DNA of 64,000 nt, from contig JAADVB010000057.1 of assembly GCA_023334545.1 (NCBI GenBank), positions 1-64,000 on the forward strand, written 5' to 3'. The notes beneath the pieces were generated by a model, which made no database searches, had not been told where the DNA came from, and worked only from the letters and a program-made list of their open reading frames with translations. Every line of letters begins with the position of its first letter. Within the stretch, counting starts at the first letter, position 1. The position numbers and the translations under genes were made by a program. Below are positions 1-64,000 of this stretch, one piece after another. The stretch is from Salisapilia sapeloensis. Its lineage: Eukaryota > Oomycota > Peronosporomycetes > Peronosporales > Salisapiliaceae.

Positions 1-855
1 GTTCCATAAAGGGGTATCTCCTGTCTACCAAGAGCCAGGTTTCGATTGCATCAAGACGCTAGCATTAATTGATCCTCCGCATGCGTTGGACCCTATGCAT
101 CATCTTCGCCTTAACTGGTATCTCAGCAGTATCCCCATCTTTAACAACGTTGCAAAACCTCGTGACTACATTGCGCTGGAGTACACTGGATTCTGCTTTT
201 CATCCACTGGCGAACGTATTGGATACCGTTTGTTTCATTCTCTAAGTGATCCGGACATTTTGCAAGATTTCCCAGGAGTAATTCGAGGAAACTATTCCTT
301 TTGCTGGCTATTACGGCAGCATGATGAGCAAACGGTTGAGCTGTATGCACCAGGGTTTGTGGACCCGAAAGGGAAAGTGTTTGATACGGTGACGCTCCAA
401 ATTACGGCACAAATCCTGCTCACAGAGCCGACTCTTCTTGAATGTGGACGATTAAAGAAGCTGCAGTATTTAATGGGGCAGCCTCAGCCCAGAGGTCGTG
501 ATCGACTGCATTCATCGGACCGCAGTACAGGGAGACAGCCGGGGAATTGCAGTATGTGTAAAAAGCGAGTTCGTACAGTCAACCCGTTTGCCTCAATTCT
601 CACCTGCGCCATTTGTCATCAGGTACTTCTATCTCGTCATCACTCCATTATTCTGCGCCTAATGTGTTCTACTGTAAATAGGTTGTATGTAATAAGTGCA
701 GCGTGGCGAAAGAGATCGCGGTGTGGACCGTCGGAGAGACACCAGTGGGTAAAATGTGTCGATTTTGCATGCCTTGTTTAATTTACTCAAAGCAAGTGTC
801 CGCTGCTGAGGTAGCTCGTGTCACGATGGACACGAGCTTGGTTGGTGCGCCGTAG
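1..855 (+). CDS. START-like / FYVE-like zinc-finger protein, 5'-truncated by the window
   Basis: The reading frame is open from base 2, so the N-terminus lies outside the window. A 59-bp intron (623..681) joins CAICHQ to VVCNKC, and the stop is at 853-855. Visible are the C-terminal part of a START-like lipid-binding domain, which aligns residue for residue with the neighbour at 1073..2351, and then four CxxC pairs (CSMC, CAIC, CNKC, CRFC). The order and spacing of the pairs match a FYVE zinc finger, but the basic RRHHCR patch of true PI3P-binding FYVE domains is absent. Oomycetes carry many START/FYVE proteins, presumed to bind lipids at endomembranes; ligand and location here are unknown. 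The gene is convergent with its paralogue, 217 bp apart. Family call fairly sure; function not. Confidence 0.72.
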
Positions 856-1072
856 TAAGTGTAGGATTTAGGATATTACAAGTTACTGTAAAAATAAACC
901 AAACAATGTCCATGAAACGAATAACTGCTGATCTAAGACTGTCGTAGACAGTCTTTGCATGTGTCCATATCTTCTTTTCTTATGGAAATGATCTTTTGAC
1001 AATCAGGTACTGAGGAAGGTGGACTTATTTGCGTAGCCTCAAAGCAGGAACGTTCGCTGTTATGATCAAGGT

Positions 1073-2351
1073 TTATTCGAGGACATCGAATGCAACATCA
1101 GTCGCAGGTAGAGCATTCGCATTGTGTATGCATGGAATGCAAAATTGGTGTGAAGTCACGACGGGCTCGCCATGTTGAATCTCCAACGCGAGTTTCTTCG
1201 TCACACTGCACTTGGAGCACGTGAGCTATGCATACACAGTCTATATTAGACACATCTTCGTGTTCTCAATAAAGACAAAGTCATACCTCACGGCATATCG
1301 CACAGTACGAGGTCGAGCCGAAGAAGTTAAACTTCCCCAGGCGTTTTCCACATACGCTGCAATTACATGCGGTTGTCTCTATCGTACGTGAATGTCTACC
1401 TTCCTGTTTCTTCTTGTCTGTACAATACTTCTGTACAAGCCATTGGAGCTTCTTCCTCTGGCCACATTCGATAAAAGAGGGATTAGCCAGCAAGTAGTGC
1501 GCGCAAACCAATACCGGAATCACCTCTAGCAGACACCCGCCTGCATCGGCATAACCTGGTGCATAGATCTCAATGGTCCTTTCATCATGCTGCCGGAGGA
1601 TCCAGCAGAATGAATACTTTCCACGAATGAATCCAGGATTTTCAGCCAAAAGATCGTGATCTACTGTATGAAGAAGGTGATATCCCACTCGTTCTCCTCT
1701 TGCAGTGTACCGAAAGCCAGAGCCTTCTAGTCTAACATGGTCACGAGGTTTCGGGACGGTCTTTAGTACCGCTGCGACCGAAATACACCATTTTAATTGG
1801 AGATGGTGCAGTGGATCATCTTCCGTTGGCCTTTGAAGGACTGCAAGCTCCCGAGTTTCCTCAATGCCTCGGTCAGCGTAGACATCAGATCGTTTGTGAT
1901 GAAAATCGCCAGTAGATAAAGTTCCGAGCAAGTAGTCTTCTACCTTACCTTCTACCAACCCCGATTCGACGAGCATAGGCACGTAAGCGGGCTTTGACGC
2001 ATACATCACAGCTCTGGCTCGGCTGGTCATAATAGATTCAGTTGGACTAGCTGTATCAGACCATGGACTGGAGCCTGATGCGATGTCTGGATCCAATTCA
2101 GGTATGGATGGTTCGATCGGGACGAATATCGTCCCGTCACGACCATGGGTTTGCTCCTTGTAGACGCTCAACCGAGCACGAGTTTTCACAAGTTTCCATT
2201 CGCCTTGGTTGAATTGCTTTCCGTCAGCTTCGAATCGATCAAAAGCATCTACAGTCTGTGTGATAATCGCATCGGCTTCTCCCTTCAGTAGGTACACGAC
2301 TCTGCTTGTCAGCTTGAGACTTGAGGTTACGCTTTGGATAGCAGCTTCCAT
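1073..2351 (-). CDS. START-like / FYVE-like zinc-finger protein (paralogue of the gene at 1..855)
   Basis: ATG at 2351; exon 1 is 2351..1287 and exon 2 is 1225..1073, with a 61-bp intron (1286..1226). The product is 405 residues. Residues about 1-120 are an alpha/beta N-terminal half (MEAAIQSV...), residues about 175-305 a START-like half with the shared block HHLQLKW...FCWILRQHDE, and the last about 65 residues hold CSVC, CAIC, CSKC and CIPC, a FYVE-type 8-Cys layout without the basic RRHHCR motif. The splice position inside the finger is identical to that of the paralogue, so the pair arose by duplication with inversion. The likely role is lipid or membrane binding, inferred from the family only. 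Confidence 0.75.
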
Positions 2352-3310
2352 GGCAACGTGTTTAAGCGGAAAAAAGGAAAGTGAATTGTGAAATCGTTTG
2401 TTCAGATGACTGTGTGAATCAGTTCTTCACTACCCGCCGCTATTCGTATTAAGAGTAACGATAGGTTTAGTCTACGTTATTAATGCCCAACTTGCAGTAA
2501 AGCGGCAGATAGGCTACGCTTGTGGCCACTTTGAGAAGTGAGAGGATGCACTCGTAAGCTTTGGAATTTGTCATTAGGTATGAGCGCATCGTATAATCTA
2601 AAAAGCTTAACAAGCTCGTTGTCAGTAGCTAGAAACTAGTTGCGGTTCGAGCTTGAGGATGTGAGACCTCTGGATGTGCTGTATTCAAGGCTAATTGCTA
2701 CCTCTCAGCTCGATCGGAGCTCAACACTGATACTGAACGCAGCTCTTCCAACTTCGGGTGATCTAGAGACAGGACAGAGAACTTTTGGTCTGTGCAATTG
2801 TATTCTCCCTCGGGTCGAAAATTGTGATAACGTAGGTTTTCAGCATGGTAGGAATTGAACACGGTGTTCATGGACTTGCGCACGATCGCATTCGACGTAG
2901 AGATGTTTCTTACACTAGTCACGCAAGCAGATAACCACCCATGCTAGATGAAAGCTCTTTCAAGTAGACCGATGTCTTCCCTTGAACTCGCCACAGCTTG
3001 GTACTACTATCTTTCCTTGTACTTGAAAGCGTCAAGTCGCGTCCTTTGAGAAGACATGAACACATCTTATAAGACGTGAAGGGGATACATTTATGGCGGC
3101 GTACGCACGAGTCTTGGCTCTGCTACGTTTGGAACTCCCTTCCCTCATGGATACCTGGACCTGATATATATGTTGAAAACTTCGCGTATGAATCACGGCC
3201 ATGTAGTCTTCCCATTGGTCGCACAAAGACACATGATACCATAATCTACTCTTCCCATCACCAGCAGCCGGGGCGCAAAGGAGGAAACTGCTCGCAAGAA
3301 TCAATTTGCG
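2352..3310. other. Intergenic region between divergent genes
   Basis: About 960 bp between the start codons of the START-like gene (minus) and the amino acid transporter (plus). It must hold both promoters. Only short, overlapping ORFs occur and none resembles a protein; no repeat or RNA gene was recognised. Confidence 0.5.
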
Positions 3311-4717
3311 ATGGACATCCTACCTAAATATGACTCTGCGCCACTGTCGATGGGCGAGTACGTTGCCAGTCCCGCTGATCAACGGAGTTCGTCAAGAAGG
3401 TCGTACAACGATGAAAAGTCCCAACTTCTGTCGCCAGTCAGCAAGCGACTGCCGATCGATAGCATTGAGAAGCAAGTTGAATTTGTCGGCAGCGAATCCA
3501 CTGGCACCGTACTGGGCTCTGCGATGAATTTGACCAACACAGTGCTTGGTTCCGGCACTTTGGCCGTTCCGTTCGCCCTTGCGTCGTCCGGCTGGCTACT
3601 GGGAAACGTTATCATGGTCATCATCGCTCTCCTCACGCGGTACTCGGTCCAGCTCCTGTTGTCGGCGAGTGAGGTCGCAGGAGCGCGATGTGCCAAGACC
3701 TACGAGTCGCTTGGCCACTACACGATGGGCATGTCCGGAACGTACCTTGCCGAGTTCACGTTTATCTTCGGAGGCTTCGGCACGCTCGTAAGCTACTTTA
3801 TCTTTGCCACCGACTTGATTAGTGTTGTCTGCGGCGTCAGTCCAGATAACAGGTATATGGTGACCATCGCGTGTCTGGTCTTCGCCATCCTCCCGCTTTC
3901 CCTCAGCCGCTACATTTCCAAACTGCAGGCAGTATCGGCGCTGGCTGTGGTCTCGATTGGCTACGTCGTCGTCTTCATCGTCGCCACCTGCATCAGTACT
4001 GATACTTCAAACGTCGAGTCGGTTCACGCCGTGAATTTCGACTCGAACAGTGTGTACACTGTGACTCTCCTCATCGGTGCCTTTGCCTGCCACAACACGG
4101 CTCTGCCCGTGTACGACGAACTGCAGGACCGGACACTGAAGAAGATGGACAAGGCTGTGATTGGTGCCATCGCCTTTGCGTTCGGGCTGTACGAAGTCAT
4201 TGGGCTGGCGGGGTACCTCCAGTTCGGCGCTGCGACGGAAGACAACATTTTGCTCAACTTTGATCTGGCGTACGCAGAGCGACATCCGTCATTGCAAGTG
4301 CCTCTTGTCGTCGGTCAGTTGTGCATGGCAGTCGCTCTCTTGCTGACCGCGCCAGTGGCTCTGTGGCCATTCCGAAGCTGTTTGCTGAGCGTGTACTTGC
4401 GATGGAAGAACGGAGGAGTGCAGACGCCGTCCTATAAAGCGACGAATATGGAGTTCCGGTTCATGACGCTGGCGAGCCTGACGCTCATCGTCTTCTGTAG
4501 CATCTTCGTTCCGTCCGTCAAGGTGCCGCTGAGCATCGTCGGCTCCGTCGCCGGCTCGCTCCTCATCTTCATCATGCCGTCGCTCTTCTACATGCTGCTG
4601 CACGACGGCATCTGCTTGTCGAAAGCCAACGTCGGTCCCCTTCTCATGCTTGCCCTGGGTCTCTGCGAAGGCCTGCTCGGTCTCTCGCTGACGCTCTATA
4701 ACTTGACACACGAATAG
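3311..4717 (+). CDS. Amino acid/auxin permease family (AAAP, SLC38-like) transporter
   Basis: Single-exon gene, 468 residues, ATG at 3311. A hydrophilic N-terminus of about 65 residues precedes about eleven hydrophobic segments. The first carries the family signature around residues 70-95 (SAMNLTNTVLGSGTLAVPFA), the unwound first helix that binds substrate and Na+/H+ in this fold. These proteins move neutral amino acids across plasma or vacuolar membranes; specificity cannot be read from sequence. It is convergent with ARP3, with only 84 bp between the stops. Family call strong. Confidence 0.9.
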   Translation: MDILPKYDSAPLSMGEYVASPADQRSSSRRSYNDEKSQLLSPVSKRLPIDSIEKQVEFVGSESTGTVLGSAMNLTNTVLGSGTLAVPFALASSGWLLGNVIMVIIALLTRYSVQLLLSASEVAGARCAKTYESLGHYTMGMSGTYLAEFTFIFGGFGTLVSYFIFATDLISVVCGVSPDNRYMVTIACLVFAILPLSLSRYISKLQAVSALAVVSIGYVVVFIVATCISTDTSNVESVHAVNFDSNSVYTVTLLIGAFACHNTALPVYDELQDRTLKKMDKAVIGAIAFAFGLYEVIGLAGYLQFGAATEDNILLNFDLAYAERHPSLQVPLVVGQLCMAVALLLTAPVALWPFRSCLLSVYLRWKNGGVQTPSYKATNMEFRFMTLASLTLIVFCSIFVPSVKVPLSIVGSVAGSLLIFIMPSLFYMLLHDGICLSKANVGPLLMLALGLCEGLLGLSLTLYNLTHE

Positions 4718-4801
4718 GCTTTATAAAATTAAAACTAGGCAAGTAAACGCATGTCAAAACTCTCAACTCTCCTTTCATTTCGTTCGTCGGCCGTCCACTG
4801 C

Positions 4802-6219
4802 TCAGAGCGTGGCGTTGAAGACTGGGTTGTGGCGGGCGATCCTCGGCCCTTCCTCCTCGTACTGGGCTTTCGTGTGGCACACGCGCTGAAAGTCCGGTGT
4901 CGACGCCACCATGCTGCCTCCGAACCAGACGGCGAAGCGCTGCATCTTGTGAGACAGCACGTTCACATCTAGCTCCTGCGCCTGGAGGTTGGCGTTGTAC
5001 TCCTTGTGCAACGCCAGGTTCTGCTGCTGCCGATCGTCCACCAGACGCTTGATGTCTCTCTGCAGTCGCCGACCAAAGTCCTTGAACATGGTGCTGCCGC
5101 CGGACAGAACAATGTTCTTGTACAATCCACGTCGAGTGTCGATGGGGCACTTGAGGATGGCGTCATCGACGACATTCGGCAGAGGCTTGGTGAAGTCTGT
5201 GGAAAAGATCTCTGGGTTGAAGAAGATCTCTGGTGCCAAGAAGCGCTCAAAGCCGACGTCAATCTCCCACGGTTGCTTCGTGCGAGGGTTCAGCTCCGAG
5301 TACTTGAGGAAATATTTGTCTGGCTTTTGGTCGTACTTGCCAAACTCCTTCACGAGGTCCGGACAGACGTAGCTGTAGTTCTCCTTTAGCTTCCGAGCCA
5401 CATCCAACGACTCTTCCGGAGGAACAGCCTCGCCTCGATCACGCAAGAGCTTCTGGATAAAGTGCGTCACGTCTCGACCGGCAAGAGGCACGTGGCTGAT
5501 GCAGCTGCCAATGACGTATCCGTCCGCCACGGGAATGACGTGGGTGACGCCGTCTCCAGAGTCGATGACGGTGCCCGTCAGAGAGCGCTGGCTCGGATCT
5601 TTCACCTTGGGCCATGACGCATACAGTGCCAGCACAGCCTGGACGGCAATGTACAGTCCCGGGACGTTGAATGTCTCGAACATGATTTCGGCCGTGGCTT
5701 CTCGGTTCTCTGGCGGATTGAGAGGGGGTTCCGTCAGTAGCACGTTGTGCTCTCCAGGCTCGCACCGCAAGTACTGGAACATGGATCGCTGCCACATTTT
5801 CTCCATGTGATCCCAGTTCTGGATGATGCCTTGAGAGATGGGGTAGTGCACCTGGTGCGTGGACGAATGGGCCAGCGCTTCGTCACCGATGTAAAAGTCG
5901 AGATCGTCAATGCCTTGTCGACTGCGCACGGTCGATGAGGACGCTGACTCGTTCCCGACGGCGATTGTGGATGGGATGATGTAGCTTGGTTCAGCATTAC
6001 CGGCGTACCCGAGCTTTGTGTACCTTTAGACAGTGTTAGCATAGGATTCGGATGTAAAAGGAAGGGGAAGAAGCGATCGGCACGTTCGATCGTGTCAGAT
6101 CTTGCTTCGTTCCACTCTTGAATAGCGCGATCGAGCATCACACGCAACATGAAAAAGCTTCAAAGGAAAACGTACCCGGTGCCATTGTCAATGACGACGG
6201 TAGGTTTCGATGACGCCAT
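4802..6219 (-). CDS. ARP3: Actin-related protein 3 (Arp2/3 complex)
   Basis: Exon 1 (6219..6176) encodes [15 protein letters not shown] and exon 2 is 6023..4802. They are joined across a 152-bp intron (6175..6024), the longest coding intron in the window. The product is 421 residues, close to the usual 418 or so for Arp3. Nucleotide-binding loops of the actin fold are visible: [15 protein letters not shown] near the N-terminus, [14 protein letters not shown] near residue 170 and LSGGSTMF near residue 320. The C-terminus ([13 protein letters not shown]...) is typical of Arp3. It forms, with Arp2, the nucleating surface for branched actin filaments in growth and endocytosis. Two CCAAT boxes lie about 150-185 bp upstream. 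Confidence 0.96.
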
Positions 6220-7675
6220 GAGTGTGGAGAAGGACGTTCCTCACCGTCGTTCGGATGCTTTTTGTCTAATTGTTTTTCTTTCCTTTTCTCTTTTCTTTCT
6301 CGTACGCACATTTGCACATTCGCACATTTGCAAATAGAGCCGACCAGTTATGTCGCTTTCTCTTATCCAATCGGCGCCGACGTGATGACCTTTGAGAGCC
6401 AATCATCTTTTCAATCTCGGAGGCATACAAAACTGTATAGAAAACCGATGCGGACCCTTGCCCTGCCACAACCGCGAAATAGAACCCACCATTTCGGTCG
6501 CAGGAGAAGGGTTAGACGCTCCAAGTAAAATTCAAATTCGACACGAAGCGCGGCAAACACGTCTGCGAGCCACCGGAACGGCCAGCGCGTATCGTCTGCC
6601 CCTGACCAACGTACGTCTCTACGTGCAACGATTTACAGCTTCTATTTCACCTCCTGGATTGCAATTGATGTGCTCGTGTCTCCTCCACCCGATATAGGTC
6701 TCGTGACTTGAACCTCACGACCTCAAGAGCGTACTTTCCGACCGCTGCATCAATCCTTCTTCCATTTCAAAGGTACAGTCCCCCAACCCGTATCCAAGGA
6801 CACTTTGATGCGCGCAAGTGGTTCTATCCTTGCATGTAAACCTCAACATTTCTTTTTCGTTATGCACAATCCGAGTCGAAAAAAGAATTTCTCGACAACT
6901 TGTGTGGCTTAACTCTGAAATCAGAGTCTGATCTGCTCAAAGGTCGGTGGTCAGTCAAGTGCTTCGTGCGGTGCATGGACACCCTCCTCTTAACTTGTTA
7001 TCGACACACGAGCAACGCAGAGGAGGGCTGTCCACGCCGCGGCCGTGGAGACGTAAAATTGGTAAATCTACCAGCTCCTCGTGCTTACTGGAGCACTCTC
7101 TGAAACCCTTACGGACCATACTAAAAGACAGAGTGAAATTACCAGATTTCCCTAATTTTGTTCTGGAAGTAGACATCTGCTGGCGCAGGATTCAACAGTT
7201 CGTGGTCCCCTCTTTCGGTGCTTTCCTACCCACCGTCACTTTCGCTCCAGGCTCCCGACACTAGCGGTAGAGGCGCCAGTCCAATTGCTGCACAAGCCGC
7301 AAGTCTATTCTTAGCGTCCGACAGGCCTATTTATACCGTCAGACCGCACCAGAGCAGGAGAAGGGGAGAGTAGGTCTCCTCCAGTTCGTCTTTGCCCACG
7401 CCACTTCCTCTGCTTCCGGGCCCTGTTCTAGCGCTGGAGACGCAACCGCCATCAATCGCTCGACAAGAAAAAGGTATGTTGGATACGTTTGCATTGCCTC
7501 GTCTGCCTGTATGTGGACACCTTTCCTGGCGTTTGTGCGTGCATTCACTTGCCGGAAGATGATGGCCAGTCAGTCATGGTCCACCGTTGCTCGTCAGTGA
7601 GAACAAAAAACGGCAGACCACTACGAAAGAAATCATTGGAAGAATAGAACTTAACTGGTGTCGTTCTCGTAGGGC
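6220..7675. promoter_or_regulatory. Divergent promoter region with CCAAT boxes and a probable 5'-UTR intron
   Basis: About 1.45 kb between the ARP3 and telobox-Myb start codons. CCAAT boxes are at 6367-6371, 6399-6403 and 7281-7285, and a TATA-like stretch is near 7328. A good donor (AAG|GTATGT at 7474) and acceptor (CTCGTAG, ending 7672) frame a 199-bp intron that would end three bases before the Myb ATG at 7676, so this gene probably has a 5'-UTR intron. No convincing coding exon was seen. Confidence 0.45.
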
Positions 7676-9046
7676 ATGTCCAACATGAAGCCAGAAGAGC
7701 ACAAGGACGATGCGTCCGACGAGTACAAGCACCAGCAACTCCAACAGCAGTACTATGAGCAGCAGCAGCAGCAAATGCAACAGTACCAGTTCCAGCAAAT
7801 GGCACAGAGCATGCACAACGACACAGCTATCTCGTACGAAACGTCCGTGCCGATCAATTCCACCTCCAATTCCTCTGCTTTTACCAATAATGCTGCCATG
7901 GTCGCCGCTGCTGTCCAGGCCGCCGCAGCCAACTCGCAGCAGAACGCAGACACGAACAACATGAGCAACAACTATGGCTACCCTCGCAACTCGGCAGAGT
8001 TTGCCTGCGCCCATGTCGGCGAAAGAGTCAAAGGTAAGCGGCGCAAGTACTGTCCGCATGAAGTCACGGCGCTCATCCTCGGTGTCCAACGCTACGCAGA
8101 CGACAGCTGTCCCTGGAGCAACATTCTCCGAGATCAGCATCTCGGTCGGCTCTTCCATGAGCGCAGCGGCGTCGACTTGAAAGATAAGTGGCGCACGCTC
8201 ATCAAGAGCAAGCCGGAGCTAGCCATCTACACCGAGAACCGAAAGAACCATCGAAAGTATCGACCCTTCTCGACGGTCGAGGAGCGAGCGCTCCTGGACG
8301 GTGTGCGAAAGTACCAGGGTCAGAGGAATGTATGGTCGCTCATTCTCGTGGACGAGGAGCTCGGACCAAAGTTCAACGACCGGTCTAACGTCCAGCTCAA
8401 AGACAAGTTCCGAACCATGAAGAGGGCCGGCAGCGTGGACGCTTTGGCCCTCAGCTCTTCTTCTTCGAACGCTCGAGTGCCCGTTTCCACTCCTCCGAGA
8501 GCAGAGACAAAGCCATCGCCGTCGTCCGACATGCAGCCCGTCTCTCGGCCGATCCAGAGCAACCGCATGTCCAATTCCGGCAGCATGTACCTCCCTCCTC
8601 AGTCCTCTCCAGTCTTCAACGACCCGAGCATGTACCTCGGCAGCTTCTCAGGCATGCAACCGCAAAGTTACCCGTCGCACCAGGCGCACCAGGCACAGCA
8701 AGCGCAGGCGATGGCGCAAGCGAGAGCCCAAGCGTTGATGCAGCAGCAGATACAGCAGGAAGCGTCCAAGCCGCAACAGATGTATGCCACGGCAGGCCAG
8801 ATCCCGCCAGGTTACCATCTCATGGGAAACCAGCTTGTGCCGACGCACGCCATGTACTACAACCGGCCGATGGCGCCGCAGCAGATGCACCATCTTCAGC
8901 AGCAGTGGCAAATGCAGCAAGCCATGGCAGGGACGCCTCCTCCGCTCGACATGGAGCTCAAGCAGGATCCTGGCAGACGGCAGCGAAGTGAGGGCTCCGG
9001 TCGCAATACTAATAGTAACGATAGCGCAGGCGGAACCGAGCACTGA
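7676..9046 (+). CDS. Tandem telobox-type Myb DNA-binding protein, Q-rich
   Basis: 456 residues, single coding exon, ATG at 7676. The N-terminal 110 residues are rich in Q, N and A. Two Myb repeats follow at about residues 115-180 and 195-255; they end in VDLKDKWRTL and VQLKDKFRTM, which match the telobox consensus VDLKDKWR of telomere-repeat binding Myb proteins. The C-terminal 200 residues are low-complexity and rich in Q, M, P and S, like an activation or assembly region. Two adjacent telobox Mybs occur in yeast Tay1/Teb1-type proteins, which bind telomeric or telomere-like sites; standard metazoan TRFs have one C-terminal repeat. Role at telomeres or at TTAGGG-like promoter sites is inference. 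Confidence 0.85.
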   Translation: MSNMKPEEHKDDASDEYKHQQLQQQYYEQQQQQMQQYQFQQMAQSMHNDTAISYETSVPINSTSNSSAFTNNAAMVAAAVQAAAANSQQNADTNNMSNNYGYPRNSAEFACAHVGERVKGKRRKYCPHEVTALILGVQRYADDSCPWSNILRDQHLGRLFHERSGVDLKDKWRTLIKSKPELAIYTENRKNHRKYRPFSTVEERALLDGVRKYQGQRNVWSLILVDEELGPKFNDRSNVQLKDKFRTMKRAGSVDALALSSSSSNARVPVSTPPRAETKPSPSSDMQPVSRPIQSNRMSNSGSMYLPPQSSPVFNDPSMYLGSFSGMQPQSYPSHQAHQAQQAQAMAQARAQALMQQQIQQEASKPQQMYATAGQIPPGYHLMGNQLVPTHAMYYNRPMAPQQMHHLQQQWQMQQAMAGTPPPLDMELKQDPGRRQRSEGSGRNTNSNDSAGGTEH

Positions 9047-9198
9047 GGCCCCGACGCTTCTGTAACTTAACGAAGAAAGACCTCTTTCGATACACTCGGC
9101 ACTTTGTTTCGTTTTTGTGATTGGCTTAATTGTTATATGCACAATGTTCATTCGCCTAAAAGCCGCGGACACGAAATCAGACACGAAGATCGAAAGTG

Positions 9199-10568
9199 AT
9201 GAATGGGTGGATTCGTATACTCTTCCTACCGCTGCTGCTTTCCACATCTACTTTTGCCTTCGACTCCAGTGTCCCACAACTGCCTCTGGTCATTCCGATC
9301 GTCCAGTCTAGAGCAGTCTCATCTGTCGCAGCGGTTGAGCTGAGCAACTTTGGCAACGTCCAGTACATTGGCAAAGTCGGCTTCGGAACGCCTCCCCAGT
9401 ACCTGGATGTGGTTTTTGACACTGGGTCTAGCGATACGTGGATCCCAAAGATCGGGTGCTGTGCAAACACCCACTCTACATTTGACCCGACTCAGTCGAC
9501 TACGTTCCAAAACACGCATGAAAAGTTCCTAGACAGCGTATAACTCTTATTCAACAATCCGATGCTCTATCATTGATACTATCTACAATGCAGTACGGAA
9601 GTGGCTCAGTCCAAGGATCCATCGCAGTCGACCGCGTCTCGGTCGGCGGATACGTTGTGCCCGACCTGCGCTTTGGTGTCGTCCACCGCGAGAGCGACCG
9701 CCTACGCATGTTCCTCGCCGACGGTATCCTCGGGCTCGCCTTTGAAGCACTTACGCACATCACCCGCCCCACCTTTTTCACTCGACTAAGTCAGGAATAT
9801 CCGCACATCCAACGCACCTTCGCTTTTTTCCTCACTTCCGACGCCTACAGTGAAGGGAGTCAGGTGCACATCGGAGGCTTCGATCTCTCCGTCGTTGGGA
9901 GCAACGCCTCTTTCCACTACACGCCAGTCGTAAAGCTTCCCGGCTATGAGTCGATCTTGTACTGGAGCATCCAGCTATCTTCTTTCACCATCGCCAGGCC
10001 TCGCAGACATGACGTAGATAAGGCAGAGGATATGCACGTGTCGAAGGAGTTGGACTTTTGTCCGGATGGGTGCTTTGCCATCGTCGACACTGGCACATCT
10101 CTCCTCGGTGTCCCATCGTCGGTGTATCCAGACGTGATAGCAGCTATCACGAGACACCTTCCATGCGACGATGTTCACTGCGAAGGAGTGCGGATACACC
10201 AGTTTCCTCTTTTGCGCCTCGGCATGCCGCCAAACCATGAGTTTCTACTGCAGCCGAGAGACTACGTCAGCTGCAGCAGTCCAAAAGTTTGTCGAGTGCA
10301 GATTCAGGAAACGCAGGACGACTTGTGGATTCTGGGCGATGTGCTCATAAAGACTTACTACACTGTCTTTGACGTCGAAAACCTACGCGTCGGCTTTGCT
10401 TGCGACGACGGCGGCTGCACGGGTGGCACGGGGGCGATTTCCGCCGTGCAGGACGATAGTGACGATGACTGGCAGTTTCACCTGTTAAAAGCCGTGCTCG
10501 AGACGCTGGCGTTCCTCCTGGCCGCTGCCGCCACGCTGCACGTCATGCGTGAAAACTACCGAAACTAA
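9199..10568 (+). CDS. Pepsin-family (A1) aspartic protease with C-terminal membrane anchor
   Basis: ATG at 9199; exons 9199..9537 and 9594..10568 with a 56-bp intron; 437 residues. A signal peptide (about residues 1-20) precedes a short pro-region. Both catalytic motifs are present: DTGSS with following DTWIP near residue 74, and DTGTSLLG near residue 277. The flap YGSGSV begins exon 2. Near the C-terminus an acidic stretch is followed by a hydrophobic helix (about residues 412-430), so the enzyme is probably a type I membrane protein facing the secretory lumen or cell surface. A1 enzymes cleave proteins at acidic pH; substrates here are unknown. Its last bases overlap the end of a small antisense ORF. 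Confidence 0.92.
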
Positions 10569-10852
10569 GAATTTTCCTGTTTTATTTTTCTCAGCTCGCG
10601 CATGTGCCTTCGTCTCATCTTGATCTCGTAATCGTCACCGCATGCAGTCTGACAGGGCGGCAGTTGCGCCGGAGCCAATGAGCGTGCGCACATCTCTTCC
10701 GCCTGGTCGCATCTGATCGACTTTGGCAGGTTTTTCAAGAGGGAGGAAGCACTTGCGAAAGAAGACTCATTGACAGCAGCATCCCGACGTGGGAAGTGGA
10801 GTGATATTTCGACAAGAGGTTTCGATCCAACGACTTTTAACCGATTGTACAT
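10565..10852 (-). CDS. Possible small Cys-containing protein (uncertain)
   Basis: A 95-residue antisense ORF fills the gap between the aspartic protease and the HECT gene. Its ATG (10852) overlaps the HECT ATG in a palindromic ACATGT, and its stop overlaps the protease end by four bases. It contains C-x6-C and C-x3-C pairs followed by a basic helical tail (MRRRHMRELRKIKQ), which looks more like protein than the other shadows. The first 30 residues look like noise, so a downstream start or a first exon elsewhere is possible. No family recognised; it may not be a gene. Confidence 0.25.
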   Translation of the reverse strand: MYNRLKVVGSKPLVEISLHFPRRDAAVNESSFASASSLLKNLPKSIRCDQAEEMCARSLAPAQLPPCQTACGDDYEIKMRRRHMRELRKIKQENS

Positions 10853-13017
10853 GTGCACCGTGGTGCGCTACCGCGCTTTATTTGCGGCGGCCCTCGCGGT
10901 CTTCGCGCAGCCCGTTCGCGGTGAAGGAAGCGCTGGCTCTTTGCCTACTTGGCTTGCGTACGTGACGGGAGGTCTGCTCGTCGTCATCATCGTGTACTAC
11001 TGCTGCCGACGCGCCAGGTTCGACGAGAACCTCCAGCAGCCTCTCCTCGGCGGGTGCGTCCTCTCTCTTCTTTCGTATCACCCATGACTTCGACACTGAT
11101 CCACAACTTTTTTCTTTCCAGACAATACACGGAAGATGGCCAGCCAATGACTCGGCAGGACGTCCAGGAATCGTACGTTACGCACTATACTTGTCGAACT
11201 CCGCAGTCCTGATGATATCTCTGGTAGAAACGACGAACTCGGCTCCCAGTGGACGTGCGACGTATGCGACTTCCAGAACAAGGAGACCCACAAGGTCTGC
11301 GTTCTGTGTGGCACCGACCGCGGCTTTTCTCTCGGCATTAACACGCCGCAGCATCAGCGCTCCAACTCGAGTATGTTTGCCTACTTTGTCTGTCCATTCG
11401 TATACCTAATCGAGAGTGTGTGTAGCGACCAACGTCAACAACACTGGCAACAGCTCTAGCACGAGCTTGACGCAGCAGGCGTCTTTCAACCGAACGCGTT
11501 CCTTTGCCATCCGTCGGCTCAATATGCTCAACAGCCGACAGCGGGGCGCGCGTGGACGTCAAGAGTGGGTTCGAAAGGTCGGAAAAGATGGACAGCGATA
11601 CTGGTCGCGCCGTGAGCCACGCCTCCCACCGTCGTCCAAGGCTACGGAGAACGCAGACAACGTCGAGATCGATGTGGACGACGAGAACAAGGAGTTGGCA
11701 CCACAAAAGTCGCTCGCCTTTGTCTCGCAGTTAGCGCAGACGCCGAGACATCCCGAGGGACGCATGACGTTCAAAGAGTATCGGGAAGTAGACGCGCGGG
11801 TGGCTTCGCGCGGGTACGAGATTAGTGAGCAGGACCTGGAGATTCTAGAGCAGGTGGCTGCGCTGCCGTTCAAGGACAAGTACGCCTGGTTCCTGGAGCA
11901 GACTTCGGCGCTGATCAAGCCGTGGGAAGATGGGCACTTGAAGATGCGCGTCCATCGAGAGAACGTCTTGGTGGAGAGCATGGAGCAGCTCTTGGGCGTG
12001 CAGATGGAACACATTCACATGCCCCTCCGGATCGAGTTCATTGGCGAAATGGCCATCGACGCTGGTGGACTGGAACGAGAGTGGTTCTCCCTTGTGACGG
12101 AGCGACTATTTGACGAGACGATCGGACTCTTCATGTGTGCTCACGTCGACTCGCTTGCATACGTCGTGAACCCCAACAGCGTGGAGGCGTCTGCAGACCA
12201 CCTGCTCTACTTCCGAGGAGCTGGGCGACTACTAGGCCGAGCGCTTCTGGAGGGACAGCTGATGGAAGCACACTTGGCTTTGCCTGTCCTCAAGCACTTG
12301 CTAGGCGTCCCAATATCGTTCCACGATCTCGAGTTTTATGACGTGGAAGTGTACCGCAGTCTTAAATGGATGAAGGAGAACGACGGCGTGGAAGCGCTGT
12401 CGTTGGACTTTAGCGTGACGAACCGGAAGCTCAGTGGAGAGTTAGAGACTATTGACCTCAAGGAGAACGGACGCAACATTGAAGTGACGGACGAGAACAA
12501 GGACGAGTACATCAGCCTCCGTCTCCGCTACATCATGCTGGACTCGTTCGCCGAGCAGCTGCAGCACCTCATGGCCGGCGTCTTCGAGGTCATTCCGCAG
12601 GAACTCATCCTGGTGTTCGACTACCAGGAGCTGGAGCTCGTGCTCTGCGGTGTGCCCTCCATCGACATCAACGACTGGCGTCAGCATACGCAAGTGTCAG
12701 ATGAACTTCCGGAAGAAGTGCTTGGATGGTTCTGGGAGATCGTCGAAGCCTTCTCGGACGAAGAGCGCGCTCGCCTGTTGCAGTTCACCACCGGAAGTTC
12801 CCGCGTGCCTGTGCAAGGCTTCAAGGCGCTCACGAGCTACGACGGCCGCATCTGCCACTTTACGCTCAAGGCCGTGCCGTACCCTGAGAACGGGTACCCT
12901 CGCGCCCACACGTGCTTCAACCGAATCGACATGCCTGTCTACAAGAGCAAGAAGGAGATGGAGGAAGTCATGTCGCTCGTCATCAACATGGAGGTCACTG
13001 GCTTCACGGACGAGTAA
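10851..13017 (+). CDS. Membrane-anchored RanBP2-finger HECT E3 ubiquitin ligase
   Basis: Four exons (10851..11053, 11122..11172, 11228..11370, 11426..13017) with introns of 55-68 bp; the frame closes perfectly, 662 residues. The N-terminus has a hydrophobic signal or anchor, then a strong transmembrane helix (WLAYVTGGLLVVIIVYYCC, about residues 36-54). A RanBP2-type zinc finger (WTCDVC...VCVLC, about 90-115) follows. Residues about 300-660 are a HECT domain with catalytic Cys in HTCFN near residue 628, so the ligase should be active. HECT enzymes take ubiquitin from E2 onto this Cys and then onto substrate. RanBP2-type fingers can bind ubiquitin. Membrane identity and substrates are unknown. 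Convergent with the HSA/SANT gene. Confidence 0.9.
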
Positions 13018-13154
13018 GTCGGTTTCGGAGGACAAAACGAAACTCTTTTATTTTTCCTTTCTCTTTGCTTTGTCCAAGTACGCACCGAAAACAAAGAACA
13101 CAGCTTATTTTCTTCGCTTGCTTTGCTCCATCCTAGTACCTAACTACCGCCACC

Positions 13155-16100
13155 TCATGATGCAGGAGGCTTGTCATGCAGACTGTCGCTCATCATCGCA
13201 TCCGGCATAGCCATCTCCTCCGACGTCGGTGCTGCAGACACGCTCGAGCTTGAGCTGCTTTGTTGGCTCAGCACCGTGCTGCTCGGCAAGGCGTTCGAGT
13301 TGCTCAGTAGCCTCGCGATCATCGCCACTTTCTGGGCTTCGCTCGCGTCCCGTCGGTTCAGAATCGACTGGATTTTGAGCTTCACCGCAGGCTGGCGGTC
13401 CAGCACGGCGAGCAACGACTGGCTGCTCGAGCTATTCATACGACTGCTCGATCCTCCTAGTGCCTGTCCTCCCCACGTCGACGTCGATCCGGTCTGGTAG
13501 GACGCGTGAGACGCATCCAATGCACTCGACGCTGTCGTTGCGTCCTGAGAAGCCGAAGAGTACGAGCTGCGTGGTCCGAGTGACACGGCACTCAGATGCT
13601 GCACACTTGGCGATGCAGTGGACGCGATGGATGGTGTCAACGTCGGTGTGGACGTTACGCTTACGCTCGGAGACTGTGTGTTGCTAATAGGGGCGCTCGA
13701 ATTGGCAGAAGCGACGGCTGCTGCGGCCTGCACAGCTGCAACTGCCGCCTCTTTGCTCTTGCGAATGACGTCGTCAGGTGGTAACGCGTGCGACGGCAGG
13801 AGAGCGATCAAGTCCGAGTGAGACTTGTGGGGTGCAGGCAGATTCGACAAGTGGGCTGCGCTCTGTGTCGGCAGCGCAGGCGGCGGCACTTTCTTCTTCA
13901 TGCTCTGGACGATCGCGTCGAACGAGTTGCGTAGCGACGCACTAGTGTTCTTCCTCTTGGCCTTGTCTGCTGCAGTCTGCAAAGACGCCGCTGCGTCTGC
14001 TTGCTGCTTTCGTTCCTGCGCACTCTGATGCACAAACGTATCGGCTGCATCCGTGTGCACCTTTGGAGGAGGCACACCGAGCGCGTCCTGGTACTTTACA
14101 AGCACTTCATCAGGAGAGACGCCGACGACCATTTCAAGCTCATCGTCCGGCACAGGCTCTCCCTTCCACTTGATGCCAGTGAAGGAGGACGCCGGAGCAC
14201 CAGACTTTCCTGTTGCCAGCAGCTTGTTATACCGGTCGTAGCACTGCCTCGGAGATCTTCTTCGATAGCACCAGGCAGAGGAGCTGCTGCGCGAGTTGAG
14301 GCAATGGGACACGAGCGCCCAGTTGCTGCCGTACCACCGCACGAGCGTCACGAGCAACGCGTCATCCCGTGCACTCCACTTATCCTTCTTGACGGCCTCG
14401 GCGCCACTCCTCTTGTTTCGTGCAGCCTTTGCCTTCTTGGTCGACTTGTGCGGTCGTCCAGACGACGTCTGGGCAGCCGACATCTCGGATGCACTGGATG
14501 AGATAGCTCCTGCATCGTCCAGTCCAGGACCAAGCAGCAAGGATGAAGGATCGTCCCACGACGTAGCGTCCAAAGCATCTAGGTTGGTGTCTCCCCAGAA
14601 GTCGTCGTCGTCCAGATCCGAGAGCTCCATCTTACGTTTGTCTGACGACCTTCTGCTGCTAGATAGCTTCGCATGCTTGGGCTTCCTCCCCTTCTTACTC
14701 GGTTCGACAGGCTTCGGGGGTTCTGCCTCCTGGTACGAAATAGCGTACGTCTGCTGATGGTACTGCGGATCGCCCACTTCGACCATGACCTTCTTATCAG
14801 GGTCGAGCGCCAAGTCGTACACTTCATAATGGACCTCATCGCCGTTGCGACGCAGACTATCGAGACCATCTACGTACAGAGGAGTGGAGAGCAAGCGCTG
14901 CTGCTTGTCCAGGACAGCAAGCTGTTCAAAGCTGCTGCTATTGACGTTCTGCATGGCATAAGACACTGCCTCGTCCACGTGCTGGTCCTTGTGCTCTTTC
15001 ACCTTCTCCAGCCAATTGACAGCGTACCACTCGACCGAGCTCAACTCATCCGTCTGCGCCAGCAGCAGATGCTCCTCCGGGTCCAGCTCCTGATCTTCCA
15101 GTCCAGACTGACAGTACCCCCTCTCAGCTTCCTTTACCTCTCTCTTATCCAGAGACGGCTTGCCCCACCACCCAGGCGTCTCCACTTGCACCGAGGCCAC
15201 CTGCAAGAGCTCTTGCGGAGACAGCGAAGCAAAGGTCTTTTCACTCAGACACGATCCGACCTGGAGCAACGACGCTTCTACGCTTTCCTCTGTATGCAGA
15301 CGGTAGACTGCCAGCGTCTCCCCCAGCTTCTCTCCGGCCACTTGCGCAAAAGACGCACGTAGCTTGGCGTCGACCATGGCATTCCAGTCACCATCCACTA
15401 CGACCACGGCGTCAGCTCCGAACGGGACGCTCGCTCGTCCATTCTTCTGCAACCTCGTGGGAAGTAGCGCCACCTGCGCCTGCTTCAACGCAAATTGCCG
15501 CATACTCTTCTGCACAAGAGCCTTTCGTCCGACTGTCGTGACAGCGCTTATACCCAAAACGTCCAGCAGTAGCTCTAGCACAGGGAGAAGAGACTCCAGC
15601 TGCACATACAACGCGACTCTCTTTTCCTCTTTAACGAGTCTCAGCAAGAGAGCGCATAGCTCACTGAGCTTCCCAGAGCAAGATTCGAAGAGAGCTCGGT
15701 CGGCCTGAGCCAGCTTCTCCTTGTCGGCAGGCAGTTCGACGCAGTTGCAGATACTCCGCAGTCGCAAGAGCAGCTGCATCCAGTCTTTAAACGTCGAAGA
15801 GGAAAAGCAAGAAACGGCAGACCGGTACTGCGCCTGCTGGGATGACGTCAGCTTACACGCGACGCTAGTCTCCTCCACCTTGCCCAGCTGATGCTCTCGG
15901 TCGGACCGTCTTCGACGCAGTCCGGCTGCGTGCAGGAGGAATAGGGAGATGGTGCACCCGCGTCGAGTCTCCTTGGACGTCGAGACGGTGCAGAGGGCAT
16001 CGATAGCCGACGCAGACTTCCTCCTGGAGGAAAAGGTGTGGCTGAGAGACTCATACGACACGCACCCACCTTTCTGTTCAAATAAGGCAAAGAGGAAGGA

Positions 16101-17587
16101 GGCATAGGCCTGCTGCAGTGCTGACGACCCCCACGACTCTGGTAATGCAGAGCTCATCAAGACTCTTGTCTGAGACTGCTGGACGCTGGACAGACGCTGG
16201 ACGACTTGTATGTCCTGGAAGACTGCGTTGCGCGGATCAAAGTCCATGACGATGCTCCCCCACTTGTCAAACGCCGTGATCTGGTCCATGTCTGTAGCCA
16301 GGACAGAAGAGGGGCAGACGACGCACTTGATCCTGTCAACCTGCTGCTCCACGAGACGGACGACATCCAGAGCGGCAATGTTACTGTCCCACTGGCGTCT
16401 CAACCGCTCTCGACTGCGACTGCTCGGTCCGTCATACACCTGCAGCTCTTCCGTCGAAAAGTATTGAGAGAGACTCGATAGCCACTTGGGCACGTCATAC
16501 TCGTCCACGACGATCAAGTGGATATTTTCATCTAACATCCTCGCCTGCAGAAACTTGGACACGAGCAGGCTGGAGCCCATGCCCACCTGGTCGTTCACAA
16601 ACGCATTTAGCTGATGATCGAACACTTCTTCTAGATACTGAACGCCTTCGCTTTGAATCGCCTCTGGCTTGTCTTCCTGCGTTAACAGAGACAGCACATC
16701 CTGCACCTGCCTTTGCATCTTGCTCAGTGCCTTCTGGTCAACTGTCCTCCCTTCCATCGGCACCACCTCCACCTCTACATGCGCACTCTGTCCGTTGCTT
16801 TGCTCTTCCTTGGTATCGTCCAGTGTCTTCTCCCCGCTCTCCACTCTCATGCGCGTCCTCGCAGCCGTGCGTTCCATCGTCCGCCAAAAGGCAGCCATGA
16901 GCGACGCCACCTCCCTCCCCTTCTTCCGTCGCAGCTGCTCTTCCTGTCTCTCCTGTTCATCCAGCTTATCTCGCGCCTGCCGAGCCAAGTGAGACGAAAG
17001 AGCTAATCGCCACTTGCGCGTCTCACTAAAGTCCGTCGCCATCCACCGCATTTCATCCAGCAACAGGTCATGGTGGCTCTTGCGACGGCTCGAAGGTGGG
17101 GCACGAGGCAGCTGTCTCTTTCGAGTCAACTGACCTGTCTTGGACGCTACTTGGGACGCTGTCTCGACATACGAATCGAGGCTGGACTGGAACTCGGATG
17201 CGATCTCTTGAGGAGAACGCACAGGAGACAGTGGAACCTTCTCTGGAGATGGCACAGGCGCCTGAGAACTAGTTTTAGGACTAGTATGCTCCACCTTTTG
17301 CTTTTTCAACGGTGACGTCGGTTGCACATCTGGCTTTCGCTTTAAATCTGACGCACTGGACGCTGTGTCTACTTGAGGTTGCTCGCATGGAGGTGATGGC
17401 TCTCGCAAGCTCGATCGCTTCGTTACCAGCTCTCTATTGTCATCTCATAAATACTTGAAGTGGAGGCAAGATGACAAGGTGCATACTCTAGAAGCGACTC
17501 TTTGTACTCTATAATCTTACTCCGCAGCTCCTTTAAAAGCTCTGCCTCTGTCGCCGGGCCCTCGGGAACAGAACTCGTGCTTACCAT
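13155..17587 (-). CDS. HSA-SANT chromatin scaffold with a degenerate SNF2 ATPase domain (Eaf1/p400-like)
   Basis: Exon 1 (17587..17487, MVSTSSVPEG...) joins exon 2 (17433..13155) across a 53-bp intron; 1459 residues. The long exon lacks an in-frame ATG, which led me to exon 1; the join yields one continuous N-terminal helix. An HSA domain (about 150-222) is the platform for actin and Arp4 in NuA4/SWR1-type complexes. Residues about 290-780 follow the order of SNF2 helicase motifs, but the key residues are gone: motif I reads NDQVGMGSS instead of DEMGLGKT, and the DEAH position reads VMDFDPRN. A SANT domain lies at about 1050-1110, then an S/T/A-rich tail. Likely a NuA4-type acetyltransferase scaffold without ATPase activity. 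Exon 1 is a prediction. Confidence 0.85.
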
Positions 17588-18414
17588 CTAGAATACAAGA
17601 TCAAACGTTATGGACTGAAACTACTTGTACTGTATTAAAAATTGAGTCATACGTGCGCGTTAGTCCGCAAAGAGCCCTGCGCCGCATCGACTACATGTCC
17701 AAAGGTAGCAAGAGTGTCAATAAAAATTCCTCTAGTCATGATGTATCTGATGGAGATGCAGTTATGTTGTAAAAGACACCCGCATATCCAACGGCATGGG
17801 AGCAAGTGGAGCATCGAGATGCCTCCTACAGTCCCAAGAGAGTGGGCCAAAGCCACTGCCTTGTGCAAAGGCCTGGATATACCCGCGTTGGACGACTTTT
17901 TGGATCGGATACAAACATCAAGATAAAATGGAAAAGCGCATACCTGCTGCAAAAGTCGCCGTGACTCGAGTAGGGACCTCCCTGTTGCTGCTAGTAGTGG
18001 ATAAGTGGCGCAGATCGCGAGTAGAGCGCCTGGGCGTGGCTAGAATCGGCGTCTAGAAACGAGAGTGTTGGTCACTCGCCCCCTCGGTGTTCTCGGCTCG
18101 ACCGCTCGTTTTCTAACGCGTTAATGCCAACCATAACTGTCTCGGTTTAAAGGCTCTACTTCCATTGGAAGAACGTATGTCCGTGACAGAACGTCCGGTC
18201 GTCCGCTGTCCCGCATCCTGTGCTCGACGTCTTGAAATGCTCCGCCTCTGCAGCCAGTATACAGAACCACCTTGAAGCAGGAGCGATCTTGGGGAGAAGG
18301 ATACGGGTACTCACATGCGACACAAACAAGGCAAAAGAAAAGGAAATCATGATTCGTATTGCAATCAGTGGCCAAATGGACTGTCGAACAAAGTAGAGTC
18401 TGTCTGCCTCCTAC
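17588..18414. other. Intergenic stretch with ambiguous short ORFs
   Basis: About 830 bp between the HSA/SANT gene and the amidinotransferase. Short ORFs exist on both strands: plus 17642..17926 ending in a plausible helix (PREWAKATALCKGLDIPALD), and minus frames with possible splice sites at 17953 and near 17855. None has a supported start and no family was recognised. I leave it unassigned; a small spliced gene is possible. Confidence 0.3.
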
Positions 18415-19826
18415 TTAAAAATACGACTGGAGACCGCCCGAGCGACGGACGTCGACCGTAGCGCAGTGGAAGCTGCCGCCAAACGGCATAAAGTTGCGGA
18501 ACGGGACTGGAATGACCTCAAAGCCCCAGTCCTTGAACGCCTGCTGGCACCTCTTCTCATTCGCCTCCACGATCACCGTGCCTGGCTTCAGCACCAGCAC
18601 ATTGCACGTCGCGGTCCACGGACTCGTGAAGAAGAGCGGGTGGTTGGCATCTAGCTCCGGCTCTGGCGCCATCAGCACGTCCCATCCCTTGAACATCTCC
18701 GGAAGACAGTAGTCGTAGTTTGTGCCCTTGTACGTATAACTCTTCACTGGGCGTCCTGTGATGCACGGGCGGTACGGATTCGCCAATAGCTTCCCTGGCA
18801 TCAACGGTACGAACGTACCGTCAATGTGCATGGCGTTACGGTCTTGGAAATCCAGTAGATGGATGTTATAGTCGTCTCCAAGGTGTCGCTGGAGCCACTC
18901 GATGCCGAACATGTTGGTCACCTGACTGCGCTGGGTGAAAATGTCTCGACCAAAGCGCGTGAACTCGGCTGCGTCAAACGTCGGCTCGAACTCGGTCACG
19001 ACCGACTAGCAAGCATTCCATCAGTCATGTTACATATATATATATGTAGACAGTTAAGTGATTTATATACGGTAAATGTCGACTTGTCGTCCACCCAGTC
19101 TTCATTGTACAACTCATCGCTCATCTGCGGCTTCGGAGCAGCCGTCCACTTGGCCCCTTTCTACAGCAAAACGAGTCAGTTACCACCTAACTAGATATAA
19201 TGATATAAATCATCATGACGCACGTGAAAGTACTCTTTCATCAACTTCCGAAATGGCCGGTATTCAAAATAACGCGAGCGCCAGGCCATGGGCGCTTCCA
19301 AAATTTCATTGCCAAAGACAATGAGCACGTCGCGAGGCATCGCGGCGTACAGTTGCGTCTGGGCTTCAAAATCAGGCGTCGTCACGGGCGTATTAAACTC
19401 CATGGCTTCTGGACGACGGACCGTCACGCCCTCTCCTTCCAGCACTTGGGCCAGATAATCGAGCTCGTCCGCCGCTCCAGCCATGAGTTCAGACGGGAAC
19501 CGCTCGCCACTCTTACTTTTGTACATATCCCAGTATTTGGACGGCCACACCGCTTTCCCCGCGACATGCCACTCGGGGATCGTAGCGCCGTCCACCCTCC
19601 CGACAATCACCTCCTCCAGAGGATCCCACTCGTTGAACGAGTTCACGATGGGCCGCTGGCGGTTCACATGCATATGCGGCATGTCGTCTTGGTCGGTTTC
19701 GACTAGAACTCCATCAAGCTTGTGCTGCAGTGCTGGCGCTGCTAAGGAGCTCTTGGATCGGCTCGTCGTGTGGACGGACCGGACGAACTTTTGAAGATAG
19801 CTCAGGCGGTGGCGTATGAGGTTCAT
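18415..19826 (-). CDS. GATM: Mitochondrial glycine amidinotransferase-like enzyme
   Basis: Three exons (19826..19224, 19160..19071, 19005..18415), introns of 63 and 65 bp, all in phase; 427 residues against 423 for human AGAT. The N-terminus (MNLIRHRLSYLQKFVRSVHT) is basic and amphipathic, a typical mitochondrial presequence. Active-site motifs of the family are intact: FDAAEF...GRDIF, the MHID histidine, and the nucleophilic Cys in SFHCATVDVRR near residue 412. AGAT moves the amidino group of arginine to glycine to give guanidinoacetate, the creatine precursor. Related enzymes use other acceptors such as inosamine phosphates, so the acceptor is not certain. Confidence 0.92.
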
Positions 19827-20977
19827 GGCACTTGTCGTTCGGATAAGCTCGGTGTTCCTTTGCGTGTTTTTGGGCGCGAAGTGGATTTGGATGTGATCCT
19901 CCCTCGCTCGGAACCTCGTGGGAAGTCTCCACTGGAGCCTTTTCGATCAAATCACACAAATGAAGCCATCGTTTCCATTAATTGATTCGACACAATTAGA
20001 TTCGTCGCAAGCGGTGGAAAAAAGAATCCATTCCGAAAAATAGATCTCTGTCTACACAAAGACACCAGTACCGTGTAATAGTAATATATTGGCATAGTAT
20101 GGCAAGTTGAAGCTGGCTGAAATGTATCGATTCCTTCAGTGCCTACGTTTCGCTCGTCTGACTTTGAAAGATCGCAGACTTTTTATGTGACCGTTCACGA
20201 TACTTGCCATGGTCGCATTCGTTTTGCTTTATCTTTCAGTCGCGCACACAGGCACCGCGTGACAGGAACGTGTCTTTTCAAGGAGCTGAAACGGAATTCA
20301 ACAAGATGATGTGAATTTCGTTTCAGTACACCACCGCCTCTGCCAAAGTTGGATTGCTTATTTGATGCAGGGCACGGAATCAGACTGCAAGTATAAGCTT
20401 CGAACATGAAGCGCATGTCACGTAGAGAAGGTGCAGTAGATGGATACTTGATGGAAAGAAAGCAAGTTGCCAAAGGCGGCAGGCATCACATTAATCAAGC
20501 AGATATGGCAACCTTCTAGCAACCTCCATAAAACCCTTCAGGAAACATTCCCGTATGCAAAATCGAGCGCGAATTGGACCGGAACACCAGCCTCCGCACG
20601 CACGCCATCCCTCTCCCATCGCTCTTTCACAACGTAAGTCGACTTTTCTTGTTGCTTCTGATCTGCATCCGCCAAGGATGTATGCAAATGACCTTGGCTG
20701 CTACTTGCTGGTGTCCAAACGTCTCACCATTGTTGTGATCATCTCGAAAAGTGAGAAACGAAAAGTCCCGTAGCTACGGTGCTGCTTGGATAATTCGGAT
20801 ACAGTCATCACCCATATATATGTGTGCATAATTATGTTGCTCATGTGCCTTGTACGATGCAAGAGCATTTGTCCCCGATCAATAAGACTCCATTCATCTA
20901 TGATTTTGATCTCGAGTCCATTTCCATATCCGAACGACTTCTCTAATCCATATCTTGTCCAGACGTACCAAGCAGTC
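19827..20977. promoter_or_regulatory. Divergent promoter region with a probable 5'-UTR intron of the ILRUN-like gene
   Basis: About 1.15 kb between the amidinotransferase and ILRUN-like start codons. A strong donor (AAC|GTAAGT at 20634) and an acceptor (TTGTCCAG, ending 20962) frame a 329-bp intron 15 bases before the ATG at 20978, and the sequence ahead of the donor is pyrimidine-rich like a leader. No coding exon is evident. Confidence 0.4.
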
Positions 20978-21664
20978 ATGGCAGATGACTTGATGCGCAT
21001 GTTCCAGAGCATTACCACGACGGACCATGATGAGTTGATCGACCAATTCGCCCATTTACTGCAAACGGACGTGAACACTGCCAACTTTTTCCTCGAATCG
21101 TCCAACTGGAACGTCGAACTCGCGGTCAACAACTACCTCGCCATGGCTGCCAACCCTCCTGCACAGCACTCGCCTGCCAGTATGCAGGACAGTGATGCTG
21201 CCATGGACGACTCGGATGACGCAGTGGATCCGTCGCAGGTCATGGACCCCGAAGCAAAGTTTGTCAGCGACTTATCCCAGTCTCAGAACATTGTCTTTGC
21301 GCCACAATCCGTCGTTAACATGCAGTGGACGTTCGTAAACAGCGGACCCATCCCATGGCCAGCAGAAACGGCGCTCGTGTTTTCCAATGGAGAGCAGTTC
21401 AACGGTCCGGAGCGCATCGAACTGAAGAGCGCTGCGCCGGGGGAAAGGATAGACATCCAAGTATCTCTCCAGATGCCGTCCGAGGTCGGGTCGTACGCCG
21501 GCAGCTGGCGATTAAAGTATGCAGACGGTTTCTTTGGTGACGCGGTGTGGGCTATTTTAAACGTTGGTCAGAACCAAGACGGACGGGAAATGGCGGGTGG
21601 GAAGAACCCGCAGACGAACGTGTTTGACGGTCGAGGGAACGAGGTGGAAGACATGGATATCTAG
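20978..21664 (+). CDS. ILRUN: ILRUN-like protein (UBA-like plus NBR1-type FW domain)
   Basis: 228 residues, ATG at 20978 chosen because the UBA-like domain begins right after it. Residues about 1-55 form a UBA-like three-helix unit (ELIDQFAHLLQTD...NWNVELAVNNYLA). An acidic linker follows. Residues about 88-195 form an NBR1/FW domain with the tryptophan pattern MQWTFVNSGPIPWP...GSYAGSWRLKYADG. This is the architecture of human ILRUN (C6orf106), a regulator of p300/CBP and IRF3-dependent transcription; NBR1 itself is an autophagy receptor. The oomycete role is unknown. Convergent with the next gene, 100 bp apart. Confidence 0.88.
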   Translation: MADDLMRMFQSITTTDHDELIDQFAHLLQTDVNTANFFLESSNWNVELAVNNYLAMAANPPAQHSPASMQDSDAAMDDSDDAVDPSQVMDPEAKFVSDLSQSQNIVFAPQSVVNMQWTFVNSGPIPWPAETALVFSNGEQFNGPERIELKSAAPGERIDIQVSLQMPSEVGSYAGSWRLKYADGFFGDAVWAILNVGQNQDGREMAGGKNPQTNVFDGRGNEVEDMDI

Positions 21665-21764
21665 ACCTGCTCGCATGAACTGCCGCCTCGTATCTATCCT
21701 ACGTCTGAGTTGAAAGACAAATACGAAATTGTTCCATTCAGAATATATTGTAGCATGCGTGGCA

Positions 21765-22296
21765 CTAGTAAAAGAGTTGGTAGTAGGGAGCTGGAGGAGC
21801 CTCCAGCATGACTGGGCACGTGTCCAGCTCTGGCGTTTCGAATAGACGCATGATTGATGCCAAGTACGTTTCCTTTGGTAGCTCTCGCATGCATGTCTGG
21901 AGGCTTGGATGCATTTCAATGTGGCCGAGACGACGCACGATGTTGTAGGCTTGGATTGGTGTGTTGGGCGAGAGGACTCCGTCTGCAGACAGGCCTCCGC
22001 CGACTTGGGCGAGGAACTCGGTTGTATCGCGAATGAGCTGGTGTGTAGAAACTTCGCCACGCTTTTCGGACAGCCATCCAGGCATCTCTAGCTCGGATTT
22101 ATTCAAAACATCCACGAGCTTGTGCACGTTGTTGTGGTCCCACATGAAGACCAGTCCGGATAGCACGCCCTCAAACTCCATTTCCTAGGCACGATATTAG
22201 ATCTAGTGTATGTATGATGAATAGATGACGTACGTGTTTGAAGGGACAGTGGGAGAACGTTGCATCAGTGTCGGGGATAATCCGTCTGTTCACCAT
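21765..22296 (-). CDS. Conserved-looking protein of unknown function, 160 aa
   Basis: Exon 1 (22296..22234) and exon 2 (22184..21765) join in phase across a 49-bp intron, giving MVNRRIIPDTDATFSHCPFKH followed by EMEFEGVLSGLVFMWDHNN. I do not recognise the family. The composition is that of a soluble globular protein, with no signal peptide, membrane helix or repeat. Visible blocks are a WDHNNVHKLVDVL helix, a central helix about FLAQVGGG and a C-terminal helix ETYLASIMRLFE before an aromatic tail (PYYQLFY). The clean splice and full use of the frame argue for a real gene. Confidence 0.65.
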
Positions 22297-23171
22297 TCTT
22301 GTGCGGTGGAAAAAGAAATTAGCACTGGCATGCTCCTCTCGAAGAAGCAGCGTGGGTCTCCAACGACCGGATGTAGGTCGAAAGTGCGCTACGTTGTGAT
22401 AGGGACCTAGGATCGAAACTGGCAGGGTTCATGGAACACCGGGCGAACTGCTCTATTCACTGACGACCTGGATGACTGTGGGAGCATGGACCAGACGCAT
22501 TCGATGACTGCTTCAACGTTGTGATTGGATGATCTGGGGTTGAAAGACAGGGATGTGGTAGGCGCGGCATGCGTGTCGAGTTTAAAAGAGTGGGATCATG
22601 CCGTCGACGGAAAGGTTGCTACGTGAAAAACTACTTTGGATCTTCATGAGGTGCTGAAGCCATTTCAACACGTACGCCGTATCAAGTGGCACGCGTGAGG
22701 TACGATCCGAGTACGCTACCAGCATCCGTCCTCCAGCTAAGCTAAGCTACAAGTCATGTAAAAGCTTCAATCTATCCGTGCCAAAGCTTCAATCAATCGT
22801 AGAGGATGGACAATTCTCAACCAGTCAGTTGAACCATCCGAGCTGGATACTATCCCACTCTTAGCGAAAAATAATCAGATGCGATTGAGAACACGACACG
22901 AACGTCTATCTTTCGACCGAGCACTCCAGGACTTGTGCTCGAGCACGCATCACCCACTACGATGTGAATGCGAAATCCGGCTACCTCGGTGCTGCGTCCA
23001 CGAGAATTGTAGGATAAAGTCGTCGCCTGACGGGATGTCGACGCCCCACGTGATTGGTGGGTTCGGCTGGCGTATGTTTGGACGACCAGAGCGTGCACTT
23101 GGTACGGCACGAAGCAGTCTTGACGTCAGACACGGATTTGCCTTGTTCCACCAACTACCTGAACTCCAAGT
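22297..23171. other. Intergenic region between divergent genes
   Basis: About 875 bp holding the two promoters. An inverted CCAAT (ATTGG) is near 23052, about 120 bp before the TDH ATG. Nothing else was recognised. Confidence 0.4.
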
Positions 23172-24313
23172 ATGCAAGCAGCCTGTAAGCTCCTCCGTAA
23201 GAACACGTCCTTCGCCACGACGCAATGCCGTCGCTTTGCATCGTCTTCCTATGCCGGTGGGTTCGATGTCTTCAAGGAAAGCCGGATTCTAGTTACTGGC
23301 GGTACCGGGCAAATAGGTACGCTTCCATTGGAATCTCAAATATGGTGCTATCATTGCTAACATGAACTATCTTAGGTATGGAACTGGTGCCATATCTGAG
23401 GGAAACATTTGGCGCTGACTCGGTCATTACGTCCGACATCAAGGCCGTCGCGACGAAGAATAATGAGAGACAGTCCTTCGTCTACTGCGACGTGCAGAAC
23501 CGAGACTCGCTGGCTCGCGTCGTGCTCGAGAATGGCGTTGACACGATCGTCCACCTCGCCTCTCTCTTGTCTGCCATCGGCGAGAAGAACCCGGAGCTTG
23601 CGCTTCGAGTCAACGCTCGTGGCATCGAAAACGTCTTGGAGGTAGCCAAGAACAACAACTTGCGCGTCTTCGCTCCGTCGACGATTGCAGTCTTTGGCCC
23701 GTCCACGCCGAACGTCCAGACGCCGGACGACACGATCATGCGGCCGACAACTGTCTACGGCATCACCAAGGTGCATCTCGAGCTGCTGGGCGAGTACTAC
23801 CACAACAAGTTCGGCGTCGACTTCCGATCGCTACGGTACCCCGGCATCATCTCGTCCGAGGCTTGGCCTGGCGGAGGAACCACTGACTACGCGGTCGAGA
23901 TCTTCTACGACGCACTACGGTATGGCAAGTACACGTGCTTCCTCAAGCCGGACACACGGCTGCCAATGATGTACATGCCAGACTGTCTGCAGGCGTCTCT
24001 GCAGCTGATGCAGGCCGACAGCAAGTCGTTGAACCGACGCACGTACAACGTCACGGCCGTGAGCTTCACGCCGGAGGAGATGGCGGCGTCGATCAAGAAG
24101 TTCATTCCGAGCTTTGAGATGCACTACGCCCCAGACTTTAGAGACGAGATCGCCCAAACCTGGCCGCAGAGTCTGGATGACTCAAATGCTCGGCAGGACT
24201 GGGGCTGGCAAGAGCAGTTCAGCCTGGACGAAATGGTCGGCGACATGTTAGAGACGCTGGAGAAGAAGTTGCAGCGCATGGGCGAGCTCCCGGCGACTAG
24301 CAAGCAGGCATAG
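23172..24313 (+). CDS. TDH: Mitochondrial L-threonine 3-dehydrogenase (SDR-type)
   Basis: Exons 23172..23316 and 23376..24313, 59-bp intron, 360 residues. A Ser/Arg-rich presequence (about 1-25) points to mitochondria. The Rossmann glycine motif is [11 protein letters not shown], split by the intron at its last Gly. The catalytic Ser/Tyr/Lys set of extended short-chain dehydrogenases is visible, with Y-x3-K as YGITK. The pattern PSTIAVFGP...TVYGITK is typical of the animal/protist TDH branch, which oxidises threonine to 2-amino-3-ketobutyrate with NAD+; the product is cleaved to glycine and acetyl-CoA. A generic epimerase is less likely. The amidinotransferase 3 kb away would use glycine in the same organelle. 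Confidence 0.9.
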
Positions 24314-24556
24314 AGAACTTTTCTACTTAATATAGAGTGATTCTTGAATAGCAACTGGTCTCGTGTTATTCTCTAAGGTATTCGTATTCTTCCTACTCCT
24401 AGAGGTTCTTATCTCCATCCCATCCATCATCGGATGCAAGTCAACATCTAGCTACAGATCAAGTGGGAGTTTATACTTGATGCAAACTACAGCAGTCATG
24501 ATAATAGAGCACCAACTAGTTTATGTATATAATTTCTCTACTACTAACATGTATAA

Positions 24557-24628
24557 GGTCTTATGGTGTAATGGTTAGCACTCTGGACTCTGAATCCAGC
24601 GATCCGGGTTCAAATCCCGGTAGGACCT
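24557..24628 (+). tRNA. tRNA-Gln (anticodon CTG)
   Basis: A full cloverleaf can be folded: acceptor GGTCTTA with TAGGACC, anticodon stem CTGGA/TCCAG around the loop CTCTGAA (anticodon CTG, reading CAG), and T arm CCGGG/CCCGG with loop TTCAAAT. No intron. The last base listed is the discriminator. Confidence 0.95.
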
Positions 24629-24916
24629 CTTTTTCGCCTTTTGTCGAAATGGTAGTCTGACACCTTTTTGTTCTATGCCGACTACTTCCTTTCGAAGCAG
24701 CGAATGGACATTGGATTAGACAAGGATGTTCGCTCATCCAGCTAGATAAAAATGTAGACGAGTACATGCTAGCGGTCGATGGCAATACTAGCTAGACATA
24801 GAGATTCATCGTGAACCGAGAAGAGATTGGTATGTAAAACAGAGTTTCTTGTATTAGAACCCTCAAAAAGGTCGATGCGTTAAAGTATGGAAAAATGCGT
24901 AAAACGCCTCCGGCAT

Positions 24917-26740
24917 CTAGTTGACAGTCTCGGCGTTGACGATCTGCTCGTAGACATCATCGCTCATGGAGTTCTTGGAAAAGTCCCAGCTGTCAGCGGC
25001 CACCTCGGCGATGCGGATCATACCGTCGTTCTGCTCCGAGTCCATGGCCACAATGTACACCGTCGGCTCGTCCTTCGGTCGAGGAGCAAAGTTGTCTCCG
25101 CCAGGCGCCAACGAGTCTTCGTCACCGTTGTAGAAGTAGTAGTGCGTCGAAACATCCGAACGGTCTTCGTTCGTCTCAATGACCTCCGCGACGTCGAGCT
25201 CACCGCAGCCACCCTTGGGACCCATGCCACGGCAGTTGCATCCGTACTGGTTCGAGTGCACGACCTGGGCGTTGAGCATCCACATCGCCGGCTGGTTCGG
25301 AGAAGAGCCCGAGTCCGGCATCTGGACCTTGGACACAAAGATCTTACGCTCACCACCCCATCCATGGTAGTCGTTGTCACCAAAGTAGCCTTCGCACTTA
25401 TCGTCCTGGGTGCACGGTCGGTCCTGGAGGACGTTGATCTCGACGCCAGTCGACACATCCGGGCCACCGGACCTGTTGTTCGGGTCGGACGCTTCGTCGA
25501 GCTCACCGCCAAAGCACTCTGGCTCCTCCGCCTTGTTCTTGCCGTCGGAAGTGGCAAATCCCTGGGGTCCATGGGTGGTCGTTCTCGAAAAGTCAATGTT
25601 CTTGTTGTTCATAAAGACAAGGTTGTTCGTCTCGCCCGAGTCCTTGCAGTAAGACGACACCTTCTGCCAGCCGTTGCCTTCATTCGTGTACACAGCAAAG
25701 TCCGTAAAGTCCATCGGACCTCGGTATACCATCGTCACTTCCTCCGACATCGGACCAATGTTGCTCGTCACCTGCTTGGGCTGGGTGGCGCACCCTTGTA
25801 AGGACGTCACCTGGTTGTATGATCCAGGCATGTTGCCAGCGTACTTGCCCTCGTACTTGAAGACGTTCTTAAACTCAAGCTGGCCAGAGAACGCCGGGCC
25901 GCTGCCTCCGCCTCCTTGACTCTCAGTAGAGGCTAGCGGAGCAGGCTTGTCAGAGTTACCAGAACCGGCAGGTGCAGGCGCCTCTGCGCCGTAGTTACCA
26001 GTCGCAGAAGGTTCCGAGGAAGCCGAAGGAGCGTCAGCGGGAGCTTCCGATGGAGCCTGGGATGGAGCTCCAGTCGGGGCTCCAGTCGGGGCTGCTGTCG
26101 GAGCTGCCGTCGGGGCTCCAGTTGGGGCTTGAGTTGGTGCCGGCGTCGAGGCCGACGCTGAACCGCCGTCGCCACTTTGGCCGTCATTGACATTGCCGGC
26201 GCTGTACGAGCCGCTGTCGCCGCCAGGGCAGAATGTGACATCGAATCCGGTGGTGTCAGGGCACGTGTGGGTCTTGGTGTCATCCTTCGGGAACAAGTAG
26301 GCATCCGCGCAACCGAGCGGGTCGTTCGCCGCGCAGTTCAGGTGCTTACACCTCTTACCGTCCGGCTTCGATGGCGTGATGGCCACAGGGCGGTTGAAAC
26401 CCACTCTGCCAGTGGCGGCCTTGCAGTCTTCCCAGCTAGAGCACCAACCAGGCATAGGAGGAATGATACTGATGTCATACCAGGCTGCGCCACCCTGGAT
26501 GGAAAGTTCGGCCAAAGTGGCCTGTGGGTCTTTGCCGTCACGGTAAACATGCGCCGGGCCTTCGACCTGCTCGGTTTGGGTACCACCGGGGTTGATTGTA
26601 CCGACGCATTCCGCCGCGGATCCGGATTGAGAGTGGTACAGCTCGACGTCGTTCGTGCACTTGTTGATGAAGTTCACTTGAACAGCCTGTGCCGAGGCGA
26701 GAGAGGCGAGTGCCGCAATCGGGAGCGTAACTTTGACCAT
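24917..26740 (-). CDS. Secreted thaumatin-like / TOS1-like cell-wall protein
   Basis: 607 residues, single exon, ATG at 26740. A signal peptide (about 1-18) leads into a Cys-rich thaumatin-like domain (about 20-180: VQVNFINKCTNDVELYH...CKHLNCAANDPLGCADAY). A linker of repeated PTGAP/PTAAP units (about 200-235), rich in sites for O-glycosylation, follows. Residues about 285-600 resemble the TOS1 C-terminal domain (PF10287, family GH132-like), with the block AMWMLNAQ...GGCGELDVAEVIE. Fungal Tos1 is a wall protein linked to beta-1,3-glucan. The predicted role is binding or remodelling of glucan, in the wall or in contact with a host. The fusion of both domains in one secreted chain is notable. 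Confidence 0.88.
   Translation of the reverse strand: MVKVTLPIAALASLASAQAVQVNFINKCTNDVELYHSQSGSAAECVGTINPGGTQTEQVEGPAHVYRDGKDPQATLAELSIQGGAAWYDISIIPPMPGWCSSWEDCKAATGRVGFNRPVAITPSKPDGKRCKHLNCAANDPLGCADAYLFPKDDTKTHTCPDTTGFDVTFCPGGDSGSYSAGNVNDGQSGDGGSASASTPAPTQAPTGAPTAAPTAAPTGAPTGAPSQAPSEAPADAPSASSEPSATGNYGAEAPAPAGSGNSDKPAPLASTESQGGGGSGPAFSGQLEFKNVFKYEGKYAGNMPGSYNQVTSLQGCATQPKQVTSNIGPMSEEVTMVYRGPMDFTDFAVYTNEGNGWQKVSSYCKDSGETNNLVFMNNKNIDFSRTTTHGPQGFATSDGKNKAEEPECFGGELDEASDPNNRSGGPDVSTGVEINVLQDRPCTQDDKCEGYFGDNDYHGWGGERKIFVSKVQMPDSGSSPNQPAMWMLNAQVVHSNQYGCNCRGMGPKGGCGELDVAEVIETNEDRSDVSTHYYFYNGDEDSLAPGGDNFAPRPKDEPTVYIVAMDSEQNDGMIRIAEVAADSWDFSKNSMSDDVYEQIVNAETVN
26041..26137 (-). repeat. Short tandem repeat encoding the Pro/Thr linker
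   Basis: Imperfect tandem copies of a 12-bp unit (GGAGCTCCAGTC type on the plus strand) encode the PTGAP/PTAAP series of the thaumatin-TOS1 protein. Such tracts vary in length easily, so the linker length may differ between strains. Confidence 0.75.
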
Positions 26741-29700
26741 TGCTATCTAGTGGAGTGTGCAGTGGTCTGCGAATTGAAAAGTGAGAGACAAGCTGACGGG
26801 TCCGTCTAGTCGTTGGGTGAGGGCGGAGATTTCTACGAGGTGCGTGCCTGTCGTCGAGACAACAACGAAGGACTTTCATCGCGCAAGATCCAATAGAAAC
26901 CCTCTGTCGATCGAAGGCTAGGCGATCCGGCCGAGCGTTAGTTCGGTCCAGTAGACAGTGTCTATTCAGAGCTTCTTCCGCAAGCACAAGGACATAGATC
27001 CTGGCAAGAGACACGAAGATCGTATAGGATAGATGCAGATTGTGGGTGGTAGTCTGTCGTGACAAATAGACCTGATGCCAATGTCCAGAGCTACTTCGCA
27101 GTCAGCTCACGGCAAAAGCTGACGCAAGGATGCCAGCTCGGCTTCCGATCTGGTTCACCAACACAGGTTCACTCGGTTATTCTAAGCGGCGATCCGACGA
27201 AGTGGTCGGAGCGAAGGTGAAGCCATCCCAGATCTATCGGCTGTTAAACTTGCGTTCGTTATGCGTGTCTAATTGCGCCTACAACGTAACGACCATCGGA
27301 GAGATGGCTTCGTTTCGCCTGTGCTGATGAGAGTTGAGGTAGAGAAAAGAAACCTCCTTCCATCTAGAAATTTATGCTCTAGCAGACGTGTTCTATCATC
27401 GATGAATTATACCTTCTTTAAAATCAAGTCAATCTTTACAATCTAAAGCTGCTTTCGAAGTGGAAGAATGGATCAGCCACGTGCAAAACATTTTCGATAG
27501 AACATCCACCAAGATGACATGATCGAAATTTCTACCTGTAGATTTTGCGATTTAAACAGGGCGTGTAGAGGAGTGTCGCGTACCGGAGACGACCGAATAT
27601 CTTTTTTATCGTTTGAACCGACTTGGACCAACCGTAGGGAGTCGACATTTCGGCGGTTTTCATGGTAACCTGGAAGACACTTTTCAATCATCCTAGTTGA
27701 TGCTTCAAGCGGTCCTTGCCGCACAGATTAGTCGGACATGCACGAAAGGTCACGCTGCATTTTTCGCATTTCGTTCAAGGCGATCGACGATAAATGCCCC
27801 ACACATCTAGATGTGGTGGTGCGATCGTCTATCTATAAGCTTTTACATGCTGCGCCAATACACCTCAAAAGCCATTGTCTAGCTCGTGTACACCGTAAGG
27901 TATTGCCTACGGATAAATAGATGTTAAAGGTCATCATACAAGTTCTTGTACCTGAATGAAGCGTGAAAGTATATTAAAATGCACGCGGAAACTATATTGC
28001 ACCGCTTCGAATGACTCGAAAATTGTTGGTGCGTCATATCTCCTCATAATGGAACGGACAAGTGACAAACATGAACAGTTGCAACTATCTGAAGCGATCG
28101 TCGCTCCTCGAGAACTGGCCATAAGTGAGAAATACACTTCTGGGTGAGCGATATAGGTCGGGCGAATGAAAGAGATCAAACTGAAGATAGTGCTTGCATG
28201 CTTAGGGCTGATTGGGAAGCCAGATAGTAACATCGCGTCTGGCTCGCGTTCTGGTGCGATCCTCTCTGTTTTGGGGTATGCTCATTACGTGTCTTTGATT
28301 TGCACTACGATCCTCTCTGTTCTGGCGATGTTTAATTCACCTGCACGACGTGGCAGTCAGATTTAGACGAAACGTCCATGCATGCTACAACCTATTATAT
28401 GTGCTTGAAGTCCACGTTGGCTATCTTCGTCTACGCTGTCAAATGGAATCAGTCCCTGTCACAAAGCATCAAGGCGAGGTGGTTATCTGGCAAGGTAAAG
28501 GCGATTGTACTTTGATGACATGACTCATGATTTGTTGACATGCATGCGTCAAGTGACGGCATACTTGATGCTTGATAGGATAGCACGACATTGATTGGCC
28601 AGCGAAGGCTGCAATGGCTATCATAGCAAAGGAATCGTGAAGTTCACTTGATTATGATGCTCGCATGTCTGCACTATTCTACTCTTCACTTAAAGCCGCA
28701 GGTTGAGGCAACTAGTACAGAGTCTCAAGGTACCTTGTAAGTCGTCATTTATATTTACATTTATCGCTCTTTGCCATACTTTTAAATGCCCAAATTTCGA
28801 GCTTTCTCCTTCATCTTGCGTGTTCTACCGGTTATGCAAGTCTACCATTTCTGCTTTCTACGATCACTACAATGATTAAACTTTCGTCGGTTTGAAAGCG
28901 ACGTAAGCAAGCTCCAAAGTATTCATACATGCTGACGTAGTGAAAGTGGAAGCATTTGCAGAAAGCTGGGTGTTTGGAAACTCAAGCGTGATAAGGCCTT
29001 ATATTGCAACATGGATCAAGTCTACGTCTGAAGCAAATAAAGATCTTCAAAAGATGGTATCGCATCAATACTTCAAGCCATGGGCATATATTAAAGACTG
29101 ATAAGTGATCATGCATTTTGTAAAGCGCAAAAAAGCGCGCTATGAGGCATAGAGTTAAGCATCCTCTTCATGACGATGCCTGATATTGTATTTTGATGCG
29201 GCGGCAGCACTGCATGAATTGCAGTCTTGACGTACCATTTTGCTAGATCGAATATGTAGTATGCTGCTGTCAGTTTCTACTGGAACTAGCGGTAGTTTCA
29301 AACGTAGAAAATCGATGGTTTTCATGAAGCTACTATTGACAGACTGAAAAGTGAACTAGTGGGACCGGCTGGACTGTCGAGCAGAATGCAGCGCTTAAAG
29401 GTACTATGACGAAATGCCGTCGACATTGCGAATCAAGACAATCAATAAATGGTAGCAACTTTATACACAATGTAATCACTTAGATTGAGTGCAGATGTAG
29501 ACGACCATAACAAATGATGCGCACGATCGGTATGTGCAATGCATTAGATGACTCATTCGTTTCTCTGCATACATCAATCGACTTATTTCTACTCTTTCGT
29601 TCGTAGGCAATTCTTCAGCTTGGAGCTTATTCGCTACCGTGAAAAGCATCCTGCTTTGACAGTCCAAGTGTAAAGCGACTTTACATGCATTTAGTCGGTC

Positions 29701-30003
29701 TCTTCACATGCATCGAGGCCATTCATTTCACTTTCTGTTTAAAGTAAATCCCCACCTAGCTACAACGTTATTCCGTGCTTTGCATCAATGGTGACGGTGG
29801 TCACTTTTCATTTTCAACGTGCCTACTCTCGCTACGTATCTCCAGGATCGTGCTTGGGTTATGTATACCACATCATATGCACCACAACGACCTTTTCAAC
29901 CAATCGACGACATATCAATTCAGATTTCAGCCAATCCAGACTCTTTAAGTCACTCGACAACAAAAGTCGCAACGAAAAAGCGGAACGCGAAAGCAGCTCC
30001 GAG
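26741..30003. other. Gene-poor region, about 3.3 kb
   Basis: The longest gap in the window. It is AT-rich, with only short ORFs of non-protein character on both strands. An imperfect direct repeat of about 17 bp (GATCCTCTCTGTT...GG) occurs near 28258 and 28310. No RNA gene or mobile element was recognised. The ends carry the promoters of the TOS1-like gene and SF3A2. Confidence 0.45.
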
Positions 30004-30681
30004 ATGGACTTTCAGAACCGCGTGGGCTCCAAGCCAGGCTCCGGAGGCGTCGCATCTGAAGCACAGGCCAATGCAGACCGCCGTGAAAGACTGCGGAAGC
30101 TAGCACTGGAAACAGTGGACCTCGCCAAGGACCCATACTTTATGAAAAATCACCTTGGGTCCTATGAATGTAAGCTCTGCTTGACGCTACACAACAACGA
30201 GGGCAACTATCTAGCACATACACAGGGAAAACGTCATCAGACCAACTTGGCTCGTCGTGCTGCCAAGGATGCAGCCGATGCGTCGCACCAGTCGTCCATT
30301 CCACTGGCCCAGCTTCAGGCGCAGACGCAGCAAGCGCCCAAGACGAGATCTCTCAAGATCGGTCTCCCAGGCTACAAAGTGACCAAACAACGTGATCCGG
30401 ACACTGGTGCTCATATTTTAATTTTCCAAATCGCGTACCCGAACGCCGAGCAACACATTCAGCCACGCCACCGGTTCATGTCTGCGTTCGAACAAAAGGT
30501 AGAAGCACCTGATCGTAATTTCCAGTACTTGCTAGTGGCATGTGCTCCGTACGAGACTGTCGCTTTCAAGATTCCGAACATCAAGATCGATCGTGGGGAA
30601 GGTAAGTTTTTTACGAATTGGGATAAAGAAGGCAAGAACTTTATGCTGCAACTACGCTTCTTGCCGGAAGCGACAGAATGA
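30004..30681 (+). CDS. SF3A2: Splicing factor 3A subunit 2 (SAP62/Prp11)
   Basis: 225 residues, single exon. ATG at 30004 is chosen because MDFQNRVGSKPGSGGVAS is the canonical SF3A2 start; the frame is open further upstream. A matrin-type C2H2 zinc finger lies at about 50-85 (YECKLCLTLHNNEGNYLAHTQGKRHQ), followed by ARRAAKDA and the conserved core (GLPGYKVTKQRDP, residues about 115-215). SF3A2 is part of the U2 snRNP SF3a complex, which helps recognise the branch site. The long proline-rich C-terminus of the human protein is absent, as in yeast Prp11. Convergent with the desaturase, 58 bp apart. Confidence 0.97.
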   Translation: MDFQNRVGSKPGSGGVASEAQANADRRERLRKLALETVDLAKDPYFMKNHLGSYECKLCLTLHNNEGNYLAHTQGKRHQTNLARRAAKDAADASHQSSIPLAQLQAQTQQAPKTRSLKIGLPGYKVTKQRDPDTGAHILIFQIAYPNAEQHIQPRHRFMSAFEQKVEAPDRNFQYLLVACAPYETVAFKIPNIKIDRGEGKFFTNWDKEGKNFMLQLRFLPEATE

Positions 30682-30739
30682 AGAACGAATCACAATTGAA
30701 AAAGCTTGTTCATGTTTTTTTTCACTGAGACACTCATGC

Positions 30740-32104
30740 TTACATGGCCGGGAACTCGGTCACGAACTCGTGCGAGATGTCCGCCAAGTGGTCCACCACT
30801 TCGTACAATCCACGCCAGAAGCCAGTCTCGTGGTAGCCGACGTTGTACTCTTTGCACAGGGACTTGATTAGCTTGTTCAGCTTGCCCAGGTTGTGGCGGG
30901 GAACCATCGGGAAGAGGTGATGGTCTACCTGATAGTTTAATCCGCCAGTGAACCAGTCGACGAGGAAGGACGACGAGATGTTCCTCGTCGTGTTCACCTG
31001 CAGCTGCCAAAAGTCTGGCTTGTTTTCCTGCTCGTACACGGCCATGCCGTTGTGTCCGAGGCTGAAGACGAGGGCAAGGAAGAGGCCACAGGACATCTGA
31101 CTCAACAAAAAGTACGAGACTCCCTGCAGCACGGACATGCCGGTGAAGTACGGCACAGCAATGTTCCACCCGTAGTGAGCGAGCAACCCCGCCTTCTCCG
31201 CCCACGGGTGCTGCACATCATCGTACGGACCAAAGGAGAACTTTCGGAAGACGTAGAAGAAGGATTGCAGCAGCCAGCTCAAACGAGCCAGGAGGAGAAG
31301 AGGGAAGTACAGCCACGCCTGGTGCTGAATGCAGAAGCGGCCCATGGCTGTGTCTTGCCCCTTTCGTGCCATCTCGATGCTCCAGGCCAACAGCGGCATC
31401 GTGTCAATGTCCGGGTCTCCCAGAAAGGTCGTGGTTTCACCCTTGACGTCGGACGCGTGGAGATTGGGCACCGCGTGGTGCGTGTTGTGCTTGTTTTTCC
31501 ACCATTGAACGCTAAATCCTTGCCACAAGTCACCAACGATGGCTCCGAGAAGATCGTTCGTGACGTGGTTCGGGCACACTTGATGGTGCAAAAAGTCGTG
31601 CGCGAGCCATCCAGACTGTTGGTAGAAGAGTCCGAGGATCACTGCGCCAACCACGTAGTACGCAGTCGACTGCCCATAGGCGCAGACTGCGACGGAGGCG
31701 AGCCAGATGCCAAACGTACTGATGATTTTCCAGGCGTAGTACGTCATACTGGCGTCGTACAACCCCATGAGCTTGACTTGAGCTCGGAGCTTACGGTAGG
31801 CTCGGACCAGGTCGACGTCGGTGACGTCACTGTCGTCCGTGTCGTCATCGCTCTTGGCATTCGGGTCCAAGTCGCCAATGTAGAACTGCTTGAGCTCTGT
31901 GTACGCGGAGGTCGGGTGGAAGACGGCGAACGCGTCGGTGGCGTCCTCCCCGGCGTGCGTGAACAAGACGTTACCGCCTGGGTGTCCACGCCAGTCACTC
32001 AAGTCGTAGACCTTGTTATTAATGACAAGCCAGGCATTTTCGGGTGTGTTGTGCTGTTTCACTTCGCGCCACGAGATGGCCTTGGGCGTCGGTGGAGCGA
32101 CCAT
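30740..32104 (-). CDS. Front-end fatty acid desaturase with cytochrome b5 domain (delta-6 type)
   Basis: 454 residues, ATG at 32104. The N-terminal cytochrome b5 domain (about 8-80) carries the haem motif HPGG at residues 41-44. Three histidine boxes follow: HDFLHH near 167, HNTHH near 205, and QVDHH near 392, where Gln replaces the first His as in all front-end desaturases. Four to six membrane helices lie between. The C-terminus (EVVDHLADIS...EFPAM) is like Pythium and Phytophthora delta-6 enzymes. It would insert a double bond in 18-carbon acids in the ER on the way to arachidonic and eicosapentaenoic acids. Delta-5 or delta-8 specificity cannot be excluded from sequence. Confidence 0.94.
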   Translation of the reverse strand: MVAPPTPKAISWREVKQHNTPENAWLVINNKVYDLSDWRGHPGGNVLFTHAGEDATDAFAVFHPTSAYTELKQFYIGDLDPNAKSDDDTDDSDVTDVDLVRAYRKLRAQVKLMGLYDASMTYYAWKIISTFGIWLASVAVCAYGQSTAYYVVGAVILGLFYQQSGWLAHDFLHHQVCPNHVTNDLLGAIVGDLWQGFSVQWWKNKHNTHHAVPNLHASDVKGETTTFLGDPDIDTMPLLAWSIEMARKGQDTAMGRFCIQHQAWLYFPLLLLARLSWLLQSFFYVFRKFSFGPYDDVQHPWAEKAGLLAHYGWNIAVPYFTGMSVLQGVSYFLLSQMSCGLFLALVFSLGHNGMAVYEQENKPDFWQLQVNTTRNISSSFLVDWFTGGLNYQVDHHLFPMVPRHNLGKLNKLIKSLCKEYNVGYHETGFWRGLYEVVDHLADISHEFVTEFPAM

Positions 32105-32721
32105 GTTTCCGACGAGCGTAAAGATATGCTTTGGGCCCGACACGAAGAGCTGGAAAATGAGCCCTCGAGAGCCACAAAAGCAGAGATTAGGAAAGCTTTC
32201 TGATCTCTCTACGTCAGCCGACACTCAATCAAGTACGACCCAGACGACCTGTACCCAGTGGCTGACGCAGGACGCTTCCGATCCTGAACTTCGGACTAAG
32301 ATTTATGATATATGCATGATAGCTGAAGCGACTAGTCGGAGGGACATGCCATGGCCATGCAGGACGAGAAATGGGAATGGAAAAAGGTAGGACACGAGTT
32401 GCTGTGAAAAGCTGTTTGACGCATTGTGGCCTTGCCGGTGCATCTTCAAATTGCTCTGTACTGCCTTCCATCCCTATGGTTGAGGACTTGAGTTGATGCG
32501 ATATGGTTGTCAGTCAAAACTGCTTGCTGCTCGTACCGCAGAAATACCGCAGACATAATAATCTCTGCATATTGTGAAAGTGGAAATGTAGATAAGAAGG
32601 AGCGCTGCAAGCAAAACGTACGCAAGACTGATTTCGTTCAAGCTTTTATAAATGACATGTTCTGTTCCTTCCATCGCATGTGTCCAAGCTGTCTAATACT
32701 ATACTTCTATCGGCGAGACGC
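32105..32721. other. Intergenic region
   Basis: About 620 bp holding the desaturase promoter and the 3' end of the PH-like gene. Only short shadow ORFs; nothing recognised. Confidence 0.4.
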
Positions 32722-33333
32722 CTACTTTTTGCCAGTGAGCTTACGTCGGCACATCCGCGTAAACCGTTTAAACGTCGATCGATATCGGTCAAGGTGCGGG
32801 TGCTCATGGATGGTAAATTCGTCCTGCAGCTCAATCACATCCTCGTGTTGTAGCCGATTCTTTGTCATCCTCTGAGCCGTTTGGAGTCGTGTCGTCCACA
32901 ACTCGCACTCCACGACATCGCTGATCCACAGCGTCACGATTTTCCGATCGACACCAATGACAATGATCTTCTGGTCATCCAAATTCACATACTTGACGTG
33001 GACTTGCAGTAGCAGTCCAACAGGGTACGTATCACTCGTCCTGGACATGCCTTGATACAACGTCAAGGTCGAATCGGTACTGACTGCTACGACTCGGGTC
33101 CAGCAATGTTTAGCACGAGCATTATCCTTCTCCCAGTACACCCAGCCAATACGATATTCTCCCTTCGGACAAGGCTTAGCAGCAAGCGAGGCACGAAGAG
33201 ACTTTGGAGATGTGCATGACTCTAAGCACGAGTCCAAAAGGACCGTGGAAGCGCACGAGTCACGATGCATTTGCTCACTTACGAGTGGCGGGCACTTGAT
33301 AGGTAGCGTGCCAAAGTAAGAATGTGGATTCAT
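32722..33333 (-). CDS. PH-like domain protein
   Basis: 203 residues, ATG at 33333. Residues about 55-155 show the PH-domain pattern: GWVYWEKDNARAKHCWTRVV at the first strands, alternating strands ending KIIVIGVDRKIVTLWISD, and the closing helix with its invariant-type Trp (ECELWTTRLQTAQ). The rest is basic (RRKLTGKK at the C-terminus). PH domains bind phosphoinositides or proteins and recruit their host to membranes. An upstream exon cannot be excluded, since the N-terminal 50 residues look disordered. Ligand unknown. Confidence 0.6.
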   Translation of the reverse strand: MNPHSYFGTLPIKCPPLVSEQMHRDSCASTVLLDSCLESCTSPKSLRASLAAKPCPKGEYRIGWVYWEKDNARAKHCWTRVVAVSTDSTLTLYQGMSRTSDTYPVGLLLQVHVKYVNLDDQKIIVIGVDRKIVTLWISDVVECELWTTRLQTAQRMTKNRLQHEDVIELQDEFTIHEHPHLDRYRSTFKRFTRMCRRKLTGKK

Positions 33334-35246
33334 GTAGATTCGAAATCGCTGTCAATGTCCAGTGGTTAGGTTCAGTGAAGAAATCCATCCAACATGTACC
33401 CTTCCATGAATTGGTGAATCATTACGATTGAATGTACCCAACTGAAATTAATGGTGCTAGCGAAAGTGGAAGAGACGCCGTTCGCCTTTCTTCGACGCTA
33501 TTGCTGATGTGTCGCATCAGCTTTCCACCAGAAAAGGGTATTTATTGACATGAAGCGCTACCGCGACGGTAGAAGGTACGCGGATGTGTCAAGAATGTTG
33601 CCCAAACCGCAACCACTTGACACTTGGACGTTTACGCTGCCTGTATTCGGATTGTTACCTTCAATTCGTTTCGGCCGACTCCAGCTCTGCTCTGGCCATT
33701 CATTTCAAGACGCTACGTCGATTGGCTTCTAGCGGAGACGCAAACTTGGGATTCACCAGCATGGGTACACTTCACATCACGATTGATGCACCTTTACCCA
33801 TCGATGATAGATTGATGAATGGTTACAAGCTAGCATGCTTAATGGCCTCATCTCGAGTACTTCTCATTGGAAACGCGTGAATGCAGTCCTAAATTGATCG
33901 CCATCTTAAATCGTCCGAGAGAAGAGTAGAATGGGAACACGCCATGATGTCTATTAACGGATAGTCAAAAGAAAATTTCCGGTCATATGCAATGGGGATG
34001 GAGACCAGACATGCGCAAAATTGTAGTGGTCCTACTCTCGACCAAAAATGCCAGAGTAGCATCGATTCGATGTTCTTTACTTTCGAGATGCTGATCGATG
34101 GTCAACGCAAAATGGACCGAAAGGCTTATGTTTAGAATAAAATGGCAAACTAGACGAGCTATGTGTTCTATCTGGCACTATTCGGAGAGTGAAAACGATG
34201 CTCTGAGGGAGCCCATGATTTGCATTAACAAGCATAAAGCGTATGCACTGCTATACAGGCAACGAGAGGGTCGCACAAGATGCATCGATTTGGACTAATG
34301 CTATTATATGTGACTAACCAGAGTATGGCTGGACGATCGATAGGAGTTCCACTTTCGATAGCATGGTTTACATTTCAACGAACATGAAAATATAGTTCAT
34401 TGAAATAAACGAAACCGTGGCATGAGGAAACTCTTTAAATCTATGATGAGTACAGAGTTGTAATCGTAAAAATGAGGGTGAATGAGGGTATACCAATGTG
34501 CTCTTGGTAATTGCTAGACCTTTACGAGATCTGCTGATGCTTAAAACTCACAAGTAGGAAGAGCATGCTTTAATCTATTCAGCTAAAGTCAAGATCGACT
34601 ATAGAAATAAGTAGTCCGTGGAGATTTGCAATTACTACAGAAATATCCTGTACTGGCTTCAACGGCGAGTATAGAGAGAGCCGTATGTCGGTTTCCAAGC
34701 GCAGAAAGGCGACAGTTGAAGAGCCTTCAAGGTGTGGTAACTTGGGCTTTGATTTGCAGAGAGCTTTGTATTACCATGCCTAGGATTTCGTAAGCCCTTC
34801 GTCTCGACGTAGATACCTGCCTATCCCACCTTTGGTGAAGTGAAGTCCACTTTAACGTGAAAGCTTGCAGTTGCCACATTCCTACTAAACTTGATGTCGA
34901 AGCTTGCCAACTTCAACTTGCGAACGTTTGCAAAATACTGATGAAGATCGGCTTTTCTACTTTGTCTTTCTTGAGCTCAAGCAATCTATCGACATATTTG
35001 AGCACTGCGATACAAAGGTTAAATACTACATTGCCTGAAATGAGCAGAAAGCTGTTGTTGGTGCGTTAATTCTCTTCCTTAATCTCGGACTTGTGTTCTG
35101 GTTATAAAGCAAGCTTTATACAATAAAACAATTAGAATTACACATAAAAGTTATTTCGGCTGCCAGTGCCTAGCGCAGAGTACGGCAGCAAGCGACAGGA
35201 GCAACAATCCAAGACCCTGCATCAAAAACATCTCAGCAAAAAGTAT
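33334..35246. other. Intergenic region, about 1.9 kb
   Basis: AT-rich, with short ORFs only. No gene, repeat or RNA was recognised before tRNA-Ser. Confidence 0.4.
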
Positions 35247-35327
35247 CGACAGCTGTGAGATTCGAACTCACGCGGGTTGCCCCAATAGATTTCGAGTCTA
35301 TCGCCTTAACCGCTCGGCCAAGCTGTC
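35247..35327 (-). tRNA. tRNA-Ser (anticodon CGA)
   Basis: On the minus strand the acceptor GACAGCT pairs with AGCTGTC. The anticodon stem ATAGA/TCTAT encloses loop CTCGAAA, so the anticodon is CGA, reading TCG. A long variable arm, typical of class II tRNA-Ser, precedes the T arm with TTCGAAT. No intron. Confidence 0.95.
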
Positions 35328-35731
35328 TTGTTGAAGTATACGAAGAAGATATAATATATATTAATTAAAATGTATTTTAATAATTCTTTCGATAAGTAGT
35401 TTGTACTGGGTCAGGAAAAGAACTATCTATCAACCTCGATGACCGCGCAGTCTCCACTTCCGTGATACTAGCGTAGTAAAGTAAAAGAATACGAAAGTAG
35501 GAGACTAGGAGGCTAGAAACGCGGAAGAATATAAAGCAACAAGAGTGAATGTACTATAGTAGATGAAGAAAATTTGGTATTCTCACAGCACCCTCGGTCG
35601 AGGGTCAAACTAAACCAGCCTGATCGTCGCATCAGGCTGAGCTACCAATCCAAGCGCGATGAAGAAAGAAGGGGGTAAGTGTCTTATAAAAGGCTCTGCA
35701 TGCAGCTGTGGGAGCTCCTACGAACGCGAGA
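35328..35731. other. Intergenic region
   Basis: About 400 bp, AT-rich near the tRNA. It holds the 3' side of the receptor-kinase gene; the inverted pair CAGCCTGATCG/GCATCAGGCTG near 35617-35640 could form a hairpin. Confidence 0.4.
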
Positions 35732-37804
35732 TCACTTCTGCAGGTCTCGCAGGATCTTCCGCAACTCGTACGAAATGTGAATAGCGCTCGGTCGCTGCGC
35801 AGGCTCAAACGACAGACACGCTCGCGCAAGCTGCACGATGGGCTGCGGACAAGAATTGGAGAACGTCGGCTGGAGCTTTCCGGCAGATACGAGCTGGAGG
35901 ATGGTCACGTCCTGCATCTTGGCGCCGTTTGTGTTCGTCGCGTCATGGTATGGAGCTTTGCACGTGTCCAGCTCGGACAGGACGACACCGAAGGAGTAGA
36001 CGTCTGCGAACTCGGTATAGTTGCTTCCGAGAATGACTTCAGGGGCGATCCAACGAGACGTTCCGACACCGGCAGTCATCGTCTCCTCGTAGCTACGGTT
36101 GCGGCTGACGCCAAAGTCGCTCAGCTTTGCGCCAGACTGGGCGTCAATAAGGACATTTCGGCTCTTCAAGTCACGATGGATGATCTTCGGGTTGAGCGTG
36201 TGGAGGTAGACGAGTGCGTCGGCAACGTCGATGGCGATCTGGCACTTGAGGTTGGGCCAGGATAAAGACTCTGCCTGGTCGCTTTCCAAGAGAGACTTGA
36301 GGTCTCCGCAGTCCATAAACTCTGTGATCGCCTGGATCGTCAGGGCGTTCGTCCACGAGACACCGATGAAGCGGACGATCTTCGGGTGTTCCAGTCTGCC
36401 CATGATCTTGATTTCGGCGGCGAATGCAAGCGCGTCGGTCATTGTACGCTTGTCGCTCAATAGACGCTTGATGGCCACGTTTTCACCCATGTACAGACCG
36501 AGCCAGACTTCGCCAAAGCCACCTCGAGACAAGAGCTTAATAGCCTCCACGTCCTTGTGCTCCACGCGGTAAGCGACAAGGTCCGGATCGTCCCACAGAC
36601 TTGATCCGAATGTGTCGGTTCCGTCACCGAGCATGCCTTGCGTCATGTCCGTGTCATGCATCGTCGAGTGGTTCTTGCCGCCAGTCGAGAATGGCTGCTT
36701 GGATCCGTTCCTGCGACGATAGACGACGAAGCCGATGACAGCGGCAACGACGGCGGCGACCACGACGGCGACAATGATGCCGATGGTGGCTCCCGTGCTA
36801 AGCGCTCCTTCGCCACCAGACTTGGTGCACACTTGGACAGAGCCCGTTTGAAGCGTCGTAGACGTGTACCCGTCCTCGCACTCCGAGACGGTCATGTCGG
36901 CGGAGAAGGTGTTCAGGTTTGTTAAAAAGGCGACTTGGTCGGACGATAGCTGGATGTTCTCGAGTTTGCAGCTCTCCATGTACAGTTCAGACAGAGATTC
37001 TAGACCGAAGATGTCGGCAGGGATAGTAGTGAGCGGATTGCCCGTCAGATTCAGCGACGTCAGCTTCTGCAGGTTCAGCGAAAGGTCTTCGAACGCATTT
37101 TCAGATAGATCGAGCGTCTGCAAGTTGGTCAAGACGTCGGAGGGGAACGACTTGAGGTAGTTTTTGGATAGTTTGAGCGACTCGAGGTTCAATTGCTGGA
37201 CATTGTCCGGCACTTTGTTCAGATTGGCATTCACAAGGTACAGTTCATTCAAGCTCTTCGATAGCTCGACCTTGTTCATAATGTTACGCAGGTTGAGGTG
37301 CATGAGGTACATGGCTCCGGTGTCAGTAGGTGTGTTAAAGAAACTCTGGTCCAATGACACGTTCTTCATGTCGCCTTTCGGAAGGTCAGACCGACCGCCA
37401 GATAGCTGGACCGTCACAATGTTATTGCTATACTCCAAGTTCTTCACCTGCGTCACGTACGCCATCGTGTTGACGTCCCTGTCGCTCACGACGCCGACAC
37501 TCAGGAGCCATTGGCGGTTGTCATCCACGAGCTGTTCGAGGCATTTATACGTGACGTCGCACTCCTGTCCGTCGCCTACCGGCAGCGTATAGCCTGACGC
37601 ATGGTAACAAGGTCCGCTCGCATCCGCCGAGCCAGCGCACTCGTGCACGCCTTTCGTGTTGTTGGGTGCGTAGAGAACACAAGGAGCTTGATCGCACCTG
37701 GAAGGACAGTCTTTGCTCGTGAGCATGTTTTCCGACAGTGAAGAGCATTCCTGGGCGTCTGCGGCGAGCGCCGTGAATGCCGCCAGGGCCAATGTACGAA
37801 TCAT
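35732..37804 (-). CDS. LRR receptor-like kinase, tyrosine-kinase-like (TKL) type
   Basis: 690 residues, single exon. A signal peptide (about 1-17) leads to a Cys-rich N-terminal region, then about five leucine-rich repeats (such as NLQTLDLSENAFEDL and KLTSLNLTGNPLTTIP), a transmembrane helix (about 340-366) and a kinase domain (about 415-688). The kinase has the P-loop GGFGEVWLG, the VAIK lysine, HRDLKSRN near 545, DFG near 563 and APE, so it should be active. The TKL assignment follows from HRDLKSRN and the RWIAPEV block. Such proteins are presumed cell-surface receptors in oomycetes; the ligand is unknown. Confidence 0.93.
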   Translation of the reverse strand: MIRTLALAAFTALAADAQECSSLSENMLTSKDCPSRCDQAPCVLYAPNNTKGVHECAGSADASGPCYHASGYTLPVGDGQECDVTYKCLEQLVDDNRQWLLSVGVVSDRDVNTMAYVTQVKNLEYSNNIVTVQLSGGRSDLPKGDMKNVSLDQSFFNTPTDTGAMYLMHLNLRNIMNKVELSKSLNELYLVNANLNKVPDNVQQLNLESLKLSKNYLKSFPSDVLTNLQTLDLSENAFEDLSLNLQKLTSLNLTGNPLTTIPADIFGLESLSELYMESCKLENIQLSSDQVAFLTNLNTFSADMTVSECEDGYTSTTLQTGSVQVCTKSGGEGALSTGATIGIIVAVVVAAVVAAVIGFVVYRRRNGSKQPFSTGGKNHSTMHDTDMTQGMLGDGTDTFGSSLWDDPDLVAYRVEHKDVEAIKLLSRGGFGEVWLGLYMGENVAIKRLLSDKRTMTDALAFAAEIKIMGRLEHPKIVRFIGVSWTNALTIQAITEFMDCGDLKSLLESDQAESLSWPNLKCQIAIDVADALVYLHTLNPKIIHRDLKSRNVLIDAQSGAKLSDFGVSRNRSYEETMTAGVGTSRWIAPEVILGSNYTEFADVYSFGVVLSELDTCKAPYHDATNTNGAKMQDVTILQLVSAGKLQPTFSNSCPQPIVQLARACLSFEPAQRPSAIHISYELRKILRDLQK

Positions 37805-40271
37805 CCGGGGTTTAGATCGTAGAGTCGGGAACGCCGTCGTCTCCGAGAATCAGCGTAAATGATTGATTTGTGGAGAAAGCGAGAGTCAGCGTATAGTGTG
37901 CCATGAGTAACCGCGTACGAATCGCCCTTGCGCGACGGACGAACAACACAAACGGGGTGTGCTTTTAGAGAAGGGGTAGGAATCTGTCACGACGAACAGT
38001 GGGCAGAAACCGCATACTTTGTGCCAGTGCAGGCGGAGCGACCGTATTTCGGAATGGGTGCAGTCGATACGAAATAGACATGCAGTCCAGGATTCTGGAC
38101 AAGAGATCGGACAGCGCAGTCCTGTTTGTCCTGGCGTGCCGTCCACGCGATGCACTTACTTGATGGACATTCGCCAGAACTGAGTTTCGCTTTAACACGT
38201 ATCCATCAGAAATAGATGTGCTACACTGGCGTACCTATTCCCTCCGACACGCGCTGAGGACAGCTACATGGCATGCCAGAGTAATCGAGCCACATATGTC
38301 CGTAGTAACATAAATCTGGGTGTGCCCACGGGATACCATCGCGAAATAAAGTTGAGTCATCCGTTGCCCACAAGACCTACTTCGACAGCTAAGCTCCCCC
38401 TTCTTTTTCGCCATGCTGAGCTGTACTTGTGCAATATTACAAGTGGATAGTCATTTTAAAATACCTGTATCTAATCGACTTTCAGGCTTCGCGGAGCTCT
38501 ACGAACACATCGACATCGAATGACGATCCACGTTCGTTGATGTGGTTGAAGATGCAACTCTACAAGAAGCTCTCTTCCGCTTACCTTTAACCAATTATGT
38601 CATCTATTTATGAATTCATATCTACCTCTTTTCTTTTTTACAGTTAAATGGGATCCATTCTCGTGCAATACATCCTCATCTCCCCACAACTTCTTTCTTC
38701 TCGGCATGTGTAAGAAAATTATTTCTTGTATGATGGTCATCGTTCTATCGCATAGTCTCGTAGAGCCTCTACGCCCAATTCCTCGGTCGACTCCATCGGA
38801 CCAACAGTTTCACATCAAAATCATAGACCAAGTTTCCAATCGCACCTTCGGCCCATTGGAAAATTGCACTCGCATTACAACTGATTCAGCACCTCGTCTT
38901 CCTCGTAGGGCTCGAAGCAAACTATTTACAAGTTCAGACCCTTCATTGAGACTGCAAAACTGCCGTCATAGATAGCTTACGGTCTATGATCCACTTAAAG
39001 CAGTGGGCAGAGAATAGATGAGCCAATATCTAGCATGTGCTCACTCGACAAGAGATCTCTATCTTGTGCATGAGCACGCATTAAGATGCAGGGCACTAGT
39101 CTCACGGCATCGCACCGTTGCAAGCATATCTACGTGTGTGCAATTTGGATCATACACACAGTAATAGATATTTCTCAGGTTACTTGCTCAAGTGGCTTTA
39201 CCAATGATCCATCACTTTCAATCCTTCTGTTCGAGCATCTTGGTTAAAGCCAGATTACTGGATGGATATGGGAAGACCGTAAATAGCACCGATTGCAGCG
39301 AGATAAAGATTGACACTCAACTAGTTCTTATGATGTAGCACTTTGCATTAATTAGCATCTTAGTCGATGGTAGTGCATTCAAGTAGTATAAACTTTATTC
39401 GAGATACACAACTGTCGAGTAGATGCATGGGGCTGCAGTGATCTCAGGAGGTACAAGATGGACAGTGAACTGCCGAGATAGCTTGGAAAAAATGAGTATT
39501 TAAATTTAAAGTCGCTCAAGTGATTCATAGCTACCACTGTATTTGCAGTTGCGTGAAATTTCGGTCGTGACTTGCCTTGACTCGCTTGGAAGATGTTTAT
39601 CTTTAGCCACCTGGAAATCAAACGCAATCAAGTGAAAACGTTATGATGCAAAGTCCATGGTCAAACAATTCGATCGAAAAGGCCGATACGAGCGACGGGA
39701 GTGAAAAAACTAATTGGTTTAATCGCGGAATATCTGAACACGAGACAACATCATTGTGCTTGTTGCTATTGTTCTATGAGTCATATTTTCGACATGGAAA
39801 TATGTACACCTTTTAAAGCAGACGACTTTGGTCGCTCACATCTAAGTCAACTGACACGTCCATTCACAGACAAGCGATTGTCCAGGACCTTTGAGGTTGA
39901 GTTTTGCAATTCAGCTGAGGTAACCGCAATGAAATTAGAAAACAATACTGGTAGAGTGCTACAAGAAGATCCTTGAAGCCTATAAATAGCATTAAAAGCA
40001 AGGACACGCTTTCATCTTTCTAGGATGCACTCGAATGTAAACTATTTCAACATCTAAATGACCGGTTATCTGGCTCGGGAGGTTCAAGATCGACCAGATG
40101 CTCTATCTTATCCGGATAAATTCTCGTAGTTTATCTGGAGGAAATAAAAGTCAGTGACTCTTTTTCTGCCAATCAGGCTCTTCCTTGGGAGAAATAACAC
40201 CTCTCCAAGGTTGCTCAGCATCGACGATTCTCGCCCGCGTGCAGGACGTCGCTACGCGCTGGAGCTCCGTC
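37805..40271. other. Intergenic region, about 2.5 kb
   Basis: AT-rich. Short ORFs on both strands (for example plus 38610..38975) show no protein-like pattern. It carries the promoters of the receptor kinase and ATG4. A 5' exon of ATG4 could lie in its last 150 bases. Confidence 0.4.
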
Positions 40272-41490
40272 ATGAGCCAATTCGCGCATGGCATCTACTC
40301 TGTAGACCTGTCCAACCGTCAATTAGTCCCACCAGTCTGGTTTCTAGGGTCCGAGCACGCTGATTCGAGTGACTACCGACAAGCCTTCGAAGCGTTGCTA
40401 TGGTTCACGTATCGCCGAGATTTTGCACCCATGGAGCCGTACGCATACACGAGTGATGCCGGGTGGGGGTGCATGCTACGCACAGCTCAGATGCTACTGG
40501 CAGAAGCCTTGCGGAGGCTGCACAAGGTTCCGAACGATCATACCCATGCCTCGATGAAACAGCTCTTGACCTGGTTCGCGGACGCCCCGGATACATCATG
40601 CGCTTTTTCCATTCACAACATGGTGCAGCTAGGTCTACAGTACGACAAGCTTCCTGGGGAATGGTATGGCCCGACGACTGCTTCCCAAGTACTTCGTGAA
40701 CTCGTGAACAAACAGAGTCGGGAGCAGGACGGTCGGCTCGTGATGTACGTCCCGCAGGACGGCGTCGTGTATTCGGATGAAGTAGACAAACTATGCGTCT
40801 CTCACTTGGAGAGAAATGTACAGGAGAAAGATAGCGTGGACGAGTCAGACTCTGCGTTCTGTGATCCGCTGCTCAATCCACCCAAGTCGGACGAACAGAG
40901 AGCTTGGACAAAAGCAGTGCTGCTGCTCATTCCCCTCCGACTCGGCCTGGATGAAGTGAATGAAAGGTACATGCCTGCAGTGACCGAGAGCTTTCGGTTT
41001 CCCCAGAGCGTCGGCATCATCGGTGGGAAGAAGGGTCACTCGGTCTACTTTGTGGCGGCGCAGGACGACCAGCTGCACCTGTTGGACCCACACGAAGTCC
41101 AGCCGACGCCAGAGCTCTCAGCGTCCTTCCCAACTGCCGTAATAGAAATCTAGTTATCATACGTCTACTTTGGAATATTGATCTCGTGCCTTATAGAGTC
41201 ACGTGAGAACAGTGCACTCGACGACTCCACTGGCCATGGGCATGCGCAGTGTCGATCCATCCATGGCGCTAGGCTTCCTCTGTTGCAGCCGGGAGGAATA
41301 CCTTGACTTTGGCCGTCGCGTTGAAGAGCTGCAGAAAAGTGGAGGCTTGTTCCCGTTTGCAGTGGCCCATCGGCGGCCGGACTATGCTTCTACGGATGCC
41401 ATGGACGACTGCGTGTCAGGTGAGAGTGGGAATGAAAATGGTCTCGTGTCAAGTGACATCGACGACGACGACGAGTACGTACTGATTTGA
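40272..41490 (+). CDS. ATG4: Autophagy cysteine protease ATG4
   Basis: Exons 40272..41138 and 41197..41490, 58-bp intron; 386 residues from the first ATG. The frame is open upstream of this ATG for 29 more codons without another ATG, so the start is uncertain and a 5' exon may exist. Family C54 features are clear: WFTYRRDFAPM, the nucleophile Cys in SDAGWGCMLRTAQM, and the Asp/His pair in LLDPHEVQ. The acidic C-terminus (DIDDDDEYVLI) holds a YVLI end that may act as an Atg8-interacting LIR. ATG4 processes and recycles Atg8. VPS15, another autophagy gene, is 16 kb away. Confidence 0.93.
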
Positions 41491-41582
41491 CAAGTGCCTT
41501 TCAGAAGATTTGTACCTCAATAACACTACCTACAGCTTTGATATAACCTCTTTTCTTGTTGCCGATGAAAACTTATTCTACG

Positions 41583-44500
41583 TCAGTCACTTTCACCTGA
41601 AGACGTCGTGTTCGGCCACGGAACGCAGTACAAACCGCCCATCTGAGAAGCGTAGTTCGTCGGACAGGAAGCACACTCCTCCGAGTCCCAGTCAGTGAGG
41701 AAGGACCCGACAGTACAGCACCTGCCTTTGCTACCTTTGTCACTCGAATCCAACCGACGTAGCAATCGTTGCCGCATGGAAATCCCACCAGTATTGTCAT
41801 CCTCATCCTCATCGTCATGCTCCATGCCAGCAACGCCGCCACTCTCAGACTTGCTATCGTCCTTCGTGGCGCCGTCACTATCTCCACCTCCCGTCTTAGA
41901 CGATATGGTAACGTCCGTATTGGAAAGGCTCAGGTTGATCAAGTCCTCGATGTCGTACTTGGTTTCGCCTCCTGAGCTCGTATCAGATGCGCCCTTGCCA
42001 TCTCCAGACGCCGCCTTCTCCACCGCCGCCATGGCAGACTTGCTTTCGCTCGACACTTTGTACGTTGCCGTCGTGCCGTACACCACAATGGGCGCAGCGT
42101 CCTGGACGCCGTGGTAGGACATGTTGTTCCGAGTCCACTCTCCGTCATTTGAGTACTGGTCGAACGTGACGATGACATCCAGCTTGGAGAACAGCGACGG
42201 CAGCGGCACCTCGTCGCTCGCAACATCCACAGATCCGTCGCTAACCTTGCACAGCTCGACGTCGTCGTCCCAGCATTTGCCATACATATTCGTGATTGTC
42301 TCGCAATCTTCTCCTGCCTTTCTCTCCTTGTACTCAAAGTCAAAATGTCTTTCTGGAATCCTATACGTCTTTCCGCCCAACGCAGGACCAAGGTCCGAGT
42401 CTCCAGGAGCAGTGACAACTACCTTGGTCGTCACAACCTGCGACTCCTCGCCGTCCTTTGGAGGAGCGTACTTTGGAGGCAGCAAGACTGCTAGACGCTT
42501 GAGAAAGACGACGTCTTCATCTGGATTGTACCCTGGGTCGACCCATCCGTACTTGTAAAGCCAATCGGGGTCTTGTGGCAACCGGATCGAGATATTCCGG
42601 CCGCCGTTGCCCATGAGTGCACCCACGCGAATAAAGCGAGTTGTGCTGTCGCTACTATTATCTGACGTCTCCGTCTCGTGCGTCGGGATGTAGGCGGTGA
42701 AGTCGTGCTCGTCCGGCTTTTTATTCGGATTGAACGACTCGATCTTGTCCAGGTCGATGTCCGGGTTCGTCGGGTTCTCGTAGATGCTAATGCACGGATC
42801 GATAGGAGAACCTCCATTCAAGTACGTGTAAAAGTCGCACACATTGACGGCAGCCTCCGCGCCCTGGATCGCTGTGCTCAGCAGATCCAACCCTAGGATT
42901 GATTGCGTGTACTTCAACTGCTTCGAGTAGACGTTAAACCTTTGCTCGGCCCTCTCTTGCTCGTCTGCATACGTCTCGTTGATAGAGGTGATCGACTTCT
43001 TCGTCTTGCTCGCTGCTTCCTTCAAGTTCTTCGTCAGAGCCTCAGAGGCTTTCTTTCGGACGGCTTGCTCGGCCATGGTGACATAGTTTTCTAAGATGTC
43101 CAACGATAGACCTGGCATCATGCCCCAATACATAAAGACTTTGTTATCCTCGGCTCGGGCAGCACATGGCTCCAAGGCATAGTTACCTGCCATTCCGCAG
43201 AACTCGTCCGTTAACGCGCTGAATTTGTTTCCAAGACTATCGACATCCGCTCCTCGAATGGCACTAAGGTCAAAATCTCGGTACGCATTCAAAAATTGCT
43301 GGCCGTCTTCAGCAATCTGGTCTTCAGATGGGTCCTTCCGATCCATGATCGTCTGAATCGTTTTTGCAACTTTCAGACTTTGTTTTTGCGTCTCTTTCGC
43401 TTTCTTGCCGATGTCACCGACGGCCGGGATGAGTTCATTTTTGAGATACTTCGTCAAAGTTTTAACACCATCTACACCGTCCGTGTCCTTATCGAGCTCG
43501 TGCCCATCACGAACGACGTCCACGATAGTTGTCGGGTCCAAGACAAGCGGTATGATTGTAATGACTTTCAAGGCAGATATGAGAAAGTTTAAAAAGCCCG
43601 ACGCTTGCGCTCTCTTCGCTGCTTTTAGTGCCTCTTCACAGATCACTTCCAGGTGTTCCGTAAAAGTATCCATAGCCTTTTCGACCTTACCATTCACGAA
43701 GTCGTCAATGTATCCTTGCGTTACTTTCACCGCAGTTTCAGCCTTGTCGAAGTTTATCTCGGACACTTTGGTCAGTCGCTCCGTCTGAGAAGTCATCATT
43801 TTAGACAATTGGTCAAGCTCGCTCGCGGACTTTTGCGCCCATGCCTGGTCGATCTGCTTCTTCGACCAGGCATTCGATTTGTACATGTTTTCCACAACTC
43901 CATTCACCATTTCAGCAGCTCGTTGACCGACACGCTGCTTGCCTAGTTTGTCCCGTAAGTTTGTCAGATACTCTTGCCGATCCATCCGAGCTTCCTCCGT
44001 GTCGAGGTTCGTAATTCGCTTTGGGTCATAGATCTGGGCAGGTGCAACGCGGTACGTTGATGAGAGCATCGACAGCTGCGGAAACAGACAGAAACGAAGC
44101 TGGATGCCATCACATACTTCCTTTGCAAGAGCTGACAGTGTCTCCACCACGTCTGAAGTAATGATCTTCACTGCATCGTTGACGTTGCCTTCGACAACAA
44201 GTGCTTCGCTTGCCTGGATGTACTGGTCAGCCAAATCTCCAAACAATTCGTTTCTCGCACCGGACGATTCAATGTCCTCTGCGTCGAGTTTCTTCAGAAC
44301 GGCCAGCTGAAGCACCAACCGGTCACCAATGTCGTCATTGAGCAAATCTTCAGGCTTCAAATTCGGAAGACCATTTTCGTCCGTGCTGCCATAGGATGTA
44401 CCGGAAGAAGTGTTAAGGAGGTCACCCCACCACCCTTTCGGATTCCAGTCACCTTCGATCTTAACGCCCTCGGCTTGTTTCATAAGCGTTTCAACAACGG

Positions 44501-44876
44501 CGTCGGAGACACTGCTATTGCTATCTACCTCTGTCGAAACCAAGGAGCGCGATAGCTGTGTGGAAGCCAAAGCAGACTGTAGTTTTGCTTGCATATACTT
44601 TTCCTGGTCGTCTTCGTCCAGATCGTCAAAGTTTTTAGCCGATTTATCCAGTCGCGTTAGTGTTTCGCGTGCCGATTTGGCATCGTTAAAGTTGTTTGTC
44701 ATGTCTGACCCGGTGATATCGCCGAGAATATCTTCCCATACTGAACTACCACGCGAATTGGAGGCATCCGAGGCTTCTGGTAAGTCAGCGCTCCCGGATG
44801 AACTTTGCGGTGCAACTAGCTGCGTTTCTAGTGCAGCTATTAAGAGCGGCAGCCCAAAGACCGCGGCGACTTTCAT
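41583..44876 (-). CDS. Large secreted protein of unknown function, 1097 aa
   Basis: Single exon, ATG at 44876, with a signal peptide (about 1-23). The N-terminal 650 residues are almost wholly alpha-helical, Lys/Glu/Ala-rich and Cys-poor, with one hydrophobic segment (FLISALKVITIIPLVLDP) near the middle. The following 350 residues look beta-rich (repeated VVVT/VYGTTATYKV type strands). A Ser/Gly/Asp-rich linker leads to a short Cys-rich tail (CC...CASC...YC). I do not recognise a family. A long helical stalk with a hydrophobic hairpin and a beta domain is a layout seen in several secreted helical-bundle proteins, but this is only an impression. Convergent with ATG4, 92 bp apart. Confidence 0.8.
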   Translation of the reverse strand: MKVAAVFGLPLLIAALETQLVAPQSSSGSADLPEASDASNSRGSSVWEDILGDITGSDMTNNFNDAKSARETLTRLDKSAKNFDDLDEDDQEKYMQAKLQSALASTQLSRSLVSTEVDSNSSVSDAVVETLMKQAEGVKIEGDWNPKGWWGDLLNTSSGTSYGSTDENGLPNLKPEDLLNDDIGDRLVLQLAVLKKLDAEDIESSGARNELFGDLADQYIQASEALVVEGNVNDAVKIITSDVVETLSALAKEVCDGIQLRFCLFPQLSMLSSTYRVAPAQIYDPKRITNLDTEEARMDRQEYLTNLRDKLGKQRVGQRAAEMVNGVVENMYKSNAWSKKQIDQAWAQKSASELDQLSKMMTSQTERLTKVSEINFDKAETAVKVTQGYIDDFVNGKVEKAMDTFTEHLEVICEEALKAAKRAQASGFLNFLISALKVITIIPLVLDPTTIVDVVRDGHELDKDTDGVDGVKTLTKYLKNELIPAVGDIGKKAKETQKQSLKVAKTIQTIMDRKDPSEDQIAEDGQQFLNAYRDFDLSAIRGADVDSLGNKFSALTDEFCGMAGNYALEPCAARAEDNKVFMYWGMMPGLSLDILENYVTMAEQAVRKKASEALTKNLKEAASKTKKSITSINETYADEQERAEQRFNVYSKQLKYTQSILGLDLLSTAIQGAEAAVNVCDFYTYLNGGSPIDPCISIYENPTNPDIDLDKIESFNPNKKPDEHDFTAYIPTHETETSDNSSDSTTRFIRVGALMGNGGRNISIRLPQDPDWLYKYGWVDPGYNPDEDVVFLKRLAVLLPPKYAPPKDGEESQVVTTKVVVTAPGDSDLGPALGGKTYRIPERHFDFEYKERKAGEDCETITNMYGKCWDDDVELCKVSDGSVDVASDEVPLPSLFSKLDVIVTFDQYSNDGEWTRNNMSYHGVQDAAPIVVYGTTATYKVSSESKSAMAAVEKAASGDGKGASDTSSGGETKYDIEDLINLSLSNTDVTISSKTGGGDSDGATKDDSKSESGGVAGMEHDDEDEDDNTGGISMRQRLLRRLDSSDKGSKGRCCTVGSFLTDWDSEECASCPTNYASQMGGLYCVPWPNTTSSGESD

Positions 44877-45520
44877 CTTCCTTGCGAAGGCTGCAAAAGC
44901 GATTGTGAGCGCTTCATGTCCAGGTCATACCGAATCATAATGCCTTACACGACAATGTCCATGCACTGGTGAATCATAATGCATAAAGTACCAGCTGAAG
45001 AAGTCACCTAGCTGGACGTACGTGGGCCACGTATGTACAGGGTGCCAAAAGGCCGAATGACGTGTCCATCGAATTGTTAGGAAAGGGTCACAGCCACTTT
45101 AACATCGTGGCTGGAACACATGGCAATCGAAGACAGCCATAAGCTGACAAGTGACATCAACGTATTCGACCAGTTCGGATGATGTGGCCACGTAAGCCCG
45201 CTTAATTCCCCTTCTCGAGACGATGCATGCCATCGATATGCTCCATCCCATGTGAAACTCTATTGTTTATATATAGAACAGATCATCTCGAGAAATGAAA
45301 GGGAATGGAGATGGAATGTACTCCTTGTCGCTGTCTTTAAGCTGTGCATTCAGCCCAGTCGAGCTTTCGTGCGTCATTCATCAAAAGTATTTCCAGTCTA
45401 GATGCGTATTCAGACACAATGAGTGCGTGGATAATCAAGTAACGCCCAGGAGGATAATTGAATGATTCATGTATTTGTGCAACTTGCTCTCCATACGCAT
45501 TAAAATATTTCTCCTCCTCT
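44877..45520. other. Intergenic region containing an orphan in-frame extension of the PHD gene
   Basis: About 640 bp. Its last part (45337..about 45540, minus) stays open in the next frame and looks protein-like (EKYFNAYGEQVAQIHESFN...LIIHALIVSEYASRLEILLMNDARK), directly after the stop of the Tudor/PHD gene. See the finding on a frameshift. The rest, 44877-45336, holds the promoter of the secreted protein. Confidence 0.5.
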
Positions 45521-46654
45521 TCAGTAATAAGGCCGGCACGCCTGGCGAATGTCCTCCGCGACAACGTCATGCAGCATGTCTTCCGGCAGTCGAAAGTGGT
45601 GCATGTCCTCCGGGTCATCTTCATCCGGCTCCTGCTGTGGGAGAAAGAGCTCTGGGAGTGCCAAGTCCAGCGACTCTTCCTGCTCGTGGGGTTTGTGGGA
45701 TGGGATCTTGGCGCCAAGCACCCTCACGCCAATTTCCCACAGCAACTCGATCGTGTTCCAATGGGTGGACGGAGGCACGCATTGCGGATGGTACGCCACG
45801 GGACAGTTGCACGAGTAGACAAAGTCCTTGCTACCTTCGTTGCCCATGCAAAAGATGCATTCGTGCCGAGGACACCGGAACGGAGAGTTATAGCGTCGCG
45901 CCCGTCCGGTCTTGGGCACACCTAACGGCAGCAGCTTTCCATGCTGGAAGCGCCGAGACAAGGGATGGTCGTCGACGCACTGTTGATGAAAGTATTTGTT
46001 GCAGCCACCGACGGAGCACTTGAAGACGCCTCCTTTGGCGTTCATCCGCCCTCGCTGTCCACAGTCAAAGCAGACGCGTTCGCCCGATCGACAGAGCTCA
46101 CATTTCCAGTTCTTGGGAGAAGACTCGAGGCCGAGACAGCCGACGTGGTAGCGAATGTAGCAACCACCCTCGCACTCGACGAGGTCAGTGTGGAAGTCGT
46201 CCTCTACTTTGCCACAGATAGCACACCTACCGTCCTCTGCATCCATCGCCTCTACCTCGTGGTATGTCTGTGTCTTCGCTTTCTTCCGTTTGACGAACTC
46301 GCCATCGTCTCTCAGTCGGCGCGAGAGCGTTCGGCCTGCTCGAGTCGTGGCGGTAGTGCTCGCGTCGTGGTTGCCCCCTTGCAGCAGCCGTATCTGCAGC
46401 TCGTCATTCTTTTGCCATTTCTCCGGGGCTTTGGAGCCGCGCGCAGCCAGCCGCACACTCTTGTCCGGGCTGATGTGTTCGCACGAAAGATATCCCCAGC
46501 CGAGGTACTGGAGCCGGAAACCCTCGGCAGTGGTGGAGAGGATGCGCGCCGGTAGCCAGTCCTGGGTGACGACGCAGAAGGCGTCGACGTCCTGGCCTTC
46601 GACGAACGGAGAGTGAAGGAGCTGCCTGCCACTCGCGGCCGACGGCGACTGCAT
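45521..46654 (-). CDS. Tudor-like / multi-PHD zinc-finger chromatin reader, probably frameshifted at the 3' end
   Basis: ATG at 46654, 377 residues to a stop at 45521. A Tudor/chromo-barrel-like region (about 15-75, with YLGWGYLSCEHIS) precedes a Lys/Arg-rich linker. A PHD finger (CAICGKVEDDFHTDLVECEG..., about 145-195) is followed by a second, extended PHD with Cys/His ligands (CFDCGQRG...FHQQC...CPRHECIFCMGNEG...YHPQC, about 200-310), a layout like the NSD/ASH1-type PHD arrays. Histone-tail reading is the expected role. The frame ends in RPYY, but the next frame continues for about 65 protein-like residues, suggesting a one-base insertion near 45535. Confidence 0.82.
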   Translation of the reverse strand: MQSPSAASGRQLLHSPFVEGQDVDAFCVVTQDWLPARILSTTAEGFRLQYLGWGYLSCEHISPDKSVRLAARGSKAPEKWQKNDELQIRLLQGGNHDASTTATTRAGRTLSRRLRDDGEFVKRKKAKTQTYHEVEAMDAEDGRCAICGKVEDDFHTDLVECEGGCYIRYHVGCLGLESSPKNWKCELCRSGERVCFDCGQRGRMNAKGGVFKCSVGGCNKYFHQQCVDDHPLSRRFQHGKLLPLGVPKTGRARRYNSPFRCPRHECIFCMGNEGSKDFVYSCNCPVAYHPQCVPPSTHWNTIELLWEIGVRVLGAKIPSHKPHEQEESLDLALPELFLPQQEPDEDDPEDMHHFRLPEDMLHDVVAEDIRQACRPYY

Positions 46655-47926
46655 CTTGATTGGAACTAGTGTGCTTTTCTGCAATTTCAGATCCTTTGAG
46701 CAGATTTGCAATCGACGAGGGGAAGGGCAATCAAGCTAAAATTTGGATTTGGAGGTAAATTTGAAAAACTAGAGTTAGATTTAGAAATGCCAGGAATAGC
46801 ACTCTTTAAGAAGAAAATGCTTGCCATGTCCACTTGTGCTGTGGACATCTAGCGACCTCCAAGTGTGCTGCGTGAGTTGAGAGATTAGGCAGGTAGACTA
46901 TGATTCAGGTTCATGCGGACACTACCAAGTCTAGTACAGTCAGTGATAACTCATCATGAAATCATGATTGATAAAGGTATACTCGACTTGAACGAATATG
47001 TACATGCGTGCAGTTAAAGCTATTTGCAATTCCAGGGTAAATTTAGGATACCAGAAATCTACTGGTACCACACTACATCGACATTTGTCCTTTAGTAGCT
47101 TGCATACGTATGTTAGATCACAAATTCAGGATGTGGTATTTGCCATTCAACTTGAAGCTATCCCATCGCCATGAGTACCTTGAAATCACTCGCACTAAGA
47201 ATTAAAGGATAAACGTCTTCATGGCATGGTCACCACTGTCGAGTAACTTTCAACCCTAAGCTATTTATGAAATAACCGTCGATGAAGTCTCACATACATT
47301 GATAGAAGGAGCAAAACTCGGCGCATCATCTGCATGTGGGACTGGAGAGCCAAAGTATGTAAGCTGCAATCACTGGAGTTAAAAGTAGAGTCAACCAAGC
47401 GTGCTTTCTGTAACCAATTTTTAGTACAGCGAATGTTATACCGTCCACTACTACTAAAAAAGACACTTTGTGGTGATGACTAGCAGTGTATCTGTAACCT
47501 GAACTTGCATAGACTCTGCCACCCTGTAGAGAGCTCATTCAGCGTTCCTATAGCAATAAATTCACGAAACAGGTATGGACTATTTTAAACCTTCAAACGG
47601 TCACAACAAGACTTTCGAAATCATGTTCACAAGATGCTTGTGCCAATGCAGAACGCATTCTTCTGTCATTCGAGTTTATCGGTCTAGCAAAGCTCACACG
47701 CAAATTGCATAAAGTAACATCAGCAATTAATATAAATATAGCTCGTGAGTGCTCAATTGTAGCTTCAAATTTCCACTCAAATGTACATGTATGAGCGCAG
47801 AACAAGTGAATACAACCAAGCATTACCACGAAGACATGAAGTGGAAAAGAATTGACACAAGTCGCACTCATACATGCCAAGTTAGTCATAATATTATATA
47901 TTTATTATTTTCTGCCTGAGATATAA
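46655..47926. other. Intergenic region, about 1.3 kb
   Basis: AT-rich, with short ORFs only. It holds the promoter of the Tudor/PHD gene and nothing else I could recognise. Confidence 0.4.
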
Positions 47927-47999
47927 GCACGATTGGCGCAATGGATAGCGTATCAGACTTCGAATCTGGGGGTTGCGGGTTCGAGTCCCGCATCGTGTA
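47927..47999 (+). tRNA. tRNA-Arg (anticodon TCG)
   Basis: The cloverleaf folds: acceptor GCACGAT with ATCGTGT, D arm GCGC/GCGT, anticodon stem TCAGA/TCTGG around CTTCGAA (anticodon TCG, reading CGA), T arm GCGGG/CCCGC with TTCGAGT. The first pair is a G-T wobble. No intron. Confidence 0.95.
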
Positions 48000-48114
48000 C
48001 TCTTTCTTTTTGTTTTTATCCGCATACCCTTCACGTATCATGCGCTCCATTCTCTTATACCTGCTGCCGTACTCGCAAATGATATGAATAGACATATACT
48101 CGAACGAATTGGAT

Positions 48115-50538
48115 TCACATTTGCATATACTGCTGCCGACTACCTCTACTTGCAGTCGAACCTGAACGTCCGTGACTCGTTCTACCACTAGCTGCTTGTC
48201 GTAGACTGGACACCCACTCGTCCTTGGCCTCTGACGACCTCGCATGGAGCTGGAGTGGCGGGTACGAGTTGTTCGGGAAGGCTATGCTGAACGCCTCCTT
48301 GATATCATACCCATCTTCTATACTTGCTCCACTCACGTTGATCGGAGGAGTGTCCGCACGCTGTCGCTCGTAATCGTCTTTCGTGTCGTAGCAACTCAGG
48401 TACACCCCTTGGAGGACAAAGTACCGTCGACTCCACTTGGCTCTCGAAGCACTTTGATCTCTCCCTAGACCTTGCTTGATCAAGTACCCAGACATACCGT
48501 TGGATCCACTGCTGGACGCAAACTCCGTCGCTCGGTACTGTCCTTCCTGCGCCGTGTCTGCTAGCTTCCGCAGTGTCTCGTTGTGCTGCAGCACATGCTC
48601 CAATTCGTTCGTTTTGAACTCCAGCTGCGAGTACAGTCCCGACAGCTCATGCTCATACCCTTGCTCTGCCTCCTTTACGCTCGCAGCGCTCTTCTGCTGC
48701 GCCTGTTCCCCGAGCTCCTTCATGGCGTTCGCTTGTCCCTGCGCCTCGGCCACCTTGACGCTCATCTGGTTCACCTGCCTCTCCAGCTCTCGAATCTCGG
48801 TCATGTGAGCTGCATTGCACTTTTCATTCCTATTCACGACAGCTTCCACCACCTTTTGCGAAATGAACTCGACGTACGCAGCGTCTGTGGATGGACCAAC
48901 CGCCTTCTCCAAGTAGAGCTCTCGTGCTTGCGTCAATTTGTCCTGCAACAACTCTTGCGTGACACGATACACTTCCATCGCAGACTGTTGTTCATCCTCT
49001 TCACCCGATGTAACCTGGTCAAAGATCGATTCGAGCACTTGACGGCAGTAGCTCATGGACGCAGCGGCGTTCATACGCTTATACGTAGCGTACTCAGCCT
49101 TGACGGCTCGACGGAACTTGGCCATGCAAGCAGCCCCCTCCTCGTCTGAGTCGTCCGTCACGACATTCTTCAGCTTCGCCTTGGCCACCTTCTTACTCAC
49201 TCGATGGACGTCGTCTAGCTGACGCACAGGACACGGAACTCTAGTCTTCTCACAGCGTTTCCTACTCTCCTGCTCCTCTGTCTCCACGACGTCAATCGAC
49301 TCGCTCTCCATACTATCCTCCGACACCGTCCCTGTGCTCGGAAGTCGGCGGAGGTTACCTTGTGGATCAAACACAGGCTCATCCAGAGCTTCCGACTCGT
49401 CCGACGTATGTGGATTCACTTCCAGCCCAGCGTCTTCGTCGAATTGGTCTGGGTTCTGGAAAGGCAAGACGCGATCGCGCATCTCTTTCTTGTACACTTC
49501 AATCGCATCGTACAGCGCATCATCGTACTGCTGCTGCATCACACGGCTCCAGGCGTTGGAGATCACAGGAGCCTTGCCACTGTTCAAAGCTTCGACGTAG
49601 GACTGGACCAGGTTGAGGAACATCGGACCGTTCAGGTTTTTCCCATACAAAGTCTTAGGCCTCGCGTCATCAAAGAGCTTCGTCCCGAGCGACTCGACGG
49701 ACGAACGGAACTCTTCTCGTAGATCTCCATACGGCACCTCCGGCAGCTTTCTCAACTTGTCTTCGTCATCTACCGGACGCACCAGCGTCACACAGTCGCG
49801 CTGTCTGAAGAAGTCTGCTAAGAGCGAACGGATCTGGTCTTTCGAAGCGGCGTCTTCGCTGTACCCGCCTTGGGGCTGCAATGCGTTCTCTAGATACTGC
49901 TTGGACGATATCTTCTTGCCATTATCCTGCAGCTGGAGCGTAAAGTCTCGAACGACCCAGACGAAGCTCGGGAAAAAGTTATGCAGCTCACCACCTTCGG
50001 ACGATCCGGAAGACGTCTGGATGTGCTTGGACAGATTCACGACGAGCGACAAATCCTCGATCGCATTGCCGTCGATCACGCCTCTGCTGTTGTAGACAAA
50101 GCTGGACGCTAGGAGCAGCGCAAGAGCAAAGATGCGCGTGTCGTGCGTTTCTTCTCGGTCCGTGGACCCAAGACCTTCTGTATCCAGGAAGAGTATGCTC
50201 GTTCGATCGTCCAACGCGATGGGTTCCCCCCACATCCAAATACCTTTGGTGCAAGCATTAATAGTTCCACCGACAGCAAAGCCTTTGGCGTCTAGATCCT
50301 CCTCGCTGATATCCGGCGCCTCTTCTCCTTTCAAATGAGCACGAGCTTGGCGAACGAGTAGGTTTAGTAGGAATGATTTGCCTGTACGATATAATCCAGC
50401 TACGGCAACAATCACAAGACGGCTCTGTATGTTACTGAGACGCTCCGTCGCCTCAGGACTCACTTGGAAACTTCCATCGTCCTCCACAAGGACGAAAGGC
50501 ACGGGACGGACCTCTTCGACGGCATCCGGATCCGCCAT
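48115..50538 (-). CDS. Guanylate-binding-protein-like GTPase with C-terminal PH domain
   Basis: 807 residues from ATG at 50538 (MADPDAVEEV); an upstream ATG in frame would add up to 20 residues. The GBP/atlastin GTPase domain spans about 35-320: P-loop GLYRTGKS (48-55), DTEGLGSTDREE (G3), and VVRDF in place of the N/TKxD guanine motif, which marks the GBP/atlastin group. A long helical region with a coiled coil (about 500-690) follows. Residues about 700-800 are a PH domain (GYLIKQGLG...WSRRYFVLQG...EWVSSLRQAA). GBPs oligomerise on membranes with GTP; the PH domain would supply lipid targeting that mammalian GBPs get from prenylation. Membrane target unknown. Confidence 0.9.
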   Translation of the reverse strand: MADPDAVEEVRPVPFVLVEDDGSFQVSPEATERLSNIQSRLVIVAVAGLYRTGKSFLLNLLVRQARAHLKGEEAPDISEEDLDAKGFAVGGTINACTKGIWMWGEPIALDDRTSILFLDTEGLGSTDREETHDTRIFALALLLASSFVYNSRGVIDGNAIEDLSLVVNLSKHIQTSSGSSEGGELHNFFPSFVWVVRDFTLQLQDNGKKISSKQYLENALQPQGGYSEDAASKDQIRSLLADFFRQRDCVTLVRPVDDEDKLRKLPEVPYGDLREEFRSSVESLGTKLFDDARPKTLYGKNLNGPMFLNLVQSYVEALNSGKAPVISNAWSRVMQQQYDDALYDAIEVYKKEMRDRVLPFQNPDQFDEDAGLEVNPHTSDESEALDEPVFDPQGNLRRLPSTGTVSEDSMESESIDVVETEEQESRKRCEKTRVPCPVRQLDDVHRVSKKVAKAKLKNVVTDDSDEEGAACMAKFRRAVKAEYATYKRMNAAASMSYCRQVLESIFDQVTSGEEDEQQSAMEVYRVTQELLQDKLTQARELYLEKAVGPSTDAAYVEFISQKVVEAVVNRNEKCNAAHMTEIRELERQVNQMSVKVAEAQGQANAMKELGEQAQQKSAASVKEAEQGYEHELSGLYSQLEFKTNELEHVLQHNETLRKLADTAQEGQYRATEFASSSGSNGMSGYLIKQGLGRDQSASRAKWSRRYFVLQGVYLSCYDTKDDYERQRADTPPINVSGASIEDGYDIKEAFSIAFPNNSYPPLQLHARSSEAKDEWVSSLRQAASGRTSHGRSGSTASRGSRQQYMQM

Positions 50539-50932
50539 TTTGGTGTTTGATGAGCTGAATCTCTGTATCTCGGCTGGACAATTTACATACATATACAAGT
50601 AAGATTGTCCTGATAAATATAGCCCAGTAGCATCTGCTCCGAAGTAGACCTTTTGACAACGAAACCCAGCAATAGAGCACGCGAAGAGTAGATGGAGATT
50701 GTAGAAGCAATTAATGCATCATACACCAATTTTTTCATTGTGAAACTGTCTAGACTACATCTACTTTTTATTTTCTATGCAATTCGCATTTGATTGCTGT
50801 TTAATGCTGTCGAAGGGCAGCGATATGGATGATAAAAGAACAACACTCTTTACAGTCGAAAAGGGCGAGATAGCTTCAATTTGCATCTGCTTATTGCTGA
50901 AAACAAGTTCAGGTCGTAGTATACGAGCAGAC

Positions 50933-52788
50933 ATGAGTGCACAAAGACAATGCAGCGTTATGGAGGTCATTGACACGCTAGAGCATGGCCTGAGTATGTG
51001 TACAATTAGGAATACGCAGCAAACAACAATGTACTCACCAACGTACTATGCCCAGCAAACATACAGCGACGACAAGAAGAGTATGCGATTAATATAGAAC
51101 AGCTTAACATGCAAATGGAAAGTTCCAACGCAGAGATCACCTCTGTCAAGGTTGGAGATGGATTTGGGAGTACCGCATGAAACCAACACATCATCATCTA
51201 TACATTGTAGAACGAGATCAAAGAGAAAGCAATGCGTCTAGCTCGCTACAAGAGAGAGATTCAAAACACCGACACAGCGTTGGAAGAATATGAAAAGCAA
51301 TATGCTACGGATCAAGCTATTCATACCGACCATCGTGCACGAGCAGACGGCCAAGCTTCCAGAGTTCTGCAACTTACAGAGTCCTATCATGAGCTTCATT
51401 ACAAAATTCAGTGTCTTACTAAGGCAGTTCATGAGTCGAAAGAGCATCGAGATCGATTATGTCAGAATGAAAGGTTCTTAACTGAAACATTGGACAAGAT
51501 GACGGCAGAATTGGACCAAGCGAGCATCGGAATCAATGAATGCCACTTGCGGCTTTCAACTACCTCTTCTCACATTCGGGCGCTTAAAGAATCACTTCAA
51601 GAGATTGAGCGAAAACGGGAAGCGCTGCACCACGAAAGAATCGGCCTTGAAGCTGAGATGCAGGAGCAGGAGCAGAATCTAACTGACGCGAAAGAGTATC
51701 TGAAGCGTAATGGAAAGGAGCGACAGGACAGTCTAAACGTGCTTTACCACGAACTCTATGCTTTAAAGCTTGCTGCCAGTACTACTTTCATCGTCTTTAG
51801 TATGTAAACACTTTCTCACATCTTCTATCGTGGTCTAGTCTCGAGGAAACGCTTGGCAGAAGAACTTCATGTCAAGTTCCGCATGAAGATGCAAGTGCAC
51901 GTTAACATCCTCCAGCATGCGTTAAATGATAAGAAGAGACGTACTTGTCCCGACAGATACAATGTAAAACGACCGAACTGATGTATGAGTAGACTTGGAA
52001 GCTAGAGGAATGGAAGTTGAAGACATAACGAGCAGTACTCTCGACTTTAAAAATAGAGTGCAGTCACTCTTATCTAGCCAGGCTTTCACTCTCTCGGCTG
52101 CAACTGCGGCTAAAGAGTGCTTTGAATCCATCCAAAAGTCTATCGCTGATCTAGACTTGGAAGACAGTCATAATCCTTTGGAACAACGAGATGTCTTGGA
52201 AGCGTCTACTTCTTATCAGAATGCACAGCGCGACTTACAAGTCCAACAGGTATTCACTTTGTCTACGATCGACCGCTACCAATTCCTTACATTTGTCTTA
52301 CAGACGGACTGTGATTCACTTCGCGCTAGAGTAGATGAGGTAGAGCATGAATTATTTAGAGCACATAAGCCTATGCTGACGCGGAAACCTCCTAGTTGGA
52401 CAATGAACTGCATTCGCTGCAAGAAGAGCGTATGAAAGCAACGAAAGAGCAAGTGAGGACGAACAGTGCTGTCAGTAACTTACAGAAGAGCGCAGAGGAG
52501 CTTCTGAGGAAGAAAAGTGAGCGTAAAAAGCAAGTTGCTTCTGCTCAAGAAACCTACGAAAGACTCGAAGCCCAACACACGTCTCTCTCTAGAGCTTACG
52601 ACAGCACAGAGGCTGCTTTGACAGCTCTAGATACTCAATGCCATCGTCATCATACCTCCATGGCGAGTCTGACGCAGCGTCTCGACGTAGCTTCGAATCA
52701 GTCGCAGCACTTGACATCCATCCTCCAGGTACGCACCTCCTTCCTCCCTACAAGGCCATCTAAACAGCACTAGACATGGCAGGTCTAA
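50933..52788 (+). CDS. Coiled-coil protein encoded by eight exons, function unknown
   Basis: Reconstructed exons: 50933..50993, 51056..51150, 51211..51799, 51839..51940, 51993..52249, 52304..52339, 52396..52728, 52774..52788; introns are 39-62 bp and every phase closes, giving 495 residues. The protein is an almost continuous coiled coil with heptad runs and few aromatics (e.g. LTESYHELHYKIQCLTKAVHESKEH). I do not recognise a family; the pattern recalls CCDC-type ciliary or structural proteins, but no specific motif is decisive. The join at 51799/51839 is the least certain. It is exon-dense compared with its neighbours. Convergent with CDC48, 87 bp apart. Confidence 0.68.
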
Positions 52789-52875
52789 GCCGATCCTACC
52801 ACCCAGTCCTACCTATACAAGAGCAATCAACTAGCAGCTTAAAAGATCTTTCATTCGCTTCCTTCTCTCTACTGC

Positions 52876-55627
<2,752 letters not shown>

Positions 55628-56444
55628 ATGGGACCTCGGAAGGCTAGTAAAGGTCCAAATGGCAAGGTGAAGAGCGCCATGAAGCGTCCTGTGACGAAGA
55701 AAAAGTCCAAGCTGGTCATCACGTTTGACCCGGAGAAACGAAAGTATTTTGTACTTCCTATAGTAGGTATAAATGCACAAAAATTGATCCGATGCTCATA
55801 TGTAGAGAGTACTTGACTGGTTTCTCGCGTCGAAAGCAAGAACGAAGACGTTTTGGTCTGGACATGGAAGCTTACAAGCAAAAGAAACGCCAATTGGAAG
55901 AACGCAAGCAGGTATATTGTCTAGTATTTCGAATGCACTTGCCAAAGCTAACCCTGTCCAGCGTCGACAAGAGGAGAAAGCGATGATCGATAGTCTCAAT
56001 CTGCCAAAGGAAGAGTCCGAGTCTGAATCGGAGCAAGAGTCAGACACACAGGACGATAATAAGCAAGTGGTGCAGTTCAACGACGACTACACAAAGGACA
56101 AATTCGGCGACGTTGTCACGGTCACCACATCTGTCGGAGGTCTAGCAAGTGATTCAGAATCAGAAATGTCAGAAGAGGAGGAACACTTGGAAGAACCTGC
56201 GCCGACGAAAGAACAGGAGCCGTCCATGACACTCTTCCAGCGAATCAGGTACCAACGACGTGGCCAAGCCTTGCCTTCCAAGCGCTCCAAGCTCAAAAGC
56301 GCACGTGCAAACCGCCAAGCAAGTGGCGGACATGCGTACACAAGCAAGAAGATTCGGGCTAACAAGCGAGAATACGGCGATGACGATACGTCCGCGAAAA
56401 AGGGCAAAAAGGGAAAGCAAAAGCCGAACGGCAAGCGCCGATAA
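55628..56444 (+). CDS. NOL12: Nucleolar protein 12 / Rrp17-family rRNA-processing protein
   Basis: Three exons (55628..55743, 55806..55911, 55962..56444), introns of 62 and 50 bp, 234 residues. The first join restores the family core DPEKRKEYLTGFSRRKQERR, and the second gives ERKQ/RRQEEKAM; both fit the frame. The core is the signature of the Nop25/Nol12/Rrp17 family, whose yeast member is a 5'-3' exonuclease that trims pre-5.8S and pre-25S rRNA. An acidic Ser/Glu stretch follows, and the C-terminus is Lys/Arg-rich, fitting nucleolar targeting. Predicted role: large-subunit ribosome biogenesis. Confidence 0.9.
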
Positions 56445-56489
56445 GTACAGGGTGTTCGTACCTCTCTTGCATAATATACCTCTCCTTCG

Positions 56490-56633
56490 TCATGCACCTG
56501 TCACGTCCGACTCGACCATGTCGTCGTTTTTCCCGACCACCATCTTCTCCTGTAAAAGCGTGCATAATAAAATGAAACAGTTACCAACCTGTGCTCGACT
56601 TGACGACAATTCCACCTCGTAGCCAACGTACTT
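56490..56633 (-). CDS. Possible 3' end of a short antisense gene (uncertain)
   Basis: On the minus strand a protein-like stretch (KYVGYEVELSSSRAQ, ending 56589) joins in phase across a 39-bp GT..AG intron (56588..56550) with EKMVVGKNDDMVESDVTGA and a stop at 56490. The acceptor is good (TTTTACAG) and the fit is unusual for noise. But no ATG or convincing upstream exon is visible, because upstream sequence is the VPS15 coding region. It may be a remnant, an antisense exon or chance. Confidence 0.25.
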   Translation of the reverse strand, partial: KYVGYEVELSSSRAQVGNCFILLCTLLQEKMVVGKNDDMVESDVTGA

Positions 56634-56646
56634 GTGCCTAGGAGCG

Positions 56647-59600
56647 ATGGGGAACGCCGCGCCTCGAGCCCAGCCTCCTCAGCACGTGGACAGTGCGTCC
56701 CAGTACCGGACATACCTGCTCGACTACTCTCCACGTGGATTAAATATGATGTTTCTGTCGCTTATCGGGGATGGAAAATTCCTCAAGTCGATTCAGTGCA
56801 GGTGTGAAGAGGGACAGCTCGTTGTCAAGATATATCGCAAGTTCGACCCGCAGGAATCCTTGTCGGGAGCAGAGACGCCGTTGCGCAAACTCCAGTTCGC
56901 ATTCACGCTCGAGAAACAGCCTAACGTCCTACCATACGCAGACTACGCTTTGTCTGCAAAACACCACGTTGCGTTCCTCGTTCGACAGTACTTTACACAC
57001 AACTTGTATGACCGAGTATGCTCTCGGCCGTTTTTAACGACAGTCGAGAAGAAGTGGATTGCGTATCAACTCTTACGAGCGTTGGATCAAATCCATTCGA
57101 AGCGAATTTATCATGGAGACATCAAGATGGAAAACGTCATGGTCACGAGCTGGAATTGGCTGTTTATTACCGACTTTGCGCCCTTTAAACCGACCTATAT
57201 CCCAGAAGACGATCCGGCAGACTACAATTACTATTTTTGCGCCATCGACGCCACTCGGCGAGGTTGCAGCGTCGCGCCAGAGCGCTTCTACGGCCGGTCC
57301 TCTGCCAGAGCTGCCATCGCCGCAGCCAATAACCCCACAGGCTCCACGAAAGGAGCAGACGCGATGATGCTCTCTCGCATGGCTGACTCGGAAGTAAGTG
57401 TAGAGGAGGTGGAGAAGCAGTTTCTAGCGCTCGGCATGGCCAATCCGAACGGCGTGCCTCCGACGCAGTCTGCTTCCAGTAACAAGAAGCCTGGAGATAC
57501 GCATTTGAATCCAGCCATGGACATATTCTCGGCCGGATGTGTCATCGCAGAGGTGTTTAACGGCGGCAAGCCTCTCTTCGACCTTCCGTCGCTCCTCAAG
57601 TACCGCACGGGAGACACTGATTCATTGAATTTTAACCTTCAGAAGATTGCTACTGGCGAAATGAAAGAGCTGCTGCTGCACATGCTCCAGTTGAATCCCA
57701 ATGGACGCATGTCTGCTTCAGAGTACTTGCAAAAGTACACTGGGAGCGAGCCAGACGCACTCTTCCCGTCCTACTTTGACTCCTTCCTCTTCCGATTCCT
57801 CATGCTCGTCCTGAGTCCTGGTGGAAAAGTACCGGATGCACGTGTGCGACTCATTTGCAAGTACTATGGTCGGATCGTAAAGGAAGTCGCGGGTGTAGAG
57901 GATAAAGAAGGTGTCGAGTTCTTCAAGCAGCGACTCAAGGAAGGGTACGGATCCGACCGACAGCTCAACCAGGAGCTCAACGCTGGCGAAGGAGACGACG
58001 TGCATGTCGCCCAGCGGGTTCTGGATGAAGTCCAGGACCATCCATCTCGACCGCAAAAGGACAAGAAACTTGCAGAGGAGAGTCCGTGGCCTCCGAACCA
58101 CCCGATGGCGAAACTCCAGAAGCTTAAGGAGAAGGAGAGCGACATGAACGGAATCAGTGGAACGCTACAGAAGAAGAAGATTGAACAGCTTCACGATCAG
58201 TACAATAGCCTTACACAGCGGAAGAAGCAGTCGCTCATGCTCGACTACGATCGGGAGAACACGAGTTCGGAGTCTCCTGCACCTCCCCAGGCTCGAAAGG
58301 AAGAGAAACGAACGAAGAAGCCGAGACACGAACCATCGAACGTGAATGCTTCTCGGAAAGACCGTCTACGAGCGTGGGATGAAGACCGGAATGGCATTGT
58401 CATCATTCTGTCGTTGCTCTGCTCTACGCTGCGTCACGTCCAAGTGCCGGAGATGAAACTCACAGCCTTGTACCTTGTCCAGTCTCTAGCGCAATTCACA
58501 AGCGACGAAGTCCGTCTCCAGCGCCTCGTTCCGTTCCTCGTGGAAATCTTGGACGACCCGAGCGCTCGAGTCCGATCGTTGTCCATTCGCACTCTCACGT
58601 TCGTCCTCTCGCTCATCGAAAGCTTTCCTCTCGCAGATGCGTCTGTCTTCCCCAAGTACATTCTACCCGCCCTCACGCCGTTTCCTTATGACCCGGATGA
58701 AATGGTCCGCATTACCTTTGCTGAAAGTATCGCTAAGATCGCCTCCACTAGCCGTCGATTCTTGGAGATTGCCCATGCGATGAAACAAAAGTATCTCGGT
58801 TCTTCCACGACCATGACGAATGCCTCGACTCGATCTGGTGATCTTCCGCTCATGCTGACTATCGGATCGAACAACTTTGATGACGAGTTGAGTCTCTTGC
58901 ATCAAAAACTGGCGCGTTTCGTCATCCAGTTGTCTTCTCCTGACCAAAAGACCAGCTCTGCGTTAGTCAAAAGAGCTCTTTTGCTCGACATCACGCGCCT
59001 CTGCACGTTCTTCGGTCGAGAACGGACGCTGGATGTCGTCTTGCCGCAGCTCATTACGTTCCTAAATGACGCCGACTGGGAGCTACGGGGAGCCTTCTTT
59101 GACTACATCACTGGCGTGTGCTCCTTTGTTGGCAGGAACACCGTCGAGCTATATGTCTTGCCCTGCATCGAGCAGGCGCTCTTCGACGCACAGGAGATTG
59201 TCGTGACAAAAGCCGTCGAGTGTCTCGCTGGACTCTGTCATCTAGGTCTCTTTGACCGAAGGGTACCGGCACTGACGGAGAAGGCGCGCATGGCTGCTCC
59301 CCTCCTGCTCCATCCGAGCTGGTGGGTCCGAGATGCTGTCATCAGACTGCTCGCAGACATTGCAGGTCGGCTCGGGAGAGTGGATGCCAACGTCTTCCTC
59401 GTGCCTGCACTGCGTCCGTACATGCTGCATCAGATGGTCTTCCTCCTGGACGAAGACGAGGAGCAGGTTCGCATGCGGCTGAGCATGTGCTGTCGGCCAT
59501 ACTTGACCAGAGCGACCTTTGACAAGGCTCTGCAGCAAGGCGCCACCTCCACCATCGATGACCTGGAGCATGACAACCTGGACAATGTGGACGACGGGTC

Positions 59601-62313
59601 TCGTCGCAGTGACGGCACATCCTCTTCTGTTGCTAACGACAAGAAGATGTTTGGACACAGCAAAGCTCCGTCTTCCACTACGGTGCATGAACCTCCTGGC
59701 GGTCGAGACGCAGAGAGCAGGAAGCATCAGGTGGCGGCGCTAAAACTCCTGTCGCAGTACGTTGACATGGCATCCGTCCACATGCAGACCAAGATGGAGC
59801 TAGCACAGGCCGAACGCTCTCAATCCCGTCGCACGGTGGACAAGAGCGCGACGGCGTCAGCCATCTCGGTTACGTCGCCTCGGGCAGGAAGTGGGCACAA
59901 CTTGCTGTCTCGAAAAGTCACTCGCTCCCACCTGCATGTCCTGTACGTCCCCGACATGCGTTACGCGCTGTCTGTCGCGATGCCTCTAAAGAGCGTCAAC
60001 CTCCAAGCACCAACCGCCAGTGCCAGTAGTTCTAGTAGCAGCACTGTTCCTTCCAACGCTCTCGTGACTCGATCTGCCACTGCACACGGTCGGATGCAGC
60101 GGACATCCAGCGCTACTACGCTAGCAACAGTGCACTCTCAGAAGGAGATGACTGGTTCCTCCAACTCGACGACACTGGTGGAGCACCTGTCTCTTCCGCA
60201 GATCATCAAGGCGTATGGTCTCGTCGGACCCAACCTTCCTTTCTCGAGCACGATGCCATCCAAAAGCCAAGGCACGACGTCCGTTAGCTTCACGGGTACA
60301 TCTGGCAATGCAGAAGAAAGTGCTCACGACAACATGCACTTTGCACCTGCGAGTGGCGGCGTCATGGTCAGTATGCTTAACATGAACATTCGAGACGGAT
60401 ACGACGGAGACATGCTGTCGCCATCGTCCTCCACGTCCTCTTCATCACGCAACCCTCGCCAGGCGAAGCGCGCGAACACTTCGTCCGAGCACTACTTCTC
60501 CTTTAAAGAGTTTGCGACTGATCCTGCTCTCCAGAACCCTCGAAAGCTCCTCGCGAGACTCACGGCACTTGGTATCCCTCCCTTGCCTCCTGACCTCGGG
60601 AGTCTGCGTCTACCGGACGGCAACGTCTTCTCCATCTACAGCCATCCGAGCAATCCTCACAACACCTTTGCTTCCCACAATCCGACAGGTCTCCAGGCCG
60701 ATCGAGGAGGCCACTCGACGCCCACGGCTTCTCCGATTGCTGGCGGTCTCTTCTACGGAGGCCTCTACAGCAGCTTTGGAGGCGTCGTGCCATCTCCGAG
60801 CTCTACGTCATCACAGAACGGAGAAGGGTTTACACAAGCCGCGACTTCGGGTGGAAACATGTCGTATTGGTCACGCAGTTGGCGACCTCGGAAGAACATC
60901 CTCGTGGCCGAACTGAGCGAGCATGAAGGTGCGGTCAACCGAGTAGATGCTTCCCAGGACTATAGCTTCCTCGCATCTGCGTCCAGTGACGGCACAGTCA
61001 AGCTGTGGTCTGTAAAGAGTTTGCAGCATAGTGTCAACCAAGGGTCTCGATGCACGTACGACGGCCAAGGAGGTGTGCTGACAGACATGAAAGTCCTGGA
61101 TAACAGTCACTCAGTGGCAGTCGCATCCTCCAATGGCTCCATCCACGTCTTCCGAGTCGATAAGGTGAATGCCGTCGGAGGAAACTTCCACGCGACTGGA
61201 CTTAAGGAACTACGCTCTGAGGCGAGTGCTGTCATGGCGCTTGATTACCTGAACAATGTCAGTGAAAGCCTCCTCATCTACGCCACCCGCTCTGGCGAAC
61301 TACGTGCGTGGGACCTTCGTATGCGTCGACAAGCATGGTGTCTACACGTCTCACAGGAACTAGGCTACGTAACATCTATGACGCATTCCCTGGACGTCAG
61401 TTGGCTGGCTGCTGGTACCTCGAGAGGTTTCATTCTGCTTTGGGACTTAAGGTTCCTCGTGCTCATCAGGATCTGGAGACACTCGTCCCATCGATGTATC
61501 CACAGCATCCAGCCATGTCTCGGACTGCCGAATACGAAGCAGCTGGAAGAAACGTCCGTCCCACTCGTGTACGTCGCTGCGGGAGACAGTGAGGTGGCAG
61601 TGTTCGACCTGAGCATTGGCGCTTGCAGAGCTGTCTTCCGTACGCTCCACGTCCAGGCGACGGAAGCAGAGGCGACGAGGTGTCCTACACTGAGCCACGT
61701 GCCCATTCCGCATCGAACGAGGCATGTCATGCGTAGCTACTTGGGCATCTATGGCATCGCCAGTGCTTTCGACGAAATCTCGACGACACCATTAGGAGAC
61801 GAACCGACGGTGCGGACGATGCTATGCCCATCGTTGCACTTGAAAGGACTGGCGGATGCTTTGATCACTGGTGGAGAAGACAAGCAGCTGCGTTTCTGGG
61901 ACATTCACAATGGCAAGAAGTCGTACACGGTGTGTGGAGACGCTCGGTCTCACTATGACGTCCAGTCGGCTCCGCATGATTGGTGGCGTATCAATTCCCA
62001 GCAGCCAGCATCGCTGGACAAGTCGGACCAAGCGAGTGCGGCGATAAGTAAGCCTGAGATGACCTGGAGCAAGCTGAGTCCGCCGATCGTGACGACGTGT
62101 CAAGACTCTTCGTATTATTCGTCTCAGGCAGGACCTGGGTCGGTCGTAAATGCTGGCGGTGGCGTCGAGAACGCCGTGACGATGGAGAAGCAAGGCCTTG
62201 TGGCTCCGTCTCCGGCTCATAACGATTGCATTCTGGATTTAGCACTAGTTGACCTGCATGGACCGATGCTCGTGTCAAGTGGACGTGATGGACTGATCAA
62301 GGTGTGGAAGTAA
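56647..62313 (+). CDS. VPS15: VPS15 (PI3K regulatory subunit, PIK3R4)
   Basis: 1888 residues from ATG at 56647, chosen over an ATG five codons upstream because MGNAAPRAQ gives the N-myristoylation Gly. The kinase domain (about 25-360) has HGDIKMENVMV near 154 and DFA in place of DFG near 176, as in VPS15 proteins. HEAT repeats (about 580-960) and seven or so WD40 blades (about 1410-1888, e.g. LWDLRFL, FWDIHNGKK, last WKV) follow. Long Ser/Thr-rich insertions separate them. VPS15 activates the VPS34 lipid kinase in autophagy and endosomal sorting. The pseudokinase change and the unusual length are worth noting. NDUFB10 follows on the same strand. Confidence 0.96.
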   Translation: MGNAAPRAQPPQHVDSASQYRTYLLDYSPRGLNMMFLSLIGDGKFLKSIQCRCEEGQLVVKIYRKFDPQESLSGAETPLRKLQFAFTLEKQPNVLPYADYALSAKHHVAFLVRQYFTHNLYDRVCSRPFLTTVEKKWIAYQLLRALDQIHSKRIYHGDIKMENVMVTSWNWLFITDFAPFKPTYIPEDDPADYNYYFCAIDATRRGCSVAPERFYGRSSARAAIAAANNPTGSTKGADAMMLSRMADSEVSVEEVEKQFLALGMANPNGVPPTQSASSNKKPGDTHLNPAMDIFSAGCVIAEVFNGGKPLFDLPSLLKYRTGDTDSLNFNLQKIATGEMKELLLHMLQLNPNGRMSASEYLQKYTGSEPDALFPSYFDSFLFRFLMLVLSPGGKVPDARVRLICKYYGRIVKEVAGVEDKEGVEFFKQRLKEGYGSDRQLNQELNAGEGDDVHVAQRVLDEVQDHPSRPQKDKKLAEESPWPPNHPMAKLQKLKEKESDMNGISGTLQKKKIEQLHDQYNSLTQRKKQSLMLDYDRENTSSESPAPPQARKEEKRTKKPRHEPSNVNASRKDRLRAWDEDRNGIVIILSLLCSTLRHVQVPEMKLTALYLVQSLAQFTSDEVRLQRLVPFLVEILDDPSARVRSLSIRTLTFVLSLIESFPLADASVFPKYILPALTPFPYDPDEMVRITFAESIAKIASTSRRFLEIAHAMKQKYLGSSTTMTNASTRSGDLPLMLTIGSNNFDDELSLLHQKLARFVIQLSSPDQKTSSALVKRALLLDITRLCTFFGRERTLDVVLPQLITFLNDADWELRGAFFDYITGVCSFVGRNTVELYVLPCIEQALFDAQEIVVTKAVECLAGLCHLGLFDRRVPALTEKARMAAPLLLHPSWWVRDAVIRLLADIAGRLGRVDANVFLVPALRPYMLHQMVFLLDEDEEQVRMRLSMCCRPYLTRATFDKALQQGATSTIDDLEHDNLDNVDDGSRRSDGTSSSVANDKKMFGHSKAPSSTTVHEPPGGRDAESRKHQVAALKLLSQYVDMASVHMQTKMELAQAERSQSRRTVDKSATASAISVTSPRAGSGHNLLSRKVTRSHLHVLYVPDMRYALSVAMPLKSVNLQAPTASASSSSSSTVPSNALVTRSATAHGRMQRTSSATTLATVHSQKEMTGSSNSTTLVEHLSLPQIIKAYGLVGPNLPFSSTMPSKSQGTTSVSFTGTSGNAEESAHDNMHFAPASGGVMVSMLNMNIRDGYDGDMLSPSSSTSSSSRNPRQAKRANTSSEHYFSFKEFATDPALQNPRKLLARLTALGIPPLPPDLGSLRLPDGNVFSIYSHPSNPHNTFASHNPTGLQADRGGHSTPTASPIAGGLFYGGLYSSFGGVVPSPSSTSSQNGEGFTQAATSGGNMSYWSRSWRPRKNILVAELSEHEGAVNRVDASQDYSFLASASSDGTVKLWSVKSLQHSVNQGSRCTYDGQGGVLTDMKVLDNSHSVAVASSNGSIHVFRVDKVNAVGGNFHATGLKELRSEASAVMALDYLNNVSESLLIYATRSGELRAWDLRMRRQAWCLHVSQELGYVTSMTHSLDVSWLAAGTSRGFILLWDLRFLVLIRIWRHSSHRCIHSIQPCLGLPNTKQLEETSVPLVYVAAGDSEVAVFDLSIGACRAVFRTLHVQATEAEATRCPTLSHVPIPHRTRHVMRSYLGIYGIASAFDEISTTPLGDEPTVRTMLCPSLHLKGLADALITGGEDKQLRFWDIHNGKKSYTVCGDARSHYDVQSAPHDWWRINSQQPASLDKSDQASAAISKPEMTWSKLSPPIVTTCQDSSYYSSQAGPGSVVNAGGGVENAVTMEKQGLVAPSPAHNDCILDLALVDLHGPMLVSSGRDGLIKVWK

Positions 62314-62438
62314 GACGATAAAAGAGAAATGCACTTTGAAATTCTTTACTTAGACTCTGGCCGACAGATGGTTATCGTGGCAATGAGTAGAGATTCATTT
62401 ACACCACAGACAAGAAAAGAGGGACCGTCGGAACGAGC

Positions 62439-62742
62439 ATGGCAACCCAACTTCGGTCCAAGGAGGAGATCATGGCGATCCGCGCCGCTGAGCAAGAGTA
62501 CATGGAGCGCACGCTCGTCGCGGAGGAGACCGTGAAGATGGTGCGCGAAGAGCTCGCCAACTGCTACATCGAGCACGGTGTCAACCATAAGATCAAATGC
62601 AAGCCTCTTCGGGAGCAGTACGCGAAACTCATTCAGGACCCCACAAACGGCGCTGGCCCACCCGTACGTATCTAGTACACGCAACAGGCTCTTATGCTCC
62701 ACTTATACTTGCATGTGTATTTAGAAACGACCTGCGATTTAA
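62439..62742 (+). CDS. NDUFB10: NDUFB10-like complex I subunit (PDSW family)
   Basis: Two exons (62439..62663, 62725..62742) with a 61-bp intron; the second adds only KRPAI and a stop. The product has 80 residues. The helical core ELANCYIEHGVNHKIKCKPLREQYAKLI resembles the C-terminal core of NDUFB10, including two of its Cys residues, which in animals form disulfides in the intermembrane space. It would be a short accessory subunit of mitochondrial complex I. The family call rests on this core; a different small mitochondrial protein remains possible. Confidence 0.65.
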
Positions 62743-62936
62743 AGTTATCGAGCATCCGCTTGGAAGGCTGACCGTGGTCTTTGGATACCGAAAAGCTTTT
62801 ACAGAAAGCACATGCAGAAATAAAAAGGAGGATGTTTGAGAAGAAAGTAGATGAGTCCTCTGTCTCCATTCAATTGTACGCAGCAAAAGGATGCTAGTCG
62901 TAGCGCTTGCACGCGCACTGTCTACTGCATGTCTTC

Positions 62937-63968
62937 CTATTCGGTGCTTAGGCGGCGACGTTTCGATCTTGCTTCTTCAATAAGTGCAAGAGCTTCCTTT
63001 AATCCCCTTGTGTGACGGTCGGCTTGGGATGCGTTCCTTCTAGCACCATGAGATGCTTCCTCCACTTCGCTGCCTTGACTTTGGCTTATAATAGCTGGTC
63101 CATCGATCTGTCCTGGAAGGCTTGGAGAAAGGAGAGAATGCGTTCGGTTCGAGGAAACATGATCGTTATCAACATCGACTGTGTGTAGAGCGTCCTGAGC
63201 AATTTCTGTTAAGCTTCGTGCCATTTCTGGCGGTGGGACAGTTTCCCTTTCATGGCGGTCTCGCTGTTCTAAAACCAATTGCCTCGTGTCGTACGCCGAT
63301 GCGCGTGCAAGATAGTCGAAAGTGTCAAATCTAGCTTGCAGTTTCCCAAGCTCTTCGCGAAGTTTAGATGACTCGGAGGCGATCTCACTCGCCATGTTCC
63401 GGTATTCTTGTCTTACGTCGTCAACCTGCACAGCACAAAGTCACAGTCATCATCATCAGTAGCATACGGTCATAGCAAGTACTTGTGCTTGTAGCTCTCG
63501 AATGTCTTTTGAAAATCTAGTCATTCGAGCGGAAAATTGGCCCTTCATAGCTCTTTGTTCCTTTCGCAACCCGTCCTTTAGGTCACTTAGAGACTCATGC
63601 AGTGCTTGAAACTCATTTTTAAAGTCGACATTTCCACTAGAATTTGTTGTGGTTTCACAGGCTTCGGGCATTGAGGTCTGTAAAGACGAAGATGCTCCTT
63701 CTTTATCTAGGACTGGACATTCGACTGGGAGCTCTTGTGCTCGCGAGGTGTCCACATCATTAGTCGATGCTTCACTCGGTTGAGGTAGGTTGTCCTCGTA
63801 GGTAACCTCAGCATCATCTAATCTCGGTTGTGTGGCAGGAATAGAAACCGTTTGACTTGGCTGATGGAACCTTTGAGAGTAAAAGCTAGCTTTCTGTTCA
63901 TCCCGTGAGGCATACTTAGCTCTGCCACCAATACGCTTTCCCTGACTTTGAAGCTGACTCTGGCTTCG
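62937..63968 (-). CDS. Coiled-coil protein, 5' part outside the window
   Basis: Exon 63968..63468 joins exon 63425..62937 in phase across a 42-bp intron, giving LAM-TVDDVRQEY. The upstream end (63968) follows a possible acceptor TTCTTTAG, so at least one more exon lies beyond the window. An N-terminal Arg/Lys/Gln block (GKRIGGRAKYASRDEQK) leads to a Ser/Pro/Thr-rich linker, a central coiled coil (FQALHESLSDLKDGLRKEQR... to about LQARFDTFDYLARAS) and a basic C-terminus (EARSKRRRLSTE) that may be a nuclear localisation signal. Family unknown. A meiotic or DNA-related role is a guess from the layout only. Confidence 0.6.
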
Positions 63969-64000
63969 CTAAAGAATAGATGTGGCAATCGGGATGGTGA

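Follow-up and report, generated by a model that had tools for sequence, protein, structure and literature searches.

NuA4-type platform proteins, namely Eaf1, p400 and plant EAF1, are marked by the combination of an HSA and a SANT domain, which is also present in plant PIE1, and a genome usually carries two HSA-SANT genes at most (PMC4358907, in excerpt). Among these proteins p400 is both motor and scaffold, whereas Eaf1 is purely a scaffold and EAF1 is without an ATPase domain, and the difference has been debated as a fusion or a separation of the ATPase domain. A p400-like construct has been built synthetically in yeast, which provides a parallel for the insertion of an SNF2 domain into an Eaf1-type protein (both points from excerpts of PMC4358907). 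In p400, the pre-HSA residues R807, K809 and H811 contact DMAP1 and the post-motor domain, and the motor and insertion domain with the RUVBL ring make up most of the BASE module, according to a partial text of PMC11995519. ATPase-less SNF2-like domains have been described in Hda2 and Hda3 of the yeast HDA1 complex, for which a DNA-binding scaffold role has been proposed (PMC7062823, in excerpt). A literature search by title and start of abstract, covering few subscription papers, returned no paper on an oomycete NuA4 platform or on a dead p400 motor.

In the window, the whole 64,000-nucleotide stretch of Salisapilia sapeloensis contig JAADVB010000057.1 that was analysed, a minus-strand gene (17587..13155) encodes 1459 amino acids without internal stops. 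The features of this gene are collected in Table 1. The exon 1 product resembles, by eye, the N-termini of Phytophthora orthologues. A Pfam scan of the window protein identified an HSA domain (PF07529, E 5e-9) and a SANT/Myb domain (PF13921, E 2e-8), which flank SNF2 lobes, found by profile searches, in a p400-like order. The original prediction read this gene as an HSA-SANT scaffold that still carries a dead SNF2 ATPase domain, with NDQVGMGSS at the Walker lysine region and VMDFDPRN at the DEAH box. Both motif strings were located where it had placed them, its coordinates and domain order were right, and the central claim is borne out by the Pfam HSA and SANT matches, by the SNF2 lobes seen in profiles and models, and by the loss of the catalytic motifs.

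Table 1. Positions of the gene parts, domains and altered motifs within the window
Feature	Coordinates	Strand	Content or basis
Exon 1	17487..17587	-	Residues 1-33 and two bases of codon 34
Intron, 53 bp, GT-AG	17434..17486	-	Inferred from frame and orthologue N-termini, without RNA
Exon 2, stop codon included	13155..17433	-	Open reading frame
Pre-HSA and HSA helix, residues 136-231	16842..17129	-	Pfam HSA at 16923-17096
SNF2-like N-terminal part	15744..16655	-	PF00176, 19.4 bits, sub-cut-off
Dead motif I, NDQVGMGSS replacing DExGxGKT, residues 314-322	16569..16595	-	Alignment
Dead motif II, VMDFDPRN replacing DExH, residues 429-436	16227..16250	-	Alignment
22-aa junction, site of the long insertion in SWR1, p400 and INO80 relatives	15678..15743	-	
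SNF2-like lobe 2, residues 599-761	15252..15740	-	Profile and model
Dead motif VI, DAKLRASFAQ; DAQAQDRAHRIGQ in intact relatives	15342..15371	-	Alignment
Post-motor block LDPEEHLLL..DELSSVEWYAVN	14982..15089	-	Likeness to p400 LTPIEKYALN, by eye and order
Acidic/aromatic conserved block DDDDFWGDTNLDALD	14523..14624	-	Conservation
SANT/Myb domain	14214..14387	-	Pfam and profile matches
Post-SANT motif SFDAIVQSMKKK	13875..13937	-	Resembles yeast Eaf1 FEAIRKCMKKR

The SNF2 fold is faint when the window protein is searched alone. The SNF2-rel family PF00176 matched it with E 6.3e-4 and 19.4 bits, under the cut-off of 24.9, and the only NCBIfam match, a generic Snf2 model on lobe 2, lay far under its cut-off. 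A six-frame PF00176 search of the genome returned 21 matches without picking up the gene, so the single-sequence Pfam score is insufficient on its own. When 26 rows (the window protein and 25 orthologues) were scanned, all 26 matched PF00176 at E 0.01 or better, the best at 7e-21, and a profile of these rows retrieved SNF2 ATPases from the PDB down to E 2e-66. Template-free AlphaFold models of the window protein's own sequence also matched SNF2 motors, with lobe pLDDT mostly above 70 except in the final stretch of lobe 1. By profile and models, two RecA-like SNF2 lobes are present, which is the structural match on which the original prediction had staked its claim. Pfam HDA2-3 matched 14 of the 26 rows; it matches intact BRM and SWR1 too, hence this likeness is to be read at the level of the fold.

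Loss of the catalytic motifs was counted in a 56-row alignment of the window protein and 55 orthologues, with uncovered rows excluded for each motif; P0063 and P0064 were joined after alignment and stand outside every motif count. Both P-loop glycines are present in all 51 covered rows and the Walker lysine in 48, being replaced by Ser in the window protein and by Gln in P0047 and P0058. After the lysine position, Thr/Ser is found in one row of 51, the window protein, where the lysine is gone, the others having Ala (46) or Pro (4); lysine and Thr/Ser of motif I (GxGK[ST]) never occur together in one row (n = 51; GMGSS in the window protein). DExH at motif II was found in none of 52 covered rows, four being without coverage, and an HRIGQ-type motif VI in none of 56. 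Across the 23 rows inspected, neither motif III, missing from one of them, nor the GGLGIN part of motif V could be recognised, and in the alignment motif Ia of the window protein is altered too. As a control, the eight best-scoring SNF2 loci of the same genome, out of 21 matches, all carry GKT, DE[AG]H and R[AC]HRIGQ. P0064 reads NDQLGTGKP by eye and is without DExH. The original prediction had looked to the orthologues for loss of the catalytic lysine as well as of DEAH: the second extends to every covered row, the first does not, and no orthologue row covering the motifs retains GKT (n = 51) or DExH (n = 52). These alignments support the reading of an HSA-SANT protein whose SNF2 body is catalytically dead.

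The 55 orthologues obtained by protein searches are oomycete or oomycete-like, the named genera being Phytophthora, Globisporangium, Pythium, Plasmopara, Peronospora, Nothophytophthora, Lagenidium, Aphanomyces, Saprolegnia, Achlya and Thraustotheca; those labelled lgn or jgi have no organism attached and were included on similarity. A search for non-oomycete relatives returned 13 rows, of which 11 were oomycete or oomycete-like and two, P0065 and P0066, were generic SNF2 proteins. The orthologues are collinear with the window protein over its length. A tree built from 25 of the 56 rows groups the window protein with Peronosporales/Pythiales, apart from five Saprolegniales (100/100); its branch is very long and the exact position of that branch unsure. 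Conservation was expressed as mean identity of 11 Peronosporales/Pythiales rows versus 5 Saprolegniales rows, and amounts to 0.50 for HSA, 0.48 for lobe 2, 0.47 for the junction, 0.42 for SANT, 0.33 for lobe 1 and 0.16-0.22 for the linkers. By this measure lobe 2 is conserved about like HSA, although no ATP hydrolysis is expected of it, and lobe 1 is looser.

What is new here is that the loss, as read from the aligned rows, extends from one species to the oomycetes sampled. Since the Saprolegniales and Peronosporales/Pythiales rows share the losses, one inactivation before the clade split is the simplest history. Separate losses in the two clades are possible, given that the letters at motif II differ by clade (ENEH type versus EDM/EDF type). 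The motor has probably been dead since long ago, with its shape retained, and the loss of the Walker lysine in the window species looks like a later step.

The inter-lobe insertion is missing together with catalysis. An alignment-based count puts the gap between 'CNHP' and 'SGKL' at 20-23 residues in every one of the 56 rows, compared with 248-347 residues in five SWR1/INO80-type relatives from other genomes and 263 in the SWR1-type protein of this genome. In p400 the gap measures 530 residues when counted to the later of the SGKL-like matches, with an earlier one at 85. Insert-free controls from the same genome gave 19-24 residues in the three of seven that were measurable. With the insertion absent, a RUVBL ring bound in the manner of p400 is not expected.

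Outside the lobes, likeness to both p400 and Eaf1 was found. The R-x-K-x-H of the pre-HSA is present in the window protein, the residue mapping onto p400 being our own, and in a seven-row alignment the R and H are invariant and the K variable. The SANT domain matched p400 by hhalign with E 2e-8, and Eaf1 with E 8e-6 (whole chain); in a PDB search with the post-lobe part alone, MYB21 was best (3.7e-5) and Eaf1 next (0.011). The post-SANT stretch matched yeast Eaf1 FEAIRKCMKKR over 15 columns with an hhalign E of 1.2e-4 and none of 60 shuffles as good, the Eaf1 stretch for this test having been picked after the PDB search of the post-lobe part had revealed it. Two candidates seen by eye were rejected, a p400-like post-motor domain (WTPPTPP/VYKPPxPP) and a p400-like hydrophobic domain, for which hhalign was no better than with shuffled p400 (8/60 and 6/60, respectively). 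The LTPIEKYA-like block was likewise dropped as a p400 match, scoring 20.5 where one of the five shuffles reached 23.1; its score with P0008, which is an HSA-SNF2 protein, was 37 at a probability of 27%.

The host assembly (19.5 Mb, 452 contigs) was searched for other HSA proteins and for candidate partners. HSA was found at three sites, the window gene, a BRM-type protein (C285) and an SWR1-type protein (C97). The SWR1-type protein is a separate gene with intact motifs; its ORF, which begins downstream of its HSA exon, has no Pfam SANT match. In the genome profile search, DMAP1/Swc4 was found to be encoded, as were MRG, YL1, ING and Eaf6, with TIP49/RUVBL matches on two contigs. There are four FAT matches, of which the one on C268 we take, by eye, to be Tra1-like. 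A MYST acetyltransferase and EPL1 were not found in the 19.5-Mb assembly, which is possibly incomplete and was searched without a positive-control genome. Because Eaf6 and ING are present, we lean towards an assembly gap.

Taken together, we put at about two in three the probability that the gene encodes an oomycete NuA4-type HSA-SANT platform with a p400/SWR1-class backbone, from which catalysis and the insertion were lost, most simply once. The NuA4 platform role appears likely from the architecture, the SANT match to p400 and Eaf1, the Eaf1-like post-SANT motif and the co-encoded partners. In such a platform the HSA would gather actin, ARP4 and DMAP1, and the SANT and post-SANT motif would bind Tra1, on the basis of the roles of HSA and SANT in Eaf1 given in an excerpt of PMC5861120. 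The dead lobes may act as a rigid spacer or a nucleosome dock between HSA and SANT, comparable to Hda2/Hda3, while H2A.Z exchange and remodelling would be handed to the separate SWR1-type protein. In live SNF2 enzymes DNA is held with the help of motifs Ia, III and V, and as these are altered here, any DNA contact by the dead lobes would be non-canonical. A more specific version, to which we give somewhat less than an even chance, is that of a pseudo-remodeller, in which the motor of a p400-like NuA4 platform was off and insertion-less already in an oomycete ancestor and its lobes have since been selected as a non-catalytic module to position the acetyltransferase on the nucleosome.

The lobes themselves were compared with the SNF2 subfamilies. 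Summed lobe profile scores placed SRCAP and INO80 (~161 bits) above p400 (~141) and CHD/ISWI/DDM1 (~130). In the lobe tree the stem of the dead clade measures ~1.8 changes per column and the clade is unplaced; in the best tree it groups with INO80, though weakly supported (65/77). Topology tests, run on trees with 13 of the 55 orthologues (14 in the first tree) and with the window protein, P0058 and P0066 omitted, rejected neither p400 (p-AU 0.22), nor SWR1/p400 (0.17), nor the Snf2-like group (0.15). The last placement would agree with a different history, in which an insertion-free SNF2 domain from another subfamily was fused between an Eaf1-type HSA and SANT and then decayed, as would the absence of the insertion from every row, the DDM1 and SNF2 entries among the single-sequence lobe 2 matches, and a lobes-only Foldseek search with ISW1 and CHD1 on top and p400 32nd. 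Such a fusion is nonetheless unlikely: the profile sums favour SRCAP/INO80 over ISWI/CHD/DDM1, the seven Snf2-like rows of the lobe tree group to the exclusion of the dead clade (100/99), and VIA Z favours p400/SRCAP/INO80, though by near-ties. Decay of a p400/SWR1 motor accounts for the lobes more simply than insertion of another SNF2 domain.

The assignment to NuA4 was weighed against membership of an SWR1-like or lineage-specific complex, in which the SANT would serve another partner. In NuA4 and SWR1 alike, HSA is the binding partner of the ARP4/actin/SWC4 module, and PIE1, a plant p400/SWR1 homologue, has HSA, ATPase and SANT (PMC4358907, in excerpt); the missing MYST and EPL1 would also fit. 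We regard this membership as quite improbable, because this genome encodes another protein, of SWR1 type, whose motifs are intact and in which Pfam detects no SANT, and because the SANT of the window protein matches p400 and Eaf1 and is followed by the short Eaf1-like motif. Lower still do we rate a motor that continues to bind nucleotide and serves as an ATP/ADP switch without hydrolysis in the GxGK-keeping orthologues: the retained lysine and glycines speak for it, but Ala or Pro replaces the Mg-holding Thr/Ser in 50 of 51 rows, DExH and HRIGQ are missing throughout, and the lysine itself is lost in the window protein and two others. That the gene is a pseudogene, an assembly error or a chance resemblance is hardly credible, since the points in its favour, a weak PF00176 score for the single sequence and the length of the window gene's branch, stand against 1459 open codons, collinear orthologues that contradict it, and the mostly confident lobe models.

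The original prediction had also cast the gene as an intermediate between p400 and yeast Eaf1. This reading is not supported in that form, as the decay is common to the sampled oomycetes and the motor could not be placed on the tree; a parallel, separate route towards the condition of Eaf1 agrees with the data equally well or better. That a lineage retains the domain in a dead form suggests a use for the motor body that does not require catalysis, and the oomycetes offer natural material for studying the role of the motor body in NuA4/TIP60 beyond ATP hydrolysis. The platform reading predicts that H2A.Z exchange and H4 acetylation in oomycetes are carried out by separate complexes. If the pseudo-remodeller version is true, the NuA4 motor was lost by at least two routes, one giving the ATPase-less Eaf1 of fungi and plants and the other the pseudo-motor of oomycetes.

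Compared with known systems, the window protein has the same order of HSA, two SNF2 lobes and SANT as EP400/p400 and Domino, which are nearest in HSA and among the nearest in fold. The p400 motor retains GKT, DE and the long insertion, whereas the window protein is without motifs I, II and VI and without the insertion; moreover, its genome encodes the SWR1-type motor as a separate protein, unlike the TIP60-p400 combination of platform and motor. SWR1, SRCAP and PIE1 likewise have HSA and INO80-family lobes, SRCAP giving the top PDB profile score, but their motifs are intact and the insertion is present. Hda2 and Hda3 are similar in carrying an ATPase-less SNF2-like domain within a histone-modifying complex, and they are not known to have the HSA-SANT architecture. 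Yeast Eaf1, fission yeast Vid21 and plant EAF1 likewise combine HSA and SANT with no active motor, and yeast Eaf1 has the short post-SANT motif in common with the window protein. Unlike these three, the window protein retains a folded, conserved SNF2 body between HSA and SANT.

Two blocks of the window protein, the scaffold with HSA and SANT domains and a catalytically dead SNF2 body, stand out by their conservation. When 17 stretches of the protein were compared between the two sides of the deepest split in oomycetes, the acidic and aromatic block ranked highest, with an identity of 0.61; at a guess, it bears a slight likeness to histone-binding acidic motifs. The C-terminal block reaches an identity of 0.90 over 11 Peronosporales/Pythiales rows, and falls within none of the four Pfam matches of the protein.

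Coordinates and basis of the features (window positions unless a contig is named)
Feature	Position	Strand	Basis
Acidic/aromatic block DDDDFWGDTNLDALD..SWDD	14523-14624	minus	identity across deepest oomycete split
C-terminal block LDRxPxxKxKIQxILNRxDxSEAQKVAMIARLL	13290-13418	minus	identity among Peronosporales/Pythiales rows
Open frame	4805-6025	minus	read by eye
L013, SWR1-type ATPase + F-box + right-handed beta helix	G000:C97 19-4950	minus	Pfam matches

TPR repeats were matched in one of the 26 rows scanned, the Thraustotheca orthologue P0055, where they probably belong to an adjacent gene joined on in the gene model. Elsewhere in the window, the further open frame resembles, by eye, an Arp3-type actin-related protein.

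Searching the whole host assembly (G000) with family and Esa1-like queries found no MYST acetyltransferase, and EPL1 was likewise not found in it; ING and Eaf6 are present. Real loss, splitting by introns or an assembly gap are the alternatives for the two missing subunits. At L013, the locus of the separate SWR1-type protein, the open frame of the ATPase continues into two further Pfam matches, F-box PF12937 (4e-8) and right-handed beta helix PF13229 (1e-8), possibly representing a SWR1, F-box and beta-helix fusion, or two genes with no intervening stop.

The Walker lysine is replaced by Gln in the orthologues P0047 and P0058, whereas the window protein carries Ser, and these changes to Gln are apparently separate from the one to Ser. 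The motor of monkey p400 (P0060) itself departs from the SNF2 consensus, with DEMQ at motif II and, at motif VI, DAKAQEWCDRIGRC compared with DAQAQDRAHRIGQ in the SWR1 of this genome. Erosion may also be under way in other NuA4 motors.
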